A stretch of 64,000 bases of DNA from positions 4,277,531 to 4,341,530 of the forward strand of contig FO203512.1 of assembly GCA_000967895.1 (NCBI GenBank), in the 5' to 3' direction. This document shows positions 1 through 64,000 of this stretch, in pieces. Every line of letters begins with the position of its first letter. Positions within the stretch are counted from its first letter, which is position 1. Origin of the DNA: Oleispira antarctica RB-8 (GTDB lineage: Bacteria; Pseudomonadota; Gammaproteobacteria; Pseudomonadales; Oceanobacteraceae). The notes beneath the pieces were generated by a model. That model was given only the letters and a program-made list of their open reading frames with translations. It did no database searches and was not told the DNA's origin. Both the position numbers and the translations under genes were made by a program.

Positions 1-245
1 CGAATGTCTTGCTTAGCATCTGTTTTACCCTTTGAGTTCTCAGAAACGTCTATTCGTGAATAGATGTAAGTCCCAAGTTCATTTAGCAGCTCTAGCTTCA
101 CTTCCTGCATAGCCATTTGGCGCGCTGATATCTTGCTGTCAGCTTCGCCAGCAATATAGGTGTAATCGCGAACGAATTCTTTTGTATCGGCCCAAGTACT
201 GAGTGTAGATATAAGCAATATGATCAGTAAAGACAAGCGGCTCAT
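1..245 (-). CDS. Partial secreted hypothetical protein (N-terminal part)
   Basis: The minus-strand frame is open from an ATG at 243-245 to the left edge, so only the first 81 residues are visible. It begins with a signal peptide (MSRLSLLIILLISTLSTWA) followed by the mature start DTKEFVRDYTYIAGEADSK. The segment YIAGEADSKISARQMAMQEV resembles a family of periplasmic hypotheticals whose N-terminus reads as a tyrosine-rich, AGEADSK-type motif followed by an amphipathic helix; I do not know a function. The gene lies on the island side of the tRNA fragment at 7146-7193, so it may be island cargo. The reading frame is sure; the role is unknown. Confidence 0.7.
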   Translation of the reverse strand, partial: MSRLSLLIILLISTLSTWADTKEFVRDYTYIAGEADSKISARQMAMQEVKLELLNELGTYIYSRIDVSENSKGKTDAKQDI

Positions 246-579
246 CTGAAGATTCCATTCTGGTAGACATTGTTTAAGTTAGATGGGATTACAGCATAGA
301 ACATACACATCACCAAATTCTATGACCCTCGCTACCTGAAAACCCAACATGACCATCCGTCAAATAGAGAGTTTTTAATTTGGTAGTTTCAATGCAAAAG
401 AAGGGGGATAAAATAGTAGGCTCGTTTTAGGGGTTTTCTAAGAAATAAACAACACTCCCAATAACTCTACAGCTTTAAGACGTCAACAGCCTTAGCCGTT
501 CGGCAAGTTAATTGTCGTCTAATAAATAGCCATTTGATAAAAAGTATTACAGGGGGCTTGCACGCTGTCTATCTTAATA
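246..579. other. Non-coding gap, 334 bases
   Basis: This gap separates the partial secreted-protein gene from the stop of the 330-residue gene. I looked for a tRNA, a terminator hairpin and a second copy of the tRNA-Arg 3' fragment and found none. It probably holds the promoter of the leftward gene ending at 245, but no clear -35/-10 pair stands out. Confidence 0.5.
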
Positions 580-1572
580 TTAGTAAACGAAAGATTCTTG
601 GCCAGTTGGCGCTGTGCTCAACCCTAAAATTTTTCCTTTTGTGAAATCATTAATGTACTCACCATTAAATATTTTTTGATATGTCCTAACCGTCAAATAG
701 CATTTTTTTCTAGATTTTGCGATATCGCAAATAGCATCGAAATGCTCTTCATCATACTGACATATCATATTACTGCTTTTATTTGTCGGATCTATAACAA
801 CTGTAGGAGCGTTCAGTCTATATGATATATTAATGATAAAAGCTTCAACCTGAAGAGCTTCTAACTCATCATTTTCGAACGATTTTAGAGGTTTAGCTTT
901 TTGAATATTAACGACATCTTTTTTACCGTTTATTTCGTAGGCTAGAGAAACGTCCGTGTTTGCTTTTCTCAAAAAAGATACTGCATGCTCCATAAATTTT
1001 TGCTGTTCGGGTGAAGATACGACTAAATATTTTTGATATTTTTCTTTAAGGCCAGGTGTTTTTATCTCATCTATATTGAAAACTTTCACTTCGTCAGGTT
1101 CATTTTCTGCAATAACTGCAAATTTGTTGATATTATCTAGTGCTTCCGCAGCAAAGTTTCGTATTTCGCCTATAAAATCGTCAGAAAAAAGATCCGATAA
1201 TTTATGCGGATAAGATAATTTTAATGAAACATAAACACTGCCCGTCTGAAAATCAGAAGTATCCTTATCCAACAAGCCATATGTATTTTTGTTAATACAA
1301 GCACCGGTGGGAAGTTGAGGTTTTAAATAACTGCTTAATATATTAAACAAACCGTCTACTGCCTTAAGTTGAGCTGCCGATTTTTTATTCTCTTTCCACT
1401 CAATTGATTTGTCTTCATCTTTATAAAAAGTTTCATAAGTTTCATAAATAGGTACTTCAATTATATTTATTTCTACTAACTCAGATGATTCGCTGCGTCC
1501 TGCCAAGTCGCTATCATCTCTAGATTTCAATTGCTTATTTAACTGTTTTTTAAACTCTTTATTAGTAGTCAT
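580..1572 (-). CDS. Hypothetical protein, third gene of a recombinase trio (possible GmtX)
   Basis: This 330-residue protein has no signal peptide or membrane segment. It opens with a charged, Lys/Asp/Glu-rich stretch (residues 1-60); the rest is mixed alpha/beta with no motif I recognise. It follows the 1238-residue recombinase gene on the same strand after a gap of 104 bases and may share its transcript. Two recombinase-like genes followed by a domain-less gene is the layout reported for Gamma-Mobile-Trio islands, where the third protein is GmtX. I did not recognise a GmtX sequence signature, so the link rests on position only. It could instead be ordinary cargo. Confidence 0.6.
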   Translation of the reverse strand: MTTNKEFKKQLNKQLKSRDDSDLAGRSESSELVEINIIEVPIYETYETFYKDEDKSIEWKENKKSAAQLKAVDGLFNILSSYLKPQLPTGACINKNTYGLLDKDTSDFQTGSVYVSLKLSYPHKLSDLFSDDFIGEIRNFAAEALDNINKFAVIAENEPDEVKVFNIDEIKTPGLKEKYQKYLVVSSPEQQKFMEHAVSFLRKANTDVSLAYEINGKKDVVNIQKAKPLKSFENDELEALQVEAFIINISYRLNAPTVVIDPTNKSSNMICQYDEEHFDAICDIAKSRKKCYLTVRTYQKIFNGEYINDFTKGKILGLSTAPTGQESFVY

Positions 1573-1676
1573 AAGTTGTGTTTTTTCTTATAATCGCAGA
1601 AGATAATAAAAATTTAGCACACACAACATATAGTGTCCAGCTACTAAAAAATACAAAAAAAATACCACATAGGCTA

Positions 1677-4600
1677 TTAGCCTAATTTTAAGCTCAGAGT
1701 AATCGATAATATAAACATTATTCGCTGAAGCATAATTTGAGTATTGATTCGCTTATTCAACCCAAATTTAATTGCCTTTTTACTTTGTTTTCTTAGAGGA
1801 ACCTTTTCAGTAGAAACTAGTTTAATTTCGCCATTTAAGGTTAACTTCAAATCAGAGAAAAAGACTTTATGAATGAGTTTAATAGCTTCAAGCTCAAGAC
1901 TATCACTAACGATATTCACATCACCTTTCAGTGTTCTTTGCCAGATTAAAAAGGCTGTACTTAAGCTGAAAATTTCACTCTCTGGTAGCTCACCCAGTAA
2001 CACATCATAATCTCTAAGCACTGTTTGAATATTTTTATCCTGGAGAATAAAGGCTTTATTGTTTAAAGCAGCCAGTTTCGCTTGCTTCTCTTCTTCGCCT
2101 AAAAATAGCTGGCTTTGATCGTGCCTAATCAGTTGGTAATAGCCAACGCCTGAGGTGCGTTCAACCTGAATAGCTCTGTCTACGATCTCATTAGCCACTT
2201 TAGAATCAATTAACAATTGCTCTGCAATTAGTTTTGATTTCTGTTGCGTAGCACGCAATCTACTTAAGAATACCTCTATCTCTAAACTCGTTAGTATTTC
2301 CTTTGAGTCAGTATCGGATAATATTTTCATTTTAATAGGGCGAGACTTAAGCTTAACTTTCGGCTTAGGGATGGATTTATTTATCTTTAAAAGTATTCCT
2401 CTTGCAGAACGCTGCTTCGCATTGTCATAGCTTATGCCTAGAGCATAAGCATAAGCTTTCATGCTCATAGGCTTAATTTTAGTGTCGTAGTACTGGTACA
2501 AACTTACAGATGTTACGTGGTTGTAATGCTCAATTGTGGTTGAAATAGAGGCATGCCCTAAAGCATGAGAAATGCTCTCAAGTATGTAGCGAGTTTCATG
2601 AGCACCAATAAAGTTTTGCCAGCGACTACTAATAATGGAGCTACTTGCAATCTGATTAGGTACGCCCGATTGGCTTTGTGCGAAGTAGGCATACATTCTA
2701 CTTGCCCAGCTATGGCGAAAGTGATGGAATCGCAGGTTTGAATCGCCCGTAATATACTTTATACAAAGACCTATCTGTAGGGATGTTTGATGCCTACTAA
2801 TTAGTTCTCTAGGATTATTCACAGAAGAGAAAATAGCTGTTTGCTTGTCGAATGATAATCTCTGCTCTGCGTACTGCACAAGGCTAGTAAAACTTTGTCT
2901 CTCTAGCTCTGTAATTTCTTCTAATAAAATAGAGGGGCGAACACCAGACTCGGTTTTTGTCTCTCCAAAAATATTATTTCTTATATTCAATTCAATTTGA
3001 GAACCTTCAATCAAGACGTCCAGTCGCTGTAAGCGAAGTGCCTCACCAAATCTCAAGCCAAATCGATAGCCCAGCATGACCAAAGAAATATATTGGACTC
3101 TTGTATGCCTATCTAACTCTGCCGTATTGTTAATGCCGTTAATAATTGCTAAATATTCGTCTTCACTTACCATATTTGCATCTGCAAAATGGTCTTCAAT
3201 GTTAATATTGGCAATTTTTAGAATTTCAGACCATGATAGTGGCTCGACAGCATACGCTGATTCCAAGAACCAGTGGAATTCACGCAGTCGTCCGGCCAGT
3301 TCATGTCGACGACTTTCGGGAGCCATCTCAATAATGTGTAAATAGAGGCTTTCATATTCATCACTGTCCAAGCAATCGAAACTTTTGTTCAACTCAACTT
3401 GTGCTAAGGAGTTAGCAATAAAAAATGTATATTTTTCTATAGTTGAAATTGCCAACCGTTTTTTAGATCTTGTTCCTTGCTTGCATAAGTAAATTGACCA
3501 AGCAGCGACACTTAACATTTTAGAATGAAACTCACCGGCACCATCAAATTCTTCTTTTATTAATTTAGGTAAGTTGCTTTTAAACTTCGTTGATAAATTC
3601 GCTTTGCCACCTAGCGGTATAGCCTTGGCCTCCTTAAATACTTGTCTTAGCTCTACTATGAACTTTTTATCACGCTTAAAGCTGTACTTGTTATCGGGAA
3701 TAACATTGAGTTCATTGCTTATGTTGCTGTGAAAATCAGCCATGAGTGGAGTGCTATTAATGTCTAACGCTTTACCGCTATGCATTCTTACCCATGACGT
3801 ATAAGGCAAAGAAGTAACATTAAGCTCACCCGAGAGCACCTTTCTCAAATGTCCTGGAGCTTCAATATCAGCAATAGCCTTGGCGGCCTCACTGAGTGTG
3901 TCGAAAGGGTTTTTAACATCCTCAAATCCTATGGCCCCCATAAGTGTACTTAATGTTTTTCTAATCTGTTGAGTCCTATATGTGTCTTGTAAATCCCATT
4001 TATATAGACCCTGTATTAATGCTTGGCATACTTCATCTGGTCGCCAGCGATAAATGGGGGGATTCTCTTTATCCGTTAAAGGAATATCAACATACAAACC
4101 ACCTGTAAGTTGATGAACACCTTCTTTCAAAGCTTGCAGTAATCCCTCAAGCTTTCTTGTATCTGATATGCCAGCAAACAAAGCAGTGGAAATATGAATT
4201 TCTGAAATACGCTGAAGATTTGTTGGCGGGGTCTGACAGCTATCCAGATAGTCAGTGAAGTTTTTACGGATTTTTATCGCCTGCTGATATGCATAGATCG
4301 TATTTTCATGAAATGGCGATTTTTCTACTCTCAAGACTCTAATCGGAGCAATTATTTTAACTATCTCTTTTCCTTTCGGAAAATGAGAAACGTGACGATA
4401 TAAAAGGCGCAAAGCCTGATTTAAATGATCTCCCGGTGTATTTTGAACAAGATAATTTACTAACCCACGAACTTCTTCTACCGTTGTGATATCACCCTGA
4501 TCATTAAGAACTGAGTTTTTTGCATTAATGATATAGCTTTTAAGTTTAACTCTTTTTTGCTTGCCGCTCTTTAAACGATTTTGGCGTCGCGCAGCCTGGC

Positions 4601-5393
4601 CAAACTCTTTGGTGGATTGGGATTCAAGCTGGTTAAGGGATATTTTTTCTTCTGAAAAACCATAAGGTAACCGAACTGGTGATTTTATAGGCTTCCAGCC
4701 CATTTCATTTAGATATTTATTGAGCGCTAATCCAATTTTAGCAAGGATATCTTTAGCTGATTCTGCTGCATTCTCACCAAATTGATGAGCATTTCCAGAA
4801 GCATGACCCAACTGAATCTGGGCATAATCTGCACTTTCAAGCTTTAGTAATTCAGTTGCGGCTGTATGTCGTAAAAAGTTAATGGGAAGACTCCAGCACT
4901 TTGACCATCTTTGTGCCATTAGCTTAGGAGTAATATTTTCTATGTCACCAAGTCTCGTATCTGATAAATAGAAGAACAACGGAATGGCTTCACTATGTGA
5001 GAATAGCTGTCTTATTTTCGTTGGTAGTAGCGTTCCTGCTACTTCATTTTCTAGGTTTGCAGCCAATTTGGGGAGGTAATCTAGATAGTTTTGAATTTGC
5101 TCGCAAGCGATAGCTGGCAGTGCAACCAATCGCCATGCGCGGTTTTCATGTGTCACTTTGTCAGATATAAGGATTAATCCATTCTGGAGATCAATTTGAC
5201 GAATACTTGAAATTGGATCTTTAACCGCTCGATGACCGGTGGCACTAAAAACAAGTGCTAAAGTATAATCAACAAATGCATTATGTCGCTCTATAAGACT
5301 CTCATTATCCATCGCTAGGTTAATGCTTTGAGATAACGTAGTGATTATATTTTTATGGGTTTCTGCAGTAGGGTAATAGTTAGTCAAACTCAT
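1677..5393 (-). CDS. Giant two-module tyrosine recombinase/integrase (possible GmtZ)
   Basis: The protein has 1238 residues, three to four times the usual integrase length. The second module, about residues 740-970, has the full tyrosine-recombinase set: Arg in GLRFGEALRL (near 781), Lys in GETKTESG (near 812), His-x-x-Arg in RFHHFRHSWAS (near 891), His in ALGHAS (near 945) and the nucleophile Tyr in TTIEHYNHV (near 957). An N-terminal module, about residues 30-210, looks like a second catalytic fold: FLRHTAATELL near 174 and QLGHASGNAHQFG near 195. Asn stands where the first His should be, and no nucleophilic Tyr follows, so this copy is probably inactive. About 270 further residues follow the C-terminal catalytic core, including a Lys/Arg-rich stretch. 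The start overlaps the stop of the upstream recombinase-like gene (5390-5393), so the two are translationally coupled. It likely moves the island whose end lies at 7193. An unrelated multi-recombinase element is the main alternative. Confidence 0.85.
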   Translation of the reverse strand: MSLTNYYPTAETHKNIITTLSQSINLAMDNESLIERHNAFVDYTLALVFSATGHRAVKDPISSIRQIDLQNGLILISDKVTHENRAWRLVALPAIACEQIQNYLDYLPKLAANLENEVAGTLLPTKIRQLFSHSEAIPLFFYLSDTRLGDIENITPKLMAQRWSKCWSLPINFLRHTAATELLKLESADYAQIQLGHASGNAHQFGENAAESAKDILAKIGLALNKYLNEMGWKPIKSPVRLPYGFSEEKISLNQLESQSTKEFGQAARRQNRLKSGKQKRVKLKSYIINAKNSVLNDQGDITTVEEVRGLVNYLVQNTPGDHLNQALRLLYRHVSHFPKGKEIVKIIAPIRVLRVEKSPFHENTIYAYQQAIKIRKNFTDYLDSCQTPPTNLQRISEIHISTALFAGISDTRKLEGLLQALKEGVHQLTGGLYVDIPLTDKENPPIYRWRPDEVCQALIQGLYKWDLQDTYRTQQIRKTLSTLMGAIGFEDVKNPFDTLSEAAKAIADIEAPGHLRKVLSGELNVTSLPYTSWVRMHSGKALDINSTPLMADFHSNISNELNVIPDNKYSFKRDKKFIVELRQVFKEAKAIPLGGKANLSTKFKSNLPKLIKEEFDGAGEFHSKMLSVAAWSIYLCKQGTRSKKRLAISTIEKYTFFIANSLAQVELNKSFDCLDSDEYESLYLHIIEMAPESRRHELAGRLREFHWFLESAYAVEPLSWSEILKIANINIEDHFADANMVSEDEYLAIINGINNTAELDRHTRVQYISLVMLGYRFGLRFGEALRLQRLDVLIEGSQIELNIRNNIFGETKTESGVRPSILLEEITELERQSFTSLVQYAEQRLSFDKQTAIFSSVNNPRELISRHQTSLQIGLCIKYITGDSNLRFHHFRHSWASRMYAYFAQSQSGVPNQIASSSIISSRWQNFIGAHETRYILESISHALGHASISTTIEHYNHVTSVSLYQYYDTKIKPMSMKAYAYALGISYDNAKQRSARGILLKINKSIPKPKVKLKSRPIKMKILSDTDSKEILTSLEIEVFLSRLRATQQKSKLIAEQLLIDSKVANEIVDRAIQVERTSGVGYYQLIRHDQSQLFLGEEEKQAKLAALNNKAFILQDKNIQTVLRDYDVLLGELPESEIFSLSTAFLIWQRTLKGDVNIVSDSLELEAIKLIHKVFFSDLKLTLNGEIKLVSTEKVPLRKQSKKAIKFGLNKRINTQIMLQRIMFILSITLSLKLG

Positions 5394-7009
5394 AGCGATA
5401 GCATTCCTTGCACAACATTTTGATAAGCTTGCTCCACTTCAGAAACAGTATGCGCTACATAATAAGTCAGCATCGGCGCGGCTTGGTTATCGCGCCCTGC
5501 CAGATAGTGCGTTATAACTGGATCACGAAATTTCAAAGTTGTTTCTAACGCTAATGCTGCCGTAAGTCTTGATAAAATGATACGTCGGTACTGCCCATCC
5601 TTTCTTAAATCCACCAAAGTTGCATCAATAGCTTTTTTAGCACCTTCCTTGGTATCCGATAATACTTCCCAAAAGTTGTTTTTTGATATCTCTTGTAACC
5701 ATTCGGTGAGGATTTCCGGCAATTCAAAATTAAACTGCGTTGAAACAGACGTTAAACACTTAGTTTGCTGCGGATTAGGTTTAAAAGCGTTTTCTGGCCT
5801 TTGAATTAGCCTTTTATATTGCCCATCTTTTGTAATTACTTGGTCATTATTCAGATTAATATTGAGTAGCTCATCCAGCGTTAGGCCAGTTATGTATAGC
5901 ATGCATACAATACCAGCTCTGTTTCTAACCTTTTTATTGGAAGCGTTTTTAAGCCCCTGGCTTATAAAATCAGTAACTCTATTTTTTTCCAAGTGCGTGA
6001 GGCATGAAGAGTCGTGAGCTACAAGCCTACTATGCCGTCTAATCCAGTAATCTGACTTCATCGCCTTGAGGTCAGTTTTAAACTCCGAATCAGCACCGCT
6101 TAGTGAAACGCCATCATCGTTGGAATCAATATCATCATCAATCAATATACTAATAAGACTGGGGGGTTCGGCAGATTCTGGATTGCCCATATCAATAGCA
6201 AGCATTTCAATTTGATTTGAACCGAAACCTGATAAAAGAGGGAATTTCACCCTGAGATCAGGTAGCTGCTGAACAGGTGCTGAGCGTGGTGCACTCCCAT
6301 TCTTTTCTATTAGTTTATATAAACTGGATATAATTCTGTGTTCTGAGGAAGAGTTGGCATCATATTGTTGTTGAACCTTGGCCTTTAATTCGCCGAAGTA
6401 AGCACCGAAATCATCTCCCAACTCAGGTAGCTCTTTAAGTACCTCATTTTCAGAAAATCGACCTATAGCAACCCTCAGCTCATTTGCATAATGATCCAAC
6501 CCAACAGTGTCAGGGGGCTGATTAATGAGCGTGAACAAGAATAGAGAATGAATGCCATTTATTTGTTTTTTGTATCTCGAGGGCTCTTGTAGTAGAAATG
6601 CAGTGATGGGGTATTGTTGAATATTACCTTGCAAAGGGTTGCTCTGAGAGCTAGTTCTATGCCATTTTCGCTGTTGCTTTAAGCTAATTTTTGCAGCATT
6701 AAGTGCAGTCAACCAGTTAGGTTTATTGGTGAATTCAGAGAGGCTTTCTAGGTGGGTTAATAGAAATTCAATTATGTTAACAGTAGCAGGAAAAGCACCA
6801 TCAATTTTCAAGCGTCTTTCTATCTCTGACATATCCAGAACTAGATCGTGCTTGTCACGCAGCAGCCTACTCAGAGCACCTAGCTGTGATTCATCACCTG
6901 TCACTATTAAATCTCTCGTCTTTAAAATACAATAGAGCTCCCCCGCATGCCCTGATATATCTCTCAGGAATACGTGACCAGCTAGTGACAATCTAACAGA
7001 AACAACCAA
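5390..7009 (-). CDS. Degenerate tyrosine-recombinase-like protein (possible GmtY)
   Basis: This 539-residue protein is first in the leftward trio. Residues about 340-535 follow the catalytic-domain layout of tyrosine recombinases: YITGLTLDELLNINLNND (near 372) matches the TGLRxxEL box but with Thr for the catalytic Arg. RRIILSRLTAALAL stands where HxxRHTxAT would be. HYLAGRDNQAAPMLTYYVAH (near 500-520) matches the LGHxxxxxTxxYxH box and keeps tyrosines. Several catalytic positions are therefore changed, and it may act as a DNA-binding or architectural partner of the large recombinase. Its stop overlaps the next start by four bases. The AT-rich stretch 7010-7145 upstream should hold its promoter and, from 7146, the attachment site. 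I infer GmtY-like status from layout, not from a search. Confidence 0.75.
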   Translation of the reverse strand: MVVSVRLSLAGHVFLRDISGHAGELYCILKTRDLIVTGDESQLGALSRLLRDKHDLVLDMSEIERRLKIDGAFPATVNIIEFLLTHLESLSEFTNKPNWLTALNAAKISLKQQRKWHRTSSQSNPLQGNIQQYPITAFLLQEPSRYKKQINGIHSLFLFTLINQPPDTVGLDHYANELRVAIGRFSENEVLKELPELGDDFGAYFGELKAKVQQQYDANSSSEHRIISSLYKLIEKNGSAPRSAPVQQLPDLRVKFPLLSGFGSNQIEMLAIDMGNPESAEPPSLISILIDDDIDSNDDGVSLSGADSEFKTDLKAMKSDYWIRRHSRLVAHDSSCLTHLEKNRVTDFISQGLKNASNKKVRNRAGIVCMLYITGLTLDELLNINLNNDQVITKDGQYKRLIQRPENAFKPNPQQTKCLTSVSTQFNFELPEILTEWLQEISKNNFWEVLSDTKEGAKKAIDATLVDLRKDGQYRRIILSRLTAALALETTLKFRDPVITHYLAGRDNQAAPMLTYYVAHTVSEVEQAYQNVVQGMLSL

Positions 7010-7145
7010 AGTGTGACAATATTAAATAATCAAAAATGTCACTATTCGATCTTAATAAAATCAATACTTACGATAGTTAAAGATACCTAGTGTTAATTAA
7101 GGTAGATTTATTATAAATAAAATACATCAATATAAATCATTATTA
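7010..7145. promoter_or_regulatory. AT-rich promoter/att region of the recombinase operon
   Basis: This strongly AT-rich 136-base stretch sits between the first recombinase gene, which reads left, and the tRNA fragment. It should hold the operon promoter and recombinase arm-type sites, but I could not pick out one convincing -35/-10 pair. Confidence 0.4.
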
Positions 7146-7193
7146 TCGGCCTCCGAAGCCGAATCGCAAGTTCGATTCTTGCAGGGCGGGCCA
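7146..7193 (+). other. tRNA-Arg(CCG) 3' fragment, putative attachment site
   Basis: The segment folds as the 3' part of a tRNA. A 5-bp anticodon stem (TCGGC/GCCGA) encloses the 7-base loop CTCCGAA, giving anticodon CCG. A 5-bp T stem (GCAAG/CTTGC) encloses TTCGATT. The acceptor strand AGGGCGG, a discriminator G and an encoded CCA end at 7193. The D arm and 5' acceptor strand are missing: sequence to the left is plain AT-rich DNA. A 3' tRNA fragment beside recombinase genes is the standard scar of tyrosine-recombinase integration. Its orientation puts the element to the left and the native chromosome to the right. The apparent variable loop is only 3 bases, so the fragment may have drifted. 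Confidence 0.75.
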
Positions 7194-7212
7194 ATTCTCA
7201 AGATGCACAGAT

Positions 7213-7337
7213 ACCTGCTCTGCAGGTCGTGGCTTTAGCCCGACAAATGCGCTTAATGAAACACCCATTGGCCTAAAGACCAATCCACATTTACACTCCA
7301 GATTATCTATCTTGTGTGGGTCGTCCTTCAGGGCGAC
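7213..7337. repeat. Cluster of REP-like palindromes
   Basis: Four short inverted repeats lie side by side: ACCTGC-tct-GCAGGT (7213-7227), GTCG-t-GGCTTTAGCC-CGAC (7226-7244), TTGG-cctaaaga-CCAA (7268-7283) and GTCGTCC-ttca-GGGCGAC (7320-7337). The GTCG...CGAC units match the palindrome at 54373-54421 closely, so this is a dispersed family. The only open frame across it (7143-7352, minus) runs through both the tRNA fragment and the palindromes and is not a gene. Confidence 0.6.
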
Positions 7338-7352
7338 AATGCACGATAGCAA

Positions 7353-9308
7353 TCACAGCGATGTCGTATCAAAATCCTTTTCTTTTATCTCACCCTCTTC
7401 AACCGTTATCGAAAAAGGCCCGTAAGATATTCCTGCTGAATTATAAAAAAACATATCGTATAGCCCTGCTTCATTAAATTTAGTGGGGTCTGGTGAATCC
7501 CTACCATCAACTCCGAAATAGCTGGTATTAATACTCCACCGACCTTGCCCAACGACACTTTGCTCTACGATGCCTTCTTCAAGCAATACGTCAGTTCCGC
7601 CAGCAACAAAGATTTTCACTGCATTAAGATCATCACCTATAACACGGCCGGTACTGACATGATCAAAACTTGATAGATCACACTCAACGGTATCGCCAAG
7701 GCTTAAACCTTGATTAGCGAATGTTGCTAAGAATTCGATGCTGAAAATTTCAGAAAAATCTGTTCTATAAATAAACCAAGAAACGCCGTCGACTTTAGTC
7801 ACTAAAGGTCTGTCAGCATACCCATCTAAGTCACGACTATTATTAAGGTGCCAGGTTATACCATCCCATCCTCCGAGAAATCCGCTATTCTTATCACGAA
7901 ACACTGTTTCACCTAACGCTGCTGGGTATGCAAAAATACCAAACTCCGGCTCTGTTAAAGTGAGCTTAATGATTAGATCGGTTAGCGAACTAGACTCCTC
8001 CTCAAGTGCGAGAACTTCAGACGCAAGACCAATGCTTTCCAATCTTCCGCCATAGCGTGGCAAGGCTGAAAATGTACATTGCCCTACGGTATCGGGGATT
8101 GTGGTGGGTGGCATAGGTTCTTCGACTTCAGATTCTTCTTCAGTCTCTTCTTCAAGCAGAATTCTAAGATTTTGACTCTCTTCAAATAAAATACCTGTCA
8201 TGTCACAAGAAACTTCATCCCCAATGGCTAAGCCTGGATTCGCAAATCGTACGGCATATTTTGTTTCACCCAGTCCTGGAAAGTCAGTTCGATAGACATA
8301 CCATTTAGTTTCACCAATCTCTGTAATAATAGGTGTGGTTGCATTCATTTCCTCAGACGTAGCCCCATCGTAAGGCGTCCACGTTGCACCATGCCAACCA
8401 CCACGAGCATTAATAAAATTACGATCAAAAAAATTCGCCTTACCCAAAGCCGCAGGGTAAGCAAAGAAACCGTACTCATTTTCTGCCAGTGTTAATTCAA
8501 AATCTTGTCCACCAGTATGGAGAAACGTCTGCGACAGTTTTTCTCTGGTTAATATCGTCAAATCGATGCCACCATAAACTGGCAGGCCATTCATTGTGCA
8601 TATTTCGTTATTATTATTGATGCTGGGCGGGGGTAATATTTCTGCTGCCGGAGGGCTGTATTCTTGTGCGTTAGTTAGATCAAAGACGAAAGTACTTTCA
8701 TCAGCTTGCTTTAAACCATCAGTCTCGCAAGGAGAAGAAGCCCCGATGGCTTGGCCTGGGTTCGTATAACTGACTTTTGAAAGCAACCGACCGCCGCCTG
8801 GATAATCCGTTCTATATACGAACCAGTGAGTATTATCTTTAACAATCACTACGGGTTCATTTCGGGTAGCCGTTGAAGTCTCGTCGTCCGGCTCCCAAGC
8901 AGCACCTCCCCAGGCTCCGCCAAAAAAAGTGGCCTCGCCTAATGCTGCAGGAAACATGAAAAAACCATACTCGTTATCTGCCAGTATTAGTTCAAATTCT
9001 TGGTTATCGGTATTGTCTAGCGTGTACTCTAAAGCTAATGAGGCACTTGGATAAGTGGCGGAACCATAATAAGGAGTATCCGTTACTAGGCAATTCTCGC
9101 TTATATTTTGGTCTGTTTCTTCTTCAATATCTGCTTCTTCAGTATCTGTTTCTGTCTCCTCTGTTGTAGTGCTCTCACCCTCTAAGATCACAACATTCTC
9201 ATCTGAGGAGTCTTGGCCTACGCAGCCTGAAAATAACAAAGACATACTGCATAACAGTAAAGGTACTGATTTATTAAACAACATAGAGGTTTGAACCTTA
9301 GATTTCAT
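7353..9308 (-). CDS. Acidic lipoprotein with three repeated domains
   Basis: This 651-residue protein has a lipoprotein signal ending in SLLFSGC, then a Glu/Asp/Thr-rich linker (about 35-68). Three homologous units of about 120 residues follow, near 72-195, 235-375 and 410-545. Each starts and ends with Cys and contains a block like EYGFFAYPAALGKANF, then GGW.GA.W, then WYVYRTDFPG, then a Gly-rich end. Linkers between units are acidic or proline-rich. A shorter C-terminal segment is separate. The conserved blocks suggest a small beta-sandwich used repeatedly for binding or adhesion at the cell surface, but I cannot name the family. The start at 9308 has no good ribosome site; an in-frame ATG at 9282-9284 gives a more compact signal peptide. 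It is the first gene to the right of the att scar. Confidence 0.75.
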   Translation of the reverse strand: MKSKVQTSMLFNKSVPLLLCSMSLLFSGCVGQDSSDENVVILEGESTTTEETETDTEEADIEEETDQNISENCLVTDTPYYGSATYPSASLALEYTLDNTDNQEFELILADNEYGFFMFPAALGEATFFGGAWGGAAWEPDDETSTATRNEPVVIVKDNTHWFVYRTDYPGGGRLLSKVSYTNPGQAIGASSPCETDGLKQADESTFVFDLTNAQEYSPPAAEILPPPSINNNNEICTMNGLPVYGGIDLTILTREKLSQTFLHTGGQDFELTLAENEYGFFAYPAALGKANFFDRNFINARGGWHGATWTPYDGATSEEMNATTPIITEIGETKWYVYRTDFPGLGETKYAVRFANPGLAIGDEVSCDMTGILFEESQNLRILLEEETEEESEVEEPMPPTTIPDTVGQCTFSALPRYGGRLESIGLASEVLALEEESSSLTDLIIKLTLTEPEFGIFAYPAALGETVFRDKNSGFLGGWDGITWHLNNSRDLDGYADRPLVTKVDGVSWFIYRTDFSEIFSIEFLATFANQGLSLGDTVECDLSSFDHVSTGRVIGDDLNAVKIFVAGGTDVLLEEGIVEQSVVGQGRWSINTSYFGVDGRDSPDPTKFNEAGLYDMFFYNSAGISYGPFSITVEEGEIKEKDFDTTSL

Positions 9309-9602
9309 TTATCACGTGTTGAATATAGTCAGGAATTAAGCAAAACGCCTCTCTGTTTTCATAAGCTGTTTTCATAAGCTGGTTTCAATATGTTTTACAA
9401 CAGAACGTAATGTTTTAAATGCTTGATAAAACAACCAGGCTACAAAGCGAGTACTTTCTTTCAGAGTCGTCACATCATAATTCAGGCTTAAATACATATT
9501 ATCGCGTTATATAGCGATTATTCATGCGATTTTCTTTCACGATCTATTTTTTTAATAAGGGTTTAGAATATCGACTTTAGATAGGTCTTATGAGTAATAG
9601 TT
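9309..9602. promoter_or_regulatory. Divergent intergenic region with a 13-bp tandem duplication
   Basis: This gap holds the outward promoters of the lipoprotein gene and of modF. A perfect direct duplication of TGTTTTCATAAGC lies at 9354-9366 and 9367-9379, followed by a degenerate partial third copy. I see no gene or RNA structure. Confidence 0.45.
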
Positions 9603-11039
9603 GTGAAATTTTCGAATATTAAAGCCCGCCTACACGACGGTCGTCTATTGCGTATTAATGATTGGCAACCCAACACATCAGAGTATTGGGCGATTACCGG
9701 TACCAATGGTAGCGGTAAAACAGCGCTCTCTTTATTAATGGCGAATAAAGTCATTATTAACCAAGGCAGCGCTGAGGGTTTGCCTTTACGTATTGCTTAT
9801 TTATCGCTAGAAGCTCAAGCCGAGTATCTTGAGAACGAACGTAAGTTAGATCAAAGCGATTTCACCAATGAATTCGACCCTGGTACATTAATATGTGATT
9901 TTCTAGCGCCACTAGATGACATTAATAACTGGATTGAGCGCCTCAGAATTCGTCATATTTTAAAGCAAGGTTTACGCTCTCTGTCTACGGGTGAAAGTCG
10001 TAAGGTTTTATTATTAAAAGCGCTACAAGAACAACCTGATTTATTGGTATTGGATGCTCCTTTCGAAGGTTTGGATGCCGATAGTCGGATTGCTTTCAAA
10101 GAAATTCTAGATCTTTTATATCAGAAACATCAGCCAATGCTATGGGTCGCTAATCGGATTGATGAACTACCTGAATGGACAACACATTTGGCGTTTATGC
10201 ATGACGCAGAATTAATAGCACAAGGGCTTAAAGAAGAGATAATCGACCTTCCGGAAGTAAAGGGGTTGTTGCACTTTGATCAGCCATTAATCGATTTTCC
10301 TAGCGGCTCAAAAACGCCGTTAAAATTGGCTAATAATGAGAGCTTGGTAAAGCTAACGGATGTCAGTATTCATTATGGCGATCGTACTTTATTCAAACAC
10401 TTAAATTGGCAAATCGATGCTGGGCAACATTGGGCCATTCAAGGGCCTAATGGTTGTGGGAAAACCAGTTTGTTGCAATTAATTACCGGTGATAACCCTC
10501 AATGCTATCGTAATGATCTGAAGCTATTTGGCATTCAACGTGGCAGTGGTGAAAGCATTTGGGATATTAAAAAACACATCGGCCTTGTTTCATCTTCCTT
10601 GCAGTGGGAATACCGCGCAACCACAAACGTATTAAGCACGGTCATTTCAGGACTGTACGATACTATTGGTTTGTATCAAGCCAGTGCCGATCACGATAAA
10701 CAATTGGCTTTAACATGGTTAGAGGTTATTGGCTTGCGTCATAAAGCCAATCAAAGTTTGCACACGTTATCGTATGGCGAGCAACGTTTGGTATTAGTTG
10801 CTCGCGCATTAATAAAACAACCTCCTCTGCTTATTTTAGATGAACCTTGCCAAGGCTTAGATACTCCTAGTCGTTTATTGGTATTAGCCTTTATTAATAA
10901 ACTAGCGCAGCAACATAAAATCACCTTGCTGTATGTGACTCATCACGCGGATGAAATACCGGAAAATATTAACAATAAAATGCTCTTTGAATTGCAGGCA
11001 TCTGGCCAAAGTACGATTAAGCTGTCGGTAAAAACATAA
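9603..11039 (+). CDS. modF: ModF-type tandem ABC ATPase
   Basis: The 478-residue protein carries two ABC ATPase domains and no membrane segment, matching the layout and length of ModF/PhrA-type proteins. Domain 1 has Walker A GTNGSGKT (33-40), signature LSTGESRK and Walker B LLVLDAPFEGLD. Domain 2 has Walker A GPNGCGKT, signature LSYGEQR and Walker B LLILDEPCQGLD, then a switch His in YVTHHADEIPE. ModF has been linked to molybdate transport loci, but its substrate is not established and no modABC genes are near. The start is GTG: a frame with upstream TGA codons leaves no earlier choice. Both domains look catalytically intact, although domain 1 has Ala at the catalytic-Glu position (DAPFEG), as expected of the weaker site. 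Confidence 0.85.
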   Translation: MKFSNIKARLHDGRLLRINDWQPNTSEYWAITGTNGSGKTALSLLMANKVIINQGSAEGLPLRIAYLSLEAQAEYLENERKLDQSDFTNEFDPGTLICDFLAPLDDINNWIERLRIRHILKQGLRSLSTGESRKVLLLKALQEQPDLLVLDAPFEGLDADSRIAFKEILDLLYQKHQPMLWVANRIDELPEWTTHLAFMHDAELIAQGLKEEIIDLPEVKGLLHFDQPLIDFPSGSKTPLKLANNESLVKLTDVSIHYGDRTLFKHLNWQIDAGQHWAIQGPNGCGKTSLLQLITGDNPQCYRNDLKLFGIQRGSGESIWDIKKHIGLVSSSLQWEYRATTNVLSTVISGLYDTIGLYQASADHDKQLALTWLEVIGLRHKANQSLHTLSYGEQRLVLVARALIKQPPLLILDEPCQGLDTPSRLLVLAFINKLAQQHKITLLYVTHHADEIPENINNKMLFELQASGQSTIKLSVKT

Positions 11040-11141
11040 TTATTTAAAACACGATCACGATTTAAAAAATCAAGTCTATTAGGCTTTTCAGCGTCCCCAA
11101 ATGACGGTAGTGTGGGTGTTCATAATTCTGATGAAACCGAT

Positions 11142-14100
11142 ATGGACAGTGAACGTTTATTATTAATCGTCACCTGCTATGGTATTTTACTCTTTGCCAT
11201 AGCGTGGTTAACCGAACGCTATGGTCATAAGATTAATAAGCCTTGGTGGCGCCCGCTGGTTTATACCTTATCGATTGGTGTTTATTGCAGCTCTTGGACA
11301 TTTCTAGGGGCCGTCGGCCAAGCGGCTAATAGCGGTTGGCATTTCTTACCGATTTATCTTGGCCCCATTTTGTTAATTGTATTCGGCTGGCGTTTTCTTC
11401 ATCGCTTAATTACCGTCAGTGGCCGTAATAAAATAACATCGATTGCCGATTTTATCGGTTCACGTTATGGCAAATACCAGCCATTAGCCGCCGCCGTTAC
11501 TTTAATACTAGTCATTGGCACTTTACCTTATATTGCCTTGCAGTTACGCGCGGTCGATATTGCTTGGAACAGCACCGACTGGCGTACCGATACGGTGCTG
11601 GGAAATGATGTTAGTTCGAGCTTAGTCACCGCGATGATTATGGCGTGGTTTGCGATTGTATTTGGTACTCGAGTGATTGATGGACCGAATAAATTACGTG
11701 GATTAATGACCGTAATAGCCACCGAATCTATCGTTAAGTTAGCCGCTTTTATTTTGCTCGCAATATTTGCTTGGGGTCTATTACGTGAGGCAAATATGCC
11801 CTTGCTGGTTGGCTTACCACAATTCAATTTTCAGCAAATACTCTCCCCCCGATTTTTTACCGAAATGTTGTTAGCCGCCACGGCGATTGTTTGTTTGCCA
11901 CGTCAATTTCATGTGATGGCCGTGGAATTTCAACAAGAGAGTGATTTGCGCTATACCCGCTGGTTATTACCTTTGTATTTGGGTTTGTTTGCACTGTTAG
12001 TTATTCCACTTGCGCAAGCAGGCACCGTGTTTTTATCGGGCATTGGTGTGCCCACAGATAGCTATGTATTAATGCTGCCCAGCTGGAACGGCCAGCCTGC
12101 AACGTTAGCATTTGCTTTTATTGGGGCGCTATCTGCGGCGACGGGTATGGTCGTGGTCGCGACCATTGCGCTATCGATTATGATTTCGAACGAATTGATT
12201 GTGCCATTGTGGTTACGCTTTAGCTCTTATCAAAAAGAACACTCCTCAGATCTTGCGGATTCATTACGCTTGATTCGTCGTATATCCATTGTGACTATTT
12301 TGATCATGGCTTGGTGGCTAGAGCGGGTCATGCTGAATAATGAAAATCTCGCGGGCATTGGTTTAATTTCTTTTGCGGCCTGCGCGCAATTAGTACCGGC
12401 TATTTTAGCGGCGCTGTATTGGCCTAAAGCACATAGGAAAGGGGTTATGGCAGGATTAATTGCAGGTATGATTATGTGGTTTTATTGTTTGTTATTGCCG
12501 CTGCTATTACCTGCAGACTCTGCACTAATGAATCAGGGATTATTTAAACTGGCATGGCTGAAGCCGCATGATCTATTTTATAGTGGCCATTGGGATATGC
12601 TCAGTCATGGCGTATTTTGGAGTTTATCGATTAATGTTCTAATTTTTTTCGTAATTTCTAAACTTTCTGCATTAACCAATTTAGATGTGCGCCAAGCCAA
12701 TGCTTTTATGCAGCTTAACGGCACGAGCTATGAAGGTGAAATCCCTCTTGATCCGAGCCCTTCAGGTATTGAAGTACATCAATTACAAGCCTTGGCCCAA
12801 CCCTTGTTTGGGGATGTTCGTAGCCTAAAAATTTGGCACGAATTTGAGCAGACATTAGGCCATCGTTTATTACCAAACGATCAGGCACCACGATTTGTTG
12901 TGACGGCAATTGAAAGTGATTTAGCGGCGATCATTGGTTCTGTATCGGCGCGTAAAGCGATTCAATTATTGATTGGAAAGCAGCCGTTATTATTAAAAGA
13001 TTTTGTTTCTTTGGTGAGCGGTAGTTCACGTCAAATTCAATTCAGCCAAACTTTATTACAAACGACTTTAGATACCATTCCGCAAGGCGTAAGTGTGGTC
13101 GATAAAGATTTAAAACTGGCCGTATGGAATCAGCAATATCAAACAATGTTTGATTACCCTAAGCGTTTACTTTATATCGGTTGTGATATTTCTAAAGTGT
13201 ATTATTACAACGCGGTGCGCGGTTATTTAGGCAATGATAATGATCCCGTAGATGCAATCGTCACCAAGCGTATGCAGCAATTAGCCACAGGCAATGCTTA
13301 TCGCTTAGAGCGCCGCTTGCCTAACAATAAAGTAATTGAGATTTGCGGCACGCCGCTCACAAACGGGGGCTATGTAACAACCTATACCGACATCACTGAT
13401 TATGACGATATGTTAAGTCAACTGGAGATTAACAAGCAGCAGTTAGAGCAACGAGTTCAAGATCGAACTGCTGAGCTGCAGCACGTTAATGACTCTTTAT
13501 TGCGCGAAAATGAATTACGCGCTCGGGTTGAGTCTGAACTGAAATCGGTAAACGCCAGTAAAAATCATTTCATGGCAGCGGCGAGTCATGATTTATTACA
13601 GCCCATTAATGCGGCTCGCTTATTTACCTCGTCACTCTTGCAGATGACTAAAACAGACGAAAATTTAACGTTAAAACAAACGATAGATCAGTTAGATGAT
13701 GCGTTATTACAATCTGAGCATTTAATTAATTCTTTACGTGATATTTCTCGCTTACGTTCGGGTAAAGAACGGCCTAAACGTGAACACTTTTCTTTGCATA
13801 AGCTTTTAAAATCTTTAGCCGCAGAAGCGGGTATTATTGCTGAAGATAAAAACTTAGATTTTCATTGGGTCGATAGCCATTTATGGCTTTTCACTGATCG
13901 TCATTTATTACGCAGAATTTTACAGAACTTTTTATCGAATGCGCTGCGGTATACCCAAAAAGGTAAAGTGTTATTAGGTTGTCGCCGTGCATCAGGAGCT
14001 TTAATTATTGAGGTATGGGATACAGGGCCTGGCATTTCAGCCGAAAATCAGTTGCGTATTTTTGAAGAGTTTGAACGCTTACCTGGCAGTACGATGCAAG

Positions 14101-14660
14101 GCTTAGGCTTGGGTTTATCGATCGCTCAGAATATTTCTCAGCTACTGGGGCATGAGATTACTTTAGATTCTAACTTGGGCAGAGGCTCTGTTTTCCGTAT
14201 CACCGTGCCATTAGGGCAGCAGCAGACTATTACCGTTCAGAAGCGTTTGAGTGATCCTAACTTAGCCAATATTAAAGTATTATGCGTGGATAATGAGGCA
14301 AGAATTTTAGCCGGCATGCAGTCACTGTTAGAGCAGTGGGGCTGCCAAGTCACTACGGCTAGCAATCTGCGCCAGGCATTAGATTTGTGGCGTGATGAAC
14401 AACCTCCGCAGTTAGTATTAGCGGATTTTCATTTAGATAATGAAACAGGGTTGGATGTGTTAGAGGCGTTGCAATATCACTGGCAACAGCCTTTAGGTGC
14501 CATCATTATTAGTGCAGATAATAGCGATGAGGTACGCGATCAGGTATCAGCCGCTGGGCATTTGTATTTGCCAAAACCAATTGTGGCTAATGCCTTACGC
14601 ACAACAATGAATCGTGCATTACGTAAAGTGAAAAGAATGGTATTAAAAGACAACCTCTAG
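11142..14660 (+). CDS. crbS: CrbS-type transporter-fused hybrid sensor kinase
   Basis: This is a roughly 1172-residue membrane kinase. The first 500 residues are a sodium:solute symporter-like (PutP) domain of about a dozen helices, including IADFIGSRYGKYQPLAA. A linker leads to a PAS domain (TIPQGVSVVDKDLKLAVWNQ), a coiled coil, a histidine-kinase core with H box AAASHDLLQPINAARLF (near 815), the ATPase G boxes DTGPGI and GLGLGLSIA, and a C-terminal receiver with phospho-acceptor Asp in LVLADFHLDNETG. CrbS senses acetate-related cues and, with CrbR, activates acs (the acetate switch of Vibrio and Pseudomonas). The adjacent crbR and acs support the call. I chose the ATG at 11142; a GTG at 11112 extends the frame by ten residues without a ribosome site. 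The stop overlaps that of crbR tail to tail. Confidence 0.88.
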   Translation: MDSERLLLIVTCYGILLFAIAWLTERYGHKINKPWWRPLVYTLSIGVYCSSWTFLGAVGQAANSGWHFLPIYLGPILLIVFGWRFLHRLITVSGRNKITSIADFIGSRYGKYQPLAAAVTLILVIGTLPYIALQLRAVDIAWNSTDWRTDTVLGNDVSSSLVTAMIMAWFAIVFGTRVIDGPNKLRGLMTVIATESIVKLAAFILLAIFAWGLLREANMPLLVGLPQFNFQQILSPRFFTEMLLAATAIVCLPRQFHVMAVEFQQESDLRYTRWLLPLYLGLFALLVIPLAQAGTVFLSGIGVPTDSYVLMLPSWNGQPATLAFAFIGALSAATGMVVVATIALSIMISNELIVPLWLRFSSYQKEHSSDLADSLRLIRRISIVTILIMAWWLERVMLNNENLAGIGLISFAACAQLVPAILAALYWPKAHRKGVMAGLIAGMIMWFYCLLLPLLLPADSALMNQGLFKLAWLKPHDLFYSGHWDMLSHGVFWSLSINVLIFFVISKLSALTNLDVRQANAFMQLNGTSYEGEIPLDPSPSGIEVHQLQALAQPLFGDVRSLKIWHEFEQTLGHRLLPNDQAPRFVVTAIESDLAAIIGSVSARKAIQLLIGKQPLLLKDFVSLVSGSSRQIQFSQTLLQTTLDTIPQGVSVVDKDLKLAVWNQQYQTMFDYPKRLLYIGCDISKVYYYNAVRGYLGNDNDPVDAIVTKRMQQLATGNAYRLERRLPNNKVIEICGTPLTNGGYVTTYTDITDYDDMLSQLEINKQQLEQRVQDRTAELQHVNDSLLRENELRARVESELKSVNASKNHFMAAASHDLLQPINAARLFTSSLLQMTKTDENLTLKQTIDQLDDALLQSEHLINSLRDISRLRSGKERPKREHFSLHKLLKSLAAEAGIIAEDKNLDFHWVDSHLWLFTDRHLLRRILQNFLSNALRYTQKGKVLLGCRRASGALIIEVWDTGPGISAENQLRIFEEFERLPGSTMQGLGLGLSIAQNISQLLGHEITLDSNLGRGSVFRITVPLGQQQTITVQKRLSDPNLANIKVLCVDNEARILAGMQSLLEQWGCQVTTASNLRQALDLWRDEQPPQLVLADFHLDNETGLDVLEALQYHWQQPLGAIIISADNSDEVRDQVSAAGHLYLPKPIVANALRTTMNRALRKVKRMVLKDNL

Positions 14661-15325
14661 TGAAAGTTTTCTAGATTATTGACTGAATTAATCGCTAGTT
14701 GGCCAAAGGTCATTACAACTTGTGTGCGGGAATGCACACTTAACTTGCGAAATATTTCTGTCATGTGAGCTTTGATTGTAGCTTCGGTCACATTAAGTTC
14801 AAAGGCAATTTGTTTGTTTAATAAACCTTGGCTCACCATTAATCCGACACGAAATTGTTTTGGGGTAAGAGAAGCAATGGCATCTGCTGCAGTCAATTCT
14901 TCATCGGCAGCCCCTTGCTGTTCACTCACATGAGCAGGTATCCAAATGCCGCCTTTTAATACCTCGTCAATGGCTTGATAAATATCGTCGGCAGAAGAAC
15001 TCTTAGGCAAAAACCCATTCGCACCATGATCAATTGCACGACGAATAATATCGCTTTCTTCATGAGCTGAAATAATAATGATAGGAATATTAGGATAATG
15101 TGCATTTAAAAAGATAATTGAACTAAAGCCTTCTGCTCCGGGCATGTGCAAATCTAAAAGGATTAAGTCCGCTTTGTCGTTCTGCTCGACGCACGTTTGC
15201 AAGCTGACAAGGTCTTCTGCTTCAACAATCGTCGCATCGGGCATGTGTGTTAATAATATGCCTTTTATTGCCGTTCGAAATAAGGGGTGGTCGTCAGCAA
15301 TAATAATGTTCGCTGCTTGCAGCAT
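14657..15325 (-). CDS. crbR: CrbR-type LuxR family response regulator
   Basis: A receiver domain (about 5-125) has the acidic pair in IIADDHPLFR, phospho-acceptor Asp in LILLDLHMPG and the conserved Lys in NGFLPKSSS. A LuxR helix-turn-helix (about 150-215) follows: LTPKQFRVGLMVSQGLLNKQ, then NVTEATIKAHMTEIFRKL. It is the cognate regulator of the transporter-fused kinase and, by homology, activates acs. It lies on the acs strand, 87 bases or more downstream of acs, so it could be co-transcribed with it. An ATG six bases upstream is possible, but AGGA sits correctly for the chosen start (spacing 6). The TAG stop lies in CTAG at 14657-14660, which gives both this gene and the opposing kinase their stops. 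Confidence 0.88.
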   Translation of the reverse strand: MLQAANIIIADDHPLFRTAIKGILLTHMPDATIVEAEDLVSLQTCVEQNDKADLILLDLHMPGAEGFSSIIFLNAHYPNIPIIIISAHEESDIIRRAIDHGANGFLPKSSSADDIYQAIDEVLKGGIWIPAHVSEQQGAADEELTAADAIASLTPKQFRVGLMVSQGLLNKQIAFELNVTEATIKAHMTEIFRKLSVHSRTQVVMTFGQLAINSVNNLENFH

Positions 15326-15418
15326 AAGCATTCCTATAAATAATTATTCGCCTTGTTAAAGGTTAATGTACACCTTACGGATTCTACTGACCAGTTAGAA
15401 CCCATAAGGTAATAAGGA

Positions 15419-17389
15419 TTAAGCTGCGTGCATTTTATTATGAACAACGATCAAATCATCAACAACACTAGGATCCGCTAATGTTGAAGTATCACCAATG
15501 CTATCAAATTCATTGGTCGCAATTTTACGCAAGATGCGGCGCATGATTTTCCCTGAACGAGTTTTGGGTAACGCAGGCGCCCATTGAATTAGATCGGGGG
15601 TAGCAATCGGTCCAATTTCTTTGCGAACCCATTTAATTAATTCTAACCGCAGTGCTTCACTTTCTTCGAAGCCATGGCCTAACGTGACATAAACATAAAT
15701 ACCCTCGCCTTTAATGTCATGCGGAACCCCGACTACGGCCGCTTCGGTAACGGAGTCGTGCGCAACTAACGCATTTTCAATTTCGGCGGTGCCCATGCGG
15801 TGCCCAGACACATTCAATACATCATCAACTCGACCTGTTAACCAGTAGTAGCCATCTTCGTCACGACGTGCACCATCACCGGTAAAATAGCTGCCTTCAT
15901 ACGTTGAAAAATACGTATCAATAAAGCGCTGATGATCACCAAAAACACTGCGCATTTGCCCTGGCCAGCTGTCTTTAATAATTAAGTTTCCATGGGTTGC
16001 GCCGTGCAATTCAATGCCTTTCTCATCAACCAGTGCTGGCTGCACTCCAAACATCGGCAATGTGGCTGAACCGGGTTTTAAATCGGTGGCCCCAGGTAAT
16101 GGAGCAATCATTGCGGCTCCCGTTTCGGTTTGCCACCAAGTATCAACAATAGGACACTCTCCACGACCAAAGGCTTGGTGATACCAGCGCCATACATCGG
16201 GATTAATGGGCTCGCCAACAGTACCTAATAACCGCAACGAGCTGAGATCAGAATTTTTAGTCGCAGCATCACCCGCAGCCATCAATGACCGTATTGCAGT
16301 TGGCGCAACGTAGAGAATATTAATTTTATATTTTTCAATTAAGCGCGCTGCGCGACCGATATCCGGATACGTTGGAATACCTTCAAACATAACCACTGTT
16401 GCGCCATTACACAAAGGTCCATAAACGATGTAACTGTGCCCCGTAATCCAACCAACATCAGCAGCACACCAGTAGATATCACCTGGACGATAATCAAAAA
16501 CATATTCATGAGTCATGGAGGCATACAATAAATATCCGCCCGTGGTATGCAATACGCCTTTGGGTTTGCCAGTAGATCCTGAGGTATACAATATGAAAAG
16601 AGGGTCCTCGGCATTCATCGGTTCTGGTGGACAGACGTCTGATTGCTGGGAAATTAAATCGTGATAATCAATATCACGACCGACCTGATGGTTTACTTCA
16701 CCGCCGGTATGATTTAATACAATAACGTTATTAACTTGTTCTGCTGGGCAAAGCGCAATGGCTTCATCAACATTTTGTTTTAGTGGAACATGTTTACCAC
16801 CGCGTAGACCTTCATCGGCCGTGATCACATAGCGGCAATCGCCATCTTCAATGCGCCCTGCTAGTGCTTCTGGTGAGAAGCCCGCAAATACTACCGAGTG
16901 AACCGCACCAATGCGGGCACACGCCAACATAGCCATCGTCGCTTCAGGCACCATCGGTAAATACAGAGTGACGATGTCACCTTTTTTAATGCCTAATGAT
17001 TTTAACCCGTTCGCAAGGCGGTTAACTTCTGAAGAAAGTTGCTGATAAGTAATGCGACGAGCTTCATCTTTTTCGCCCACATTTTCACCGTCTGGTTCCC
17101 ACAGAATCGCGGTTTCATGGCCGCGCTCTACTAGATGACGATCGATGCAGTTCTCGCTGACATTTAGAAAGCCATCTTCAAACCAACGAATGTGTAAGTC
17201 TTGCTTATCAAAAGAAACATTTTTAACTTTTGTGAAAGGCGTAATCCACGTTAGACGTTGTGCTTGCTGCGCCCAAAATTCATCGGGTGATTCCAGCGAG
17301 TGCTGATACATGACCTGATACTGTTCTTTTGTTAACAGTGCTTTTTCACGCTGCGCTGGGCTTACTGGGTAGACAGTTTGTTCGCTCAT
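15419..17389 (-). CDS. acs: Acetyl-CoA synthetase
   Basis: This 656-residue enzyme makes acetyl-CoA from acetate, ATP and CoA through acetyl-AMP. It has the expected length and the class I adenylate-forming motifs: the P-loop [12 protein letters not shown] (near 270), [26 protein letters not shown] with the hinge [18 protein letters not shown], and a C-terminal [11 protein letters not shown] whose Lys is the known acetylation switch. GAGAGA lies upstream of the ATG. Its neighbours, the CrbS/CrbR pair and the symporter cluster, indicate acetate scavenging. Transcription starts from a 282-base divergent region shared with the porin gene. Confidence 0.97.
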
Positions 17390-17490
17390 GTTATCTCTCT
17401 CATATTTTTATTTGAGTTTGAATCGCTCTATTTTTAATTTTCTGCTTGAGTCTTTCTATTTCTAATCATTGTTTACCCAGTTCACGAGGG

Positions 17491-17557
17491 GGTCTATTAG
17501 ACCTTTGTCTATAAAGCACTGATTGAACCATTTACGCCATTGTTACTCGTCTTAGAC
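17491..17557. promoter_or_regulatory. Candidate operator cluster upstream of acs and the porin gene
   Basis: The divergent region contains GGTCTA-t-TAGACC (17491-17503), a perfect 13-base palindrome that overlaps a second inverted repeat, TAGAC-cttt-GTCTA (17498-17511). About 40 bases on is GTCT-t-AGAC (17549-17557). Repeated GTCT/AGAC half-sites suggest a dimeric regulator, CrbR being the obvious candidate. The binding specificity is inferred from position only. Confidence 0.45.
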
Positions 17558-17677
17558 TAAAGGCTAATACTGCTAGAACTGGGTTGGGGGTAATACTGAG
17601 TATGCAATGATGAAAATCATCATTCCAAATTCAAACTCTAAAAATAAAGATACTAAAATCTCGTAGAGGGAATGCAG

Positions 17678-18886
17678 ATGAAAAGTACTAAGAGAACACA
17701 GCACACAATAAAAGCCCGCATGAATAAACTCGCCTTAACCATTGGAATCGCCAGTGGATCTCTACTATTGATATCACCGACCGCACAGGCAGCAGAGACG
17801 AGTTTTAAATATGGCGGTTACATTAAACTTGATGCCATGTTCAGCCAGAGTTCAGATGCTCAACGTGCTGGTAATGTGGGTGATGATTTCTTAGTACCTT
17901 CTACTATTGAAGTCGGTGACGGTAGTAATGAAGGCGATGTTGTATTTGATACCAATTCTAAATTCAGTCGCCTGTGGTTCAAAACCGCGACGATGACAGA
18001 GGTTGGCGAAGTTAATACTCATATCGAAATGGATTTTAATGAGAGCAATGATGAGCGCCTAACGAATCAATCGAGTACGGGTTTAAGACACGCTTATTTC
18101 TCTTGGAAAAACTCTGCGGATTCTTCTTTATTGGTGGGTCAAACTTGGAGTACTTTTTTTAATGTGGGTGCGCTACCTGAGTCTGTCGATTTTATTGGGC
18201 CGACTTCTGGCACCGTATTTATTCGTCAAAGCCAAGTACGTTATACCCAAGCCTTAGCGAATGGTAGCTTGATGATTGCTGCAGAAAACCCGTCGGTCAG
18301 TCTATATGATGCAGGTTCTGGCTTTAGTGATAATCAAGTTGATGATAGTAGTCTGCCTGACCTTATTGCCCGTTATGACGGCTCGGCGGCAGGTTTAAAT
18401 TACAGCACGGCTGCAATGATTCGCCAAATTAATTATAACGATGGCACTAACGATGATAGCCAGGTTGGCTACGGTATAACCGCATCAGGCAAGTACGCAC
18501 TGAGTAACGGTGATGATTTTAAATTCATGATTAGCCAAGGTCAGCTAGGTCGCTATATCGCATTAAATGCATTCCGTGATGGCGCGGTAGAAGCGAATGG
18601 CGATGTCGAATTAATTTCTTCTATCGGTGGCTTTGTCGCTTATCGTCATATGTGGAGTGACAAGCTACGCAGCACACTGAGCTACGCTTTCTCTGAAGCT
18701 GATAATCCTAATAATGTTGCTCCTACCGTGACCAAAAAAGTGAGTAACAGCAATGTGAATTTAATGTATTCACCCACTAAAAACCTAACCTTTGGTGGCG
18801 AATATTTAATGGCACAACGTGAAGTAGAAAATGGCGATGATGGTGATTTAAATCGACTGCAGTTTACCTCTAAATGGGTATTCTAA
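17678..18886 (+). CDS. DcaP-like outer-membrane porin
   Basis: The 402-residue protein has a signal peptide ending in TAQAAET and a mature start FKYGGYIKLDAMF, as in DcaP-type trimeric porins of marine and Acinetobacter-type bacteria. The rest is alternating beta strands ending in LQFTSKWVF, with the C-terminal aromatic needed for outer-membrane assembly. It probably admits small organic acids or other anionic substrates for the symporter that follows. I chose the ATG at 17678 because GAGGG at 17666-17670 is 7 bases before it; the ATG at 17672 is too close, and an ATG at 17720 would give a shorter signal peptide. The last codons start a 13-bp tandem repeat array. Substrate is unknown. Confidence 0.8.
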   Translation: MKSTKRTQHTIKARMNKLALTIGIASGSLLLISPTAQAAETSFKYGGYIKLDAMFSQSSDAQRAGNVGDDFLVPSTIEVGDGSNEGDVVFDTNSKFSRLWFKTATMTEVGEVNTHIEMDFNESNDERLTNQSSTGLRHAYFSWKNSADSSLLVGQTWSTFFNVGALPESVDFIGPTSGTVFIRQSQVRYTQALANGSLMIAAENPSVSLYDAGSGFSDNQVDDSSLPDLIARYDGSAAGLNYSTAAMIRQINYNDGTNDDSQVGYGITASGKYALSNGDDFKFMISQGQLGRYIALNAFRDGAVEANGDVELISSIGGFVAYRHMWSDKLRSTLSYAFSEADNPNNVAPTVTKKVSNSNVNLMYSPTKNLTFGGEYLMAQREVENGDDGDLNRLQFTSKWVF

Positions 18887-18943
18887 ATGGGTATTCTAAA
18901 TGGGTATTCTAAATGGGTGTTCTAAATGGGTGTTCTAAATGAC
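18871..18943 (+). repeat. 13-bp tandem repeat covering the porin stop codon
   Basis: The unit TAAATGGGTATTC is repeated at 18871, 18884 and 18897, with the variant TAAATGGGTGTTC at 18910 and 18923 and a partial sixth copy from 18936. Copy 1 encodes the end of the porin (KWVF) and copy 2 begins with its stop codon, so the array spreads from coding sequence into the leader of the next gene. Confidence 0.9.
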
Positions 18944-19000
18944 TTTTTTAAATAGCGGCTCTAATGAATAGTAAAATAATAAGCGACGGAGAATTAAATC

Positions 19001-19267
19001 ATGGCGTTTAAATCAGAAGATGATGCGAAAGCGTATTGGAAAGAAAATGTCGGAATAATGATCAAACTGTTAATTGTTTGGTTCATTGTTTCATTCGGTT
19101 TTGGCATCTTATTAGTCGATGAACTGAATACCATTAAAATTGGTGGATACAAGTTGGGATTTTGGTTTGCTCAGCAAGGATCTATTTATTCATTTGTTAT
19201 TTTGACCTTTGTCTATGCCAAGTTAATGGCAACATTGGATCGTAAATACGGCGTAGACGACGAGTAG
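19001..19267 (+). CDS. Sodium:solute symporter small subunit (DUF4212)
   Basis: An 88-residue protein with two membrane helices (about 20-42 and 60-82) and the family signature YWKENVGIM...VSFGFGILL...KLGFWFAQQGS...LDRKYGV. The family forms the small partner of VC_2705-type symporters and is always encoded directly before the large subunit, as here (12 bases apart). GGAG precedes the ATG. It resembles YjcH (next to actP) in position but belongs to a separate family. Confidence 0.9.
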   Translation: MAFKSEDDAKAYWKENVGIMIKLLIVWFIVSFGFGILLVDELNTIKIGGYKLGFWFAQQGSIYSFVILTFVYAKLMATLDRKYGVDDE

Positions 19268-19279
19268 GAGTAACACATT

Positions 19280-21010
19280 ATGGAATTACAAACACTCACG
19301 TATATTGTGGTTGGTATTACCTTTGCTGTGTATATGGGCATTGCAGTTTGGGCGCGTGCAGGTTCAACCAAAGAGTTCTATGTTGCTGGCGGCGGTATTA
19401 ATCCGATTGCTAACGGTATGGCAACCGCGGCAGATTGGATGTCAGCAGCATCGTTTATTTCGATGGCGGGGCTGATTGCATTTATGGGTTATGGCGGTTC
19501 GGTTTTCTTAATGGGTTGGACAGGTGGCTTTGTTTTATTAGCAATGCTACTCGCACCGTATTTAAGAAAGTACGGGAAATTTACCGTACCTGAATTTATC
19601 GGTGATCGATTTTATTCACGTACCGCACGCATTGTCGCGGTGGTCTGTTTAATTATTTGTTCAGTAACGTATGTAATCGGACAAATGAAAGGCATCGGCG
19701 TAGCGTTTTCTCGCTTCTTAGAAGTGAGCTATGATATTGGTCTACTCATCGGTATGTTTATTGTTTTCTTCTACGCAGTATTAGGCGGCATGAAGGGCAT
19801 TACCTATACTCAAATCGCTCAATTTTGCGTATTGATTTTGGCCTATACCATTCCTGCTATTTTTATCTCGTTAAACTTAACAGGTAATCCTATTCCGCAG
19901 TTAGGACTGGGCAGCACTATGATTGGTTCGGATGTGTATTTGTTAGATCGACTTGATCAAGTCGTGAGTGAATTAGGATTTGCTGAATACACAACACAGG
20001 CGCGACTGAGTACGGTGAACATGTTTGCTTATACCATGTCGTTAATGATTGGTACGGCAGGTTTGCCCCACGTAATTATTCGTTTCTTCACGGTTCCTAA
20101 AGTAAAAGATGCGCGCGCTTCTGCATTTTGGGCGTTGATCTTTATCTCTATTCTTTATACTACCGCTCCTGCTGTTGCCGGTATGGCACGACTCAACATG
20201 ATTAATACGATTGAAACGACGCAAAGTGAAAACCTTAAGTATGACGAGCGTCCTCAATGGTTTAAGAATTGGGAAAAAACAGGTTTATTAAAATTTGAAG
20301 ATAAAAATGGTGATGGCAGAATTCAATACGTTGCTGATCCAGAGAAAAATGAAATGGTTAAAATTGACCGTGACATTATGGTATTGGCCAATCCTGAAAT
20401 TGCACAGTTACCTAACTGGGTCATTGCGCTGGTAGCCGCGGGGGGGTTAGCCGCTGCGTTATCAACCGCTGCAGGGTTACTGTTAGCGATTGCTTCAGCT
20501 ATTTCACACGATTTACTGAAAGGGGTTTTCGCTCCCAATATTACCGAAAAGCAAGAACTACTGGCAAGCCGGGTAGCAATGGCTGCCGCGATTGTGGGGG
20601 CGGGATATCTTGGATTTAATCCACCCGACTTTGCTGCCGGTACGGTAGCGCTCGCATTTGGTTTAGCCGCTTCTTCTATCTTTCCTGCCTTGATGATGGG
20701 CATCTTCAGTAAGCGTATCAATAAAGAAGGTGCCATTGCCGGTATGATTTCGGGTATTACGGTAACCTTGCTTTATGTGTTCCAACATAAAGGGATTATG
20801 TTTGTTGCCGATACGTCTTTCTTAGGCGATATGCCAGCCAATTGGTTCTTCGGAATTGAACCGAATGCTTTTGGTGTTATTGGTGCGGTCGTGAACTTCT
20901 CGGTAGCCAACTTAGTATCAAGAGTAACTGCAGAACCACCACAAGAAGTGCAAGACTTGGTTGAGCACATTCGAGTTCCTTGTGGTGTTGAAGAAGCACA
21001 TGATCATTAG
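19280..21010 (+). CDS. Sodium:solute symporter large subunit (VC_2705 type, ActP-like)
   Basis: The 576-residue permease of the SSS family has about 13 helices. Typical blocks are EFYVAGGGINPIANGMATAA, the region around FTVPEFIGDRF and AALSTAAGLLLAIASAISHD in the C-terminal half. A hydrophilic insert (about 315-365) includes KFEDKNGDGRIQYVADPEK, typical of this subfamily and EF-hand-like. Next to crbS/crbR/acs the likely substrate is acetate or another short organic acid driven by sodium, but the substrate cannot be read from sequence. AGGAG precedes the start. The two subunits form one transcription unit, possibly with the following genes. Confidence 0.92.
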   Translation: MELQTLTYIVVGITFAVYMGIAVWARAGSTKEFYVAGGGINPIANGMATAADWMSAASFISMAGLIAFMGYGGSVFLMGWTGGFVLLAMLLAPYLRKYGKFTVPEFIGDRFYSRTARIVAVVCLIICSVTYVIGQMKGIGVAFSRFLEVSYDIGLLIGMFIVFFYAVLGGMKGITYTQIAQFCVLILAYTIPAIFISLNLTGNPIPQLGLGSTMIGSDVYLLDRLDQVVSELGFAEYTTQARLSTVNMFAYTMSLMIGTAGLPHVIIRFFTVPKVKDARASAFWALIFISILYTTAPAVAGMARLNMINTIETTQSENLKYDERPQWFKNWEKTGLLKFEDKNGDGRIQYVADPEKNEMVKIDRDIMVLANPEIAQLPNWVIALVAAGGLAAALSTAAGLLLAIASAISHDLLKGVFAPNITEKQELLASRVAMAAAIVGAGYLGFNPPDFAAGTVALAFGLAASSIFPALMMGIFSKRINKEGAIAGMISGITVTLLYVFQHKGIMFVADTSFLGDMPANWFFGIEPNAFGVIGAVVNFSVANLVSRVTAEPPQEVQDLVEHIRVPCGVEEAHDH

Positions 21011-21055
21011 TCAATAATTTAATGATTAAAAGAAAGTATCATTAACAAAAGTGAG

Positions 21056-21086
21056 AATGATCGGCCCAAAAAGGTCGATCATTTTA
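21056..21086 (+). terminator. Hairpin after the symporter gene
   Basis: AATGATCGGCC and GGTCGATCATT pair (one G-T or mismatch) around a short A-rich loop and are followed by four T residues. It lies between the symporter and the next gene and may reduce read-through (an attenuating terminator) rather than end transcription fully. Confidence 0.5.
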
Positions 21087-21098
21087 AGAGGAAACATT

Positions 21099-21599
21099 AT
21101 GGCTTTTTATAAAAATAAACATGTCATCGTAGCGATGTTAGTGGCCCCTGTTTTAGCACTGATTAGTTATTTTTCAGTGGATGCGGTAGTCGCTGAAAAA
21201 CCTCATGCGGCAAAAGTGGGTGAGCATTATTCACTCTTAGAAAAATCTAACTGTCGCTATAGCAGTGGCGCCTGTAACTTGAAAAATGGTGATGTCGAGT
21301 TAGTTATAAAACCAGAATGGATTACGAATCAACGATTACGCTTAACCATTAATTCTTCTACACCGTTAAATAATGTTATTGGTGCACGCGTCAATGTGTT
21401 GGGTGAAGAAGTTGCTGCTAATGCAATGGAGAGTACCGATAGTGAAGGATTCTCTTGGTCAACAGAGATGCTCACTCCCGATGCCGATTTAGAACGGTTA
21501 CATGTCGCCGTAGCGATTAATGAGACTTGGTATTATGCCGATGCGGCTTTGAAATTTATTAATTATGAATCTTCTTTTGACGATGATTTTAGGCAGTGA
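21099..21599 (+). CDS. Membrane-anchored hypothetical protein of the acetate cluster
   Basis: This 166-residue protein has one N-terminal membrane helix or uncleaved signal (about 8-30) and a periplasmic domain. NCRYSSGACNLKNGDVELVI contains two Cys that could form a disulfide, and the rest is a beta-rich domain. I know of no assigned function, but genes of this kind often follow SSS symporters in marine gammaproteobacteria. The ATG at 21099 is chosen because AGAGGA lies just upstream; an upstream GTG at 21051 would read through the hairpin. It ends 65 bases before the CBS/DUF294 gene. Confidence 0.75.
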   Translation: MAFYKNKHVIVAMLVAPVLALISYFSVDAVVAEKPHAAKVGEHYSLLEKSNCRYSSGACNLKNGDVELVIKPEWITNQRLRLTINSSTPLNNVIGARVNVLGEEVAANAMESTDSEGFSWSTEMLTPDADLERLHVAVAINETWYYADAALKFINYESSFDDDFRQ

Positions 21600-21664
21600 T
21601 CTCTAAGCTCAAACTTTAAAACTTTAAGTACTAGGCAACTCATATACGTTAGGTAAACAATTCA

Positions 21665-23506
21665 ATGACTCCAGAACTATTAGCGATCCATAATTTTATT
21701 CGCGAGTGTTTGCCCTTCGATCAATTGCCTAATGCTGTTTTGGAAAAAGTAGTATCAAATATAGAAATCAGTTATCACAGTAAAGGTAGTCAGTTTGGAC
21801 AACAAAATTTAGCCGACGGTTTAAGAATCGTACGCAGTGGCGCAGCAGAATTACGCGATAAAAATGACTTATTATTAGATCGTTTAGCAGAAGGCGATAG
21901 CTTTAATTTGATGGGACTGAATGCAGATCAACCAGGTATTAAGGCGAGCCTAATTGAAGATGCATTAATTTATACTTTACCCGAAATTCCTTATCAGCAA
22001 CTGCGTACTGAATACCGAGCCTTTGACCGATTCTTTTCCAGCCAACGCAGTCGTCGTTTAAGACGCGCCGCCCGACACGAACCTGTGCCCAACGATATGA
22101 TGCGGCCATTAAGTGATTTAATGAGCAGCGAACCACTCACAGTTGAACCAACCACTAGCATTCAGCAAACCGCAATAATGATGTCTGAGCGCAGATTTTC
22201 ATCGATATTAGTCATGGTTGATGATCGCTTAATGGGCATAGTAACCGATCGAGATATCCGCTCACGCGCTGTCGCAAAAGGGTTAGAGTTGCAGCAATCG
22301 GTTATGTCAATTATGACCTCCGAACCGCTCACGCTGCCCCCTAGTTGCTCCATCTTTGATGCAACGCTCTTTATGATGCAGCGCAGCATTCACCATATTC
22401 CTATTGTCGAAGATGAGAAAGTTGTCGGCATGATCACCGCATCCGACTTAATGCTGGCGCGTAAAGATGACCCCGTTTTTTTAGTACAACATATTGGTCG
22501 TCAAAGCAGCACCTTCGAACTGAAAAATATCGTTTCGGCAATGCCCGACTTATTAGTGCAATGGGTGAATGCCGGTATTCGTTCTCACCAACTTAGCCAT
22601 GTATTAACAGCTCTAAGCGATGCCATTACCATACGCTTAATTGAACTCGCGATCGATCAAATCGGCCCTTCTCCTGTGCCATTTTGCTGGTTAGGTTTTG
22701 GCTCTCAAGGGCGCAAAGAACAATTATTGGGCGCCGATCAGGATAATGCTTTATTAATCAGCGACGAAGTGCAGCCAGAGCATCAACACTGGTTTTCACA
22801 ATTAGCCGAATATGTCTGCGATGGCTTAAACGAATGCGGTTATGTGTATTGTCCCGGCGATATTATGGCGACCAATGACAAATGGCGCCAACCCTTAAAC
22901 ACATGGTTAAAAACCGTCGATCGCTGGATGCGCACTCCCACCGACCGAGCCGTTATGGAAGTCAGTATTTTCTTTGATATACGCACAATTTATGGCGACA
23001 ACGAGCTGACTAAACAGCTACAAGCTCACATGCTAAAACACACTAAAAGCAATAGTATCTTCTTAGCGGCATTGGCTCAAAACGTATTAAGCGTGCAACC
23101 GCCCATGGGGATTTTTCGTCGCTTTGTGGTCGAACAAAACGGTGAGCATGCTCACGAGTTAAATTTAAAAAAACGCGGAGTTATTCCAATCATTGATATT
23201 GTCCGCATACATGCTCTCGCCAATGGTTTGTTTGAAGTTAATACAATTGACCGCCTACGCGCTCTTGTTGATTGCAAAGCAATGACCATAGTAGACAGTC
23301 GCAATATGCAAGACGCATTGCAGGTATTAATGCAGTTGCGTCTTACACACCAAGCGCAAGACATTATTAAAGGTCAAAGCCCCAGTAATTATGTTAATCC
23401 TGCGTCGTTATCAAAAATAGTTGCCAAACAATTGAAAGATGCTTTTGGTATTGTCAAAGATGCACAGCAAGGTATTAAATTTAAATATCGCCAAGGGCTT
23501 GGCTGA
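21665..23506 (+). CDS. cNMP-binding/CBS/DUF294 nucleotidyltransferase-like protein
   Basis: The 613-residue cytosolic protein has a cyclic-nucleotide-binding-like domain (1-125), two CBS repeats (about 150-275; VTDRDIRSRAV and HHIPIVEDEKVVGMITASDL), a DUF294 nucleotidyltransferase-like domain (LGFGSQGRKEQLLGADQDNA, near 345-365) and a C-terminal helical domain. The GSQGR...D.D motif matches the GlnD-type nucleotidyltransferase active site. Proteins with this architecture are found beside actP-like symporters and acs, and are presumed to sense nucleotides and regulate transport or acetate metabolism. The gene overlaps the exonuclease gene by one base, so they are coupled. Confidence 0.88.
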   Translation: MTPELLAIHNFIRECLPFDQLPNAVLEKVVSNIEISYHSKGSQFGQQNLADGLRIVRSGAAELRDKNDLLLDRLAEGDSFNLMGLNADQPGIKASLIEDALIYTLPEIPYQQLRTEYRAFDRFFSSQRSRRLRRAARHEPVPNDMMRPLSDLMSSEPLTVEPTTSIQQTAIMMSERRFSSILVMVDDRLMGIVTDRDIRSRAVAKGLELQQSVMSIMTSEPLTLPPSCSIFDATLFMMQRSIHHIPIVEDEKVVGMITASDLMLARKDDPVFLVQHIGRQSSTFELKNIVSAMPDLLVQWVNAGIRSHQLSHVLTALSDAITIRLIELAIDQIGPSPVPFCWLGFGSQGRKEQLLGADQDNALLISDEVQPEHQHWFSQLAEYVCDGLNECGYVYCPGDIMATNDKWRQPLNTWLKTVDRWMRTPTDRAVMEVSIFFDIRTIYGDNELTKQLQAHMLKHTKSNSIFLAALAQNVLSVQPPMGIFRRFVVEQNGEHAHELNLKKRGVIPIIDIVRIHALANGLFEVNTIDRLRALVDCKAMTIVDSRNMQDALQVLMQLRLTHQAQDIIKGQSPSNYVNPASLSKIVAKQLKDAFGIVKDAQQGIKFKYRQGLG

Positions 23507-24207
23507 TGCTGTGGTTAAAATTTTTCTGGCTACGCTGTCAGCAGTTTTATTATCGTCGTTACTTAAAGCAATCACGCTACGGTCATTTATTGCAAGACTG
23601 CTGGGACGAAAGCTTTAGCCCTTTTAAAACCAATGCATTTATTCACTGTCATAACGTTGAGTTTTTAGTAGCTGACTTAGAAATGTCATCATTGAATGAA
23701 AACGAAGGAGAAATATTAAGCATCGGTTGGGTCATCATTAAACACGGAAGAATTCAGCTTGCTAGCGCCGAACATCATCTTCTCAAAGCCAAAAAAACAG
23801 TGGGTCAAAGTGCAATCATTCATAACTTACGTGACTGTGAATTACAGAAAGGCGAGAACATGATGTTTGTGGTTGAGCGTTTTTTACAGCTGGCCGCAGG
23901 AAAAGTCTTAGTTTTCCATCACGCACCACTCGATATGGCTTATTTAGACAACGCCAGCAAAGCACTATTTTTTAGCCCTATGCTATTGCCAGTGATCGAT
24001 ACTCTCGCCATTGAAAAGAAAAAAATATTACGCCAACAAGCGCCTATTAAAGTGGGCGAACTGCGCTTAGCAGAATGTCGCTCTCGCTATAACTTACCCG
24101 CCTACCCTGCTCATAATGCATTGATGGATGCTCTCGCTGCGGCCGAACTGTTACTCGCGCAACTCGATCATAAAGGAAAAAAGGTACGTCTAGCAGACTT
24201 GTTCTAA
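23506..24207 (+). CDS. DnaQ-like 3'-5' exonuclease
   Basis: The 233-residue protein has the DEDDh exonuclease motifs: DLEMSSLNENEGEILSIGW (ExoI), VFHHAPLDMAYLD (ExoII) and HNALMDALAAAELL (ExoIIIepsilon). Such paralogues of the DNA polymerase III epsilon subunit are commonly encoded right after the cNMP/CBS/DUF294 gene in gammaproteobacteria. The substrate is unknown; a role in nucleotide or signal-molecule turnover with its partner is inference. The start overlaps the upstream stop (TGATG). Confidence 0.88.
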   Translation: MLWLKFFWLRCQQFYYRRYLKQSRYGHLLQDCWDESFSPFKTNAFIHCHNVEFLVADLEMSSLNENEGEILSIGWVIIKHGRIQLASAEHHLLKAKKTVGQSAIIHNLRDCELQKGENMMFVVERFLQLAAGKVLVFHHAPLDMAYLDNASKALFFSPMLLPVIDTLAIEKKKILRQQAPIKVGELRLAECRSRYNLPAYPAHNALMDALAAAELLLAQLDHKGKKVRLADLF

Positions 24208-24293
24208 GTCTCCATCACACAACTCGCGATAACATGAACGTTCTGAATCGATAAAGCCTAGCAAAACCAAATCACGTCTAAAATGATCATAAA

Positions 24294-24323
24294 ATGAACT
24301 GCCAATAAATGAACTGCTAATAA
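24294..24323 (+). repeat. 15-bp tandem duplication made of mini-ORFs
   Basis: ATGAACTGCCAATAA (24294-24308) is followed directly by ATGAACTGCTAATAA (24309-24323) and the start of a third copy. Each unit reads as a start, two or three codons and a stop. The position is upstream of the promoter proposed at 24359, so a leader-peptide role is unlikely. Confidence 0.6.
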
Positions 24324-24358
24324 ATGAATAATACCGATATAACCCACTATTAATATTT

Positions 24359-24388
24359 TTGACTATAATGTACTCACTTCGATATAAA
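24359..24388 (+). promoter_or_regulatory. Candidate sigma-70 promoter for the transglycosylase gene
   Basis: TTGACT (24359-24364) and TATAAA (24383-24388) are separated by 18 bases, 37 bases before the start codon. A good ribosome site (AGGAAG) follows. Confidence 0.5.
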
Positions 24389-24424
24389 TAACGATTATTA
24401 ACATCCCGTATTATCAGGAAGAAT

Positions 24425-25519
24425 ATGAAACGTCGCCGACTACTTGCTGCTGCATCCTTATTACCTTTTGCACCATGGGCTATTGCCTCTGAATTTACTG
24501 ATTTTATGGATGCACAAGAAGCCGGAGCTAAATCATTAGAAACCGAATTTGAAGCGTATCAAGCAGCGTATTTAAGAGAATTTGAGTCTTACAAAAAAGA
24601 TATTGAAAAAGAGTGGGGTGAGGCAAGAACCAGTTCACCCTCTACTTGGGTAAGCTACAAAGATACTAAAAAATCCAGAACTACATTAGATTATCGTGAA
24701 AATACCATTGAAGTTGCGATTCGTGCCGATGATAACCCAACGCCTGAAAAGGTAGCAGAACTCGTATCGGAAGCGATGACTAAACCTGCCAGTGAAGCTA
24801 TAAAACAAGATCCTATTCTTCATAAAGTCAATAAACAAACGATCATTATTGGCGATATTCTGATGTCTGGCATTGTGCTGAAAAAAGAGGCAATTTCAGA
24901 GTTAGTTGATCAAGCTAAAATGTTGATCGATGAAGATTCAAAAGGTGAATATGTAAAGGTAACCGTGCAGTTACCTGAAAAAGCCAAAACGGCCCGTGTC
25001 CGTCAATTTTTGCCGGCCGTTAAGAAATACAGCAAAGAATTTAAAGTCGAAATCCCGCTAGTGCTTGCCGTTATTCATACCGAATCCGCATTTAACCCAT
25101 TGGCTCAAAGCCATGTTCCAGCATTTGGTTTGATGCAAATCGTACCTAATTCGGCGGGCAAAGATGTACAGAAATTAATTTATAAGCGTAACCACGCTCC
25201 TTCCTCTTCCATGCTTTTTAAACCTGACATCAATATTCAACACGGCTGTGCTTATTTGCACATCCTGAATTATCGCTATCTAAAATCGATTAAAAATAAA
25301 GCAGCGAGAGAACACTGCTGCATTGCGGCTTATAATACCGGCGCAGGTAATGTTGCTAGAGCGTTTACTGGGAAAACAAATGTCAGAACAGCGGCTAAAA
25401 TAATTAACCGAATGAGTCCTGACGAAGTCTATCTGCACTTACGAGAAAACTTAAAATATAAAGAAGCGAGAGATTATGTACTGCGAGTGAATCAGCACAA
25501 ATCTTTATATACCGTATAG
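24425..25519 (+). CDS. MltC-like membrane-bound lytic murein transglycosylase
   Basis: The 364 residues include a signal sequence starting MKRRRLLAAASLLPFAPW, then the MltC-type N-terminal domain (DUF3393, about 30-185) and an SLT catalytic domain (about 195-345). Catalytic Glu lies in VIHTESAFNPLAQS, followed by PAFGLMQIVP and AYNTGAGN. It cleaves peptidoglycan glycan strands. E. coli MltC is a lipoprotein, while here there is no lipobox Cys, and the Arg-rich N-terminus recalls a Tat signal. AGGAAG sits 6 bases upstream of the ATG. A soluble periplasmic MltC homologue is the best description. Confidence 0.87.
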   Translation: MKRRRLLAAASLLPFAPWAIASEFTDFMDAQEAGAKSLETEFEAYQAAYLREFESYKKDIEKEWGEARTSSPSTWVSYKDTKKSRTTLDYRENTIEVAIRADDNPTPEKVAELVSEAMTKPASEAIKQDPILHKVNKQTIIIGDILMSGIVLKKEAISELVDQAKMLIDEDSKGEYVKVTVQLPEKAKTARVRQFLPAVKKYSKEFKVEIPLVLAVIHTESAFNPLAQSHVPAFGLMQIVPNSAGKDVQKLIYKRNHAPSSSMLFKPDINIQHGCAYLHILNYRYLKSIKNKAAREHCCIAAYNTGAGNVARAFTGKTNVRTAAKIINRMSPDEVYLHLRENLKYKEARDYVLRVNQHKSLYTV

Positions 25520-25567
25520 GTGGGTAGATAGATACGTGCATAACCGCCTGTAAGGAAAGTCTTGCAC

Positions 25568-25600
25568 TAAAGGCTGGAGTCAAAATGGCTCCTACACATA
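25568..25600. repeat. Short imperfect palindrome
   Basis: GGAGTCA-aaa-TGGCTCC (one wobble pair) lies in the gap between the transglycosylase and chemotaxis genes. It resembles other REP-type elements of the window only in style. Confidence 0.3.
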
Positions 25601-25649
25601 TTTGAACTATACTGATATTAATGATTTTATTCAAAAGGCATTCTTATCA

Positions 25650-26942
25650 ATGGCATACTCTGTTAAAACCAAATTGGTACTCGCGGCAACAGTCCCCGCC
25701 TTATTCACGACCTTCCTTGTAACATTTTTGGCCGTTAAAGATATGCGCGAACAGCGTGATCAGTTAGCGCAGGCGAGCCAAGAATTCATTAATAATCAAT
25801 CCAGTGCGGTCTCGCCTGAAGCGATGAGTCTTTTTATTCAACAGCAATGGCAATCAACCTTTGATGCTCAAGCCGTTATCGCCATTCCTGGTATATTTAT
25901 CATCGCAAGCCTTCTTGTGATTGCCGCACTCTATTTAGTGAACAAACTAACCTCCGGAATCAATAAACTGGTGGCGGGCGTGGAAACAATGTCCAGTACC
26001 AGCACACCGCTTAGCTTTCGCATATCGACCCACGATACCCATGATATGAGCCCCCTTGCCCATCAATTAAATGCGATGATGGAAAGAGTCGAACACGTCA
26101 TGATCAAGGTGCGAGATATTTCGAACAACCTGCAAGATTCTGCTGAAGTATTGCGTACCAATGCCAAAAATAACCAACTTAATACTGAAAATTTATTTCT
26201 CAATATGGACAGCGTCAGCACTGCAATGACCGAATTAGAAACCGCCTCTTCTGAAATTGCATCCAACGTACAAGCCGCACATCAAGAAGTAACTGACGTA
26301 AATAGCACCGGACAATCTGTTAGCGCCCAGATTCATGATCTTGATAAGCAATTTATCGCATTAAATAATGTCACTTCTTCCAGTGCAAATGACGTGAGTG
26401 AGCTTAGTACACAAGTGGAAGGTATTTATGGCATTTTACAAACGATTCAAGGCATTGCTGAACAAACCAATTTATTAGCGCTTAACGCAGCCATTGAAGC
26501 AGCGAGAGCAGGCGAACAAGGCCGAGGATTTGCGGTAGTGGCCGATGAAGTTCGAAACCTTGCGGGTAAAACACAGCAGTCAACAGAAGAAATTCAGCAG
26601 ATGATTGAAGGGCTTAAAAAGAGTGCCGACCGCTCAATGAACGCGATGACACAAAGCAGCACGGCCACTAAATCATTATCGGAATCGTTTAAACAAGCGA
26701 ATGAAGAGATTCTAGTATTATTCAACCGCCTTGAACTGGTCAATAACATGAATGCTCAGATCGCAACCGCCAGCGAAGAGCAGACTCAAGTTATTACCGA
26801 TATTAGCCAGTCTACTGAGTCTGCAAAAGTATTATCTGAAAATACTCAACAAGCTTCTAGTTCGACCGGAGAACAAGCTGAAGCATTAATTGCTACGTCG
26901 AATAACTTGAAAGAAATGGTCGCTGAATTTAATTTTTCTTAA
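25650..26942 (+). CDS. Methyl-accepting chemotaxis protein
   Basis: The 430-residue receptor has a first helix (about 12-30), a very short periplasmic loop of about 60 residues, a second helix near 75-100, a HAMP-like linker and a long signalling coiled coil. The conserved hairpin tip reads [20 protein letters not shown] followed by [14 protein letters not shown]. The ligand-binding loop is too short for a standard sensory domain, so the signal may be intramembrane or from a partner. The ATG at 25650 is chosen; an upstream TTG would add 16 residues with no ribosome site. Confidence 0.88.
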
Positions 26943-27021
26943 CGGTGGGTTCAAACTAACTCACAACATAGAACACTGCGTTCCTCAGTAAAAGGTATTC
27001 ATAATAGTAATTGTCGGTATT

Positions 27022-27942
27022 ATGCGTACCTTATTTATTTACTACGTTGCTATAACCTTGCCTAGTCACTCTCTTAAAGCTGATGTTCTGCTCGTTATTG
27101 TTACCCTACTTGCCGCCATCAGCTGGATGTTCTCTAAAGAAGCTGTCAGTGAAATGCCACCGTTATTATTTATTGGCAGTCGCTTTTTATTAGCCGGTAT
27201 TTTTCTTGCTCTATTTTGTAAACGCTCTCTTTTTAGCCTTAATTCCAAACAATGGTTAGCCTCCACTCAAGTAGGCATCTTATTTGGGTTGGCTATGTGT
27301 TTATGGATTTTTGGCTTGTTCTACGCGAAGAACTTGGGTGAAGGCGCGTTTATTACCAGTATTGCCTCCATACTCGTGGCACCGATCAGCTACCTTATTT
27401 TTAAAGCCAAAGTAGAGAAAAGCAATTGGCTAGCGCTGCCCGTTGCGTTTATTGGCTTAGGATTATTAGGCTTAGAGAACGGCTTTCATCCAGAACAAAG
27501 CCAACTGTTCTTTCTCGGTGCAGCCATCTTATTATCGCTTACCTTTATCTTAAACGGACGCGCGGCCGCTCGTATGTCGGCCACAGCATTAACGGCGATA
27601 TCCCTCACCTTCGTCGGTATCATGGCCATCTTGATTTCTGTCTTCGTCGAAACGTGGCCAGAAGCAGCGACTGTATCGATGACACAGTGGTTATTACTCA
27701 GCGCACTGATCGGCACCGCCGCTCGCTTTTTACTACAGACCTATGCCCAAGGGCTAACAACCCCCAGTCATGCCGCCGTTATTATGATTTTAGAACCTAT
27801 TTGGACGGCGTTAATAGCGGCCGCTTGGTTCAATGAAAGAATGTCTGGTATGCAGCTTATTGGCTGCAGTTTGATATTTTCAGCGCTGATTATTAATCGT
27901 TGGTCGAGTGTTCGTATTTGGTTAAAAAGTAGAGGGCACTAA
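27022..27942 (+). CDS. EamA/DMT superfamily transporter
   Basis: The 306-residue protein has ten predicted membrane helices and two EamA halves (about 30-150 and 165-300). Features include the end of helix 4, NLGEGAFITSIASILVAP, and VIMILEPIWTALIAAAWFNE, the classic EPxxA block of drug/metabolite exporters. The substrate is unknown. It ends in its own terminator, which overlaps the stop codon. Confidence 0.88.
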   Translation: MRTLFIYYVAITLPSHSLKADVLLVIVTLLAAISWMFSKEAVSEMPPLLFIGSRFLLAGIFLALFCKRSLFSLNSKQWLASTQVGILFGLAMCLWIFGLFYAKNLGEGAFITSIASILVAPISYLIFKAKVEKSNWLALPVAFIGLGLLGLENGFHPEQSQLFFLGAAILLSLTFILNGRAAARMSATALTAISLTFVGIMAILISVFVETWPEAATVSMTQWLLLSALIGTAARFLLQTYAQGLTTPSHAAVIMILEPIWTALIAAAWFNERMSGMQLIGCSLIFSALIINRWSSVRIWLKSRGH

Positions 27943-27958
27943 TCGTGCCCTACCTTTT
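27933..27958 (+). terminator. Rho-independent terminator
   Basis: AGGGCAC-taatc-GTGCCCT (27933-27951) is followed by a T-rich run. The stop codon of the DMT gene sits in the loop. It separates two convergent genes. Confidence 0.75.
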
Positions 27959-27964
27959 CTTGTT

Positions 27965-28816
27965 TTAATCTCTGGACTGCCAAAGCTCTTCTAGATCTTC
28001 GCATAAGTCCTGATACTTATACTCGTCGATGCCTAGCTGCTCATAGCAAGCTTCATTGATTTCTAGCCAGCCCTGAATATTCTGGCGTCGTTTTAAACTG
28101 CTCACTATATTATCAGCGGTCTTCAATGTGGCATAAACCAAGCTTTCCATATGCGATTTATTGTTTTTCAAAAAATCAGTTTCATGATGGTTCAAAATAA
28201 CCTGGCAAATATCTCTCGGCAACTTCCAACCTGACGCGATGAAATAACCAACTACCGCGTGATTGCTGTTATGGCTTATATCTTCATGCTCTACCTGTGA
28301 TTTTGAATGGTCTTCATTGGCTTGCAACAAGGTTTCTAAATACGTTGAAGTAAAGCGCATGCTCATTGCTGCGATGCCGCAATCATGAAATAAACCCGTG
28401 GTATATAAATTTTCAGGAGGGATTTTATCTGAAATATTTTGACCAATATAAACCATGGTCTCTGCGACTAAGCTGGCATTATCCCAAAGGCGTTCAAAAC
28501 GAATCGCCGCTTCACCCTGAAAACTTCGCTTAATCAAAATACCTGCAATTAACGTCGATACTGATTTCATGCCCAGTAGCATCACTGCTTGGCCAATATC
28601 GCTAATCGCTCGATTCATGCCATACAAGGGCGAATTTATGGTTTTCAAAATGGCAGACGATAGCCCTATGTCTGTTGCTATCAATTTAGCGAGGTCAGAA
28701 ATCTCACCATTTTCATCTGCGCAGATACGCTGTACTTCAGTCAGAATTTTAGGCATTGAAGGAATCGAAAATCCTTCAGCTACATGGTCGATAACATCTT
28801 GGGTAATAGAGATCAT
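27965..28816 (-). CDS. HDOD domain signalling protein
   Basis: The 283-residue protein is almost entirely one HDOD domain: IPSMPKILTEVQRI near 18, LAKLIATDIGLSSAILKTINSPLYG, then AVMLLGMKSVSTLI and the degraded HD region LFHDCGIAAMS. HDOD proteins are non-catalytic relatives of HD phosphohydrolases used in signalling and motility regulation. The role here is not known. No GGDEF or EAL domain is attached. Confidence 0.88.
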   Translation of the reverse strand: MISITQDVIDHVAEGFSIPSMPKILTEVQRICADENGEISDLAKLIATDIGLSSAILKTINSPLYGMNRAISDIGQAVMLLGMKSVSTLIAGILIKRSFQGEAAIRFERLWDNASLVAETMVYIGQNISDKIPPENLYTTGLFHDCGIAAMSMRFTSTYLETLLQANEDHSKSQVEHEDISHNSNHAVVGYFIASGWKLPRDICQVILNHHETDFLKNNKSHMESLVYATLKTADNIVSSLKRRQNIQGWLEINEACYEQLGIDEYKYQDLCEDLEELWQSRD

Positions 28817-28975
28817 TTATAGCGACAACTCATATTAAGAACGATACCTTAACAAGATTAGTCGAGTTCGCTGCAGAAGGTGCTTCTGAGGTCATATCAA
28901 TTTATAATAACGCCAGCCAAAGCCATACTTTTTACCTAGATGCTTTTTTCTTAGATACTTCAGCGATACCTTTTT

Positions 28976-29647
28976 ATGCCCACACAGATTCAAGGCCCGC
29001 ACTTTTGTTCCGACGATAGTGAGTTACTCAGTGAAATAATGTCGGCAAGACGTGATGTGCGAGGCAATCGGTTTCTAGCGGATGAATTAGCCCAAGAAGA
29101 CATCGAACACATTTTTGCAGCGGCCCTCATGGCGCCTTCTGTTGGCTTTTCTCAACCTTGGGAATTCATCACAATCACAAACCGTACAACGAAAGAGCTC
29201 ATCGCCGACAGCTTCTTTATTGAAAATGAAAAAGCCAAAGCACTCTTCCAAGCCGGAAAATTCGAGGTTGGTAAACTCGAACAATATCAACAGCTTAAGC
29301 TAGAGGGTATTCTTGAATCGCCGTTGAATATTGCTGTATTTTATAATCCGAAAAATGGTCCGGTACTCGGCCAAACCAGCATGCCCGACATGGGCCGCTA
29401 CAGCGTAGTCTGTGCAATACAAAACATGTGGCTAAAAGCACGATCACTCAACATTGGCATGGGCTGGGTCAGTATTCTTGACCCGATTAAAGTGAAGACG
29501 ATTTTGAATGCCCCCGCAGATAGAGAGCTGATTGCGTATCTATGCTTAGGCAAGGTCGATAAGTTCTACGATAAGCCCGAATTGGAAACCCTCAAGTGGC
29601 AGGAAAAAAAGACATCACAGCAGGTCATTTTTTCCGACAGCTACTAA
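28976..29647 (+). CDS. bluB: BluB 5,6-dimethylbenzimidazole synthase
   Basis: The 223-residue nitroreductase-fold protein cannibalises FMN to make 5,6-dimethylbenzimidazole, the lower ligand of cobalamin. The N-terminal block SARRDVRGNRFLADELAQED, then ALMAPSVGFSQPWEF, and the internal SMPDMGRYSVVCAIQNMWLKA fit the family, and the length is normal. No cobalamin riboswitch or cob genes are nearby, so it may serve salvaged corrinoids. A short A/T-rich leader gives no clear ribosome site. Confidence 0.9.
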   Translation: MPTQIQGPHFCSDDSELLSEIMSARRDVRGNRFLADELAQEDIEHIFAAALMAPSVGFSQPWEFITITNRTTKELIADSFFIENEKAKALFQAGKFEVGKLEQYQQLKLEGILESPLNIAVFYNPKNGPVLGQTSMPDMGRYSVVCAIQNMWLKARSLNIGMGWVSILDPIKVKTILNAPADRELIAYLCLGKVDKFYDKPELETLKWQEKKTSQQVIFSDSY

Positions 29648-29677
29648 CAAAATAGCTTTAGCCAACTCATCCATTCA

Positions 29678-30616
29678 TTAACCCATCAACAGATTCTCAA
29701 TTTGCTGCTTGCACCAGATCATCGCAGGATCATGTTCCGCTTTATGATGCCAATACAAGTGCACCTCTAATGGCTCAGCCTTGAAGGGCAAGGGGAAAAT
29801 AATATATGGGTTGTTTGGATGGCTTTCATCACTCAGGGCTGAAGCATAGGTAGTCGGTAAAGTAAGCAACCAGTCTGTTTTTTCAATCACTTTCGCAGCA
29901 GCATAATAATGCTGGCAGCGCATCGCAATTTCACGACTCTCACCTAAGCGCGATAACGCTACATCTTCTATGCCTAAACCGCTAGCGCGACTAGAAACTT
30001 GTATGTGCTTGGCGTGTAAATAATCTTTAATGTTAAACGTTTGGCTGCTGAGCTTGGCTGCAAGCGGATGACCTTTAGCCATCATCACCGATAATCCTTC
30101 ACTACCAATCAAACCATGATGCACCTGTTTAGAAACGGGAATGAGTACATCCGCTGCGAAATCGATGGTGCCACGAATGAGGGCATTTTCGATATCACGT
30201 CGCGACATTTGCACGCTTCGAATACTAATATGCGGCGCGATGAGTTGCAGATGTTTGGCTATTTCAGGTAAGGCTTTCGCTTCTAATACATCACGCATGG
30301 CAATGGTAAAGGTACGCTCGGCGGTGGCAGGATCAAATATTAGGCCGTCGCTTAAGGTCGATTCTAAATTCCCAAGCCCTTCGCGTACCCGTTCAACAAT
30401 GGCTTTTGCCAATGGTGTTGGCACCATTTTTTTGCCAGATCGTTCAAATAAAGGATCATCAAAACGGTCTCGCAAGCGAGACAGCGCATGGCTTACCGCA
30501 GGCTGAGAAAGATTAAGGGCTTCGCTCGCACGAGTCAGATTACCCTCGCGGTAAATCACATCAAAGACGACGAATAAATTAAGATCTACTCGTGAAATAT
30601 CAATACTCGCTTTCAT
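29678..30616 (-). CDS. LysR family regulator, divergent from an SDR gene
   Basis: The 312-residue protein has an N-terminal winged helix (about 8-68) with LNLFVVFDVIYREGNLTRAS and LNLSQPAVSHALSRLRDRF, then a substrate-binding domain. The NodD/LinR-type shape suggests control of an adjacent catabolic operon. The ATG at 30616 is preferred since GAAGG sits 8 bases before it; an upstream ATG would add 10 residues. It reads away from the SDR gene, its likely target. Confidence 0.88.
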   Translation of the reverse strand: MKASIDISRVDLNLFVVFDVIYREGNLTRASEALNLSQPAVSHALSRLRDRFDDPLFERSGKKMVPTPLAKAIVERVREGLGNLESTLSDGLIFDPATAERTFTIAMRDVLEAKALPEIAKHLQLIAPHISIRSVQMSRRDIENALIRGTIDFAADVLIPVSKQVHHGLIGSEGLSVMMAKGHPLAAKLSSQTFNIKDYLHAKHIQVSSRASGLGIEDVALSRLGESREIAMRCQHYYAAAKVIEKTDWLLTLPTTYASALSDESHPNNPYIIFPLPFKAEPLEVHLYWHHKAEHDPAMIWCKQQIENLLMG

Positions 30617-30686
30617 ATCGTTACCTTCATATAGGTATCCAGTCACTTTACATCAACCATAAACAATAAGAATATATTCTCATTAA

Positions 30687-30709
30687 AACTATTCATTTCA
30701 TAGATAGTT
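30687..30709. promoter_or_regulatory. Candidate LysR operator
   Basis: AACTAT and ATAGTT form an inverted repeat with an 11-base spacer in the divergent region between the LysR and SDR genes. LysR regulators often bind T-N11-A type sites. It sits about 50 bases before the SDR start. Confidence 0.4.
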
Positions 30710-30759
30710 CACGACATTTTAGTATAGTCTTAATAAAATCCAATAAGAGTCGACTCATA

Positions 30760-31584
30760 ATGAGCAGAGTATTAATCACCGGCGCGGCAAGTGGTTTAGG
30801 CCGAGCACTAGCCCTTCGCTTTGCAAAAGAAGGCGCAGACATCTGTATCGCCGACATCAATCAAGTAGGCGCGGCTGAAACATTGACCCTAGTCGAGCAA
30901 GCGGGCGGTCGCGGCTGGATACATAACATTGATGTCACCAAGCCCGAGCAATGGCAAATTCTATTGGCAGAAGTTGAAAAACGCTGGCAGGGTATCGACG
31001 TGGTCATTAACAATGCGGGCGTCGCCACTGGCGATCGTATTGAACAAGGTGATTGGTCTACTTGGGAATGGGTTATCGATATTAATCTAAAGAGCGTTGC
31101 TTTAGGTTGCCGCACATTTACTCCAATGATGAAAAAACAGGGCAGTGGAAACTTTATTAATACTGCTTCTCTTGCCGGTTTAATGACTGCACCGTTAATG
31201 GCTTCTTATAATGTCACTAAGGCGGCCGTGGTTGCCCTCAGCGATACTATGCATCACGAACTTAAGCCTTATGGCATTGGCACTACCGTATTATGCCCAG
31301 GTTTCTTCCGCACCAATTTAGATAAAGGTATGCGCACCAGCGACCCGCAATTATTAAAGATGGTCGACAAGGTTTTTGAGTCTTCTGAGCTAACCGCTGA
31401 TGATGTGGCGGATATTTGCTATCGTGATATGAAGAAGAATAAGCTAATTTGTAATCCTCATAAAATGGGACGTCGTGCTTATTTCATCAAGCGCTACATG
31501 CCTTGGCTTTTCTCTCATTTAGTGGGTAAAACTGCGGCTAAAATGAAAAAGTATGACCCAGCTTTTTCTCAAAATAAAAAGTAG
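30760..31584 (+). CDS. Short-chain dehydrogenase/reductase
   Basis: The 274-residue classical SDR has the cofactor motif TGAASGLGRALA (7-18), NNAGVA near 86 and catalytic Ser, Tyr and Lys in NTASLAGLMTAPLMASYNVTKAA (about 135-157; Ser-139, Tyr near 152, Lys near 156). An acidic residue after the second strand (ADINQ) suggests NAD(H). The C-terminal tail is basic and may associate with membranes. It starts a cluster with a phosphotransferase and a phosphatase gene and is probably regulated by the divergent LysR protein. The substrate, possibly a fatty alcohol or related compound, is unknown. Confidence 0.88.
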   Translation: MSRVLITGAASGLGRALALRFAKEGADICIADINQVGAAETLTLVEQAGGRGWIHNIDVTKPEQWQILLAEVEKRWQGIDVVINNAGVATGDRIEQGDWSTWEWVIDINLKSVALGCRTFTPMMKKQGSGNFINTASLAGLMTAPLMASYNVTKAAVVALSDTMHHELKPYGIGTTVLCPGFFRTNLDKGMRTSDPQLLKMVDKVFESSELTADDVADICYRDMKKNKLICNPHKMGRRAYFIKRYMPWLFSHLVGKTAAKMKKYDPAFSQNKK

Positions 31585-31665
31585 CTTTTGATCTTAAATA
31601 GAAAGCCAATATAGAAAAAAGAAAAAACGTCATAATATAAATACGAGTTTATCTAGGATACTTTG

Positions 31666-32754
31666 ATGTCAGAACAATTTATTGATCAAGCAAAAGCACT
31701 GCGCAGCAGCGATGCCTTTGATATTCAAGCCGTTCATGATTGGTTAACAAGCCAAGGCATTGAATTAGGCAATGAGCTACCCGAAGTAAAACAATTCTCG
31801 GGGGGTGCTTCTAACCTGACCTATCATTTAAAGTATCCTGATACCGTCACCGGTGGCGACTTAATTTTACGTCGTCCACCTGCAGGCCACAAAGCCGCAT
31901 CGGCTCATGATATGAAGCGCGAATTTAATGTCATGAAAGGGCTAAAACCTGTTTACCCTTTTGTACCCGACATGATTGCATTCTGCGATGATCAATCGGT
32001 TATCGATTCTGATTTTTATGTTATGGAAAGATTGAACGGTATTATTCCGCGCAACAATCTTCCTCGAGGCATGACCTTATCTCCTTCAGAAAGTAGAAAT
32101 TTTAGTTTTTCAGTATTAGATAAACTGATTGATTTACACAAGGTCGACTACCAAGCTGCAGGCCTTGATAATTTGGGCAAAGGCGAAGGTTATGTAAAGC
32201 GTCAAGTCTATGGTTGGAATGGTCGCTATACCAAATCTAAAACGTGGAATGTACCCAGCTTTAATAAAACAATGGATTGGCTCAGCCGCAATCAACCAGA
32301 CGATGTATTGACCTGTATTATTCATAACGATTATCGCATGGATAACGTTGTTCTTGATCCTACTGACCCGCAACAAATCATTGGTGTACTCGACTGGGAA
32401 ATGGCTACCTTAGGTGATCCGTTAATGGACCTAGGGAATAGCATGGCTTATTGGGTTCAAGCGGATGATGATTGGTTTTTACGCCAAATTCGTCGTCAGC
32501 CAACACATCTTCCTGGTATGTTAACCCGAGATGAAGTGGTTGATTATTACTGCGATAAAATGGGCTTTGATAAATCAAACTGGGCTTTCTACGAAGTCTT
32601 TGGTTTGTTCCGTTTGGGTGTTATTGTGCAGCAAATTTATTATCGCTATCACCATAAGCAAACAGATAATAAGGCCTTTAAGAATTTTTGGTTGATCGTG
32701 CATTACATCAACTGGCGCTGTAAAAAAATTATTAAAGAATCAGGCATTAAATAA
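31666..32754 (+). CDS. APH family phosphotransferase (ACAD10-like)
   Basis: The 362-residue kinase-like protein has KQFSGGASNLTYHL (nucleotide-binding loop, near 42-55), LILRRPPAGHKAASAHDM, the catalytic loop IIHNDYRMDNVVLD (near 222-235) and the DFG-equivalent IGVLDWEMATLGDPLMDLG. It belongs to the choline-kinase/ACAD10 kinase-like group linked to 4-hydroxy-acid and acyl-CoA metabolism, not antibiotic resistance. The ATG at 31666 is chosen over an in-frame TTG one codon earlier, with AGGA about 12 bases upstream. It lies between the SDR and phosphatase genes, a recurring trio. Confidence 0.85.
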   Translation: MSEQFIDQAKALRSSDAFDIQAVHDWLTSQGIELGNELPEVKQFSGGASNLTYHLKYPDTVTGGDLILRRPPAGHKAASAHDMKREFNVMKGLKPVYPFVPDMIAFCDDQSVIDSDFYVMERLNGIIPRNNLPRGMTLSPSESRNFSFSVLDKLIDLHKVDYQAAGLDNLGKGEGYVKRQVYGWNGRYTKSKTWNVPSFNKTMDWLSRNQPDDVLTCIIHNDYRMDNVVLDPTDPQQIIGVLDWEMATLGDPLMDLGNSMAYWVQADDDWFLRQIRRQPTHLPGMLTRDEVVDYYCDKMGFDKSNWAFYEVFGLFRLGVIVQQIYYRYHHKQTDNKAFKNFWLIVHYINWRCKKIIKESGIK

Positions 32755-32782
32755 TGGGCAGTCAATAAATGGAACAGCAATA

Positions 32783-33520
32783 ATGGCATCGATCTATCTC
32801 GTTCGTCACGGTCAAGCGGGCTTTAACAAGCTCGACTATGATCAGCTGTCCGATCTTGGCCACCAGCAAGGCGAACTAATAGGCCAATCGCTATTAGCCC
32901 GCTCTATTGAAGCAGGGCTTGTGGTTCATGGCGATATGCGACGCCATAGAGAAACTATGCAAGGCGCGCAAAAGAAATGGCACGCTTATGGGCCAATTTT
33001 TGAAAACGCTGGATTTAATGAGTTTGATGGCGACCATATTATCGCCGCCGCGCACGCAGAGCTTAATATCCCTGGTTACCATAAAGACGGTATTGCCAGC
33101 CATAAACTAGTGCAAAAAGCCGCGCTGGGGGCTTATTTAATAAAACAAGATAATCCTAGAAAAGCTTTTCAGGATTTGTTTTCCACTTCAATAAATCGCT
33201 GGATCAGTGGTGAGCACGATGATGATTATATTGAATCATGGCTGCAATTTACCCAGCGCTGCCGACAAGCATTATTCGATACGATAGAGCGAGCAGCAGG
33301 AAAGGATGTTGTAGTATTCACCTCTGGCGGGCCAATCACTGCGATTATTCAGCACTGCTTAGGCTTGAGTGATCATTATGCGTTTCAATTTAATGAAACA
33401 TTAGTGAATGCAGGTATTACACAATTGCTCTACAACCCACAAGGCAGAATCAGCCTTGCCAGTTGCAACGAACAAGAGCATTTGATTAGCGCTGGTAAAA
33501 AGTTTTTAACCTATCGTTAA
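32783..33520 (+). CDS. Histidine phosphatase family protein
   Basis: The 245 residues start ASIYLVRHGQAGF, the RHG active site with the nucleophile His, and later have DMRRHRETM (second Arg) and TSGGPITAIIQH with the distal His region. It is a branch-1 phosphatase related to phosphoglycerate mutase, of unknown substrate. Position after the SDR and phosphotransferase genes (28 bases) suggests one transcript, and the phosphatase could reverse or complete the kinase's reaction. Confidence 0.85.
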   Translation: MASIYLVRHGQAGFNKLDYDQLSDLGHQQGELIGQSLLARSIEAGLVVHGDMRRHRETMQGAQKKWHAYGPIFENAGFNEFDGDHIIAAAHAELNIPGYHKDGIASHKLVQKAALGAYLIKQDNPRKAFQDLFSTSINRWISGEHDDDYIESWLQFTQRCRQALFDTIERAAGKDVVVFTSGGPITAIIQHCLGLSDHYAFQFNETLVNAGITQLLYNPQGRISLASCNEQEHLISAGKKFLTYR

Positions 33521-33534
33521 TCGTATAATCAAGA

Positions 33535-33984
33535 TCATTCTTCTACTGCATTAATACGATCAACTGATTCTATTGCTTCATAATCAGAAGTTTCAGTATT
33601 CTCAGAAGAGCTTTCTTGCTCTGGAGAGACTTCTTCTTCTGAAGCAATGTCTTCCGCTGGCTCAGTCACCTTAACGGGTGCTTCGTCGATTGCGGCAGCG
33701 TTCAATGAAGTTTCACAAGACCAGCCCCAGCTTTTTTGTTTTTCTACAAGAGCCGCCGCTTTTTCTTCACAATAACCCGCTAGGTTAGTCGCGCGCCAAG
33801 GTGTCTGAGTACCTTCTTCTTTACTATAACGTACTTCACAAGGCAGGTTGTCTTCTGTGGTATACACGACTTCAATCGTTCGTATTTTGTCACTATGGGT
33901 GCATACTGTTTTTTGGCTTTCAATGGCTTGTACAGACGTCACCGAGAGCGCACTAAAAAGTGCTGTCACTAGATATTTTTTCAT
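33535..33984 (-). CDS. Small secreted hypothetical protein
   Basis: The 149 residues begin with a signal peptide (MKKYLVTALFSALSVTSVQA). The mature part has four cysteines (CTHSD, LPCEV, GYCEE, WSCETS), suited to two disulfides, followed by a strongly acidic tail from about residue 115. A ribosome site AAGGGA precedes the start. No family name is known to me; the conserved part resembles short periplasmic hypotheticals of Oceanospirillales. Confidence 0.72.
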   Translation of the reverse strand: MKKYLVTALFSALSVTSVQAIESQKTVCTHSDKIRTIEVVYTTEDNLPCEVRYSKEEGTQTPWRATNLAGYCEEKAAALVEKQKSWGWSCETSLNAAAIDEAPVKVTEPAEDIASEEEVSPEQESSSENTETSDYEAIESVDRINAVEE

Positions 33985-34122
33985 AATATTCCCTTATATA
34001 GTTTGAGTTGTTGGTTGGCTCTCATTCGATTTTTTCGAAAAAGCACCTTACTTAATAACAAGTTACTGCTTTGGTCAAGGTAGCAAAATAATAATATGGG
34101 TAATTCGCTTAATATCTATTTT

Positions 34123-35133
34123 TTACTCGTGATTAGTCGTTAAAGCACGGGCGCGTAATTGTTCACCTTGTGAAAAATGCTGAGTATATAATTTATCTAA
34201 ACTTACTTTATATTCTTCATTCGCTAAACCCGCTTGCTGTAACTGCTGTTGTTCTTGCTTAAAATCAATAATTCTTCCTTTCCATATCGCTCTTTTTTCA
34301 TCAAGCTCCTGCAACCTACTCGCAGCGACGGCACCTACCTGCTGTTCTCTTTGCTGAAATTTTTGCTGTACGCTTAAGCCTTCTTGTTGGTTAATCTCTA
34401 CTAGCGCTTTTTGTTGTTCATTACGCTGCACACTCAATATTGTATCAATCGGTAATTGCGCCGATAAATTAATCAGTCTTTGCTGTATTTGTTCTGCGTT
34501 TAAATCGCTGGCTAATAGCTCTGCTTTTTCTAACGTATAGCCATCGAGCTGTCGATCAAATTTAAATATAATTTCAGCGATACTCGCTCCCATTATTTGA
34601 TCCTGTAAGGCGATCAGCGCTAACTGGCGCTGCTGTAAAATTATCAACTGCTCCCGTTTTTCTGGCTGACTGGAATACGCTGGATACTGCTGGTCAAATT
34701 CTACGAGCTCACGTTTATAGGTTAAATAACTGTTCCAAATGTCGATAGCTTGAGCTAATGCTTCTGTTTGTAATTGTCCCGCTAATTCTTTTTTAACTCT
34801 CTGGTTAATTTCTTCGGTCGATTCTTCACCCGCTGCTGACAGATAATAATCAAATAAATCTTTTAAACTGGCCGTGATAATTAATTGCTGATGACGTGAT
34901 TTTAACTGTACGCCATGATGGGTCCCTGCCAATGAAGATGCTAGATCACTACGAAGAGAATCCGGAATTGAGGCACCTGGATTTTCCGTAATTTCTTCAG
35001 TTATGATGGTAGAATTATTTTCCAAAAATTGTGTAGAAAAAGTCGCGGAAGGAGTTTCTGTTTCATTCATAAAAACAGCCAGTGCTGTTACCAGCACGGC
35101 TGAAATTAGATAAACGGCATGACGTTTATTCAT
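34123..35133 (-). CDS. lifO: Lipase-specific foldase (lipase chaperone)
   Basis: The 336-residue protein has an N-terminal membrane anchor (about 6-22), a variable linker and the steroid-independent foldase signature LKDLFDYYLSAAGE (near 92-105), the RxxFDY(F/C)LSA-type motif. A long alpha-helical, Gln/Glu-rich C-terminal part wraps the client. It folds the adjacent secreted lipase in the periplasm. It starts 10 bases after the lipase stop on the same strand, the usual operon. Ribosome site is weak, hinting at coupling to lipase translation. Confidence 0.92.
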   Translation of the reverse strand: MNKRHAVYLISAVLVTALAVFMNETETPSATFSTQFLENNSTIITEEITENPGASIPDSLRSDLASSLAGTHHGVQLKSRHQQLIITASLKDLFDYYLSAAGEESTEEINQRVKKELAGQLQTEALAQAIDIWNSYLTYKRELVEFDQQYPAYSSQPEKREQLIILQQRQLALIALQDQIMGASIAEIIFKFDRQLDGYTLEKAELLASDLNAEQIQQRLINLSAQLPIDTILSVQRNEQQKALVEINQQEGLSVQQKFQQREQQVGAVAASRLQELDEKRAIWKGRIIDFKQEQQQLQQAGLANEEYKVSLDKLYTQHFSQGEQLRARALTTNHE

Positions 35134-35142
35134 AAGTGATGA

Positions 35143-36117
35143 TTATAACCCTGCTGTTTTTAAACGATTTGCATGGGTACGATAAACAGATAATGGATCG
35201 GTATCAAACAAAGTATGCAGACCCAATACTTGGTTAATTAAATCACCATGGTTCATCTTGTAATCATCACGAATCACTTTACCAAAGTGGCTAGAGCAGC
35301 TGCCGGTAATACCATCATTACTTGCGCCGGCAAACAAAAGGCCCGTCGAGCCAAATAAATAATCTAATGGATCCAGTGCGTTCGTGAACGTATCACCACC
35401 ACCCCAAGAATATAAATTAATATCATGACCATTCAGCGTTACCGATGAAGGACCTTCACCACAATGAGTGGTCGGTAGGCCCGCAGGGTAAGTCGCATTA
35501 AAACTTGCGGCGCCTGCTGTGGTGAATTCTTCAGTCAATGCTCGTGCATCGCCTTTACCAACACCGTCTCCTGAAAGCGCATCAATTAAAGATCCTGCAG
35601 CGCCAACCATCACCTCGTAAGCACTACCGAGTATTGAGTCCTCCACGAACACATTATTAAGCACATCAGCAATTGGGGCACCTTGATGCGGTGAACCCAT
35701 TGTCGTAAGCGAAGCAACTAAATCAGGACGCACACTCATAACATAGCGAGAGGTTAAGCCACCTTGGCTGTGGGCAACTAGATTAAATTTTTGAATACTT
35801 GGATCAACAGCACGAATATTATCGAGCTCTGCAATCAACTGCTCACCGCGGGCCTCTGAACCATTAAAGGCATTAATATGCGCGGTATAAACTGTTGCCC
35901 CTTCAGACTCTAGTTTTTCAGAGATTTTGTACCAATAATCAACACCTGCGATTGAATCAAAAGCTAAGATTCCTTGTACTAGCATAATCGGGTGCTGAGT
36001 TTCAGTATAACCAGAAGGTGCTGGCGTCGACGATGACATCGCATAAGTATTCAGTGAATATAAAGACGAGCACGCAAAAATTGCGCTCGCCGCTAGAGTT
36101 AATACGGGCTTGTTCAT
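35143..36117 (-). CDS. Secreted triacylglycerol lipase (family I)
   Basis: The 324-residue enzyme has a signal peptide (MNKPVLTLAASAIFACSSLYS, roughly to residue 27) and the alpha/beta-hydrolase core. The oxyanion block HPIMLVQGILAFDS is followed by the nucleophile elbow NLVAHSQGG with catalytic Ser, and by NHGDLINQVLGL with the likely catalytic His and a calcium-binding Asp. Two Cys (TTHCGEG and GSCSSH) may form the conserved disulfide. It is followed by its foldase and would be exported by the type II system. I chose the ATG at 36117; AGGTC lies upstream, and an earlier ATG adds only a hydrophilic Asn-rich lead. Confidence 0.92.
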   Translation of the reverse strand: MNKPVLTLAASAIFACSSLYSLNTYAMSSSTPAPSGYTETQHPIMLVQGILAFDSIAGVDYWYKISEKLESEGATVYTAHINAFNGSEARGEQLIAELDNIRAVDPSIQKFNLVAHSQGGLTSRYVMSVRPDLVASLTTMGSPHQGAPIADVLNNVFVEDSILGSAYEVMVGAAGSLIDALSGDGVGKGDARALTEEFTTAGAASFNATYPAGLPTTHCGEGPSSVTLNGHDINLYSWGGGDTFTNALDPLDYLFGSTGLLFAGASNDGITGSCSSHFGKVIRDDYKMNHGDLINQVLGLHTLFDTDPLSVYRTHANRLKTAGL

Positions 36118-36267
36118 AGTATGACCTGCGTTATTATTGTTATTAGAGCAGGTCAATAGTAGTGAACGATATTAGAAATGCGTATGCCATTGTGGGCCAC
36201 TATTGGATTATGGCACGATTGTACTTCAACTAAATTCTCATATTCTTAGTAAATACTTAACCAGCCA

Positions 36268-36876
36268 CTACTCATAACCTTCTGCTATATGAAGGTCTTT
36301 TAACTTCACATAATTAGCCGCGGTGTACGGGAAAAACCGCAGTTCTTTCTCAGTCAAAGGACGCGCTTTTTTAACAGGACTACCGACATACATAAAGCCA
36401 CTTTCTAAGGTTTTACCCGGTGGCACCAAAGCCCCCGCCGCGACAATCACCTTATCTTCAATCACCACACCGTCCATAACCATCGCCTTCATGCCAATCA
36501 AAACCTGATTGCCTATGGTGCAGCCGTGTAACATCGCCTGATGGCCAATAGTAACGTCGTCACCAATAATTAACGGATAGCCACCGGGGTTAAAATCACT
36601 GGCGTGAGTAATGTGCAAAACCGAACCATCTTGCACACTGGTGCGCTGGCCAATACGAACATGATGCATATCCCCACGAATCACAGTTAACGGCCAGACC
36701 GAGCTATCATCGCCAATTTCAACATCCCCGATTACTACCGCGCTGCGATCAACAAAAACCTTATCGCCTAATTTAGGGCTCATACCTTGATACGATCGAA
36801 CTGAATCTTTCACTTTTTTCAACTCCTGCGCTGGTAGTTTGGCTGCTCCGCTTGAAATGTGAGCAATCGTCATCAT
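36268..36876 (-). CDS. Gamma-carbonic-anhydrase-like protein (YrdA/PaaY type)
   Basis: The 202 residues form a left-handed beta helix: hexapeptide repeats run from about residue 45 to 160. Zinc-binding His are expected in DGSVLHIT, TIGHQAML and HGCTIG. The family includes gamma-class carbonic anhydrases, but many members have no measured activity. It reads away from prlC and shares a 98-base divergent gap. The second ATG (36873) is an equal choice of start. Confidence 0.88.
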   Translation of the reverse strand: MMTIAHISSGAAKLPAQELKKVKDSVRSYQGMSPKLGDKVFVDRSAVVIGDVEIGDDSSVWPLTVIRGDMHHVRIGQRTSVQDGSVLHITHASDFNPGGYPLIIGDDVTIGHQAMLHGCTIGNQVLIGMKAMVMDGVVIEDKVIVAAGALVPPGKTLESGFMYVGSPVKKARPLTEKELRFFPYTAANYVKLKDLHIAEGYE

Positions 36877-36974
36877 CTATAGTTAATATCTAAATAGTTA
36901 ACATCTTAAAAGCTAATATCATAATTTATTATGTACGTTCTACATAATCAAAGCCTCTAATCGAGAACCTATTC

Positions 36975-39107
36975 ATGCCTAACACTGCACCTAGTACTAA
37001 TGACAACCCATTATTACAACCCATAACGGCTAATGCGCTCCCTTTATTTTCTCGAATAAAAGCTGAACACGCACAGCCAGCTATGGAACAGCTGTTGAAC
37101 AATAATCGACAGCGCATCAACCAATTACTCAGCGACATCAATTCAGGCAAAACCCCCGTCAGCTGGCAAGCACTGGTCACTCCAATGGAAGCGTGGGACG
37201 ATGAACTCAGCCAAGCCTGGTCTCCGGTTAGCCACATGAACTCAGTGGTGAGCAGTGATGAACGCCGTGATGCCTACAATGCTTGCTTGCCTCTGTTAAG
37301 CGCTTACTCTACCGAAATGGGTCAGAACCAAGACCTGTATAGCGCCTATAAAAAGCTGGCCGAAAGCGCCGAATTTAACACCTTAAATACCGAACAAAAA
37401 ACGTCGATTGAACACGCATTACGCGACTTCCGCTTAGCCGGTATCGCCTTAGAAGGTGAGAAAAAATCACGTTACGGCGAACTAAAACAGCGCATGTCAG
37501 AACTCACCAGCAAGTTTGGTGAAAACGTGATGGATGCAACGCAAGCTTGGACAAAGGTCATTACCGATAAAGCAGAACTCGCGGGTTTACCAGATTCTGC
37601 TTTGGCATTGGCGCAACAGCAAGCAAAAGCCAAAGCGCAAGAAGGCTACTTATTTACCCTAGACTTCCCTTCTTACTTTCCAGTTTTAACCTACTGCGAA
37701 AATCGTGAATTACGCCATGAAATGTATAAAGCGTATGCGACTCGCGCATCCGATCGTTACTCAGAATCAGGCGGTGATAACACGTTTGATAACTCGGTGG
37801 TAATGAATGAAATTCTGGCATTGCGCCATGAGCTTTCGCAGTTATTAGATTTCAATAATTACGCTGAATATTCCGTCGCCAGTAAAATGGCCGATGACCC
37901 ACAGCAAGTGATCGACTTCTTAACCGACCTTGCTGAAAAAACAGTACCGCAAGCTAAACAAGAATTCAGTGAACTAAAGGCTTACGCGAAAGAATCGTTT
38001 AACATCGATACCTTAGAGCCTTGGGATATCAGCTTTTATGCCGAACAGTTACGTCAGCATAGATACAGCATCTCGCAAGAACTGATTCGCCCTTACCTAC
38101 CGATTGATACCGTATTAAAAGGCATGTTCGAAACCGTACACCGTCTATACGGCATTAATATAGAAGAGCAAACTGAGTTCGAGACTTATCACCCTGACGT
38201 GCGCTTTTTCCACATTCAACAAAACGGCGAAGTCATCGCTAAGTTCTACTTTGATTTATATGCCCGTGATAAAAAACGCGGCGGCGCTTGGATGGATGAA
38301 TGCCGTGTGCGCCGCACATTAGAAAGTGGTGCTTTACAGCTACCTGTCGCATATTTGGTCTGCAACTTCAGCCCAGCGGTTGATGGCAAACCTGCGCTGC
38401 TAACCCACGATGAACTCACTACCTTATTCCATGAATTTGGTCATGGCTTGCACCACATGCTAACTCAAATTAAAACCGCAGCGGTGAGTGGTATTAATGG
38501 CGTTGCTTGGGATGCTGTCGAACTACCCAGCCAATTTATGGAAAACTGGTGCTGGGAAAAAGAAGCCCTCGCCTTTATCTCGGGTCATTATGAAACGGGC
38601 GAACCTTTACCGGATGAACTGCTAGAAAAAATGCTAGCGGCGAAGAATTTTCAAAGTGCGATGATCATGGCGCGCCAAATAGAATTCTCATTATTTGATT
38701 TCCGTATGCACCGCGAATATCAGCCAGAGTTTAATGCAGAACAACAAAAGAACTTCATTAGCAGCATCATCGAAGACGTACGCAGCCAAGTTGCCGTCGT
38801 ACCGATTGTTGAATACAACCGTTTTCAAAACAGCTTCAGCCATGTTTTTGCTGGAGGTTATGCAGCGGGATATTACAGCTATAAATGGGCTGAAGTATTA
38901 AGCGCCGATGCGTTTTCTCGTTTCGAAGACGAAGGCATTTTTAATACCACCACAGGCCAAAGTTTCTTAACCGAAATTTTGCAGAAAGGCGGTAGCGAAG
39001 AGCCTGCGGTATTATTCGAACGCTTTCGTGGCCGCGCCCCCACAACCGATGCGCTTTTGCGTCACTGTGGTATTAACACTGCTAACGCGGCAGCAGGAGC
39101 GTTGTAA
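36975..39107 (+). CDS. prlC: Oligopeptidase A
   Basis: The 710-residue zinc peptidase of family M3 is cytosolic and degrades signal peptides and oligopeptides. The metal site TLFHEFGHGLHHML (near 485-498) gives two His and the catalytic Glu; the third ligand is a Glu about 25 residues on (DAVELPSQFMENW). Length and blocks match E. coli PrlC/OpdA (680). Its stop overlaps the start of the zinc-ribbon gene by one base, the usual pairing in gammaproteobacteria. Confidence 0.95.
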   Translation: MPNTAPSTNDNPLLQPITANALPLFSRIKAEHAQPAMEQLLNNNRQRINQLLSDINSGKTPVSWQALVTPMEAWDDELSQAWSPVSHMNSVVSSDERRDAYNACLPLLSAYSTEMGQNQDLYSAYKKLAESAEFNTLNTEQKTSIEHALRDFRLAGIALEGEKKSRYGELKQRMSELTSKFGENVMDATQAWTKVITDKAELAGLPDSALALAQQQAKAKAQEGYLFTLDFPSYFPVLTYCENRELRHEMYKAYATRASDRYSESGGDNTFDNSVVMNEILALRHELSQLLDFNNYAEYSVASKMADDPQQVIDFLTDLAEKTVPQAKQEFSELKAYAKESFNIDTLEPWDISFYAEQLRQHRYSISQELIRPYLPIDTVLKGMFETVHRLYGINIEEQTEFETYHPDVRFFHIQQNGEVIAKFYFDLYARDKKRGGAWMDECRVRRTLESGALQLPVAYLVCNFSPAVDGKPALLTHDELTTLFHEFGHGLHHMLTQIKTAAVSGINGVAWDAVELPSQFMENWCWEKEALAFISGHYETGEPLPDELLEKMLAAKNFQSAMIMARQIEFSLFDFRMHREYQPEFNAEQQKNFISSIIEDVRSQVAVVPIVEYNRFQNSFSHVFAGGYAAGYYSYKWAEVLSADAFSRFEDEGIFNTTTGQSFLTEILQKGGSEEPAVLFERFRGRAPTTDALLRHCGINTANAAAGAL

Positions 39108-39409
39108 TGGGCCAGAAAGTAATTCAGAAGCGCTTTATCGCTGGCGTTGTCTGCCCTAAATGCGGCGAGATGGACAAGATCCGCATGTATCGCGATGAAG
39201 ACGATACTGAGCTGCGTGATTGTGTTGCCTGTGGGTTTACCGAGACCTATACCCAGCATAAAGAAGCGAAAGAAGCAGCCACTGCGCAAAGCGAGCCGCT
39301 ATTCGAAGAGCTAACTACACGGGTCACTCCAGTGGGGAAAGCGCTTTACGATGAAGAAGAAAAGCCGCTTCGAATAATGGACCCTGGGGCTAGCCGTAAG
39401 GATTCTTAA
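39107..39409 (+). CDS. yheV: YheV-like zinc ribbon protein
   Basis: The 100-residue protein starts with VQKRF-like sequence and has the paired ribbon motifs VVCPKCGEMD and RDCVACGFTET, four Cys that should bind zinc. The second half is disordered and acidic. YheV-family proteins have no assigned function and are regularly encoded directly after prlC. The start overlaps the prlC stop (TAATG). Confidence 0.88.
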   Translation: MGQKVIQKRFIAGVVCPKCGEMDKIRMYRDEDDTELRDCVACGFTETYTQHKEAKEAATAQSEPLFEELTTRVTPVGKALYDEEEKPLRIMDPGASRKDS

Positions 39410-39501
39410 GTAGAGTATTTCTAGCGGATTTTGACTATTAATTAAACTATCATTGAGTTAGAATCCGCGCACCAAAATATTGATGTTTAAGGAAGTATAA
39501 A

Positions 39502-40359
39502 ATGAAAAAGGAAATTTCGATTTCTTTGTTAGCGTTAAGTCTAGCGGCTTGTGGTGGTGATTCTGGTAGCAATGCAAATGAAGGTGAAAATTCTTCTAAG
39601 ATCACTATTTCTTCTTATTCTTCAGCTGAAGCAACAGATACCTCACCAGTAGGTACGTGGATTGCTGTTCGTTCTAACATTCACTTCACGGATGACGTGC
39701 AAGATTACACATTTCAAAGCAGAGAACTGTTCACTATTAATGAACAAGGCGACAACTATCTAATAAATTCTTGTGATGGATTCATATCTCGTTCATCTGT
39801 TGCTAAGGATGCTTTTCTAACGGACGACATCGAAGATTCTGAGAGCGATAATTATTCAGAAAAATCCAAGCAGACATTTACATCCAATATAAATTTCACT
39901 GGTAATAGTGTATATACTGAAAAAGTAACGGGTGAAGGTAATGAAGCAGATAGCGAACAAAAATGGATTAAAACAACCGATGCTATAAAAATTAGTGATA
40001 CCACGGATCTTCAGGAAAACATTAGCATCACATCACAAAATACTGACCTGTCTCACGATAAAATTGATATTAAGTGTGCTAATTTTCGTGAAGGAACTGA
40101 TGGTCTATCGACAGTTAACATAAATTCACCGGATAACTTGAGCTTTACTCTAGAAAACGGAGCCACTGATGAAGATCATGGTATCTACTTTGAAAGTGAA
40201 AACCTAACATTTGAAGCTTTTAAAGATGACGATGAAAATGATGTCATTGATATCAGCTATGAAATCACAAATAACACCGTTGATAATTATTCTGTGACCG
40301 CTATTTATAGCGAGCCTTCTCGATCTGCGACTTTTAATGTCAGTGTAGATTTTAAGTAA
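39502..40359 (+). CDS. Lipoprotein of unknown function
   Basis: The 285-residue protein has a lipoprotein signal (SLLALSLAACGG) and a low-complexity Ser/Asn/Glu linker, then a beta-rich domain starting at SPVGTWIAVRSNIHF. It is acidic and has no close family I know. AAGGAAG precedes the ATG. Isolated between prlC-yheV and the decayed transposase, it is probably lineage-specific. Confidence 0.75.
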   Translation: MKKEISISLLALSLAACGGDSGSNANEGENSSKITISSYSSAEATDTSPVGTWIAVRSNIHFTDDVQDYTFQSRELFTINEQGDNYLINSCDGFISRSSVAKDAFLTDDIEDSESDNYSEKSKQTFTSNINFTGNSVYTEKVTGEGNEADSEQKWIKTTDAIKISDTTDLQENISITSQNTDLSHDKIDIKCANFREGTDGLSTVNINSPDNLSFTLENGATDEDHGIYFESENLTFEAFKDDDENDVIDISYEITNNTVDNYSVTAIYSEPSRSATFNVSVDFK

Positions 40360-40389
40360 TAGCTTAGACTTATACCTGATTAATAATCA

Positions 40390-40421
40390 CACCCTATAAT
40401 CAATTTGCTGATTATAGGGTG
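40390..40421. terminator. Perfect 12-bp hairpin downstream of the lipoprotein gene
   Basis: CACCCTATAATC (40390-40401) and GATTATAGGGTG (40410-40421) form a perfect stem around an 8-base loop. No T-run follows directly, so it is a stem-loop that may protect or end the transcript rather than a classic terminator. Confidence 0.45.
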
Positions 40422-40468
40422 ATGAGCTCATGTTTTAATCCAATCAAGGCGTCAGAGTACTTGATTGA

Positions 40469-40860
40469 TTAAAACACTAAAGACTTACGATCCCCTCCAT
40501 GCTTATCACGACATATGCCTATTTTTTCTTCTATCCTTCGCTTTAATCGATCATCACCTAGAACCCATTCTTTTTGAAGCGCATATCTTATTTCGTTTAA
40601 ATCCAACTCAGGCATGAGCCCTTGAAATAAAATTCGATAAACCTGTTGTCTTTTCTCACTGTTTTTATCAAGTTTTAAATATTCATTATGCGGGGTGATT
40701 AATTTTGCTTCCCATAAAGCACCAGTCCGCTGATGCACAGCGTTAAAATAACGAACATATTGACGCCCCAAACTTTGCATCATACGACTTATGTACCACC
40801 ATTCATTGGTGTCACCAGCATGTGTACATGATTCGTCATTAAAACGTATCCAGGATCACA
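40469..40860 (-). pseudogene. Decayed REP-associated tyrosine transposase (RAYT)
   Basis: Reading leftward, an upstream frame encodes GYVLMTNHVHMLVTP, the HUH motif of IS200/Y1-type transposases, then stops. The frame then shifts to YISRMMQSLGRQYVRYFNAV..RTGALWEA, the conserved block around the catalytic Tyr, and continues to EWVLGDDRLKRRIEEKIG and HGGDRKSLVF, the usual RAYT end. The stretch between TGALWE and the C-terminal part lacks about 50 residues (the RYIELNPVRAGMV block), so there is both a frameshift and an internal deletion. An open 104-residue remnant from 40783 may look like a gene but is not functional. The window has REP-like palindromes that such enzymes mobilise. Confidence 0.82.
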
Positions 40861-41178
40861 ACGCTGTCAAACCAGCTCCCAACTATTCCGTGAACAACCA
40901 CCGCACGATTAATATTTCAGACAGGTTCAATATCGCTACTCGTTGTCGTTTTGATCTGGCAAATTAATACGATAAGCCTAACCAGTTATTACCGACAGCT
41001 TTCACTAATATTACAAATACGGGAAATATGAAATTTAATTGCAGAACATGTGTGCATTTATTTTAAGAATTTTAGTCGAGTAGTTCATAGAACTGTTAAT
41101 TAGTAGCGTACTATCAAGCCACCTTGAAAATTTTTCCTATAGTATGCACGCCATCAGATTAGTCGATAGGGCGCCAAG
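40861..41178. other. Gene-free gap before the metalloprotease gene
   Basis: The left part may be eroded 5' sequence of the transposase; the rest is AT-rich and should hold the promoter of the metalloprotease gene. I see no RNA gene or further repeat. Confidence 0.4.
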
Positions 41179-44100
41179 ATGTATTACCTCAAACACATAT
41201 TCTCAATAACAATACTAAGTTCATTGTTGAGCTTTCACGCTCATTCATCCGTTTCTCCTGATGGTATCTGGTCTGATATTACAAGCCGTAGCGCAGTAAA
41301 TAAGGCATTCAATTACCGCTCTATTAATGCCAGTGCTGCAGAGCTGGTAAACCAATTACAGAATGCTCCACTGGAAGGTACATCGTCCCAAGGTCTTGAG
41401 TTTTTCTTACCAATGCCTAATGGCAGCTTTGAAAGAGTCAGTGTTTTTGAGTCTCCTATTATGGCTCCTGAACTAGCGGCTAAATTACCTGATTTAAAAA
41501 CTTACAAAGTAACAGGGTTGGATAACCCGCTCGTATCCGGTCGCTTAGATGCAAGTCCTGAAGGATTTCACGGTTTCTTAAATACTGACCAAGGGGTGAT
41601 TTATATTGAACCTGAATCCAGCTATAGCCCAAATGGATCAAAAGAAACTTACCGCAGTTTCGATAAATCAAATTTCCCAGCTTCTAAGCATGAATTTAAG
41701 TGTTCTGTTATAGGTCACGAACATGGCGATAGCCCTATTCAGTCTTTAGTTCACAATCGTCCTCAGACGTTTGCAATGAGAAGCTCGGGCACGAGTGTGA
41801 GAACTTACCGCTTAGCATTAGCCGCAACCGCTGAATATACCACGAAGGTGAGTACCGGAACGCCTTCGGTTGCAAAAGCGCAAGCCGCGATCGTGACAGC
41901 CGTTAACCGTATTAACGCTATATACGAAAAAGAAGTCGCTATTAAATTTTCTTTAGTTGATAACAGTAATATTGTTTTTACCGATACTCTAACTGATGGT
42001 TATTCAAACGATGACGGCTTTACCCTATTAAGTGAAAACAAGGCCAAGTTAGACAGCATTATTACTCCTGCGGGATATGACATCGGCCACGTATTCAGCA
42101 CTGGCGGTGGCGGCGTTGCTTCTCTTGCTTCAGTTTGTGACGATGCGAGCAAAGCACAAGGAGTAACCGGTTCATACAATCCTGTAGGCGACCCCTTCGT
42201 AGTTGATTACGTTGCTCATGAAATGGGCCATCAGTTTGGTGCACCGCATACTTTTAACTCAGGTGGTAATAACTCTGGCTCATGTGACGATTCGAATCGT
42301 CAAAACCACCAAAGCACTGATGGGGGCACACAATTATCAGACTCTGCCTATGAGCCTGGCAGCGGTTCGACCATCATGGCTTACGCCGGAATTTGTTATC
42401 CGCAGAATATCCAAAACAATACCGATCCTTATTTTCATGCTCGCAGCCTAGAGCAAATCCGCGAATTTGTTGAAAATGAAATTCCATACTCAAATACTCA
42501 AGGAGGCTCCTGCGGCACAAGCGAGCCAACAGGAAATACTCCGCCTTCTGCAGAAGCAGGTGATAACTATACCATTCCTGCCAACACCCCTTTTGCCTTA
42601 ACAGCCAGCGGTGATGATATTGATGCAGCTGATATTGCTTCGCTTAATTATACTTGGGAACAATTTGATTTAGGCTCTAAAACAACGAGCCGAGAAGAAA
42701 TGCATACTGATGCGGATACACGACCGATTATCCGCTCTCGCCAAGGTACCAGATCTCCTACTCGCTATATCCCAGCATTAGATGCCATATTAGAAAACAA
42801 TCTAACAAAGTATGACGGTGAACGTTTACCCACAACGGATCGTGATATGAAATTCCGCCTCACTGTGCGCTCTGGCGCAACAGGATTCAACCAAGATGAC
42901 ATGATAGTGTCAGTAGATAAAGATGCAGGCCCTTTTGCAGTTACAGCTCCTACAGTAGGGGTCACATTATCTGGTGGTTCTAAAGTATCTGTTACCTGGA
43001 ATGTCGCTAATACACAAGCAGCCCCAGTAAATTGTGCGAATGTAGAAATTAAATACTCTAACAATAGCGGGCAAAATTTTTCGACAATTTTATTAGACTC
43101 CACCGATAATGACGGATCTGAATTTGTTACTTTACCAAACGTAAAAACAACGACAGGACGCATTAAGGTTCAATGTCTGAATAATATTTTCTTCAATGTT
43201 TCAGTAGGTGACTTCTCTGTAAATGAAGTCAGTTTGTTGGCAATTACTGCTAATTCAGCCAATAAAGTAGAAGGCGACACAGGAATAACCCCCTTTACCT
43301 TTAACGTATCTCGTTCGGGTATTACTACGGGGAGCACCCGTGTTAATTACTCGGTAACTGGCTTAGGAAACAATCCTGCAACCGCAACTGATTTTGTGGG
43401 CAATATTTTTCCAAGTGGATCGATTATTTTTGATGATGGAGAAGTAAACAAAACGATCACCGTTAATGTAGTCGGCGATATTAATATAGAAACTGATGAA
43501 AATTTTACAGTAGTACTTTCAGATTCTGTTTCCTCGACAATAAGCTCAGTATCTGCAAATGGCATTATAAGAAGCGATGATGCATCTCTATCAATCTCCG
43601 CTACCGATACTGATAAAGCAGAAGGCAACTCGGGAAGCACTGCTTATACTTTTTTAGTCATTCGTACTGGTATAACTTCAAATACCGCCAATGTTAATTA
43701 CTCAGTAACAGGCTTAGGAAACAATCCTGCAACTGCAGCTGATTTTATGGGCAATATTTTTCCAAGTGGATCTATTATTTTTGATGATGGAGAAGTGAAC
43801 AAAACGATCACCGTTAATGTTGCCGGCGATACTGATATAGAAACTGATGAAGGTTTTACAGTAGTACTTTCAAATTCTGTTTCCTCGACAATAAGCTCAG
43901 CGTCTGCAAATGGTATTATAAGAAGTGATGATACATCCTTATCTATCTCCGCTACCGATACTGACAAAGCAGAAGGCAACGCAGGAAGCACTGCTTATAC
44001 TTTTACCGTCACTCGTTCAGGCGTTACTTCAGGTGCAGCAAGTGTTACATACACTGTAGCGGGCTTAGGAAACGATCCTGCAACCGCAGCTGATTTTATG

Positions 44101-44403
44101 GGCAATATTTTCCCAAGCGAATCGATTAATTTTTCCGATGGTGAATCAAGTAAAATGATCACCGTTAATGTTGCCGGCGATACTGATATAGAAACTGATG
44201 AAGGTTTTACAGTAGTACTTTCGAACCCTGTTTCTTCATTGATAAGCTCGGCTTTTGCAAACGCTATTATCGAGAATGACGATGTAGATTCTGACGCAGG
44301 ATCAAATGCTGACCAAGACAGTACTTCAAGCGGTAGTGGTTCTGGCGGATTACTAGTCTGGCTATTACTTCCTTTACTTTTAATAAGACGGAAGCTGTCA
44401 TAA
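41179..44403 (+). CDS. Secreted reprolysin-like metalloprotease with Calx-beta repeats and GlyGly-CTERM tail
   Basis: The 1074-residue protein has a signal peptide (about 1-25), a propeptide, and a zinc metalloprotease domain (about 205-440) with HEMGHQFGAPHTF (near 347), the HExxHxxGxxH motif. A linker domain with bacterial-Ig-like features follows (about 450-685). Three Calx-beta repeats of about 115 residues come next (690-1035), each containing SIIFDDGE or a variant and IETDE.FTVVLS. The end is SSGSGSGGLLVWLLLPLLL then IRRKLS: a Gly/Ser stretch, hydrophobic helix and basic tail, as in GlyGly-CTERM substrates of rhombosortase. It is thus likely exported by the type II system, trimmed and surface-anchored. 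The repeats are almost identical in DNA. No rhombosortase gene is in the window. Confidence 0.9.
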   Translation: MYYLKHIFSITILSSLLSFHAHSSVSPDGIWSDITSRSAVNKAFNYRSINASAAELVNQLQNAPLEGTSSQGLEFFLPMPNGSFERVSVFESPIMAPELAAKLPDLKTYKVTGLDNPLVSGRLDASPEGFHGFLNTDQGVIYIEPESSYSPNGSKETYRSFDKSNFPASKHEFKCSVIGHEHGDSPIQSLVHNRPQTFAMRSSGTSVRTYRLALAATAEYTTKVSTGTPSVAKAQAAIVTAVNRINAIYEKEVAIKFSLVDNSNIVFTDTLTDGYSNDDGFTLLSENKAKLDSIITPAGYDIGHVFSTGGGGVASLASVCDDASKAQGVTGSYNPVGDPFVVDYVAHEMGHQFGAPHTFNSGGNNSGSCDDSNRQNHQSTDGGTQLSDSAYEPGSGSTIMAYAGICYPQNIQNNTDPYFHARSLEQIREFVENEIPYSNTQGGSCGTSEPTGNTPPSAEAGDNYTIPANTPFALTASGDDIDAADIASLNYTWEQFDLGSKTTSREEMHTDADTRPIIRSRQGTRSPTRYIPALDAILENNLTKYDGERLPTTDRDMKFRLTVRSGATGFNQDDMIVSVDKDAGPFAVTAPTVGVTLSGGSKVSVTWNVANTQAAPVNCANVEIKYSNNSGQNFSTILLDSTDNDGSEFVTLPNVKTTTGRIKVQCLNNIFFNVSVGDFSVNEVSLLAITANSANKVEGDTGITPFTFNVSRSGITTGSTRVNYSVTGLGNNPATATDFVGNIFPSGSIIFDDGEVNKTITVNVVGDINIETDENFTVVLSDSVSSTISSVSANGIIRSDDASLSISATDTDKAEGNSGSTAYTFLVIRTGITSNTANVNYSVTGLGNNPATAADFMGNIFPSGSIIFDDGEVNKTITVNVAGDTDIETDEGFTVVLSNSVSSTISSASANGIIRSDDTSLSISATDTDKAEGNAGSTAYTFTVTRSGVTSGAASVTYTVAGLGNDPATAADFMGNIFPSESINFSDGESSKMITVNVAGDTDIETDEGFTVVLSNPVSSLISSAFANAIIENDDVDSDAGSNADQDSTSSGSGSGGLLVWLLLPLLLIRRKLS
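43240..44285 (+). repeat. Three near-identical Calx-beta-encoding DNA repeats
   Basis: Units of about 351 bases start near 43240, 43591 and 43942. They share long exact runs such as the stretch encoding GLGNNPATA.DF.GNIFPSGSI. The first two differ at few positions; the third has drifted more (SINFSDGESSK). This suggests recent duplication or gene conversion. Confidence 0.85.
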
Positions 44404-44404
44404 C

Positions 44405-44437
44405 AAAAAAAAGGCGCTAATAAGCGCCTTTTTTATT
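44405..44437. terminator. Bidirectional terminator
   Basis: AAAAAAAAGGCGCT-aata-AGCGCCTTTTTT is a strong GC stem with A- and T-runs on both sides. It serves the metalloprotease gene and the convergent lipoprotein gene ending at 44449. Confidence 0.88.
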
Positions 44438-44448
44438 TATCTTATATT

Positions 44449-44853
44449 TTATTGGCTGTTTAAAATCTCTTGATTGTACCTTTGAGCATATTTTATAAAT
44501 TTAAGTTGTAACTCTAAATGTTCGTTACCATAAACCACATCCCCCATAGCAGGGGCCATTCTCAATTGATAATTCTGTAACACATCAGAAATAGCACCAT
44601 CAATACCAGGAATTTTAGGTCCCTTTCTCGTATTGTAAGCCCACAGTTGTGTGTCTCCTTTCTCAAGTGCCTTTGACGCGTCACTAACAGGATTAGCGCG
44701 CTCAACCCACAATAAGCTAGAGTAGCGTTCAGCTGAATTATAGCTGGTTAATATTGGCTGATCTCTAGCTTTCTCAGCACCTACTGATGGCGTAATATTT
44801 GTACATGCACTAACAGATAGCGTTATAAATAAAGGAATTATTAGTTTTTTCAT
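44449..44853 (-). CDS. Small lipoprotein
   Basis: The 134-residue protein has a lipoprotein signal (LFITLSVSACTN) and a helical mature part, about 110 residues, with no recognised domain. An AAGG ribosome site precedes the ATG. It converges on the metalloprotease gene. Function unknown. Confidence 0.75.
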   Translation of the reverse strand: MKKLIIPLFITLSVSACTNITPSVGAEKARDQPILTSYNSAERYSSLLWVERANPVSDASKALEKGDTQLWAYNTRKGPKIPGIDGAISDVLQNYQLRMAPAMGDVVYGNEHLELQLKFIKYAQRYNQEILNSQ

Positions 44854-45028
44854 GACGCCTTATTATGTTATTTAACTCGTGTATATTGTAAGTGATTATG
44901 ACGCTAAAAGATCCATCTCAGGATAGAGAACTACGAGGGAAAACTACATGAGAACTACATGGACATCCATGTTATGTGATATCAAATAGGGTCTTTTTTA
45001 TTTTCAGTTACGTCGGATTCTGATGTCA

Positions 45029-45062
45029 TTTATACTAACTTTATTTATAAAGTTAGTATAAA
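45029..45062. repeat. Perfect 16-bp AT-rich inverted repeat
   Basis: TTTATACTAACTTTAT (45029-45044), two bases, then ATAAAGTTAGTATAAA (45047-45062) make a perfect 34-base palindrome between two lipoprotein genes. It is too AT-rich for a normal terminator; a protein binding site or element end is possible. Confidence 0.6.
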
Positions 45063-45072
45063 AATAATAAAA

Positions 45073-45102
45073 TTAAGTCGGCTTTTATATAAAAACCGAC
45101 TT
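45073..45102 (-). terminator. Terminator of the 173-residue lipoprotein gene
   Basis: TAAGTCGGTTTTTATATAAA... on the minus strand pairs as TAAGTCGG/CCGACTTA with A/T-rich inner pairs, ending in an AATTTTATT tail. It lies 9 bases past the gene's stop. Confidence 0.6.
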
Positions 45103-45110
45103 AATATTAC

Positions 45111-45632
45111 TCAGAACTCTGCTAAATCCTGAGATATAGAAAGAGCTATCATATCGATATCTTCTGGCTCATTTTCTTCATCCCAGGTTCCCGTACCAAT
45201 TTGAGCATTCACAGCAGCATTTCCGAAAGTGCCAAATGAAGTGGTTACTAAACCTGTTGCTGTTGAACCAACTTTTCTTTCTCCATCAAAAACGTCCACG
45301 GTGAAGGAGAATTTTGGTTTAGCCAATGAGTCGCCATACCCAAATTTACGCTGATAATTTACAATCACATTAGCTGTCAAATTACTGCTCTCACTGTACA
45401 TCTCATTTTCTTCCAGGTGTGCAATCAGTTTTTCTTCTAGAACACCCTCAAGTTGATTCTGGTTCAGATAACCTGCTGGCTGTCTTTCTGTATTAAGAGT
45501 CAGCGTTGTTTCTCCCAGCTTGAACATGTATTTACCAGTAACCTGAGTTGGTTTTTCACCGTAATACTGATAAGGGGACGAAGCACAGCCTGCCAATATC
45601 AAAGCGATGCCTAACAATAATAAATTTTTCAT
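45111..45632 (-). CDS. Lipoprotein, DUF4136-like or related
   Basis: The 173 residues begin with a lipoprotein signal (LGIALILAGCASSP) and have a single alpha/beta domain: KLIAHLEENEMYSESSNLTA, then VIVNYQRKFGYGD. The layout of strands (ANVIVNYQR, KFSFTVDVFDGERKVGST) resembles DUF4136-type outer-membrane lipoproteins, a weak guess. GGAG precedes the ATG. It has its own terminator. Confidence 0.75.
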   Translation of the reverse strand: MKNLLLLGIALILAGCASSPYQYYGEKPTQVTGKYMFKLGETTLTLNTERQPAGYLNQNQLEGVLEEKLIAHLEENEMYSESSNLTANVIVNYQRKFGYGDSLAKPKFSFTVDVFDGERKVGSTATGLVTTSFGTFGNAAVNAQIGTGTWDEENEPEDIDMIALSISQDLAEF

Positions 45633-45898
45633 TATTTCTCCATTTTATTGTGGAACAAGTCCGTTATATATTCTTTACTAAATTTTAGCGGATGCATTAA
45701 CACATTTAATATTCCTATCTGCAAGATACAATTAGTTTTAATAATAACGAAATAAAGTTACATAAAAAATGTCTCTAAGCGCAGTATCAGTGATCATAGT
45801 TTCTAACCATCATTAACGCAGTATATTATAGACATAAAAAAGCCCAGAATTATCTGGGCTTTTTTATCACGTTTATAAACAATCCATTAACGCATTAT
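45633..45898. terminator. Intergenic gap holding a strong terminator (45835-45866)
   Basis: AGCCCAGA-atta-TCTGGGCT (45841-45860) flanked by A- and T-runs is a bidirectional terminator, suited to the leftward yceI gene. The rest of the gap is AT-rich and carries the promoter of the 173-residue lipoprotein gene. Confidence 0.8.
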
Positions 45899-46486
45899 TT
45901 ACTTACGAATACCTTCTAAATACAGTTCTATTTCTACATGAGTAGAGGCAGGACCTAGGTTATAAGTAATACCATAATCGGATAGTTTCAACGTCGTTTT
46001 GCCTTCAAAGCCTGTGCGGTAACCACCCCATGGATCTTTACCTTCACCAATTTTTTGTACTGGGAAGCTGATTGTTTTCTTCACGCCATGCAACATGAAA
46101 GTGCCTGTTACAACAGCGTTATTATCATCTTTCACTTCAAAGCCGGTGCTTTTGAATACGGCTTTTGGAAATTCTTTAACGTTTAAGAAGTCAGTGCCTT
46201 TCAAGTGCTTATCACGATCAGCGTGGTTTGAATCTAAACTAGCGGTTTCAATAACGACTTCAATTTTAGATTTTTCAGGGGACGCAGCGTCGTAAGAAAA
46301 TCCACCGTCAAACGTATTAAAGCGACCTAATAACCAGCTATAACCCAAGTGCTTTATTTTGAACTGAACAAATGCGTGAGCACCTTCGGTATCAATTTTA
46401 TAATCAGCCGCTTGCGCAGAAATTGAAAACAAAGAGCCTAGTGTGATAGCCGATGTTGTGACAGCGGTCAGTAGTAATTTTTTCAT
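45899..46486 (-). CDS. yceI: YceI family periplasmic protein
   Basis: The 195-residue protein has a signal peptide (to SISAQAADY) and a YceI lipocalin-like beta barrel: AHAFVQFKIKHLGYSWLLGRFNTFDG, then LKGTDFLNVKEFPKAVFKS, as usual. YceI proteins bind polyisoprenoid-type lipids. A strong AGGAGG precedes the ATG. It follows the cytochrome b561-like gene by 25 bases on the same strand, the standard yceJ-yceI pairing. Confidence 0.92.
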   Translation of the reverse strand: MKKLLLTAVTTSAITLGSLFSISAQAADYKIDTEGAHAFVQFKIKHLGYSWLLGRFNTFDGGFSYDAASPEKSKIEVVIETASLDSNHADRDKHLKGTDFLNVKEFPKAVFKSTGFEVKDDNNAVVTGTFMLHGVKKTISFPVQKIGEGKDPWGGYRTGFEGKTTLKLSDYGITYNLGPASTHVEIELYLEGIRK

Positions 46487-46511
46487 GCATCCTCCTAAGG
46501 ATAAGTTTTAA

Positions 46512-47060
46512 TTATGAATCGGCCTTAGGACGAATCATTTTTAACAAAGTACCATCTTTATTGATAAAATGATGCTTAATAGCCGCCAAAGCGTGCAACG
46601 TAACCATTAAGATCAAACTCCAAGCCAATCCCCAGTGAATGTCACCAGCAATATCTTCTTGGTTTTCAATGCTAATCGACATGGCTGGTATTTCGATGAG
46701 TCCAAATACGTCAATGCCTCGCCCATCAGCGGTCGAAATTAAGTAACCCGTTGTCATCAATGCAATCATCAGGCAATACAATAATAAATGCACATAATGC
46801 GCGGCCTTCTTTTCGAATGCTGTGCCGCTAATGTCTGGGTGGGTATTAAACCAACGCCAAGTAATTCTTATCATCCAGATCAGCAGCAGTAAAAAACCAA
46901 TATTTTTATGCAGCTCAAGCGAGCCTCGATACCAGGTATCATAATAGGTTAACTCAACCATGTATAAACCGAGGCCGAACATACCAAATATGCCAAGTGC
47001 CATTAACCAATGTAAGGCGATTGCGACCCAGCCGTAACCAGTTTTACTGTTCTTTACCAT
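46512..47060 (-). CDS. Cytochrome b561 family protein (YceJ-like)
   Basis: The 182-residue membrane protein has four helices. Heme-ligand His are expected in ALHWLMALGIFG (helix 1), SLELHKNIGFLLL, YVHLLLYCLM, and DIHWGLAWSLILMVTLHALAA. It likely passes electrons from quinol to a periplasmic partner, with YceI. The chosen ATG (47060) has GGA 8 bases upstream; earlier in-frame starts add a hydrophilic lead of up to 50 residues that runs into the divergent promoter. Confidence 0.88.
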   Translation of the reverse strand: MVKNSKTGYGWVAIALHWLMALGIFGMFGLGLYMVELTYYDTWYRGSLELHKNIGFLLLLIWMIRITWRWFNTHPDISGTAFEKKAAHYVHLLLYCLMIALMTTGYLISTADGRGIDVFGLIEIPAMSISIENQEDIAGDIHWGLAWSLILMVTLHALAAIKHHFINKDGTLLKMIRPKADS

Positions 47061-47229
47061 GGTATTTCCATTATTCATGCGGTTCATGACGACAGCGTAA
47101 CGTTCGACGTCTTTTTTCACTAAAGATTCAATAAATCTACTGTACGCTGAAACTACTTGTTGAAAAATAGATAAAAAAGGGAAACTATTGTGCATATATG
47201 CACAACTCAATTTTTATCGAGGTAATACC

Positions 47230-48102
47230 ATGTCGCAAGCTAGCTGGGATGATTTTCGCATTGCTTATCAAGTTGCCAAATCAGGTACGTTAACCAAGGC
47301 TGGCAAGGTATTGAACATGAACCATGCAACCGTACTTCGCCATGTAAATCGCTTAGAAGAAAGCCTAGATACTAAGCTATTTATTCGCCATCAACGGGGC
47401 TATCAGCTGACGGATGCAGGTGAGCTAGTGGTTAAAGAGTTGCCCGACATTCATAAAAGCTTTAGCCGCTTAGAGAATTTAATGGCCAGTGCTGAAAAGA
47501 ATATCAGCGGCAATTTACGCATCACGACCCTAACTGATTTTTCACCGATTTTAAATCCGGCGCTAAAAGCCTTTCGCCAGGCTTATCCTAAATTGCGCAT
47601 TCAAATAATCGCGACGGATGAAATTATCCCGTTAGCCACGGGGGCAGCTCATGTTTCTTTACGTGCGGGGGCTCAACCCAATGAGCCTGACTTAATCGTT
47701 AAAAAGCTGAACGCTCCTGAGATTCATTATTTTGCCGCCGATAGCTATGTACAAGAATATGGACTGCCTAAAAACTGTGATGAATATAACCAGCATTTAT
47801 GGGCCTTACCAAGTGATAATAAGCGCCATATTCCTTTCGTTAAACAAGTACTCAGGCACATAAACGAAGAACAAATCATTTATCAGAGCAATCACTTTCC
47901 CGATATTCATAGTGCGGTTGTCGAGGGCATGGCAATTGGCCCAATGGGAGTTCATCACTCCATTAAGTATAATAATTTACAGCAATTGGATATCAAGATT
48001 GAACACGGTATAGAAGGTTTGTGGTTTGTATATCATAAAGATTTAAAGAACAGCGCTCGGATTCAAGCGCTGTATGAGTTTTTAGCAAAAAGCTTAAACT
48101 AA
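47230..48102 (+). CDS. LysR family regulator
   Basis: The 290 residues start MSQASWDDFRIAYQVAKSG with the LysR helix-turn-helix (LTKAGKVLNMNHATVLRHVNRLEESL, about 18-45), then a periplasmic-binding-like effector domain. It is of the short CbL-like subgroup often found beside YceI/b561 genes and lies divergent to them, so it probably regulates that pair. GAGGT precedes the ATG at 47230; an upstream ATG at 47188 has no ribosome site. Confidence 0.88.
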   Translation: MSQASWDDFRIAYQVAKSGTLTKAGKVLNMNHATVLRHVNRLEESLDTKLFIRHQRGYQLTDAGELVVKELPDIHKSFSRLENLMASAEKNISGNLRITTLTDFSPILNPALKAFRQAYPKLRIQIIATDEIIPLATGAAHVSLRAGAQPNEPDLIVKKLNAPEIHYFAADSYVQEYGLPKNCDEYNQHLWALPSDNKRHIPFVKQVLRHINEEQIIYQSNHFPDIHSAVVEGMAIGPMGVHHSIKYNNLQQLDIKIEHGIEGLWFVYHKDLKNSARIQALYEFLAKSLN

Positions 48103-48109
48103 TAAGGTA

Positions 48110-48763
48110 TTAAGCAAATTGAAGGTGGCTATCAAGACCCATTTGCGTCGACATGCACGGCCAGCGTTGGGCAATTTGAATTAGATTATCGTTTTCTTTC
48201 TTATCCATAAAGGCTAAGAATTTATCATTTTTTTCGTAGGCATTTTCTTCACCGAAAATGCCTTTGGTTGCGATCATCACTACTTGCTCAAGCTCGTTGG
48301 CATAGGGTTCACTAATCAGTGAGTGCACAATCACATTCGACATAGTCATATCAAATGGGATCATTGGCTGACCGACGCGCATGATATAAGTATCGTTCAC
48401 TTCTTCAAATAAACGGTGCGCTAGAAAGGCTTCGTCCATTAATGCTGCTAAGCCTGTTTCTTTATTAAGCTCTTTTGGCGGTGCCATAAAGAAACCCTCA
48501 ACCACTTCTAGAATAGGGCTAACATAATTAAGCAACCCCGCTTCAACCGCACCCTGGTGCAAGTCTTCTAGCATTTGCGGCACTTGCTGAATATAACGTA
48601 TAACAAATTCGTATAAGCGCTCAAGCGCTTCTACTTCTGGTAATTGTACAATGCGCTCTACAGTCTCTAAACGCTGTTGTAATAGCTGATGAAGCTGTCC
48701 AGTTTGTTGTTCTTCGGCAACGGACTTTTGAATCAATTGTTGCAACGCTTCAGTGTTCATCAT
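48110..48763 (-). CDS. Conserved hypothetical helical protein
   Basis: The 217-residue soluble protein is mostly helical (EQQTGQLHQLLQQRLETVER near 18; LPEVEALERLYEFVIRYIQQ). It has no signal or motif I can name, though similar proteins occur in Pseudomonas and Oceanospirillales. GGAG lies 7 bases before the first ATG. It converges on the LysR gene with an 7-base gap. Confidence 0.75.
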   Translation of the reverse strand: MMNTEALQQLIQKSVAEEQQTGQLHQLLQQRLETVERIVQLPEVEALERLYEFVIRYIQQVPQMLEDLHQGAVEAGLLNYVSPILEVVEGFFMAPPKELNKETGLAALMDEAFLAHRLFEEVNDTYIMRVGQPMIPFDMTMSNVIVHSLISEPYANELEQVVMIATKGIFGEENAYEKNDKFLAFMDKKENDNLIQIAQRWPCMSTQMGLDSHLQFA

Positions 48764-48990
48764 TTTGAATCTCCAACTACTCTAAAATAAGTAAGCTTTT
48801 ATCGGTTAGCACTTCGCAAAATATTAAAAGGTGTTCACTAAACACTCAATGGTCAAAGCGATAACTCGACGACGCTTTGTTTTTATAAAAGACCACTTGT
48901 TATACGTATTTAAAAAACCCTTTAAAAACAGTAGGTTAGTTACACTCCCTTACCGTTATGAAAAAAGTATAGTAAAGTTTGACGCTTCCG
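48764..48990. other. Intergenic gap, 227 bases
   Basis: AT-rich sequence between the helical hypothetical and the end of the MATE gene. It should hold the promoter of the former; I see no strong hairpin or gene. Confidence 0.4.
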
Positions 48991-50334
48991 CTAGTTTTTT
49001 CCAACAAATATTTGATGTTTGTTCAGTATTGTCAGAAATGCGGGCACCATAAAGAGTGATCGGGCCAATAAAAACGAATAAAAGGCGAGCCATAAACCGT
49101 GGTTGGCTAGTTCTTGTGTCAGAAACCAGACAGGCAAAAATACAATAATGGCTGCCAATAACATGGCATTACGCATCGGAGCGCTCGCTTGCATGCCGAT
49201 AAAAATGCCATCTAGCCAATAACTGCTGCAGCCAATTAAAGGGAGCCAGATCAACCAGGGGCTGTATTCAATCGCCACGGTCAATACGTCTTGCTGATCG
49301 GTTAGCAGTCCCAGTAAATTTTCACCTTGCCAAGCAAAGCCCGCCACCATGATAAGAGCAATGATTAAGGCATTGGTTCCCGTTAACCAGATACTTTGTC
49401 GCAGCTGGCGAAAGTTTTTTGCCCCCAAACTTTGGCCAACTAAGCTTTCAGCCGCATGGGCAAAACCATCAAGGGCATTAGAAATTAACAGTAACAAGGT
49501 GAGCATAATGGCATTCACCGCTAAGACTAAATCCCCTTGCTGGGCACCCTGTGCGGTAAAGAAGATAAAGACACTTAATAGACACAAGGTACGAACAAAT
49601 AGCTGATGATTAATATTAATCAGCGGCTTCAGCTCTTGCCAGCTTGGCCAGTTGAATGACCATCGATTATTTTTTTGCCCCTGAGTCACGGTACGATACG
49701 CCCAATATAACCCTAAGCTCGCAGCAAAGTAATCGGCACATAATGTTGCCCACGCAACGCCGTCACTGGTCAGTCCATAGCCGTAAACCAAAATCACATC
49801 GAGCAATGCGTTAAGGCTGTTACTGGCGATGAGTAATATTAAAGGAACCTTGGTTTCACCACGTCCGATAAACCAGCCTATCAACACATATTGAATCAGT
49901 ACCGCCGGCGTAGCCCCTAAACGAATACTGGCATACTCAACCGCTAATATTTGAACCGTTTCGCTGCCGCCAATAAATGCGATGATATTTTCGAGGGCTA
50001 AAAAGGCAAATAGCATTAAAGGAAGACTGATAAAAAGCGCCATAAGTAGCCCATTGTGTAAAACTCGCTCTAGGCTACCCTGATCATTTGATCCACCTGC
50101 TAAGCTGGCGCCAGTCGCATGGGCACTCAATGATGTTGTTCCCATGCGAAGAAAGCCAAAGCTCCATAATAATAGCGTCACGACTTGGCCACCCAGAGCA
50201 ACACCGCCTAGATAACTCACTTCGGATAAATGTCCAAGCACAGCGGTATCCACTAAACTCAGTAATGGCACCGTGATATTGCTTAGCATGATCGGCCAAG
50301 CGAGCTGTAGAATACGTTTTTGAAGTTGCAGCAT
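48991..50334 (-). CDS. MATE family exporter, DinF-like
   Basis: The 447-residue protein has twelve membrane helices in two halves: LAWPIMLSNITVPLLSLVDTAVLGHL in helix 1 region and LLISNALDGFAHAAESLVGQ in helix 7-8, as in DinF-type MATE exporters. It probably exports drugs or organic cations using sodium or protons; the substrate is unknown. It starts 59 bases from the divergent SCO gene. Confidence 0.92.
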   Translation of the reverse strand: MLQLQKRILQLAWPIMLSNITVPLLSLVDTAVLGHLSEVSYLGGVALGGQVVTLLLWSFGFLRMGTTSLSAHATGASLAGGSNDQGSLERVLHNGLLMALFISLPLMLFAFLALENIIAFIGGSETVQILAVEYASIRLGATPAVLIQYVLIGWFIGRGETKVPLILLIASNSLNALLDVILVYGYGLTSDGVAWATLCADYFAASLGLYWAYRTVTQGQKNNRWSFNWPSWQELKPLININHQLFVRTLCLLSVFIFFTAQGAQQGDLVLAVNAIMLTLLLLISNALDGFAHAAESLVGQSLGAKNFRQLRQSIWLTGTNALIIALIMVAGFAWQGENLLGLLTDQQDVLTVAIEYSPWLIWLPLIGCSSYWLDGIFIGMQASAPMRNAMLLAAIIVFLPVWFLTQELANHGLWLAFYSFLLARSLFMVPAFLTILNKHQIFVGKN

Positions 50335-50393
50335 GATGGAAACAGTTTCTGTATGATGTGACAGATGACCAGTTTACTTTATTGAGAATACTT

Positions 50394-51089
50394 ATGTCGC
50401 CAATCGAAAATAATACGCCGCCAGAGAAGAAAAACTTGATGCCTATTTTGGCGGCCATGAGCTTAGTATTAGGTTTAGCGGCTTTTATAGCTTGGCAGTC
50501 TCTGTCTTCTAATGACCCAGACTCTGCCTCGTTATCAGAACAACTGGAAGATAGCGGAGCTTTTATTTTCCCTCAACCTATTAACGTCACAGACGTGCCT
50601 TTTTTAAATGAGGAAGGTCAAACCGTTGGTAAAAATGAGAACGTAGGAAAGTGGTCTTTTCTATTTTTTGGTTATACTTTTTGCCCTGATGTCTGCCCAA
50701 CAACCTTGGCGGTGATGCAACAAATGTGGGTAAAATTAAGCCCTGAAATGCAGTCGCAAACTCAGGTAGTATTAGTGAGTGTTGATGTTGAACGCGATAC
50801 GCCTGAGCAGTTAAAAACCTACATGGATTATTTTGATCCGAGCTTTACCGCGTTCACGGGCAAGCCTGCTTCGTTACGTAGTTTTGCCGCTCAGCTCAAT
50901 GCGGTGTATGCCAAGGTTGAACGCAGAAATGTACAAGGTGAAGCCGATACTGAGCTGGGTTATTTAATGGATCATAGTGCCAATATTACGATACTCGACC
51001 CTAATGGCAATTATTTTGGTTTTATCAAACCGCCTTTTAATCCAAAGAAAATGCTGAAAATTGTAACCGCGATTCAGACTCAACCCTGA
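50394..51089 (+). CDS. SCO1/SenC family copper chaperone
   Basis: The 231-residue protein has a membrane anchor (about 15-40) and a thioredoxin-fold domain with the copper site FCPDVCPTTLAVM and the distant His in LMDHSANITIL. It delivers copper to cytochrome oxidase CuA or acts as a thiol reductase. The ATG at 50394 is preferred: earlier in-frame codons overlap the divergent promoter. No cytochrome oxidase genes are adjacent. Confidence 0.92.
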   Translation: MSPIENNTPPEKKNLMPILAAMSLVLGLAAFIAWQSLSSNDPDSASLSEQLEDSGAFIFPQPINVTDVPFLNEEGQTVGKNENVGKWSFLFFGYTFCPDVCPTTLAVMQQMWVKLSPEMQSQTQVVLVSVDVERDTPEQLKTYMDYFDPSFTAFTGKPASLRSFAAQLNAVYAKVERRNVQGEADTELGYLMDHSANITILDPNGNYFGFIKPPFNPKKMLKIVTAIQTQP

Positions 51090-51294
51090 GTCTGAATACC
51101 CGAGCGAGCTAATGAAATCGCTAGCAAAATAATGAGTTAAGCGATTAACAAAACAGCATGTAAGCTAAGGCAAAGAAACTTGGCAATGTAAGCCAAACAA
51201 GGTACTTTGCAGCAACGATCAAACTATCGATAAAATTAACGTTCAATCAACTCCCAACCAAAATTTCTCTTCAGAGAATAAGCCGAGATAAACC
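51090..51294. other. Intergenic gap, 205 bases
   Basis: No coding potential, RNA gene or convincing terminator was found; it probably holds the SirB2 promoter. Confidence 0.4.
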
Positions 51295-51672
51295 ATGGAT
51301 TATAGCGCTCTTAAACATTCACACATCGGATTAGCTTACTTAAGCATCTTATTATTTATTATTCGCTTTGCTTTATTCAAATTTAAGCCTGCCTTCAAAA
51401 GCAACAAAGTACTAAAAATATTACCGCACATCATCGATACCTTCTTGCTGATATTTGCCATTTGGTTATGCGTCATGATTGGCCAATATCCATTGACTGA
51501 TCACTGGTTAACAGGAAAAGTTTTAGGGCTAGTGGGTTACATTGCCTTCGGTATTATTGCCATCAAACAAGGAAAAAACTGGGCGTTCGTTGCAGCCCTA
51601 ATATCGTTCGCTTACATCTTCGGAGCAGCCAAGAGCCACAGTGCGCTATCGTTTTTTAGTCAATTCGGTTAA
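51295..51672 (+). CDS. SirB2 family membrane protein
   Basis: The 125 residues form four membrane helices with the family blocks HSHIGLAYLSILLFIIRF, LPHIIDTFLLIFA and KVLGLVGYIAFGIIA. The family is named after SirB of Salmonella, but its molecular role is unclear. GAGAT precedes the start. Confidence 0.87.
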   Translation: MDYSALKHSHIGLAYLSILLFIIRFALFKFKPAFKSNKVLKILPHIIDTFLLIFAIWLCVMIGQYPLTDHWLTGKVLGLVGYIAFGIIAIKQGKNWAFVAALISFAYIFGAAKSHSALSFFSQFG

Positions 51673-51714
51673 AATACCGCGCCTTATTTTTTAAATTTAT
51701 AATTTTTTAACTGA

Positions 51715-52471
<757 letters not shown>

Positions 52472-52586
52472 TTTTCACAAGGCAGCGTGCTGCAAAAAAC
52501 CGGCTCAATCTCTTTAGAACTTGCCATCATGGCAAGTTCTTGCCAAGGTAGCTGCAAAATTATTTGCTTAAAAGGATATCGTATCC

Positions 52587-54323
52587 ATGCTCCCTACTTC
52601 ATCTAAACTTATTAAAATTTCACTCGGCCTATCAGTCCTCATCGGTATCAGCGCTTGCTCGAAAACCGGCATTTCAACTGAATCGGTCGCAATACCATTA
52701 TCAACTCCGTTTTCAATACCCAAGCAAGCGGCGATTGCCAGTGCACATCCACTAGCAACCCAGGCAGGAATGGACATTCTTAATCAAGGCGGAAATGCGT
52801 TTGATGCCGCGATTGCCGTTGCAGCCTCATTGGGCGTAGTCGAACCTTATAGTGCCGGCCTTGGCGGTGGTGGCTTCTGGTTAATTCATGAAGCAAAAGC
52901 TAATAAAAGTATCTTTATCGACGCCCGTGAAAAAGCCCCGTCTTCTGCCCATGCCAATTTATATTTAAAAGAAGATGGCAGTGTTAATCGTGACATCGCG
53001 GTGAATGGCGCATTGGCTGCGGGAATTCCTGGCCAAGCCGCCGCTTTTGTTCACTTAGCAGAAAAGTACGGCCAACTGCCGTTAAAGAAAACCTTAGCCG
53101 CAGCGATTCAACAAGCCAACGAAGGCTTTCCGGTTTATTCGCATTATCAAAAACTCATCGGCTATCGCCTTGAAGCGCTTAAACGCTATCCCACCAGCGC
53201 TAGTATTTTCTTAAACAATAAACAACAAATCCCTGAAATGGGTGCACTGATTAAACAGCCGGATCTTGCTTGGACGTTACAGCAAATTGCCGACAAAGGT
53301 TTTGATGGTTTTTATAAAGGTGAAAGCGCGCGTCGCTTAGTCGCAGGAGTCCAAGCCGCCAACGGTATTTGGACATTAGACGATTTAGCCAACTACAACA
53401 TTATTGAACGCCAACCGATTGAAATTGAATACAAGGGGCATAAAGTCGTCAGTGCGCCACCGCCTTCTTCTGGTGGTATCGCGATTGCTGCAATGTTAAA
53501 TATGCTGTCGCAATACGAACTGAATACCCTTAATAACGCGGATAAAACCCACCTAATTGTTGAAACTATGCGCCGTGCTTATAAAGATCGCGCAGAATTT
53601 TTAGGCGATCCAGACTTTGTTGATGTGCCCACGGCAGAGCTGATCAGCCTAGAGCGCGCCAAAGCCTATGTCACTGGCATTGATATGAATAAAGCGACCA
53701 ACAGCTTGAGCTTAAAAGGCCCTAAAAATATTCAAGAAGGTTTCCATACCACCCACTTTTCAGTACTCGATAAAGCAGGTAACCGTGTTTCAGCCACATT
53801 AAGTATTAACCTACCGTTTGGTTCGGCTTTCACCGTGGCCAATACGGGAGTGGTATTAAACAACGAGATGGATGATTTCTCGGCCAAGCCGGGTGAACCG
53901 AATGCTTATGGCTTAGTCGGCAATGCCGCTAATGCTATTGCACCCAACAAGCGCCCACTATCGAGCATGAGCCCATCGTTTGTAGAAAGTAATGATGCTG
54001 TTGCCTTAATTGGCACACCAGGTGGCAGCCGTATTATCACCATGGTGATGCTGGGCATTTTGGAGCACATTGATGAGAAGCCTGTTGGCGACTGGGTTGG
54101 CCGCTCACGTTTTCATCATCAATACCTGCCTGATGTTATTCAGCATGAGCCGAATACCTTTAGCGCCGCTGAAATTAATGCCCTTGAGAGCAAAGGTCAC
54201 AAGCTGAAAAATATTGGTCGTGAATATGGCAATATGCAGGCGATTTTGTGGGATAAGAAAACAGGTGCAGTGACAGCCGCTTCTGACCCAAGAGCCTTTG
54301 GCGAATCACAGGTTTCTGAATAA
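52587..54323 (+). CDS. ggt: Gamma-glutamyltranspeptidase
   Basis: The 578-residue precursor breaks down glutathione in the periplasm. The lipoprotein-like N-terminus (LIGISACSK) is unusual but plausible. Typical blocks are ILNQGGNAFDAAIAVAA, LGGGGFWLIHEA, the autocleavage Thr in EGFHTTHFSVLDKAG (near 390), and LSSMSPSFVE. It cleaves itself into two subunits before the Thr. AAGGA lies about 10 bases before the ATG. A single gene, flanked by the REP-like element downstream. Confidence 0.95.
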   Translation: MLPTSSKLIKISLGLSVLIGISACSKTGISTESVAIPLSTPFSIPKQAAIASAHPLATQAGMDILNQGGNAFDAAIAVAASLGVVEPYSAGLGGGGFWLIHEAKANKSIFIDAREKAPSSAHANLYLKEDGSVNRDIAVNGALAAGIPGQAAAFVHLAEKYGQLPLKKTLAAAIQQANEGFPVYSHYQKLIGYRLEALKRYPTSASIFLNNKQQIPEMGALIKQPDLAWTLQQIADKGFDGFYKGESARRLVAGVQAANGIWTLDDLANYNIIERQPIEIEYKGHKVVSAPPPSSGGIAIAAMLNMLSQYELNTLNNADKTHLIVETMRRAYKDRAEFLGDPDFVDVPTAELISLERAKAYVTGIDMNKATNSLSLKGPKNIQEGFHTTHFSVLDKAGNRVSATLSINLPFGSAFTVANTGVVLNNEMDDFSAKPGEPNAYGLVGNAANAIAPNKRPLSSMSPSFVESNDAVALIGTPGGSRIITMVMLGILEHIDEKPVGDWVGRSRFHHQYLPDVIQHEPNTFSAAEINALESKGHKLKNIGREYGNMQAILWDKKTGAVTAASDPRAFGESQVSE

Positions 54324-54372
54324 TGGCTGGTAAAATTGCTTTCTAAATAATCAGAATACAATTAAATCTAAT

Positions 54373-54439
54373 GTAGGTCGTGCTTTAGCGCGACAAGTTG
54401 TTAGCCTAAAGGCTAACCTACAATACGCCGCAAGCGGCG
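54373..54439. repeat. REP-like composite palindrome
   Basis: An outer arm GTAGGT/ACCTAC encloses two hairpins: GTCG-t-GCTTTAGC-g-CGAC and GTTAGCC-taaa-GGCTAAC. Directly after it is CGCCGC-aa-GCGGCG (54426-54439). The first hairpin matches the ones at 7226 and 7320 closely. It lies between ggt and the next gene and may act in transcript stability. Confidence 0.7.
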
Positions 54440-54476
54440 GGGAATTAAACCCGCTCAGATTAAATTAAGGTAGCGT

Positions 54477-55232
54477 ATGGAACTCGGATTTATCATCAAA
54501 AAGCTAATTAGCATGTGGCTAATGCCTCTGCCTTTTTGCTGCTTAATTATTCTATTTGGATTAATCCTGAGTTTCTGGAAGGTAGCCATCGGCCGCATAA
54601 TTGCCTTCTCTGGAGTTGCCTTACTCATGCTATTCAGCTGGCAGCCTTTTGCTAACTCGGTGCTCTATCCACTAGAGCATCAGTATCCTAGCTTTGACCT
54701 TTCACTACCTATAGATGCGGTTGTCGTGCTTGGCAATTGCCATTCGGTAAGCGAAGACATTCCACCGATGGCGCAGCTCTGCGGCACGGGTTTATATCGC
54801 TTAATGGAAGGCTACCGTATTTGGCAAGCGAACCCTGAAGCTGAACTTTTCTTATCGGGTTATGCCGGCGATGAAAGCCGACCGTATGCGGAAGTGGTTG
54901 GAGAGATTGCATTGAGTTTAGGTGTACCGGAAGAGAAGATTCGCTTATTCCCAACCGCTCAAGATACTCAGGAAGAAGCTGAACAGACAGCGCCTTTCCT
55001 CAATGGAAAAACGTTCGCCCTAGTGACTTCCGCTTCCCATATGCAGCGCTCGATGAACTGGTTTCAACAACAAAAAGTTGGGGAGCTGTATTTGCACCCC
55101 ATCCCCGCACCCGCACATTTTGGTGCACCGAAGAAATCATCAAACTGGAAAATAGAAACCAGTGCCCTGTTAAAAACAGAGCGCTCTTGGTATGAATTAT
55201 TAGGAAATATTTGGGCTGCCATAAAAGATTAA
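54477..55232 (+). CDS. ElyC/SanA/YdcF family DUF218 protein
   Basis: The 251-residue protein has two N-terminal membrane helices (about 10-60) and a DUF218 domain in the periplasm: DAVVVLGNCHSVSED, then ELFLSGYAGDESRPYAEVVG and FALVTSASHMQRSMNWF. ElyC-type proteins affect envelope and undecaprenyl-phosphate balance. An AAGG ribosome site precedes the ATG. It converges on mutM. Confidence 0.88.
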   Translation: MELGFIIKKLISMWLMPLPFCCLIILFGLILSFWKVAIGRIIAFSGVALLMLFSWQPFANSVLYPLEHQYPSFDLSLPIDAVVVLGNCHSVSEDIPPMAQLCGTGLYRLMEGYRIWQANPEAELFLSGYAGDESRPYAEVVGEIALSLGVPEEKIRLFPTAQDTQEEAEQTAPFLNGKTFALVTSASHMQRSMNWFQQQKVGELYLHPIPAPAHFGAPKKSSNWKIETSALLKTERSWYELLGNIWAAIKD

Positions 55233-55246
55233 GTGATTAAAGCCGT

Positions 55247-56062
55247 TTACTTCTGACAAGCAGGGCAATAAACCGTTGCCCGCTGGCCTTGACGTATTTC
55301 TTTCAAGGTTTTGTCGCAGACCACACACTCTTCTCCACCGCGTCCATACACATTAAGCTGCTGCGCGAAGTAACCTGGCTTGCCATCACCACCAACAAAG
55401 TCTCTTAGTGTTGTGCCACCCTGCTCGATAGCGGCCGCGAGCACTTGCTTGATATGAAGAACGAGTTTTTCCATCCTGGCTTTACTGATTTTTCCTGCGG
55501 GTATCGTAGGGTTAATGCCTGCTAAAAATAAGCTTTCGTTGGCGTAGATATTACCTACGCCCACCACAACCTTACCATCCATAATGAACGTTTTAATCGG
55601 CGCTTTTCTGCCTCTGCTTTTTTCATACAAATAGGCGGTATCAAATTCATCACTTAGTGGCTCAGGACCAAGATGATTGATGTAATTGTTATCCACAGGA
55701 TCTTCAACCCAGAGTAAAGCGCCGAAACGACGTGGATCGTGATAGCGTAAAATTTTACCACTGCTCAACTCCCAATCGATATGATCATGCTTGCCGAAAT
55801 TTTCCACTTCGCTCGGCTCAACTAAACGCAGCGAACCCGACATGCCTAAATGCCAGAGCGCATAACCCGCTTCAAATTCGACCAAGATGTATTTAGCACG
55901 ACGGGTCACCGATTTAATAACCTGACCTTCCAAAGCTTGAATTTCTTCACCCACTGGCCAGCGTAAACGCCCCTGACGGATTTTTACCGTTTCTAAGGTA
56001 TAACCCTTGAGATAGCTTTCGATACCACGCTTGGTGGTTTCTACTTCTGGAAGTTCAGGCAT
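55247..56062 (-). CDS. mutM: Formamidopyrimidine-DNA glycosylase
   Basis: The 271-residue enzyme removes oxidised purines. The N-terminal catalytic [13 protein letters not shown] (Pro-1 nucleophile after Met removal, Glu-2), the lesion-loop region [20 protein letters not shown] and the C-terminal zinc finger CVVCDKTLK...TVYCPACQK are present. Length is normal. GAGAG precedes the ATG. Confidence 0.97.
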
Positions 56063-56212
56063 GTTGTTCTCTCGTTTATTTTACTCTAAAGCGTCAACCC
56101 GCTACGGCTACATACGTTACTGAGCTCGAAATAGTTTTTGAGAATTGTATGTATTTAAGCCTGCCAATTTTAACATCGCAGGTTTGAATCATAAAACTCA
56201 AACGCCAGACAT

Positions 56213-56262
56213 AAAAAAACCCAGTGTTGTTAGCTCTTACAAGCCAACAAGACTGGGTTTTT
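56213..56262 (-). terminator. Terminator of the rpmB-rpmG operon
   Basis: AACCCAGT and ACTGGGTT form the core of a long stem with A-rich and T-rich flanks at the end of the ribosomal operon. On the opposite strand it also faces mutM's upstream gap. Confidence 0.82.
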
Positions 56263-56277
56263 CAATGACAAAAAAGC

Positions 56278-56436
56278 TTACTTAATTTTAGCTTCTTTAT
56301 ACATTACGTGCTTACGTACAACTGGATCAAACTTTTTGATTTCCATTTTTTCAGGCATCGTACGTTTGTTCTTATCAGTTGTGTAGAAGTGACCAGTACC
56401 GGCACTTGAAACTAAACGGATCTTATCGCGTGGCAT
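56278..56436 (-). CDS. rpmG: Ribosomal protein L33
   Basis: This 52-residue protein reads [20 protein letters not shown] and ends [10 protein letters not shown]. It matches L33 of the zinc-free type: only the C-minus form without CXXC pairs. It is the second gene of the rpmB-rpmG operon, which starts 11 bases downstream of rpmB on the minus strand. A start with an AGGAG-type site (AAAGGAGAAG) just upstream supports it. Confidence 0.95.
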
Positions 56437-56447
56437 AATCTTCTCCT

Positions 56448-56684
56448 TTAAACTTTTTCGCCGCGTGCGCGGATTTCTTTAAGAACGGCATCGATACCCT
56501 TCTTGTCGATAATACGCATAGCTTTAGTAGATAAGCGTAAACGTACAAAACGATTCTCAGTCTCAACCCAAAAACGATGGGATTGTAAGTTCGGTAAAAA
56601 ACGACGCTTACTTTTGATGTTTGAGTGAGATACATTATTTCCTGTTACAGGGCGCTTACCTGTAACCTGACAAACTTTAGACAT
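56448..56684 (-). CDS. rpmB: Ribosomal protein L28
   Basis: The 78-residue protein begins [20 protein letters not shown] and has [16 protein letters not shown], the usual L28 blocks. It is the first gene of the rpmB-rpmG operon. A longer in-frame start 17 codons up (MDSSYEG) is not supported by the family length. Confidence 0.97.
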
Positions 56685-56961
56685 TGTTACTCGCCCCGAG
56701 TCATTAAATATCAGACCTTCGTACGAAGAATCCAATGAAAAATCTTGTTATCAACTGGTCAAATTTGTGCCAGATGAAACTGTTAGTTCCCTCAATTTTT
56801 AAGTGGCATTTACCAAAGCAAAGCATCGGAAACACAACGACCTTAAAAAAGGGTTGCGCTTTATACCAAAAAATTAGGGTTGTTGGCAAGGACAATAGAC
56901 TGAATTTTACTCAAACAGCACATAATTGCCCTTAAATGGCTATGTTAGACACTCAAACTCA
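56685..56961. other. Intergenic gap, 277 bases
   Basis: This holds the rpmB promoter region. An open frame of 66 codons on the plus strand has no family support. I see no stable RNA structure. Confidence 0.45.
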
Positions 56962-57636
56962 TTATAGCCAGCCTTTTTCAGCAAAAGACGTAAACTCACC
57001 GTCGCCAATAATTATATGATCCAAAACACGAATATCGAGCAAAGACAGAGCTTTCACCAAACGTTCAGTAATCGCCTTATCAGCTTGGCTTGCTTCCGAA
57101 ATACCTGAGGGGTGATTATGGGCGAAAATAACCGCAGCTGCATTTTTAGCCAACGCCATTTTAACGACCTCTCGCGGATACACAGCGGCACCATCAATTG
57201 TGCCATGAGCCAATTCCACATATTCAATCACACGATGCTGACTGTCTAAAAACAACGCAACAAACGCCTCACTTTGCTTGTCCCTCAGTCGTGCCATTAA
57301 ATATCGCTGCGTTAACTGCGGGCTCGTCAGCGCGCCCTCTTTTTGCAACGTCTGCTCAAGATGCCGGTTAGCCATCTCCAATACCGCTTGCAACTGAGCA
57401 TATTTTGCAGGCCCTAAACCATGATGACCCGTAAAAGAAGCCTGATCAGCCACCAGCAACTGCCGTAAACCGCCAAAGCCCGTTAATAAATCTCGCGCCA
57501 AGTCCACCGCACTTTTACCTGTAACCCCCGTGCGTAAAAAAATAGCTAATAACTCAGCATCCGATAAATGCGCTGCGCCTCGCGCCAGCAACTTCTCTCT
57601 AGGCCTTTCATCCGCTGGCCAGTCTATAATTGACAT
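56962..57636 (-). CDS. radC: RadC (JAMM/MPN domain) protein
   Basis: The 224-residue protein carries an N-terminal helix-hairpin-helix region ([21 protein letters not shown]) and a JAMM domain with the metal motif [17 protein letters not shown] (near 172-188), Glu upstream in [11 protein letters not shown]. Its biochemical role is unsettled despite its name. It is divergent from coaBC. Confidence 0.95.
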
Positions 57637-57751
57637 AATTAATCCCTTAAAATCGGGCTGTTAAAATAGCCCTTCAACGAAAGTCCATATCCCCTTTTTG
57701 ATTAGCCAACTCCGCGATATACTGCAAGCAGATATTTAAAGGGGCATTCCC

Positions 57752-58978
57752 ATGCAACAACTTTGCAACAAACGTATTTTATTAGGCATAACCGGTGGCA
57801 TCGCAGCTTACAAAGCCGCTGAGCTCGTTCGCGAATTGCGCAAAGCAAAAGCAGAAGTTCGTGTTGTTATGACCACCGCTGCCCAAGAATTTATTACGCC
57901 CTTAACACTGCAAGCGCTATCAGGAAATCCTGTCCACTATTCAATGTTAGACCCTGAAGCCGAAGCTGGCATGGGACATATCGAATTAGCACGTTGGGCT
58001 GATATTATTGTAGTAGCTCCAGCGACGGCAGATTTCATTGCTCGCCTAACTCACGGCATGGGCAATGACCTTTTAACAACGTTGTGTCTTGCCAGTGAAG
58101 CACCTTTGGCGATTTGCCCTGCGATGAATCAAGCCATGTGGCGTGATGAAATGACCCAAGCGAATATTCAACGTTTGATTGATATTAAGGGTAAGAAATT
58201 TCACAGCTTTGGCCCCGCAGATGGCGAACAAGCCTGTGGCGATGTTGGCCCTGGTCGCATGTTAGAACCCACGTTAATTGCTGAACAATGCGCCAAACTA
58301 TTTACCTCAAATTCACTCTCGGGTTTGGATGTTGTCATCACTGCTGGGCCTACTCGCGAAGCCATCGACCCCGTACGCTTTATCAGTAACCACAGTTCAG
58401 GAAAAATGGGATATGCCTTAGCCGAAGCCGCGCGTGATGCTGGCGCTAGAGTCACTATAATCAGTGGCCCAGTACGTTTAGATGCACCTGAAAAAGTAAC
58501 CGTAATTCAAGTAGAAAGCGCCAGTGAGATGCTAGCGGCCAGCCTTGAACAACAAAAGAATTGTGATATTTTTATTGCCGCTGCAGCGGTTGCTGATTAT
58601 CGACCGTTACAAGTTGCTCAGCAAAAAATTAAAAAAGCGGGCGAACAAATGCAAATAGCGCTGGTAAAGAACCCCGACATCGTTGCGACTATTGCCACAC
58701 TTGACACACCTCCTTTTGTCGTGGGTTTTGCCGCCGAAACCCAGGACGTAGCAACCTACGCTCGTGGAAAATTAGAAAGCAAAAACCTCAAAATGATTAT
58801 CGCGAACGATGTATCCAATGCTGATATTGGTTTCAATAGCGATAGCAACTCGGTCACTGTATTTTGGGGTGAGAACCAGCAGGACTTTCCACGCATGTCT
58901 AAGTCAGCGTTATCGAATGAATTAATTGAGTTAATCGCTCACCAATATACTGTCAACTCAAACCCTGAGAACAAATAA
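57752..58978 (+). CDS. coaBC: Bifunctional phosphopantothenoylcysteine decarboxylase/ligase
   Basis: The 408-residue enzyme makes phosphopantetheine in two steps. The N-terminal flavoprotein half has [19 protein letters not shown] and the catalytic [10 protein letters not shown]; the C-terminal CoaB half has [20 protein letters not shown] and NPDIVATIA. Length is normal. It leads into dut with a one-base gap and into algC, the classic order radC<->coaBC-dut-algC-argB. Confidence 0.97.
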
Positions 58979-58979
58979 C

Positions 58980-59438
58980 ATGAAAAAACAGTTACAAGTT
59001 AAAGTGCTAGACCCGCGCATCGGCGATACCATCGCAATGCCTGAATATGCGACCGCTGGCTCAGCAGGTTTAGATCTACGCGCATGCTTAGATGCGCCTC
59101 TTACGCTGCACCCAGGTGAGACGCAATTAATTCCAACGGGGCTTTCTATCTATTTAGAAGATCCTTCTATTGCCGCTATGATTTTACCGCGTTCTGGCCT
59201 AGGCCATAAGCATGGTATTGTATTGGGTAACTTGGTTGGACTTATCGACTCTGATTATCAAGGCGAGTTAATGGTTTCTTGCTGGAATCGCGGCCAGCAA
59301 GCCTTTACAATCGAAATCGGCGAACGATTAGCCCAGTTAATTATTGTTCCTGTTGTGCAAGCCGAATTTAATATTGTTGAAGAGTTTAAAGCTACAGATC
59401 GTGGTGAAGGAGGGTTTGGCCACTCAGGCAGAGGCTAA
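58980..59438 (+). CDS. dut: dUTP diphosphatase
   Basis: The 152-residue trimeric enzyme has the five dUTPase motifs, e.g. [13 protein letters not shown] (1), [10 protein letters not shown] (2), [15 protein letters not shown] (3), [12 protein letters not shown] (4) and [10 protein letters not shown] (5, C-terminal). It lowers dUTP and supplies dUMP. It starts one base after the coaBC stop and has little room for its own ribosome site, so translation is coupled. Confidence 0.97.
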
Positions 59439-59547
59439 CTCATAAGTTGTAAAGGCTAACTCCTACAAGCAGGGGCTGGAATAAAGGTGCCATAAGAGTA
59501 CTTATATTGTCACCTCCTGCTAATCTATAATAATTACAAAGAAATAA

Positions 59548-62055
59548 GTGGCCGTGGAAATGAAAGCACCTCAGCGCACATTAGCGTTCTATAATAGACT
59601 TGGAATCTGGGTCGCCTTATTATTTATTTCCCTTGGTTTGTCGATGCAAAGCTTGCAAGTGAACCTATTCGCCCAAGCTACCTTAGATAAAGAATATGCC
59701 CATGCCATGGCGCAACAAATGGCACAAAGCCTGCGAGTAAAGCTGGCTGAAACCCAAATGCAGCAAAAAAATGCAGCTCGCCATTCACAAACTATCGCTT
59801 ACCTCGACCAAGAAGATCTTAGCTGGAAACGTACGCTTAAATCTCTCATTACCGGCGCCGAACAAATTTTAATTTTAGATAACCTAAGCGCATTAGGGCT
59901 GCAAGATAAGCTGGGGTATGCCGTACAAGAGCTCGCCACTAACACATTAAAAGGCAAAGAATTTCCATTAGAAGCGGTGCAATTAAACGGAGAAATTCAT
60001 TTCTACCTTGCAACGCCGATCAAAGATTACACACAAACCATTAAAGGCATTTTGTTAATAGAGTATGGCACTGACTGGTTAGATCAGTTGCGCCAAGGTG
60101 CGGCTGCAAAGCATGGCTTAATCTCAACTCGCCAAGTTTTAAAAGACGACCCAAGTAAAGGCTTACAGGTTTTTGAAATTGGGGCAAAGAGCGCTTCTCG
60201 CTTAACCATCGTGACCGAATCGATTAATGACTATTGGTTTTTAACCTTTATTCCAGCCGATACCCGACCACAACTAGCCACCACGTCGATTGTCACCCCT
60301 TGGATTGTTGCCCTGCTAGGCACACTCATTACCTTATTTATCATAACTTGGCTGCAAAAACGCGAAGTCGATTATAACCAGCTGATGCTACTCAATTACG
60401 TGCGTCAGCTTTTTCGTAAGGGCGAAAACAAATGGCCTAATTTCAACATCAAAATTTTTCATGATGTCGCCAAAGCAATGGAGCATTTAGCCCACTCCAA
60501 AGGGATGATACAGAGCGCTGAAGAAAACCATGCCCCGATAGCCGCGCGGGAAAAACAAAAGATTGACCTAACCCAACCCACGAACAAAAGCCTAACCTCT
60601 AACACGGCCAGCAGAGCTGTGTCGAAACATAGCAGTGCCCCTATACCACAGGTTATGGTTGAAGAGGTCGAGCACGATACCGCGGTCGCCCACTCCATTT
60701 TTCGAGCTTACGATATTCGCGGCACAGTAAACGATAATTTAACCCCAGATGTCGCCGAACAAATTGGCCTAGCACTCGGCAGCGAGCTGTTAATTCGAGG
60801 GGAAAGCAAGATTGTGCTCGGCTGGGATGGTCGTTTATCAAGCCCTGAATTAGCAGCAGCATTGCAAAAAGGCTTACTCTCAACAGGCTGTAATGTGATT
60901 AATATAGGCTCTGTTGTCACCGGTATGATGTATTACGCTTGCCATGAATTAGACACAACGAACGGCATTATAGTAACGGGTAGCCATAACGACTCGAGTC
61001 TCAATGGCTTTAAAATCATCATCAATCGCCAAACCCTAATAAAAGAATCCCTCATGGCCCTTTACCACAGGATTCAGCGCAAAGATTTCCGCACTGGCCA
61101 AGGTCTAATAGAAGAAAAGAATATCAGCCATGATTACCTTGATCGAATCCAAAGCGATATCCAATTAAGTCGACCGCTTAAAGTTGTATTTGATGCGGGT
61201 AATGGCATTGCAGGCCCAATTGGCCTGAAGTTACTGAAAACGATGGGATTAGAGGTAGTGCCGTTATTTTGTAATGTTGACGGGAATTTTCCGAATCACA
61301 AACCAAATCCTAGCGACCCTAAAAGCTTAATCGCCCTGCAGCAGGCTGTCGTTGAGCAAGGTGCCGATCTGGGCATTGCCGTTGACGGTGATGGTGATAG
61401 CATCGGTCTTGTTGACGAGAAAGGTTCGATCATTATGCCCGACCGCATTTTAATGCTTTTAGCCAAAGACATTATTAGCCGTCATCCTGGCTGCGATGTC
61501 ATTTACGATATCAAATCTTCTCGTCGTCTAAATCAAGTCATCGCACAATGTGGCGGGCGCCCAACGATGTGGAAAACAGGCCAAAGCCTGATGAAAGCAA
61601 AGATGGAAGAGCTGCAAGCGACATTAGGGGGCGAACTTAGCGGCCACATTTATTTTCGTGATCGCTGGTATGGCTTCGACGATAGCTTGTATGTCAGCGC
61701 GCGTTTATTGGAATTATTAAGTCATCAATTAGACACCGTTTCTGAAATTTTCTCCGAGTTTCCTGATGATGTTTCGACAGACGAAATCACTATCAATACC
61801 GATAATAAGAGCAAGTTCGATATCATTCAAAAACTGGCATCAGAACCCAGCTTGCAACAAGGAGCTAGGGTCTCTACGATTGATGGCATTCGCTCTGATT
61901 TTCAAGATGGCTGGGGGTTGATCAGAGCCTCTAATACCTCACCCAAATTAACCCTGCGCTTTGCCGGTGATAATAACGACGCTTTGCTGCGCATTCAGTT
62001 ATTGTATAAAGACGCCTTGCTGCGCCACGCACCCGGATTAAATATCCCTTTCTAA
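59548..62055 (+). CDS. algC: Membrane-anchored phosphomannomutase/phosphoglucomutase (AlgC-type)
   Basis: The 835-residue protein has an N-terminal half with two membrane helices (about 15-35 and 250-270) around a periplasmic domain, then a linker, and a C-terminal PMM/PGM enzyme (about 385-835). The active-site Ser lies in IIVTGSHNDSSLNG, the metal loop in IAVDGDGDSIGLVD, the sugar-binding loop in GGELSGHIYF and the phosphate-binding loop in RASNTSPKL. The usual residues at two of these (GSHNP; DGDGDR) are replaced (Asn-Asp, Ser). Long AlgC forms with the anchor domain are known in Pseudomonas. The GTG start is weakly supported; an ATG at 59560 is an alternative. Confidence 0.88.
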   Translation: MAVEMKAPQRTLAFYNRLGIWVALLFISLGLSMQSLQVNLFAQATLDKEYAHAMAQQMAQSLRVKLAETQMQQKNAARHSQTIAYLDQEDLSWKRTLKSLITGAEQILILDNLSALGLQDKLGYAVQELATNTLKGKEFPLEAVQLNGEIHFYLATPIKDYTQTIKGILLIEYGTDWLDQLRQGAAAKHGLISTRQVLKDDPSKGLQVFEIGAKSASRLTIVTESINDYWFLTFIPADTRPQLATTSIVTPWIVALLGTLITLFIITWLQKREVDYNQLMLLNYVRQLFRKGENKWPNFNIKIFHDVAKAMEHLAHSKGMIQSAEENHAPIAAREKQKIDLTQPTNKSLTSNTASRAVSKHSSAPIPQVMVEEVEHDTAVAHSIFRAYDIRGTVNDNLTPDVAEQIGLALGSELLIRGESKIVLGWDGRLSSPELAAALQKGLLSTGCNVINIGSVVTGMMYYACHELDTTNGIIVTGSHNDSSLNGFKIIINRQTLIKESLMALYHRIQRKDFRTGQGLIEEKNISHDYLDRIQSDIQLSRPLKVVFDAGNGIAGPIGLKLLKTMGLEVVPLFCNVDGNFPNHKPNPSDPKSLIALQQAVVEQGADLGIAVDGDGDSIGLVDEKGSIIMPDRILMLLAKDIISRHPGCDVIYDIKSSRRLNQVIAQCGGRPTMWKTGQSLMKAKMEELQATLGGELSGHIYFRDRWYGFDDSLYVSARLLELLSHQLDTVSEIFSEFPDDVSTDEITINTDNKSKFDIIQKLASEPSLQQGARVSTIDGIRSDFQDGWGLIRASNTSPKLTLRFAGDNNDALLRIQLLYKDALLRHAPGLNIPF

Positions 62056-62128
62056 GCGCTTTCTACTGAAATACTGCGATGAGAATAATCTCATTGCAGC
62101 CTTTTTACTCATCATATTCATTCGATAG

Positions 62129-63115
<987 letters not shown>

Positions 63116-63128
63116 TTGGGGAAGAATG

Positions 63129-63731
63129 ATGAGCGAAACGGAAGTCAAAATATCCCGCCGCGAGCAGATATTACAAGCAGTGGTCCACATGCTGGAAGCA
63201 AACCCAGGTGGTAAAATTACAACGGCCAATATCGCTAAAACGGTGGGGGTTTCTGAAGCGGCTTTGTATCGCCACTTTCCCAGCAAAGCGAAAATGTTCG
63301 AAGGCTTAATCGAGTTCATTGAAGACGCTATTTTTTCACGTACGCACCGTATTTTACAGGATTTTCCTGAAGCGGACGTACGCTGTGAAAAAACACTGAC
63401 TCTGGTACTGACATTTGCCGAAAAGAATCCTGGGATGTGCCGACTATTAGCAGGTGATGCTCTAGCCGGAGAAACTGATCGCCTACGCCATCGTATACAT
63501 CAGTTTTTTGAAAGATTAGAGACTCAGTTAAAACAGATTCTACGTGAAGCCGAATTGCGCGAACAGAAAGTCACCAGCATATCGCTTACTGCAACAGCCA
63601 ACATGCTCAACGCACTGGTTGAAGGTCGTATTCGCCAATATGTACGCACAGAGTTCAGCGTATCTCCTACTCAGCATTGGCCAGAGCAATGGAAGTTAAT
63701 TAACCAGCAGATGCTACGCAGTACAGGTTAA
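63129..63731 (+). CDS. slmA: Nucleoid occlusion factor SlmA
   Basis: The 200-residue TetR-fold protein binds chromosomal SBS sites and inhibits FtsZ over the nucleoid. The HTH reads KITTANIAKTVGVSEAALYR followed by HFPSKAKMFEGLIEF, typical of SlmA. It starts 13 bases after argB with GGGGAAG about 6 bases upstream; an ATG three bases earlier is possible. The gene order argB-slmA is conserved. Confidence 0.95.
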   Translation: MSETEVKISRREQILQAVVHMLEANPGGKITTANIAKTVGVSEAALYRHFPSKAKMFEGLIEFIEDAIFSRTHRILQDFPEADVRCEKTLTLVLTFAEKNPGMCRLLAGDALAGETDRLRHRIHQFFERLETQLKQILREAELREQKVTSISLTATANMLNALVEGRIRQYVRTEFSVSPTQHWPEQWKLINQQMLRSTG

Positions 63732-63762
63732 AGTAGCTTGAACCGACAGAAATAGTCATCAT

Positions 63763-63792
63763 TAAAAAAGGAGCCTAGAGCTCCTTTTTTAA
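63763..63792. terminator. Bidirectional terminator
   Basis: AAAAAAGGAGC-ctaga-GCTCCTTTTTT is a strong hairpin after slmA that also faces the convergent partial gene. Confidence 0.88.
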
Positions 63793-63800
63793 TGATTATC

Positions 63801-64000
63801 TTATTCCAAAGGAATATCGCTTTCTAGCGTTCCTGGCGGGTACTTCAATAAGGTCTGCATCCGAGCGTACTCTTTCGCGAACACCTTCGTACTTTCAATT
63901 TTTTCTTTTTTGCGAAGATTAACATTGGAATGGCTTTCGCGAATTTGCTTTTGCAGCTGTGCTATTTCCAGGCGCATCTCCACAGGAACTTCTAAACCTG
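63801..64000 (-). CDS. C-terminal part of a coiled-coil protein
   Basis: This minus-strand frame is open across the right edge, so only the last 66 residues are visible (from GLEVPVEMRLEIAQLQKQIR). A heptad-like helical stretch rich in Lys and Glu is followed by KYPPGTLESDIPLE. I cannot tell the family. An ATG at 63981-63983 could be an internal Met rather than the start. Confidence 0.6.
   Translation of the reverse strand, partial: GLEVPVEMRLEIAQLQKQIRESHSNVNLRKKEKIESTKVFAKEYARMQTLLKYPPGTLESDIPLE

Follow-up and report, generated by a model that had tools for sequence, protein, structure and literature searches.

Several mobile elements (RIT, GInt, SE, GMT and Tn554) pose a common, unsolved question: why does one element need several tyrosine recombinases? 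The same question is raised by three leftward genes, hereafter the trio, which lie beside a tRNA-Arg fragment in Oleispira antarctica RB-8, whose genome is a single contig of 4.41 Mb. The window analysed was a stretch of 64,000 nucleotides (G000:C1:4277531-4341530; FO203512.1), and coordinates given without a contig or locus name refer to it. On balance we are inclined to believe that the locus is the attR end of a dual-recombinase defence island of ~24 kb, the second in a tandem pair at tRNA-Arg(CCG), and that the trio is the second recombination module of this island.

The right end of an island in tRNA-Arg(CCG)

The first-pass annotation had placed here the right end of a tRNA-Arg(CCG) island, with the element to the left. 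The tRNA-Arg(CCG) 3' half that it reported was found on the forward strand at 7146-7193: it extends from the anticodon stem-loop through CCA, lacks the 5' half, is directed away from the trio, and has a variable loop that is shorter by 2 nt than that of a sister species' tRNA. ARAGORN detected zero tRNAs in the 64-kb window. The intact tRNA-Arg(CCG) with a matching 3' end, which the annotation had proposed to look for to the left, lies on the same strand at C1:4213767-4213843, 70.9 kb away, and a third, truncated copy consisting of the T-arm/acceptor part only (C1:4260352-4260384) is located between the two. The fragment in the window is a direct repeat of both the intact and the truncated copies, i.e. 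the right attachment repeat (attR), and with these repeats and the intact tRNA the proposed island end was confirmed.

Since a truncated tRNA copy stands between the intact tRNA and attR, the region consists of two tandem islands, a first one with metal resistance (46.5 kb) and the ~24-kb defence island; the trio stands at the right end of the latter. Since the anticodon part is missing from the middle repeat at 4260352, the defence island of O. antarctica may be impaired in its own excision, a point against the dual-recombinase reading. The trio and the tRNA fragment are separated by an AT-rich noncoding stretch (7010..7145, no strand assigned) with TGTCAC/GTGACA repeats, which we propose to be the island-side arm of attR; the distance between the attR fragment and the first trio gene is about 137 bp.

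The same uvrD-like and 139-aa genes adjoin tRNA-Arg(CCG) in three further species of the genus. The bases past the tRNA in the genome G314 resemble those past position 7193, hence the 7193 side is the original chromosomal flank. In a sister species (G312) the island at the tRNA begins with a homologous integrase, and an AAA_13-like gene is present as in O. antarctica. Two tRNA-Arg 5' halves (~4213525-4213680; L005 8525-8680), each ending after the anticodon stem, lie shortly before the intact tRNA-Arg(CCG) and may be scars left by earlier integration or excision. Beyond attR an intergenic palindrome, GTCGTGGCTTTAGCCCGAC, occupies 7226-7244, and short stretches nearby (7221-7340) recur at other places in the genome and in sister species; the gene at 7353-9308, immediately outside the island, encodes a lipoprotein-like protein of 651 aa, which contains three internal repeats.

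The metal-resistance segment encodes RND pumps, a P-type ATPase and cation diffusion, names that were read directly off the sequence. The defence island comprises an HTH gene, a small putative xis, the gene of a 393-aa integrase, SIR2, a UvrD-type helicase, a type I RM system (HsdR, S and M), a PrrC-like AAA_13/PDC-S06 protein and a Sel1-repeat protein, followed by the trio. The first-pass annotation, which had expected variable cargo including defence to the left of the trio, was right in this respect: type I RM, SIR2 and a PrrC-like ATPase are present. The Sel1-repeat gene (446 aa), the trio's nearest left-hand neighbour in the island, is clipped at the window edge; its start lies at 3..245 on the minus strand. 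The 393-aa integrase (Arm-DNA-bind_2 and Phage_integrase) is at the left island end, beside the tRNA 3' repeat, thus at the end opposite to the trio and outside the view of the first-pass annotation.

An intact tRNA, a direct 3' repeat and an integrase beside the tRNA-side repeat identify the element as a tRNA-integrated island with a tyrosine integrase. It shares with tRNA islands of the arm-type integrase class the integrase beside the tRNA, the 3' repeats and the defence cargo, but differs from them in having, at the opposite end, a further recombinase with three modules. The conventional integrase could by itself account for the tRNA integration, and we count this against the dual-recombinase reading.

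Three recombinase modules in two overlapping genes

The gene arrangement given by the first-pass annotation was reproduced: three ORFs on the minus strand encode proteins of 330 aa (580..1572), 1238 aa (1677..5393) and, with a TTG start, 539 aa (5390..7009), the latter two genes sharing 4 bases (5390-5393). Judged from their sequences, the 539- and 1238-aa proteins constitute one system of three modules. On the basis of ORFs and module comparison, M1 was assigned to the 539-aa protein, M2 and M3 to the 1238-aa protein. M3 (residues 640-970; 2484..3476, minus strand) is the only module with the complete tyrosine recombinase set R-K-H-R-H-Y (R781, K813, H890, R893, H947, Y957), which was conserved in 50/50 systems. 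In M2 (residues 1-290; 4524..5393, minus strand) R55, K79, N172, R175 and H197 were equally invariant (50/50), N172 occupying the usual place of a His, and the position of the catalytic Tyr was unconserved, with Tyr in 22/50 systems and Asn in O. antarctica. M1 is a degenerate recombinase-like module, which has Tyr517 in all 50 systems and lacks the conserved Arg set.

Integrase profiles matched M2 (E 2e-4) and M3 (E 1e-6) and did not match M1. Of the earlier claim that both overlapping genes are tyrosine-recombinase-like, the part concerning the 1238-aa protein stands, with M3 complete, and the part concerning the 539-aa protein, for which the database search returned no match, holds only indirectly. 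The predicted model of a relative's A protein, which corresponds to M1-M2 (pLDDT 79), had Tn1549 Int, XerH and XerA as top PDB matches. A fold search with the predicted model of the 539-aa protein alone gave nothing below E=0.001, an integrase and Cre appearing only with weak scores, so that a recombinase fold of the 539-aa protein is no more than suggested.

The invariant Tyr of M1 and the R-K-N-R-H set of M2 with its dispensable Tyr fit the hypothesis that a composite active site is formed by the Tyr from M1 and the pocket from M2. A split active site, assembled in trans, is known from yeast Flp. The way in which the catalytic residues are distributed points to a division of labour among the modules: M3 would cut DNA, and M1 and M2 would serve as its structural or composite catalytic partner. 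We are doubtful about the stronger proposition that there is a widespread class of dual-recombinase islands in which the M1 Tyr complements the M2 R-K-N-R-H pocket in trans, similarly to Flp, and M3 provides a second, complete active site.

Downstream of the recombinase genes lies the accessory gene for the 330-aa protein. Its family was not recognisable: domain search recognised no domain, and no homologue was detectable; in close relatives, too, the corresponding slot is filled by non-similar genes of about 300-320 aa. A conserved third gene was therefore rejected. A phage origin of the trio was also dismissed on the ground that the 1238-aa protein had no match in 50,697 phage records.

The position of the trio among type I RM, SIR2 and PDC-S06 genes may suggest that it is itself an island-borne defence or exclusion system acting, for example, on the attachment sites of competing elements. 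We find this improbable, since PADLOC matched none of the 539-, 1238- and 330-aa proteins, the trio stands beside the attachment site and not amid the cargo, and a complete recombinase active site suggests recombination. A defence system as defined by PADLOC was thus discarded.

Relatives and gene architectures

Relatives of the 1238-aa protein were found in 25 of 294 genomes of the order. A further set of 66 trio loci was collected from GTDB genomes, a few of which are the same genomes as in the 294-genome sample. Most relatives consist of two genes, A with ~730-950 aa and B with ~1000-1150 aa; some are single fused proteins of 1740-1920 aa. The 539|1238 split was also seen in Pseudohalioglobus, Marinospirillum and a gammaproteobacterial MAG. 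The two lengths add up to 1777 aa, equal to the fusion length, the 539-aa protein representing the N-terminal part of A and the 1238-aa protein the remainder of A plus B. In one locus (L061; G222:C4:113000-121000) the trio is unfused: genes for proteins of 420, 355 and 762 aa are followed by a 277-aa gene, and the proteins pair one-to-one with M1, M2 and M3 (E 1e-7, 2e-11 and 5e-15, respectively). This layout is possibly near the ancestral arrangement. A search of the available literature found no description of the family, which adds to the multi-recombinase elements a broadly distributed case whose modules stand apart, in pairs or fused into a single protein.

The partner integrase and the attachment ends of relatives

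In 26 of the 66 loci, for which the flanks were fetched, an integrase ~50% identical to the 393-aa integrase of the island was found near the trio, often with the same small neighbours, whereas the trio proteins at those loci were ~25% identical. Among the 294 genomes the trio and the integrase subfamily occurred together in 22, the trio alone in 3, the integrase alone in 6 and neither in 263 (Fisher p=1e-24); counted by genus the numbers were 13/1/3/102 (p=1e-13). It must be noted that both tests ignore shared ancestry. Pairs located on the same contig (n=18) were 1-55 kb apart (minimum 1.1 kb) and were convergent in 11/18, an orientation that puts the trio and the integrase at the outer ends of the island. 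The co-occurrence is strong, and the pairing of the trio with one integrase subfamily is near-obligate, although the genomes in which only one of the two was detected count against the dual-recombinase reading. Such a near-constant partner makes the question of multiple recombinases accessible to ordinary genetics.

In our favoured reading, in which the trio is the second recombination module of the island family, the 393-aa integrase at the left end would target the tRNA, the trio would act at the trio-proximal end, and both may contribute to integration, excision or circularisation. The attachment ends of relatives bear on this arrangement. A scan of the 900 bp preceding the trio revealed antisense tRNA 3' ends (T arm and CCA) in six of 50 loci, 119-850 bp from the trio (7 motifs vs 0.13 expected); they were tRNA-Met-like or tRNA-Arg-like, and four were 119-240 bp upstream, as in O. 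antarctica. G240 contains a complete tRNA-Met island with repeats 52.8 kb apart, the trio at one end and the integrase at the other. In G273 tRNA-Met direct repeats enclose a trio (5112-11540 of L051, C40:151000-170000) that is interrupted by IS21 (istA/istB). Two islands with flanking tRNA-Arg-like repeats count against a trio acting at the end: in G122 the trio is 4.7 kb from attR, and in G218 it is in the middle of a 58.7-kb region. The trio can be used as a marker for the ends of tRNA islands rich in defence and metal-resistance genes; its proteins are currently annotated as hypothetical protein or integrase.

Related modules on Acinetobacter plasmids

X-A-B modules akin to the trio are found on many plasmids of Acinetobacter. 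In four different flanks they have a sharply defined left end (AATAAC..AAAAAGTGGAAG), and the DNA after B is variable, which supports the view that the trio is the fixed end of a mobile segment. In L154 (plasmid pACI-3569, 15126-26187) the left end of one trio lies inside the B gene of another, near the catalytic region, and in L147 the noncoding trio left end is present twice, at 573-753 and 1675-1850, 1.1 kb apart. A candidate for a clean empty site on an A. soli plasmid was rejected because of an IS66-related insertion at the junction.

The precise left end common to several plasmid contexts, one of them within another trio, and the variable DNA behind B can also be taken to mean that the trio serves as recombinase to a mobile element of its own, GInt- or SE-like, which repeatedly inserts at tRNA 3' ends or at the attachment sites of existing islands; the integrase pairing would then come from common target sites and not from cooperation. 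In GInts, likewise, the recombinase genes at one end are described as fixed and the cargo as variable (PMC5385486). In the Acinetobacter plasmid trio the nearby arm-type integrase is a different one, with 20% identity to that of the island, which counts against our favoured reading. However, the other terminus of a trio-only element could not be located, the pairing is near-obligate and with one specific integrase subfamily, and the tRNA repeats in G240 and O. antarctica enclose the integrase and the trio together. We regard the separate element as possible, and rather unlikely.

Comparison with other multi-recombinase systems

The catalytic patterns of RIT, GInt and SE differ from that of the trio, and no partner integrase has been described for them (PMC3414803, PMC5385486, PMC10214605). 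Recombinase-in-trio (RIT) elements, like the trio, have three overlapping recombinase modules in a fixed order, but they are about 3.5 kb long and consist of three separate, putatively active recombinases, all with the catalytic motif, and no cargo (PMC3414803), whereas here two genes span 5.3 kb and there is one complete active site.

GInt elements (ginABCD) resemble the trio more closely, having three recombinase modules and an accessory gene at an island end, followed by variable cargo, and direct-repeat ends. In GInt the motifs of GinA and GinB are complete and GinC lacks the first Arg, and the reported insertion sites lie in genes for ABC transporters, ssb and ribonucleotide reductase instead of tRNA genes (PMC5385486). 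According to this published description the trio is distinct: instead of two complete R-H-R-H-Y recombinases it has M3 alone, and it has a tRNA site and a partner integrase.

The gene order of strand-biased circularizing integrative elements (SE; intA-tfp-intB-srap), which have imperfect inverted repeats at their two ends and a 6-bp footprint, is also similar: a smaller recombinase, a recombinase-fold protein without catalytic residues, a large recombinase with a long N-terminus and an accessory gene. IntA is catalytically complete with R-H-R-Y, whereas Tfp lacks these residues and its orthologues are at least 550 aa long (PMC10214605). In the trio M1 keeps only the Tyr, without the conserved Arg set, and M2, which keeps R-K-N-R-H, is ~290 aa. 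The unfused locus L061 was rejected as an SE for the same reason of size, its second gene encoding 355 aa.

The first-pass annotation had proposed a Gamma-Mobile-Trio (GMT) island from the size and order of the genes. GMT islands are similar in being mobile, in carrying defence cargo and in having three genes, with tyrosine recombinase(s), in roughly similar order. The profile check suggested for the three proteins gave no match to any GMT model. The NCBIfam GmtY model (NF040693) had 0 matches in the whole O. antarctica genome, whereas the positive control, G240 of the same family, scored 534 bits; the presumed GmtX model NF040692, which is recombination-associated and has 207 positions, had no match in the O. 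antarctica genome, and no control matched it either. The GMT proteins of G240 showed neither BLAST similarity nor a significant profile match to the 539-, 1238- and 330-aa proteins, and the 895-aa gene beside GmtY, taken as GmtZ by position, was likewise dissimilar to the three. The sizes in the G240 GMT trio are 488/895/222 aa vs 539/1238/330; the apparent fit in size was coincidental. On the missing GmtY, the silent GMT models and the dissimilar control proteins we rejected GMT membership, and an island with divergent GmtY/Z/X seems to us extremely improbable. G240 has a true GMT locus (L059, C1:2084500-2104000) as well as its trio island, hence the two systems coexist in one genome.
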